Shown here: in pieces, positions 1-10,470 of the stretch
Numbering within the stretch: position 1 is the stretch's first letter
Layout: every line of letters begins with the position of its first letter
Assembly: GCA_031259095.1 (NCBI GenBank)
Contig: JAIRLW010000328.1
Coordinates: 1 to 10,470 of the forward strand
Length of the DNA: 10,470 nt
Direction: 5' to 3'
From: Planctomycetaceae bacterium
Lineage (GTDB): Bacteria; Planctomycetota; Planctomycetia; Pirellulales; Thermoguttaceae
The notes under the pieces: model-generated
Told to the model about the DNA's origin: nothing
Seen by the model: the letters and a program-made list of their open reading frames with translations, nothing else
Databases searched by the model: none
Made by a program: the position numbers and the translations under genes

Positions 1-39
1 ATAATTGCTAAAAATATAGTTTTGAGTATTTCTAAATTT

Positions 40-110
40 GTCCCTACAGTCCTTACAGTCCTTAAAACTGGGGCTAAGGGACATTAGGGACAATAAAGAC
101 TTTAGGGACA
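40..110. repeat. Palindromic 9-bp-unit array, copy A
   Basis: The left arm holds three units resembling GTCCCTACA, and the right arm holds four resembling TTAGGGACA (one degenerate). The arms are complementary, with GTCCTTA opposite TAAGGGAC at the tip. It lies in the cysK leader, ending 57 bp before the start codon. Bases 1-39 are AT-rich, and I could not support a promoter in them. Confidence 0.8.
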
Positions 111-167
111 GATTTTTAAAGGTTTTCCAATAATGACAACCAAAATTAATAAAAAAGGAGTTTATCA

Positions 168-1106
168 ATGAGCCGCAACCGAACTTACGACACCATTACA
201 CAAACAACTTTTGATACGCCGCTTGTTAAATTGGGTAAAATTATTCCCAAAACACATGCTGTTGTTTTATTGAAACTTGAATTTTTCAATCCGCTTTCCA
301 GTGTGAAGGATCGGATTGGGCGTGCGATGATTGAAGCGGCTCAAAATTCGGAAATCTTAAATTCCGAAACTGAAATTATCGAACCGACCAGCGGGAACAC
401 GGGTATTGCTCTTGCTTTTGTTGCGGCTGCCAACGGTTTAAAATTGACGTTGGTGATGCCGGAAACAATGAGTATTGAGCGTCGTCATCTTCTTGCCGCG
501 CTTGGCGCGAATCTTGTTCTGACTCCCGGCGCAGTGGGAATGAAAGGGGCGATTGACCAAGCGTATCAATTGGCGGAGGAAAATCCTAATTCGTGGATAC
601 CGCAACAGTTTGAAAATCCGTCCAATCCGGCGATTCACGAAACAACAACCGGACCGGAAATTTGGTTGGACACACACGGTAAAGTCGATATTTTTTTAAC
701 GGGAATCGGAACCGGCGGCACTTTTACCGGTGTAACGCGATATTTACGGGGACAAAAAAAAGATATTGCCGCGTATGCGGTGGAACCTGCCGATTCGCCT
801 GTTCTTTCCGGCGGACGACCGGGTCCCCATGCGATTCAGGGAATTGGAGCAGGATTTATTCCAAAAAATCTTGACACGTCGCTCATTAACAAAGTCGAAA
901 CGGTTACAGCCGAAGAAGCGTTTTTCTGGGGACGTCGTTTGGCGAAAGAAGAAGGAATTTTGGCGGGAATCAGTAGCGGCGCGAATGTTGCGGTGGCGGC
1001 GCGAGTGGCGGCAAGACCGGAAAACCGCGGTAAAATAATTGTTACCGTCGCGGCAAGTTGCGGCGAACGTTATCTCTCAACGAGATTGTTTAACGATCTG
1101 TTGTAA
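168..1106 (+). CDS. cysK: Cysteine synthase A (O-acetylserine sulfhydrylase)
   Basis: PLP-dependent enzyme that makes L-cysteine from O-acetylserine and sulfide in the cytoplasm, the last step of assimilatory cysteine synthesis. The 312-residue length is normal for CysK. Visible family signatures are NPLSSVKDR with the Schiff-base lysine at K47, the substrate-binding loop TSGNTG (74-79), QQFENPSNPAIHETTTGPEI (146-165), the PLP-phosphate loop GTGGT (181-185), a QGIGAGFIP stretch, ISSGAN and the C-terminal SCGERYLST. The start is well supported: AGGAG at 156-160 lies 7 nt before the ATG. The upstream leader contains a palindromic 9-bp-unit array (40-110), and the gene is followed by another such array rather than a classical terminator. 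No sulfur-assimilation partner such as cysE is visible. A cystathionine beta-synthase-like relative is less likely because the CysK-specific segments match closely and there is no CBS-domain extension. Confidence 0.95.
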   Translation: MSRNRTYDTITQTTFDTPLVKLGKIIPKTHAVVLLKLEFFNPLSSVKDRIGRAMIEAAQNSEILNSETEIIEPTSGNTGIALAFVAAANGLKLTLVMPETMSIERRHLLAALGANLVLTPGAVGMKGAIDQAYQLAEENPNSWIPQQFENPSNPAIHETTTGPEIWLDTHGKVDIFLTGIGTGGTFTGVTRYLRGQKKDIAAYAVEPADSPVLSGGRPGPHAIQGIGAGFIPKNLDTSLINKVETVTAEEAFFWGRRLAKEEGILAGISSGANVAVAARVAARPENRGKIIVTVAASCGERYLSTRLFNDLL

Positions 1107-1133
1107 AACATAAATTTGTTTCAAAAATAACTC

Positions 1134-1224
1134 GTCCCTAATGTCCCTAATATCCCTATTGTCCCTCTAGAATAGAGACGTTAGGGACAAATGGGACAGA
1201 TGGGATAGATGGGACGAATAGGAG
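1134..1224. repeat. Palindromic 9-bp-unit array, copy B
   Basis: Four left-arm units (GTCCCTAAT twice, then two variants) face about five right-arm units (TTAGGGACA, AATGGGACA, GATGGGATA, GATGGGACG, AATAGGAGC). A short tip pairs CTCTA with TAGAG. The 9-bp register is kept within each arm even where units have diverged. It fills much of the cysK-helicase gap and is followed at once by the second repeat motif at 1233. Confidence 0.85.
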
Positions 1225-1232
1225 CAAATACC

Positions 1233-1250
1233 GGTATTTTTGAGGTTCAA
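1233..1250 (+). repeat. Short AGAGGTTCCC-type motif, diverged copy
   Basis: This reads GGTATTTTTGAGGTTCAA and differs from the best copy in the window (8319-8341, other strand) by one deleted base and two changes near the end. It follows array B, as the copy at 7031 follows array D. Confidence 0.55.
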
Positions 1251-1261
1251 CAACAGGGGAA

Positions 1262-1289
1262 TTGTCAAGTTTTGGATGGACGGTAAAAT
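1262..1289 (+). promoter_or_regulatory. Candidate sigma70-type promoter for the helicase gene
   Basis: TTGTCA (1262-1267) and TAAAAT (1284-1289) are separated by 16 bp, giving a predicted transcript start near 1296 and a leader of about 40 nt. Judged by eye only; AT-rich intergenic DNA produces such matches by chance. Confidence 0.4.
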
Positions 1290-1317
1290 AAGGCGTTTTC
1301 GATTTCTTGTTCGAGGT

Positions 1318-1341
1318 ATGAGGTTTTTATCAAAGGCATGA
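1318..1341 (+). other. Seven-codon upstream ORF overlapping the helicase start (ATGA)
   Basis: ATG at 1318 opens a reading frame for MRFLSKA. Its TGA stop (1339-1341) shares bases with the helicase ATG (1338-1340), the arrangement used for translational coupling. GAGG at 1313-1316 is too close to this ATG for ideal pairing, so translation is uncertain. Confidence 0.3.
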
Positions 1342-3326
1342 CGCTGAACGCCGCTCAATTCGATGCTGTAGAAACATTAAGTGGTCCCTTGCTTGTTCTT
1401 GCCGGAGCGGGAACCGGAAAAACGCGCGTTGTTACTTACCGGATTGCCCGTCTTATTCGCAACGGAATTCGTCCTAACCGGATTCTTGCCGTCACGTTCA
1501 CGAACAAAGCGGCAAAGGAAATGCAACACCGTATTGCCGAACTTCTTCAAAACCGTAACCGTAAAGACGCGAAACCGGAAACGTCAACATTTCACTCGCT
1601 TTGTGTTCGGATTTTGCGCCGTCATATCACCAAACTCGGTTATCCGCAACAGTTTGCGATTTATGATCGCGGCGATCAGGAATCGGTGGCACGGCAGGTT
1701 CTCAAGGAAATCAAAGTGTCCGATGCGGCGTTGCGACCCGGTGAAATGCTTGCGCGAATCAGTACGTGGAAAAGCAAAGGGCTTGATCCTGAACAAGCCG
1801 CCGAAGAGATTCATAGCGCCAAAGATTATCTGGCAAGGTTGGCTTATGAGCATTACCAAAATGCGTTGCGGACTGTCGGCGCCGTTGATTTTGACGATCT
1901 TCTTCTTGTTACGGAAGAACTCCTTCGACTACGTCCCGAAATACTCGAAGAGGAATCTAGACGTTTTGATCATCTTTTAGTGGACGAATATCAGGACACG
2001 AATATGAGTCAATACCGTATTGTCAAAGGACTTGCGTTGCCTCATCGGAATCTCTGCGTGGTCGGCGACGACGATCAGGCAATTTACGGTTGGCGCGGCG
2101 CGGACGTCAAACACATTCTGAGTTTTCAACGTGATTGGCCCGACGCTAAAATCATAAGACTTGAAAAAAATTATCGTTCGACAAAACAAATCATCAATTG
2201 GGCAAACCGACTTATTGTTTTCAATAAACATCGGCACGGTAAAAAATTACTTTCGCCGCTTTCGGGAGAACAGCCAACGATTCTGCAATGTAAAGACAGC
2301 GAAACGGAAGCAAAGATTGTTGTTTCAAAAATCAAAGAGCGTCTTGCTTCGGCAAAACGTCAACCGCGTGATTTTGCAATTTTGTTTCGAACCAATGATC
2401 AGCCGCGCGCGTTTGAAATGGAACTCCGAAACGCGAAAATTCCTTACGTTCTGATTGGCGGTCAATCGTTTTTTGACCGTAAGGAAGTCCGCGATGTTTT
2501 ATCGTACTTAAAAGTTCTCAATCATCCTAAAGACGATATTTCATTGTTACGGATTTTGAACACGCCGCCGCGCGGAATTGGGACGACAACCATTCAAAAA
2601 CTAACCGCAACCGCAGTGTCCCAACAAATACCGCTCTGGGATTTGTTGGGAACCGGAGTAGAAACAGTTACGGAATTTCAAGGTAAAACGTCCGACGCTC
2701 TTCATTCGTTCCGCAATTTGATCGAAGACCAGCGCAATAATCTTTGCCGTAATTTTACGGTACAAAATTTGAAAAATTTTCTATCGGTTATTGATTACGA
2801 GCGTGAAATTAACCGTCAGTATCAAGACCCGAATGAACGTTCCAATCGTTGGGATTCAGTGGGAGAAGTTCTCAATGCCGCAGCGGAATATATTAACGAT
2901 ACGGAAAAACCGGTTTTGCGGGAATTTCTGGACAATACCTCGCTTGCCGGTTCCGACTTTGGCAGTGAAAAAAAGCGGGGACTTGGTCAAAACGCGGTTG
3001 TGTTAATGACGTTACATGCCGCCAAAGGACTGGAATTTCCAGAGGTGTTTATGGTTGGTCTGGAAGAAGGAATTTTACCGCATCATCGAAGTGTCAATGA
3101 TGACGATGTTTTTGCGGTTGATGAAGAACGTCGGCTCTGCTATGTCGGTATCACCCGCGCCAAACAACGTTTGACATTAACGCTTGCTCTGCAACGAATG
3201 AAATGGGGAAAAATGCGACCAACTGTTCCAAGTCGTTTTCTTTACGAAATTACGGGACAAGCGGAAAATCCAAATTATTTCCGAGCCATCGCCGGTGAAC
3301 CGCCGCAACGGAAAAAAATGGAATAA
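1338..3326 (+). CDS. UvrD/Rep-family ATP-dependent DNA helicase (Rep/PcrA-like)
   Basis: Superfamily 1A helicase that unwinds DNA 3' to 5' with ATP, acting in repair and at stalled replication forks. All core motifs are present: Walker A GAGTGKT (23-29, K28), Ia AVTFTNKAAKEM (51-62), Ib TFHSL (84-88), Walker B VDEYQDT (215-221, D216/E217), III GDDDQAIYGWRGAD (243-256), IV NYRST (278-282), V TLHAAKGLEFPEV (558-570) and VI RRLCYVGITRAK (598-609). At 662 residues it is close to Rep in size and lacks the long C-terminal tail of many PcrA/UvrD proteins. GDDDQ also resembles Rep, while YGWRGAD resembles PcrA, so I give no symbol. The start fits the family (MTLNAAQFDAV just before Walker A), and an in-frame stop at 1284-1286 blocks extension. 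The ribosome binding site is weak: GAGG at 1320-1323 is 14 nt away. A 7-codon ORF ends in an ATGA overlap with this start. Confidence 0.95.
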   Translation: MTLNAAQFDAVETLSGPLLVLAGAGTGKTRVVTYRIARLIRNGIRPNRILAVTFTNKAAKEMQHRIAELLQNRNRKDAKPETSTFHSLCVRILRRHITKLGYPQQFAIYDRGDQESVARQVLKEIKVSDAALRPGEMLARISTWKSKGLDPEQAAEEIHSAKDYLARLAYEHYQNALRTVGAVDFDDLLLVTEELLRLRPEILEEESRRFDHLLVDEYQDTNMSQYRIVKGLALPHRNLCVVGDDDQAIYGWRGADVKHILSFQRDWPDAKIIRLEKNYRSTKQIINWANRLIVFNKHRHGKKLLSPLSGEQPTILQCKDSETEAKIVVSKIKERLASAKRQPRDFAILFRTNDQPRAFEMELRNAKIPYVLIGGQSFFDRKEVRDVLSYLKVLNHPKDDISLLRILNTPPRGIGTTTIQKLTATAVSQQIPLWDLLGTGVETVTEFQGKTSDALHSFRNLIEDQRNNLCRNFTVQNLKNFLSVIDYEREINRQYQDPNERSNRWDSVGEVLNAAAEYINDTEKPVLREFLDNTSLAGSDFGSEKKRGLGQNAVVLMTLHAAKGLEFPEVFMVGLEEGILPHHRSVNDDDVFAVDEERRLCYVGITRAKQRLTLTLALQRMKWGKMRPTVPSRFLYEITGQAENPNYFRAIAGEPPQRKKME

Positions 3327-3331
3327 TATTA

Positions 3332-3352
3332 GAAAACCTCTCAAAATATCGT
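3332..3352 (-). repeat. Short AGAGGTTCCC-type motif, diverged copy
   Basis: On the - strand this reads CGATATTTTGAGAGGTTTTCT. It forms the gene-proximal end of composite element copy 1. Confidence 0.55.
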
Positions 3353-3384
3353 GTGCCAAAAAATTTTTAATCAATTGATTAACT

Positions 3385-3457
3385 GTCCCTAATGTCCCTT
3401 TAGTCCCTAAAGTCCTTTTTTAGAGGGACTTTAGGGACGATAGAAACGTTAGGGACA
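3385..3457. repeat. Palindromic 9-bp-unit array, copy C
   Basis: Four 9-bp units per arm. The innermost arms GTCCCTAAAGTCC (3403-3415) and GGACTTTAGGGAC (3426-3438) pair perfectly over 13 bp around a 10-base loop. It lies between two convergent genes, so it could stop transcription from both sides, but neither strand has a U-run directly after the stem. Confidence 0.85.
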
Positions 3458-3506
3458 AATGATTTTGATTTTTCATAAAACGTTGCGGTTAAAAAACGAA
3501 GTTATA

Positions 3507-6473
3507 TTACTCTACGAAATTTGCTTGACGAATCATGGACGTTTCTTCGTCGTCCACTTCGATTGTTCTTTTGGGTTTGGTGATTGTTTTTGATTTTGTC
3601 GGCGGTTTTTGCGGTAATTCCGGTACCAAAATATCGGATTCCTCCGCTGAAATCTTGGAAGATACAGAAAGAGGAACTCGTTTATTCATCGTCGCCGACT
3701 TCGTGTGAAGAACAGACGAATTGTGTTCAGGAAATGGTTCTCCACAGTCGGGACAATAACGTAATGATGAATTGCCTGTTAATTGAGGAATAGGAATTTT
3801 AGTTGGTGTTGCCGAAATTTGCGGAACACTTTGCGATGATAAATCCGTTTGACGTGTGTTGTGAACCGTTTGTTGAGCAACCGGAACAGATCGGGACGAC
3901 GGAATTTGTTGCGTCATTGGAATGTTTCGGGAAGTCGGAATGTTTTGAACAATTGATTGATCAATTGGAGTTGATCGGGGAGCGGCTGGTATTGGCGGTC
4001 TTGCGTTTGGCGTGTCCGAACCAAGCAAACCGGAAAAAGGGGAAATCACTCCCCCCACTGCTGAAAGTAAATTTGTTCCCGTCGATTTTGCCGATTGGAG
4101 AAAACCAAAACCGGAAATCGGCGAATTGTTCACCGTATTATTATTCGGCATACCGTTAAACGACATTGTTTGCGGCGTCGTTTGCTGCATTTGCCGAGTT
4201 GGCGCCGCCGCATATCCCGCATATTGAGATGTTACATTATTAGGCGTTCTTACAGGTTGCCCCATATTCGGCGACCTTATTCGATTCGTTACCGTTTGCG
4301 GATTCATTGGTTGATTTATTGGCAATTGATTCATCGGCGAAGTCATCCTTTGTCCGTTTCCCTTCAAAAAACCAAACGCCGACGCAATCATTTTTCTTCC
4401 GCCGCCTGTTGCCGGATTCACATTATAATTGTTATAATTAACGGGTTGAACCGTTTGCGGTGCAGAAATTTGAGGTTGCGTCATCAACGCTTGTTGAATT
4501 CGAGCGGATTCCCAACGTTGATTTTGTTGCGCTAATTGGGCTTGCATCGCTTGTTCCTGAGCCGCCATTTCTCTTGCCGCTTCGTCGCGGATCATTTGTT
4601 TCTGAACCGCTATTTCCTTTGCCGCTTCGTTACGGATTGCCTGTTCCCGAATCGCCATTTCACGCTCCGTCTCTTCCCGAATTTCCTGCTCACGGATTGC
4701 CTGCTCTTCCGCAGTTTGTGCGGCAATACGTTGTGCTTCTTTTCGTAACGAATCTTGGCGAACTTGCAACTCAAGTTCTTTCTGTCTTTCGATTTTTATT
4801 TGAAGTTTTTGAGCCTGTTCCAGAATTTTTTCCTGCATTTTTGTCTTTTCTGATTCTTCCGACTGTGCCGTCAACTCTTCGGATCGCATATCGAGTTCTT
4901 CTTCGACTTCTTCCATCGCGGCAGCCATTCCTTCAAGATACGCCTGCTCCATCGCTTCATTCAAGGCTTCATCGGAAAAAAGACGTTTTGAATCTTTTAA
5001 ATTAATGTTTGAATTTTTTAAATTAATGGAAGTTGTTTTAGCGGCAGTTTTAGCGGACGGGGTTGTTTTTTTGCCATTTCCGGTTCGGGGCGTTACCGGC
5101 AAACCTTCGCTTCGTTGAAAAACAGGCTTCGTCGGAACCGGATGGAATCGCGGAACCGGCATCGACGATTTTATGTCCGCTTCCGTTTCATCTGGTTGCG
5201 TTTCTTCCTCTTCTTCGTTTTCTTCCTTAATTGTTTCTTCAGTATTGATCAAACCGGCTTCGGCGGCAAGTCCGCTATGCCGCGAATAACCAGTCGGCGC
5301 GTAACCAATAGGCGGATAACCGGTTTGAGGAAAACCGCTCATGCTCAAACCGTTCATCGGTTGATTCATCATCGGATAAGCAAAACGATTGTTTGCGGCA
5401 ACTCCAGACATTCCGCCTGCCTGCATAATTCCTCCGGCAGTACCCGGCGATTGCAGAGCCGAAGCGAGTTGGACGGCGTTATTGGAAACCATCGCCACTG
5501 GAACCATCATACCGCAACCGGGTGTTAAACCGCATGGTCGTGTTGCCGTGCAACCCGGATGCATCGCACAGACTTTGATCACTGCCGCATTATTGACCAC
5601 ACCGTTTGGTAATCGGACGCCGGATGGAGTCATGATTCCGACCGGCGTGGTCACGCCGGCCGCCGCCACCACGCCGCCGGTGGTAATGGTCGAAACGCCG
5701 GGAACAATCCCCATCGAAATGAGTAAACCGTTCGGACCTGCAAGAACAGGCGTTTTAGGATTCGGCTGTGCCGGAAGAGACGGTATGGACGGAGTTTCAA
5801 TTGTTTTCTTAGGCGGAATCGGCATCGGAAGAGCAGGGGTATTCGACGGCATTGCGGACGGCATCGTTGTTGATGGTGCAGTTGCTGTACCGGATAAAAC
5901 CATTCCGTTGTTGCCGAGCATTAACATCTGCTGATTCAGGTAGTTCGGATTAGCAGCCCGACCACAATTCGGCGTTAAACCGCATGGTTTCATTGGACTA
6001 CAAAACGGTGTGAGACCGCAAGCCTTTGCCCCATTTCCGATTCCGGCAAAAGAATTGGGATCGGCGGGATCAATCCACATTCCGCAACCGAGAGTCCGAC
6101 AACAAGGATTTTTGGCGGTGCATTCCGGATTCAAACCGCAATGACGACGAAAACCTTTATTTTGTTTATGCCCTTCACAGGAACAATGTTGGTCGCTTCC
6201 TTTTTTGAAACAGTCTAACAGACCTTTTTTACCGGAAGAGCATTTTTCACAACCTTCGATACTGCAACTGTTTTCGTCATCACATCCAGCGTTGGGCGGA
6301 CAACCGACCCAAGGAGTCCGATTGTATTCAAACGCCCAGTCACACCGAAAAAGATGTCCCCGATTTGTTTTTTTGTGCGAGCAACCGGCCAGACCGAAAG
6401 CAAAACCGATTGCGAACAGCAAAATCAGAGTATGAGAAAAACGGAACATTTTGAGGGAAAATAAATTAAACAT
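3507..6473 (-). CDS. Large Cys-rich predicted lipoprotein with coiled coil, family not recognised
   Basis: Hypothetical 988-residue protein; no named family recognised. It starts with a hydrophobic signal sequence ending in lipobox LAGC (lipidated Cys31), so export and membrane anchoring are likely. Order: Cys-rich region 31-171; Pro/Thr linker about 199-245; Gly/Val-rich stretch 246-300; isolated Cys module 302-321; pentapeptide repeats GFPQT/GYPPI/GYAPT/GYSRH (380-399); acidic block 410-433; basic Thr/Lys segment about 460-490; charged coiled coil about 500-660; Gln/Asn/Pro-rich region to about 900; CPDC (907-910); basic tail. Cys modules at 112-130, 152-170 and 302-320 have identical C-x5-C-x5-C-x5-C spacing, and 58-75 is a degenerate fourth. 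An alternative start at Met9 (6449) also leaves a good signal peptide; neither start has a clear Shine-Dalgarno. An envelope structural role is an inference from composition. The gene converges on the helicase gene, and its upstream region carries 14-bp direct repeats. Confidence 0.85.
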   Translation of the reverse strand: MFNLFSLKMFRFSHTLILLFAIGFAFGLAGCSHKKTNRGHLFRCDWAFEYNRTPWVGCPPNAGCDDENSCSIEGCEKCSSGKKGLLDCFKKGSDQHCSCEGHKQNKGFRRHCGLNPECTAKNPCCRTLGCGMWIDPADPNSFAGIGNGAKACGLTPFCSPMKPCGLTPNCGRAANPNYLNQQMLMLGNNGMVLSGTATAPSTTMPSAMPSNTPALPMPIPPKKTIETPSIPSLPAQPNPKTPVLAGPNGLLISMGIVPGVSTITTGGVVAAAGVTTPVGIMTPSGVRLPNGVVNNAAVIKVCAMHPGCTATRPCGLTPGCGMMVPVAMVSNNAVQLASALQSPGTAGGIMQAGGMSGVAANNRFAYPMMNQPMNGLSMSGFPQTGYPPIGYAPTGYSRHSGLAAEAGLINTEETIKEENEEEEETQPDETEADIKSSMPVPRFHPVPTKPVFQRSEGLPVTPRTGNGKKTTPSAKTAAKTTSINLKNSNINLKDSKRLFSDEALNEAMEQAYLEGMAAAMEEVEEELDMRSEELTAQSEESEKTKMQEKILEQAQKLQIKIERQKELELQVRQDSLRKEAQRIAAQTAEEQAIREQEIREETEREMAIREQAIRNEAAKEIAVQKQMIRDEAAREMAAQEQAMQAQLAQQNQRWESARIQQALMTQPQISAPQTVQPVNYNNYNVNPATGGGRKMIASAFGFLKGNGQRMTSPMNQLPINQPMNPQTVTNRIRSPNMGQPVRTPNNVTSQYAGYAAAPTRQMQQTTPQTMSFNGMPNNNTVNNSPISGFGFLQSAKSTGTNLLSAVGGVISPFSGLLGSDTPNARPPIPAAPRSTPIDQSIVQNIPTSRNIPMTQQIPSSRSVPVAQQTVHNTRQTDLSSQSVPQISATPTKIPIPQLTGNSSLRYCPDCGEPFPEHNSSVLHTKSATMNKRVPLSVSSKISAEESDILVPELPQKPPTKSKTITKPKRTIEVDDEETSMIRQANFVE
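4554..4694 (-). repeat. 45-bp in-frame tandem repeat in the lipoprotein coiled coil
   Basis: Residues 594-640 consist of three 15-residue units plus a partial fourth, with the pattern (R/Q)-x-Q-x-I-R-x-E-x-x-(R/K)-E-(M/I)-A-x. The spacing is exactly 15 residues, and the units share much of their DNA sequence, which indicates internal duplication. Confidence 0.75.
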
Positions 6474-6484
6474 GGTCTTTTGTT

Positions 6485-6530
6485 ACCGAGCGGTTGTCAC
6501 CGAAAGGTTATTACCGAGCCGAACTACCGG
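6485..6530 (-). repeat. Three 14-bp direct repeats upstream of the lipoprotein gene
   Basis: On the - strand the units read CTCGGTAATAACCT, TTCGGTGACAACCG and CTCGGTAACAAAAG, directly adjoining, with the last ending 3 bp before the ATG at 6473. A weaker CGG-containing half unit precedes them. If the promoter candidate at 6562-6589 is right, they lie in the 5' leader and could act as a regulator site or in the RNA. Confidence 0.6.
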
Positions 6531-6561
6531 TTTATTTTGTGTGTTTTGCCGATTCTTTGTA

Positions 6562-6589
6562 ATTCTAGTTTACGTGGTTGAAGTCAAAA
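6562..6589 (-). promoter_or_regulatory. Weak candidate promoter for the lipoprotein gene
   Basis: On the - strand, TAGAAT (6562-6567) follows TTTTGA (6584-6589) by 16 bp. A better -35-like TTGACT (6582-6587) is only 14 bp away. Transcription would begin about 80 nt before the start codon. Speculative. Confidence 0.25.
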
Positions 6590-6645
6590 ATTAGATTAAT
6601 TGATTACTTATATTAATTGAGCATCTCTAAAAATTAATTTTATTT

Positions 6646-6667
6646 CGATTTCAGTTGACTGAAATCG
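6646..6667. repeat. Perfect inverted repeat, 9-bp arms
   Basis: CGATTTCAG and CTGAAATCG are separated by TTGA; a further T-A pair extends the stem to 10 bp. It sits in the middle of the MITE-like unit in the 585-bp gap upstream of the lipoprotein gene. It could be an operator or a hairpin. No U-run follows on either strand. Confidence 0.6.
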
Positions 6668-6700
6668 ATTAAAATCGAATCATTTGTTTTTGGAAAAGGT

Positions 6701-6718
6701 ATATTTAGAGGTTCCCAA
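6701..6718 (+). repeat. Short AGAGGTTCCC-type motif
   Basis: Reads ATATTTAGAGGTTCCCAA and forms the right end of the MITE-like unit. The stretch from 6723 to 6883 is AT-rich and shows no gene or convincing signal. Confidence 0.6.
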
Positions 6719-6915
6719 TTGATTAAAATATTAAAATCAAGATCAAGCGCAACACTGACCCATTGCGGTAAACATCGGCACGATATAAACGGAATAATTA
6801 GAAAAACCGTTAAACTCCCCTCATTTTTACAAAATTTTCCTAATGTTTAGAAGTTTTTGTTAAAATAGGTAAAAGTTTTCAGATTTTAACCAAAACATTT
6901 TATGAAAAATCATTA

Positions 6916-6979
6916 GTCCCTAATGTTCCATTAGTCCCTATAAAAAGGGACTTTAGGGACGATAGGGACATTAGGGACA
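6916..6979. repeat. Palindromic 9-bp-unit array, copy D
   Basis: Three left-arm units (GTCCCTAAT and variants) face four right-arm units (AAAAGGGAC, TTTAGGGAC, GATAGGGAC, ATTAGGGAC). The tip pairs AGTCCCT with AGGGACT. It lies inside composite element copy 2. Confidence 0.85.
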
Positions 6980-7030
6980 AATAATCAATTAATTAAAAGA
7001 ATTAAAAGAATTAAAAATTTTTTGGCAAAT

Positions 7031-7053
7031 GATATTTTTAGAGATTCCCTAAT
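7031..7053 (+). repeat. Short AGAGGTTCCC-type motif
   Basis: Begins GATATTTTTAGAGATTCCCT and forms the gene-proximal end of composite element copy 2. Confidence 0.6.
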
Positions 7054-7058
7054 CTTGT

Positions 7059-8285
7059 TCACGTGAATACCTCAGAGGTGGGCGACCCTTTCTCCGGCAA
7101 GATTTCAATCCAAGGCAGTCCCCAACTTCCAATTTCATTCATAAAAGGATCGGGATCAAATTGTTCCATGTTGAAAACGCCGCAACCATTCCATTGACCG
7201 GTGAGAATCATTTTCGCTCCCAACACCGCCGGAACTGCTGTGGTGTAACTAATCGCCTGAGCGCCGGTTTCGGTAAAACATTCTTCGTGAACACAGACGT
7301 TGTAAATGTAATAGTTTTTAGATTGTCCGCGCTGTTCGCCGGTAATCCAACAACCAATACAGGTTTTGCCCTTTGTTCTTGCGCCCAACGAAGCGGGATC
7401 GGGAAGCAATGCTTTTAGAAATCGCAGCGGAATAATTTCCCGACCTTCAAACATGACCGGATCAATCCGCGTCATTCCGACATTTTCCAGAACTTTCAGA
7501 TGAGTCAAATACGATTGTCCAAACGTCATCCAAAACCGCATTCGCCTGATTTCAGGAAAATGTTTGGTTAACGATTCCATCTCCTCATGGTAAAGCAAAT
7601 AAATATCTTTTGGTCCGATACCGTCGGGAAAATCGAATATCTTTTTAACAGCAAGCGGTTCGGTTTCGTGCCAGGTACCGTTTTCGAAAAATCGTCCTTT
7701 GGCGGAAACTTCACGGATATTGATTTCCGGGTTGAAATTGGTTGCAAACGGATAGCCGTGATCACCAGCGTTGCAATCGATAATATCGACGGTTTCCATT
7801 CGGTCGAAATGATGTTTTCTGGCGTACGCGGTATAAACGTTGGTCATACCGGGGTCAAATCCGCTGCCAAGCAACGCTAAAAGTCCGGCTTTTTCGAAAC
7901 GTTCCTGATAAGCCCATTGAGGTGCATAACAAAATTTCGCCGTATCAGGATGTTCATAATTAGCGGTGTCCAGATAATGAACGCCGGTTTCAAGGCAGGC
8001 GTCCATTATGGTTAAGTCTTGATACGGCAACGCAACATGAATGACCAGATTCGGTTTGACGTCGTTAATAAGCGCAACAAGTTCGGAAACGTTATCCGCG
8101 TCCACCGTTTCAGTACGAATTTCCTCTTGCCAGCCGTGAGCGTGAATATCCTGAACAATCGCGTCGCATTTCGATTTGGTTCGGCTGGCAAAAGTAATCT
8201 GTTGAAAAACGTCACGATGTTGAGCGCACTTGAACGCAGCAACTCGTCCAACTCCGCCCGCGCCAATAATCAATACTCGATTCAT
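7059..8285 (-). CDS. Carboxynorspermidine/carboxyspermidine synthase (saccharopine dehydrogenase-like)
   Basis: NADPH-dependent enzyme that condenses aspartate semialdehyde with 1,3-diaminopropane or putrescine to give carboxynorspermidine or carboxyspermidine. The next step, decarboxylation by NspC, yields norspermidine or spermidine without S-adenosylmethionine decarboxylase. This 408-residue reading has a Rossmann motif GAGGVG (8-13) followed by family-typical GSGFDPGMTN (140-149), YPFATNFNPEINIREV (178-193), a KDIYLLYHEE segment and GVFNMEQFDPDPFM (369-382). These resemble carboxynorspermidine synthases more than lysine-pathway saccharopine dehydrogenases. The start at 8285 is chosen because the protein opens with MNRVLIIGAGGVG and AGAGGG-type pairing is available: AGAGGG at 8291-8296 lies 5 nt upstream. 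The frame stays open to a TTG at 8417, but that extension runs through a repeat motif and is probably untranslated. The decarboxylase gene is not in the window. pyrG lies upstream on the same strand. Confidence 0.9.
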   Translation of the reverse strand: MNRVLIIGAGGVGRVAAFKCAQHRDVFQQITFASRTKSKCDAIVQDIHAHGWQEEIRTETVDADNVSELVALINDVKPNLVIHVALPYQDLTIMDACLETGVHYLDTANYEHPDTAKFCYAPQWAYQERFEKAGLLALLGSGFDPGMTNVYTAYARKHHFDRMETVDIIDCNAGDHGYPFATNFNPEINIREVSAKGRFFENGTWHETEPLAVKKIFDFPDGIGPKDIYLLYHEEMESLTKHFPEIRRMRFWMTFGQSYLTHLKVLENVGMTRIDPVMFEGREIIPLRFLKALLPDPASLGARTKGKTCIGCWITGEQRGQSKNYYIYNVCVHEECFTETGAQAISYTTAVPAVLGAKMILTGQWNGCGVFNMEQFDPDPFMNEIGSWGLPWIEILPEKGSPTSEVFT

Positions 8286-8318
8286 AAAATCCCTCTTGGT
8301 CTTGTTTGTACAAAAAAT

Positions 8319-8341
8319 ATTTTGGGAACCTCTAAAAATAC
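8319..8341 (-). repeat. Short AGAGGTTCCC-type motif, cleanest copy
   Basis: On the - strand it contains GGTATTTTTAGAGGTTCCC, the best match to the consensus of this family. It lies in the 179-bp gap between pyrG and the polyamine gene, 34 bp before the chosen start. The rest of that gap shows no other feature apart from the ribosome binding site. Confidence 0.6.
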
Positions 8342-8464
8342 CATTGTTGAAAACTCTGAGCGACCTTTGCGGTGGATTGTTGGTCGTGTCTTCGGTCATG
8401 TTGGTATTGATTTCCAATAGGCAATTATTTTAGACTGGAACCATTGAAATTGCAAGAGACCGTT

Positions 8465-10081
8465 TTAGTTAGCTCTTGTTGATTTTCCGTGTTGTTGAAC
8501 GGCGGCGGCAATGAAACCGTCGAACAGAGGATGAGGTTTGGTTGGGTGTGACTTAAATTCGGGATGATACTGAACACCGACAAACCAAGAATGATCCGGT
8601 AACTCGATCACCTCAACCAATTTACCGTCGGGACTTGTTCCGGAAATTAACAGTCCGGAATTTTGAAACTGTTCCCGATACGTATTGTTAAACTCAAAAC
8701 GATGTCGATGACGTTCTGAAATATTTTTATTACCATAATGGGCAAACGCTTTACCCGATGGAGTTAATGTTGTCGGTTGCGCTCCAAGCCGCATTGTTCC
8801 GCCTTTATCCGTAACATTCCGTTGCGCATCCATGAGCGTAATCACCGGATACGGAGTTGCCGGATCAAATTCTGTTGAGTTTGCGCCGTGAAAGCCGGCG
8901 ACATTTCGTGCAAATTCGATCACCGCGCATTGCATTCCAAGACAAATTCCGAAAAACGGGATTCCGTGTTCTCTGGCGAATTGCACCGCGTCGATTTTTC
9001 CCTCTACGCCGCGATCTCCGAATCCGCCGGGAACCAAAATACCGTTCACCTCTTCCAGCCGACTCAGATCAAGTTCGTCGCTCGGAATTCCGCGAACCCG
9101 TACATTAACCCGATTCTTAATTCCCGCATGATCAAGCGATTCATAAATTGATTTGTAAGCGTCTTTGTGTTTGGCGTATTTACCGACAACAGCAATGGTT
9201 ACTTCGTGTAACGGATGACGAAGACGATCCAGAATATCAAACCACGCGGTTAAATCCGGCGGATTCCGGTATTCCAGATTACGCCAGAAAAATTCGATCA
9301 CCCGTTGGTCAAGACCATGCTGTTGAAGCGTAATCGGAACTTCGTAAATCGAAAACTCCGCATCTTTTTCCTCAATCACATTTCGGCTTTCCAAGTTACA
9401 AAATAAACCGATTTTATCGCGTTCCGTACTGCTGATGGCGTGTTCCGTCCGGCAAACCAAAATGTCCGGCTGAATACCGATTTGACGAAGACGACTCACC
9501 GAATGTTGTGTTGGTTTTGTTTTGAGTTCGCCGGACGATTTCAGATACGGAATTAACGTCAAATGCAGGAACAGACAGTTTTCACGACCAACATCCAACG
9601 CAAATTGACGAATTGCTTCCAAAAACGGCAAACTCTCAATATCGCCCACCGTTCCGCCAATCTCCGTCAAAACAACATCAACATCACGACTCCGTAAACT
9701 TCGTATTGCACGCTTAATTTCATTCGTAATATGCGGCACCACCTGAACCGTTTTACCGAGATATTTTCCTTTCCGCTCGCGCCGTAACACATTCCGGTAA
9801 ATTTTTCCGGTAGTCCAACTGCTGTTTTTTGAAAGGTCGCTACTGGTAAAACGTTCATAGTGTCCGAGATCGAGATCGGTTTCGGATCCATCGTCGAGAA
9901 CGTACACTTCGCCATGTTGATACGGACTCATTGTTCCCGGATCAACATTCAGATACGGGTCAAGTTTTTGCATTCGGATGGATAAGCCCCGCGACTCAAG
10001 AAGCATTCCAAGCGACGCTGCCGTCAGTCCCTTGCCAAGAGAACTCACCACGCCGCCCGTTATAAAAATGTGTTTGGTCAT
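8465..10081 (-). CDS. pyrG: CTP synthase
   Basis: Converts UTP to CTP in the cytoplasm using ATP and glutamine, the last step of de novo pyrimidine nucleotide synthesis. At 538 residues it has full family length. The N-terminal synthetase domain (about 1-265) opens with [13 protein letters not shown], contains K17 of the ATP-binding loop, and has [14 protein letters not shown] (38-51), [23 protein letters not shown] (split around 56-78) and [11 protein letters not shown] (140-150). The C-terminal class I glutamine amidotransferase domain has the oxyanion segment PGGFGDRG (351-358), nucleophile Cys380 in GICLGMQ, and the His506/Glu508 pair in QYHPEF. No key residue is missing. The start matches the conserved [10 protein letters not shown] opening; the ribosome binding site is weak, with GGA about 7 nt upstream. 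A palindromic 9-bp-unit array sits 40 bp upstream. The next gene on this strand follows after 179 bp. Confidence 0.97.
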
Positions 10082-10121
10082 AAAGTTATCCGGAAAAATT
10101 CAATAATAACTAAGGAACAAG

Positions 10122-10207
10122 TTGTCCCATAGTGTCCCATTCGTCCCTAATGTCCCTTCACTGAACAAGTGTTAGGGACATTAGGGACAATAAGGACTGT
10201 TGAGACA
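10122..10207. repeat. Palindromic 9-bp-unit array, copy E
   Basis: The longest perfect pairing of the five arrays: GTCCCTAATGTCCCT (10143-10157) and AGGGACATTAGGGAC (10174-10188) pair over 15 bp, with a CACT/AGTG tip around GAACA. Further diverged units flank both sides. It sits 40 bp upstream of the pyrG start. Confidence 0.85.
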
Positions 10208-10210
10208 AAA

Positions 10211-10263
10211 GGTAGGCAACGTTTCACTAATTCTTGCAACCTTTCGGCAAAAGGTCGCCTACC
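10211..10263. repeat. Nested inverted repeat downstream of array E
   Basis: The outer arms GGTAGGC (10211-10217) and GCCTACC (10257-10263) enclose an inner hairpin, CCTTT/AAAGG around CGGCA. The structure could be a REP-like palindrome or a small structured RNA; nothing else supports either. The remaining 10264-10470 shows no gene I can support. Confidence 0.4.
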
Positions 10264-10470
10264 AGACGCAGGGTTTTCATAAATCTTTACTACTAAAGGA
10301 TTTACGGAAACATATAAGCGGCGGTTCACTGCCGGGTTCATTCCTCAAAACGGCGTTGTTCACCAGGGACAGGAATTGATGTAAACTATTGATTATAAAC
10401 GGGTTATGAAATATTTGGGTGCAAACACACATTAAGATGCTCACTTTAAAGCAACTTTGATGTTATTATT

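Follow-up and report, generated by a model that had tools for sequence, protein, structure and literature searches.

Arrays of 9-bp units in the window

The window, the whole stretch of 10,470 nucleotides analysed here, carries five arrays of 9-bp TTAGGGACA units, at 40-110 (array 1), 1134-1224 (array 2), 3385-3456 (array 3), 6916-6979 (array 4) and 10122-10207 (array 5). Array 2 lies between cysteine-synthase-like and UvrD-like genes, and array 5 is upstream of the CTP synthase gene, where a GTAGGC...GCCTAC palindrome abuts it. A preliminary description of this DNA had located the arrays correctly: they lie in five of the six intergenic gaps, and on inspection the 9-bp register is held in all five. 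Their predicted folding is far better than that of dinucleotide shuffles (z -4.9, -6.0, -9.8, -7.3 and -7.6 for arrays 1 to 5). The description ended at the array edges, and the conserved sequence outside them was missed.

The arm polarity reported for the window, GTCCC on the left and GGGAC on the right, is general. Among 143 arrays that were typed, 81 have one detectable arm, six have two same-sense arms and 56 have two facing arms, 55 of them with this polarity and one with the opposite. The tips, which had been thought to differ in every array, fall in part into recurrent types: among 55 tips such types occur in both orientations, and by eye approximately 15 belong to a TATAAAAA/TTTTTAGA type and approximately nine to a CACTGAA type.

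Genome-wide extent and gene context

The arrays form a major genome-wide family, as the window alone had suggested. We identified 121 array groups in 81 contigs, compared with a single group in a first-order Markov simulation of the same contigs. Matches to TTAGGGACATTAGGGACA are found throughout the 3.84-Mb assembly, which is 78% complete (97 at up to one mismatch; none for the reversed control). Ten arrays in the 94.8 kb of readable sequence of 20 contigs, hand-picked from 60 random contig numbers and including four that consist entirely of N, extrapolate to approximately 405 arrays per genome. This density is likelier to be too low than too high, because none of the 20 picked contigs carries a TTAGGGACATTAGGGACA match, although seven of the 60 in the random pool do.

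The 114 non-coding arrays of the 81 contigs lie in tandem gaps (58), divergent gaps (20), convergent gaps (17) and at contig edges (19). With 20 of them between divergent genes, the arrays are not confined to the 3' sides of genes, as an intrinsic terminator family would be, and termination alone is insufficient as an explanation, in agreement with the earlier view. In the tandem gaps, one of 58 array centres lies in the final fifth of the gap, nearest the next start.

It is unlikely that the arrays are structural RNA hairpins under selection, whether as terminators, 3'-end protectors or leader regulators. The strong predicted folding fits such a role, as does a density in convergent gaps about twice that in divergent gaps (17 in 11.4 kb versus 20 in 28.0 kb), but the arrays between divergent genes and the pattern of mismatches do not. 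In 26 two-armed arrays from tandem gaps, the transcribed strand carries as many G·U as A·C mismatches (31 versus 29; p 0.90). Strand-specific mismatches thus do not support selection for an RNA hairpin, a form of the hairpin selection considered initially. We also ran the arm covariation check that had been proposed: own arms score 18.14 of 23 in complementarity and swapped arms 17.59 (z 2.8; 44 arrays), so that compensatory change is weak at best. Rfam matches within the window are mostly to microRNA families, and every one of them falls below the gathering score of its family. Among the sister-species orthologues of cysK, uvrD and pyrG that were inspected by eye, none was seen to adjoin a TTAGGGACA array; gene order often differs there.

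TIRs and conserved flanks beside many of the arrays

Conserved stretches that extend beyond the array edges end in a TIR, GGGAAYCTCTAAAAAT. An outward-facing TIR (up to three mismatches, within 110 bp) occurs on one or both sides of 54 of the 121 arrays and on both sides of 14, compared with 10 and 0 when the orientation is swapped and 7 and 0 for a reversed decoy. The remaining 67, including array 5 of the window, have no recognizable TIR at three mismatches. TIR positions peak 20-80 bp outside the array edges, with 61 in the right and 8 in the wrong orientation. At up to two mismatches there are 232 TIRs in 579 kb (4 after a mononucleotide shuffle), and 52 pairs less than 400 bp apart, of which 48 span 78-233 bp and 16 hold TTAGGGACA units. 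Both ends are recognizable at up to four mismatches in 25 elements that hold an array, and these have a median length of 172 bp. These are short elements in many copies, without room for a transposase gene, as expected of MITEs.

The sequence between array and TIR is also shared. Two subfamilies align over their full length (seven and six hand-picked members), flank profiles recognize 44 of the 121 arrays, and long subterminal flanks and end repeats are common to many of the arrays listed. Many arrays are adjoined by conserved subterminal sequence with GGGAAYCTCTAAAAAT at its end, and elements of this build recur through the genome as alignable subfamilies.

In the window, one element of approximately 170 bp is present in two near-complete copies of opposite orientation, which hold arrays 3 and 4; neither array is among the aligned members, yet both match one subfamily over nearly its whole length. 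The Type I element with array 3 is near full length and occupies 3332-3503 on the minus strand (profile match 3334-3503, 145 bits, E 6e-43). Both of its flank profiles match (3466-3502 and 3335-3372), and it has a left TIR at 3332-3346 with three mismatches and an unrecognized right TIR. The Type I element with array 4 occupies 6880-7049 on the plus strand (profile match over the same interval, 115.6 bits, E 5.9e-34), with flank matches at 6884-6912 and 7009-7049, an exact right TIR at 7035-7049 and an unrecognized left TIR. Because these two copies are near complete and lie in opposite orientations, we deduce that copies spread as units. The shared flanks, the alignable subfamilies and these two arrays do not support the preliminary suggestion that the arrays do not derive from copying of one fixed sequence. 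The unit expansion that it favored does occur, on top of element copying, since arms within one subfamily differ by whole 9-bp units.

The other features of the window, for which no strand is assigned except where given, are more fragmentary or of a different kind. Array 1 may be a short derivative (24-127, arms 40-110) with degenerate TIR-like ends directly outside the arms; this assignment is weak, as the best TIR matches have four and three mismatches, and the target duplication is absent. Array 2 has a weak TIR-like end on the right side only (1236-1250, four mismatches), and it matches the element profiles mainly in the array part. At 6619-6716 lies a 98-bp element that belongs to the same TIR family but has no TTAGGGACA units; its TIRs have two and one mismatches and it is flanked by an exact 4-bp duplication, AATT, at 6615-6618 and 6717-6720. 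A single exact TIR, GGGAACCTCTAAAAA, at 8324-8338 on the plus strand, for which no partner was found, is probably a remnant.

Target-site duplications

The TIR family as a whole shows the target-site duplications typical of MITEs. For TIR pairs 75-400 bp apart, an exact 4-bp repeat is the longest in 16 of 51, and in the 75-125-bp class a 4-bp duplication occurs in 14 of 32 pairs, as against 3.3% with swapped flanks. Among loci sampled across the genus, eight of 18 TIR pairs have a 4-bp duplication, or seven of 17 distinct ones, as two loci (L305 and L323) represent one element. Sibling stretches, searched with loose TIR criteria, have an exact 4-bp duplication at five of 28 pairs; no clean empty site was found in the sibling pieces examined.

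For the TTAGGGACA elements, taken as a class, no signal of target duplication was detected. An exact duplication occurs in one of 25 (L117:11023-11150, AATG), and at least three of four duplication positions match in 16% of the 25, compared with 14.7% when flanks are swapped. A second TTAGGGACA element with a duplication (L116:2085-2296, TATT) contains an array too degenerate for the array detector used.

This result bears on the idea that each array originated in place and on its own, through slippage and hairpin-templated copying, with the TIR elements as merely frequent neighbors. Such an origin would accommodate the missing duplication signal, the variable unit number within subfamilies, the many arrays without a TIR and the background density of TIRs, one of which lies within 170 bp of 107 of 380 random intergenic points. 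It does not account for the specific orientation and distance of the TIRs, for array-to-TIR flanks that align across copies, or for tips that are shared between arrays, and we regard it as very doubtful.

Search for a mobilizing transposase

No autonomous element with GGGAAYCTCTAAAAAT-type ends was found in the 78% complete assembly, in which IS5-type and IS701-type fragments were examined. PF01609 matches the genome four times, each time in a short open frame. An IS5-type transposase fragment (L238) was rejected as the partner because its close relatives end in GAGAAAAGGTCTA and not in the TIR. IS701-type fragments were rejected because their conserved end is TTAGGAAAGGGCAG, though the TIR lies directly behind one copy; the IS701-type copies L284 and L295 resemble insertions into TIR elements. 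By eye, the ORFs within five TIR pairs 1.0-2.5 kb apart in this genome are not transposase-like, and the same applies to the long TIR-pair candidates in sibling stretches.

The elements resemble REP/REPIN sequences, which are moved by a RAYT tyrosine transposase, in being palindromic, intergenic and high in copy number. However, PF01797 (Y1 transposase) has no match in this 78% complete genome and some in 14 of 20 sister genomes, which disfavors a RAYT origin. In addition, TIRs are present, some members of the TIR family are flanked by 4-bp duplications, and the array exteriors are mostly AAAT rather than GTAG, with GTAGGC/GTAGCC facing within 60 bp in 10 of the 121. Mobilization by a RAYT is therefore extremely improbable.

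Related ends and other words in sister species

A related TIR, GGNAACTTCTAAAAACC, agrees with GGGAAYCTCTAAAAAT at 14 of 17 positions. It is present in 19 of the 21 genomes of the genus, with up to 710 matches, whereas its reversed control has 0-2 matches per genome, except in G016 (14 versus 20 matches). Further short elements, here and in sister species, have TIRs of this type at their ends; 4-bp target duplications flank a good part of these elements, and some contain other 9-bp words. The words inside sister-species elements are ACACAGAGA, GACAGGATT and CACGAAAAA. Three elements of G012 with the GACAGGATT word (L130, L306 and L324; units read by eye) each have a 4-bp duplication, and elements of G011 with the ACACAGAGA word have a 4-bp (L223) and a 5-bp duplication (L219). 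G008 is an exception, with the ACACAGAGA word between different ends. In G019, a TTAGGGACA array lies between two GGNAACTTCTAAAAACC-type TIRs (L141:13-189), and the duplication is absent.

The TTAGGGACA word has matches in six of the 20 sister genomes and none in the other 14, and several sister genomes have hundreds of matches to other 9-bp words. This distribution does not favor the proposal that the arrays are repeated sites for a putative DNA-binding protein that reads a GGGAC core every 9 bp and leaves the spacer free. In 127 middle units, chosen regardless of their own sequence, the core does hold 1.1-1.7 bits and the spacer 0.5-1.0 bits, but this conservation is also explicable as a residue of copying combined with A/T drift in the spacers. 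A role as binding sites is thus quite improbable.

Outside the genus, the segment at 3334-3503 of the window has no match in plasmids or phages, and an exact 18-mer has none in viral contigs. Arrays of the same word occur in Parachlamydiaceae. Common descent was rejected: the polarity of all four two-armed arrays there is the reverse of that seen here, and a TIR within two mismatches was not found at these loci; we treat them as separate for these two reasons. The words ACACAGAGA and AATCTGTGT are common in unrelated bacterial assemblies, and the array plan may therefore extend beyond the genus.

Proposed origin and comparison with known systems

From these sequence comparisons we conclude that the arrays, at least in good part, probably make up the inner part of short MITE-like transposable elements, which are non-autonomous and bounded by TIRs. 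A transposase that recognizes the TIRs, encoded in the unassembled part of the genome or since lost, would have copied the elements into intergenic sites. The 9-bp units may then have expanded and contracted by slippage or by copying between the hairpin arms, and the elements may have persisted mainly where they are distant from start codons. An influence on nearby transcripts would here be a by-product rather than a demonstrated function. Such elements, scattered over the intergenic space of a little-studied genus, would account for a repeat that might otherwise be taken for terminators or binding sites.

What is unusual is that the words are species-specific under one TIR family. A speculative extension, which we consider rather unlikely, is that this family carries facing arrays of approximately 9-bp units in which the word is replaced from species to species while unit length and ends stay constant. 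Some process or factor would then have to read or produce 9-bp units whatever their sequence, for example copying in 9-bp steps or a host factor that favors such hairpins, and word replacement would be a novel way for MITEs to evolve. Sister species in which related ends enclose different 9-bp words provide a natural series for telling word turnover, unit expansion and element spread apart.

We found no printed description of the TTAGGGACA elements in the openly licensed literature of PubMed Central. BOX elements of Streptococcus pneumoniae, likened here by description only, are similarly modular with a repeated inner part, though their inner module is longer. REPINs are likewise palindromic, intergenic and high in copy number. 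REP elements of the GTAG and CGTC families share these properties, and both super-families are reported to reach Planctomycetes (PMC3733652); the TTAGGGACA elements differ in being TIR-bounded with units in tandem, and no RAYT was found in the genome. The intergenic TAACTGA heptamer arrays of Beggiatoaceae are also short tandem words, scattered among unrelated phyla, but they are direct repeats that in the Maribeggiatoa genome lie mostly just upstream of start codons, and the abstract makes no mention of TIRs (PMC4679880). The closest precedent is the BrickBuilt MITE of Porphyromonas gingivalis, outlined in PMC4596501 as a minisatellite inside a TIR-bounded intergenic element, with copies that lack a transposase remnant and a 4-bp AAAA duplication at one P. 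gulae site. A repeat array inside a TIR-bounded intergenic element is common to both systems. BrickBuilt has a direct array of 23-bp units and 19 copies in strain ATCC 33277. In the TTAGGGACA elements, by contrast, the units are 9 bp long and form two arms that face each other, the extrapolated copy number is in the hundreds, and the TIR family includes several words.

A genome-wide family of inverted arrays

The five inverted arrays reported in the preliminary description, each with a GTCCC-type left arm, a tip and a GGGAC-type right arm, are present at 40-110 (array 1), 1134-1224 (array 2), 3385-3457 (array 3), 6916-6979 (array 4) and 10122-10207 (array 5). They keep the 9-bp register of the word TTAGGGACA, occupy five of six intergenic gaps, and have single-strand folding z-scores of -4.9 to -9.8. 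The prediction that they represent a genome-wide family was borne out: allowing one mismatch, TTAGGGACATTAGGGACA matches the assembly (3.84 Mb, 653 contigs, 78% complete) at 97 sites and the reversed control at none. Ten arrays on 20 contigs (94.8 kb readable) extrapolate to about 405 per genome, a figure that is probably too low, because none of these contigs, hand-picked out of 60 random contig numbers and four of them entirely N, carries a TTAGGGACATTAGGGACA match, though 7 of the 60 do. The density in the window (five arrays in 10.5 kb) exceeds that of this sample. The window together with 80 contig stretches and 30 short loci, all of this genome, gave 143 arrays. Of these, 55 have two arms in the GTCCC-left, GGGAC-right order and one has the reverse; 81 have one detectable arm, and six have two arms of the same sense. 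Shuffled and first-order Markov controls yielded zero and one array groups, respectively.

Terminal inverted repeats and subfamilies

The best reading of the arrays is that they form the cores of MITE-like elements. In an all-versus-all comparison of up to 286 flanks, each up to 150 bp, conserved sequence extends from the array edge outwards and, among the matches listed, finishes at a shared end, TTTTTAGAGRTTCCC. This terminal inverted repeat (TIR), searched as GGGAAYYTCTAAAAA with at most two mismatches, has 232 matches in 579 kb versus four in a mononucleotide shuffle. Because TIRs are so frequent (107 of 380 random intergenic points lie within 170 bp of one), their orientation and distance are the better evidence: outward-facing ends peak at 20-80 bp from array edges, with 61 in the right and 8 in the wrong orientation. 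Allowing three mismatches and a distance of 110 bp, such an end is present beside 54 of 121 arrays, and 14 of these have one on each side, compared with 10 and 0 for swapped orientation and 7 and 0 for a reversed decoy. At four mismatches the corresponding counts are 66 and 25, versus 30 and 2 for swapped orientation and 29 and 0 for the decoy.

Two subfamilies were aligned on hand-picked members (seven of type I, six of type II). Type I has the layout GGGAAYCTCTAAAAATTCGTTTTTTARCCRCAACGTTTTATGAAAAATCA - array - AATCAATTAATTAAAAATCTTTTGGCAAAYGATATTTTTAGAGATTCCC, the subterminal stretches of type II differ from these, and arm lengths among members vary by whole 9-bp units. Flank profiles built from the picked members (E up to 0.01) gave 155 matches, of which 93 have an array no more than 90 bp away on their inner side; in all, the profiles pick out 44 of the 121 arrays. 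Two type I elements occur in the window in opposite orientations, one with array 3 (3334-3503, minus strand, 145 bits) and one with array 4 (6880-7049, plus strand, 116 bits); both arrays were outside the profile training set. The TIR-like ends of arrays 1 and 2 are weak, and the TIR search of the window found none at array 5.

At 10208-10440, array 5 is adjoined by a GTAGGC...GCCTAC palindrome and then a conserved stretch, ACATATAAG...TTCACTGCCGGGTTCA...CTCAAAACGGCGTTGTTCACC, a candidate for another dispersed element or an RNA. The stretch recurs behind the cysteine-synthase gene cysK in the sister genome G018 (L038), and partly in locus L296. Upstream of cysK in sister species (several of loci L032-L038) is TTTGGCGCAATAATTGCT, which we take to resemble a sigma-54 promoter. 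The window start (1-20) seemingly lies inside a match to it, and array 1 is located between this site and the cysK start codon. The predicted 988-aa protein at 3507-6473 has a lipoprotein-like N-terminus and no Pfam match at E 0.001.

Target duplications and transposase candidates

The longest repeat flanking 51 TIR pairs (75-400 bp apart) is 4 bp in 16, 2 bp in three and 3 bp in one; 31 have none. Of 32 pairs in the 75-125-bp class, 14 are flanked by an exact 4-bp repeat, versus 3.3% with swapped flanks, and one such element, at 6619-6716 in the window, has AATT on both sides. The 52 TIR pairs shorter than 400 bp enclose TTAGGGACA units (16), TCGATTT-type repeats (32) or neither (4). Elements with TTAGGGACA arrays show no class-level duplication signal (exact in 1 of 25, and no more frequent than with swapped flanks); the two with a target duplication are L116:2085-2296 and L117:11023-11150. 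Greater age, or spread by another route, may account for this.

The search of transposase candidates found no autonomous partner with matching ends, and two promising families were ruled out, as their ends are other sequences. An IS701-like transposase has 14 matches on 11 contigs of the genome, often as fragments close to contig ends (contigs include L240, L280, L284, L288, L292, L293, L295, L299 and L300); in L284 and L295 it lies inside or beside TIR elements.

Gene context and possible function

On 81 contigs, 60 of them selected for carrying a match and one (L207) taken to 20 kb, 114 non-coding arrays fall in tandem gaps (58), divergent gaps (20), convergent gaps (17) and at contig edges (19), with ORFs called by length alone; seven more lie mostly within called ORFs. 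Arrays per kb of gap number 1.2, 0.7 and 1.5 for tandem, divergent and convergent gaps. Of 58 arrays in tandem gaps, one is centred in the final fifth of the gap ahead of the next start, as expected if leader-damaging insertions get lost. No RNA pairing constraint is visible, given that the transcribed strand of 26 tandem arrays has 31 G·U versus 29 A·C mismatches. Own arms pair at 18.14 of 23 positions versus 17.59 of 23 when swapped (z 2.8), an excess that subfamily structure by itself could produce. Core positions of middle units are more conserved than spacers, which leaves room for a binding protein.

Related elements in sister species, and arrays in other phyla

Of 20 sister genomes of the same genus, six contain the TTAGGGACA word (3-11 matches each) and 14 have no match; it also has two matches in a single genome among 40 from the family's other genera, and one match in a single genome among 38 from the order's other families. 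Other words reach hundreds of matches in some genomes: CTCTGTGTTCTCTGTG is found 794 times in G011, 560 in G020, 361 in G017, 251 in G004, 208 in G008 and 6 in the window's genome (G000), and AATCTGTGTAATCTGTG has 376 in G017, 36 in G005 and no more than 12 in any other genome. The TIR GGNAACTTCTAAAAACC, like that of TTAGGGACA elements at 14 of 17 positions, is present in 19 of 21 genomes (710 matches in G018, 425 in G011, 310 in G000, 253 in G017, 113 in G012), with 0-2 matches in reversed controls save G016 (14 vs 20).

Words between such TIRs, read by eye, are TTAGGGACA in G019 (L141); degenerate GACAGGATT in G012 (L130, L306 and L324, all three exactly duplicated over 4 bp at the target); ACACAGAGA in G011 (L223 with a 4-bp duplication, L219 with 5 bp, L220 with none) and in G017 (L143, L311 and L329, without duplication); and CACGAAAAA-type in G007 and G001 (L326 and L327, without duplication). 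Non-array interiors include GC-rich palindromes (L312, L315, L322, L330). In a genus-wide sample of 30 loci, 8 of 18 TIR pairs have a 4-bp duplication, or 7 of 17 distinct pairs, L305 and L323 being one element; looser TIR criteria in sibling stretches gave 5 of 28. The ACACAGAGA word in G008 is bounded by quite different ends, which weakens a strict link between words and ends. Among nine orthologous cysteine-synthase leaders, those of G012, G001 and G018 have tandem 9-bp words, all unlike each other and G000; none was recognised by eye in the other six, and G013 and G016 have repeats of other kinds.

An element of about 240 bp, present in several copies in G017 (L145:3157, L145:12107, L232:3429, L232:5964, L233:14157), has GGGCGTCTCTAAAAATTCATTTG-like ends with GTAGGCGG palindromes inside and represents a further interior type of a related TIR. 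Arrays of other periods also occur in the genus (L239, L104, L163, L098), with 8-bp ATTACCTC/GAGGTAAT and 7-bp TAGTGAA/TAATAGT units.

An exact 18-mer scan of a genome collection (84,980 species by its description, possibly omitting G000 records) returned 25 stretches: seven contigs of one Parachlamydiaceae assembly, two of another Chlamydiae assembly, one of a Planctomycetaceae assembly and 15 others, five of which (L061, L062, L066, L067, L077) have single-sense units only by the array detector. The one Planctomycetaceae match is a weak hint that the window's organism may be a planctomycete. The Parachlamydiaceae assembly (L063, L071, L072, L078) has long TTAGGGACA arrays of up to 13 units facing other-sense arms, some at contig ends. 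All four of its two-armed arrays have polarity opposite to the window's, and a search of those loci found no TIR within two mismatches; the same word thus seemingly arose separately.

Comparison with known systems

Elements of this kind are already known: BrickBuilt of Porphyromonas gingivalis is a MITE with an internal minisatellite (PMC4596501). Judging by the literature searched, the novel features are arms of 9-bp units that face each other, the number of copies, and words that differ from species to species within one TIR family.
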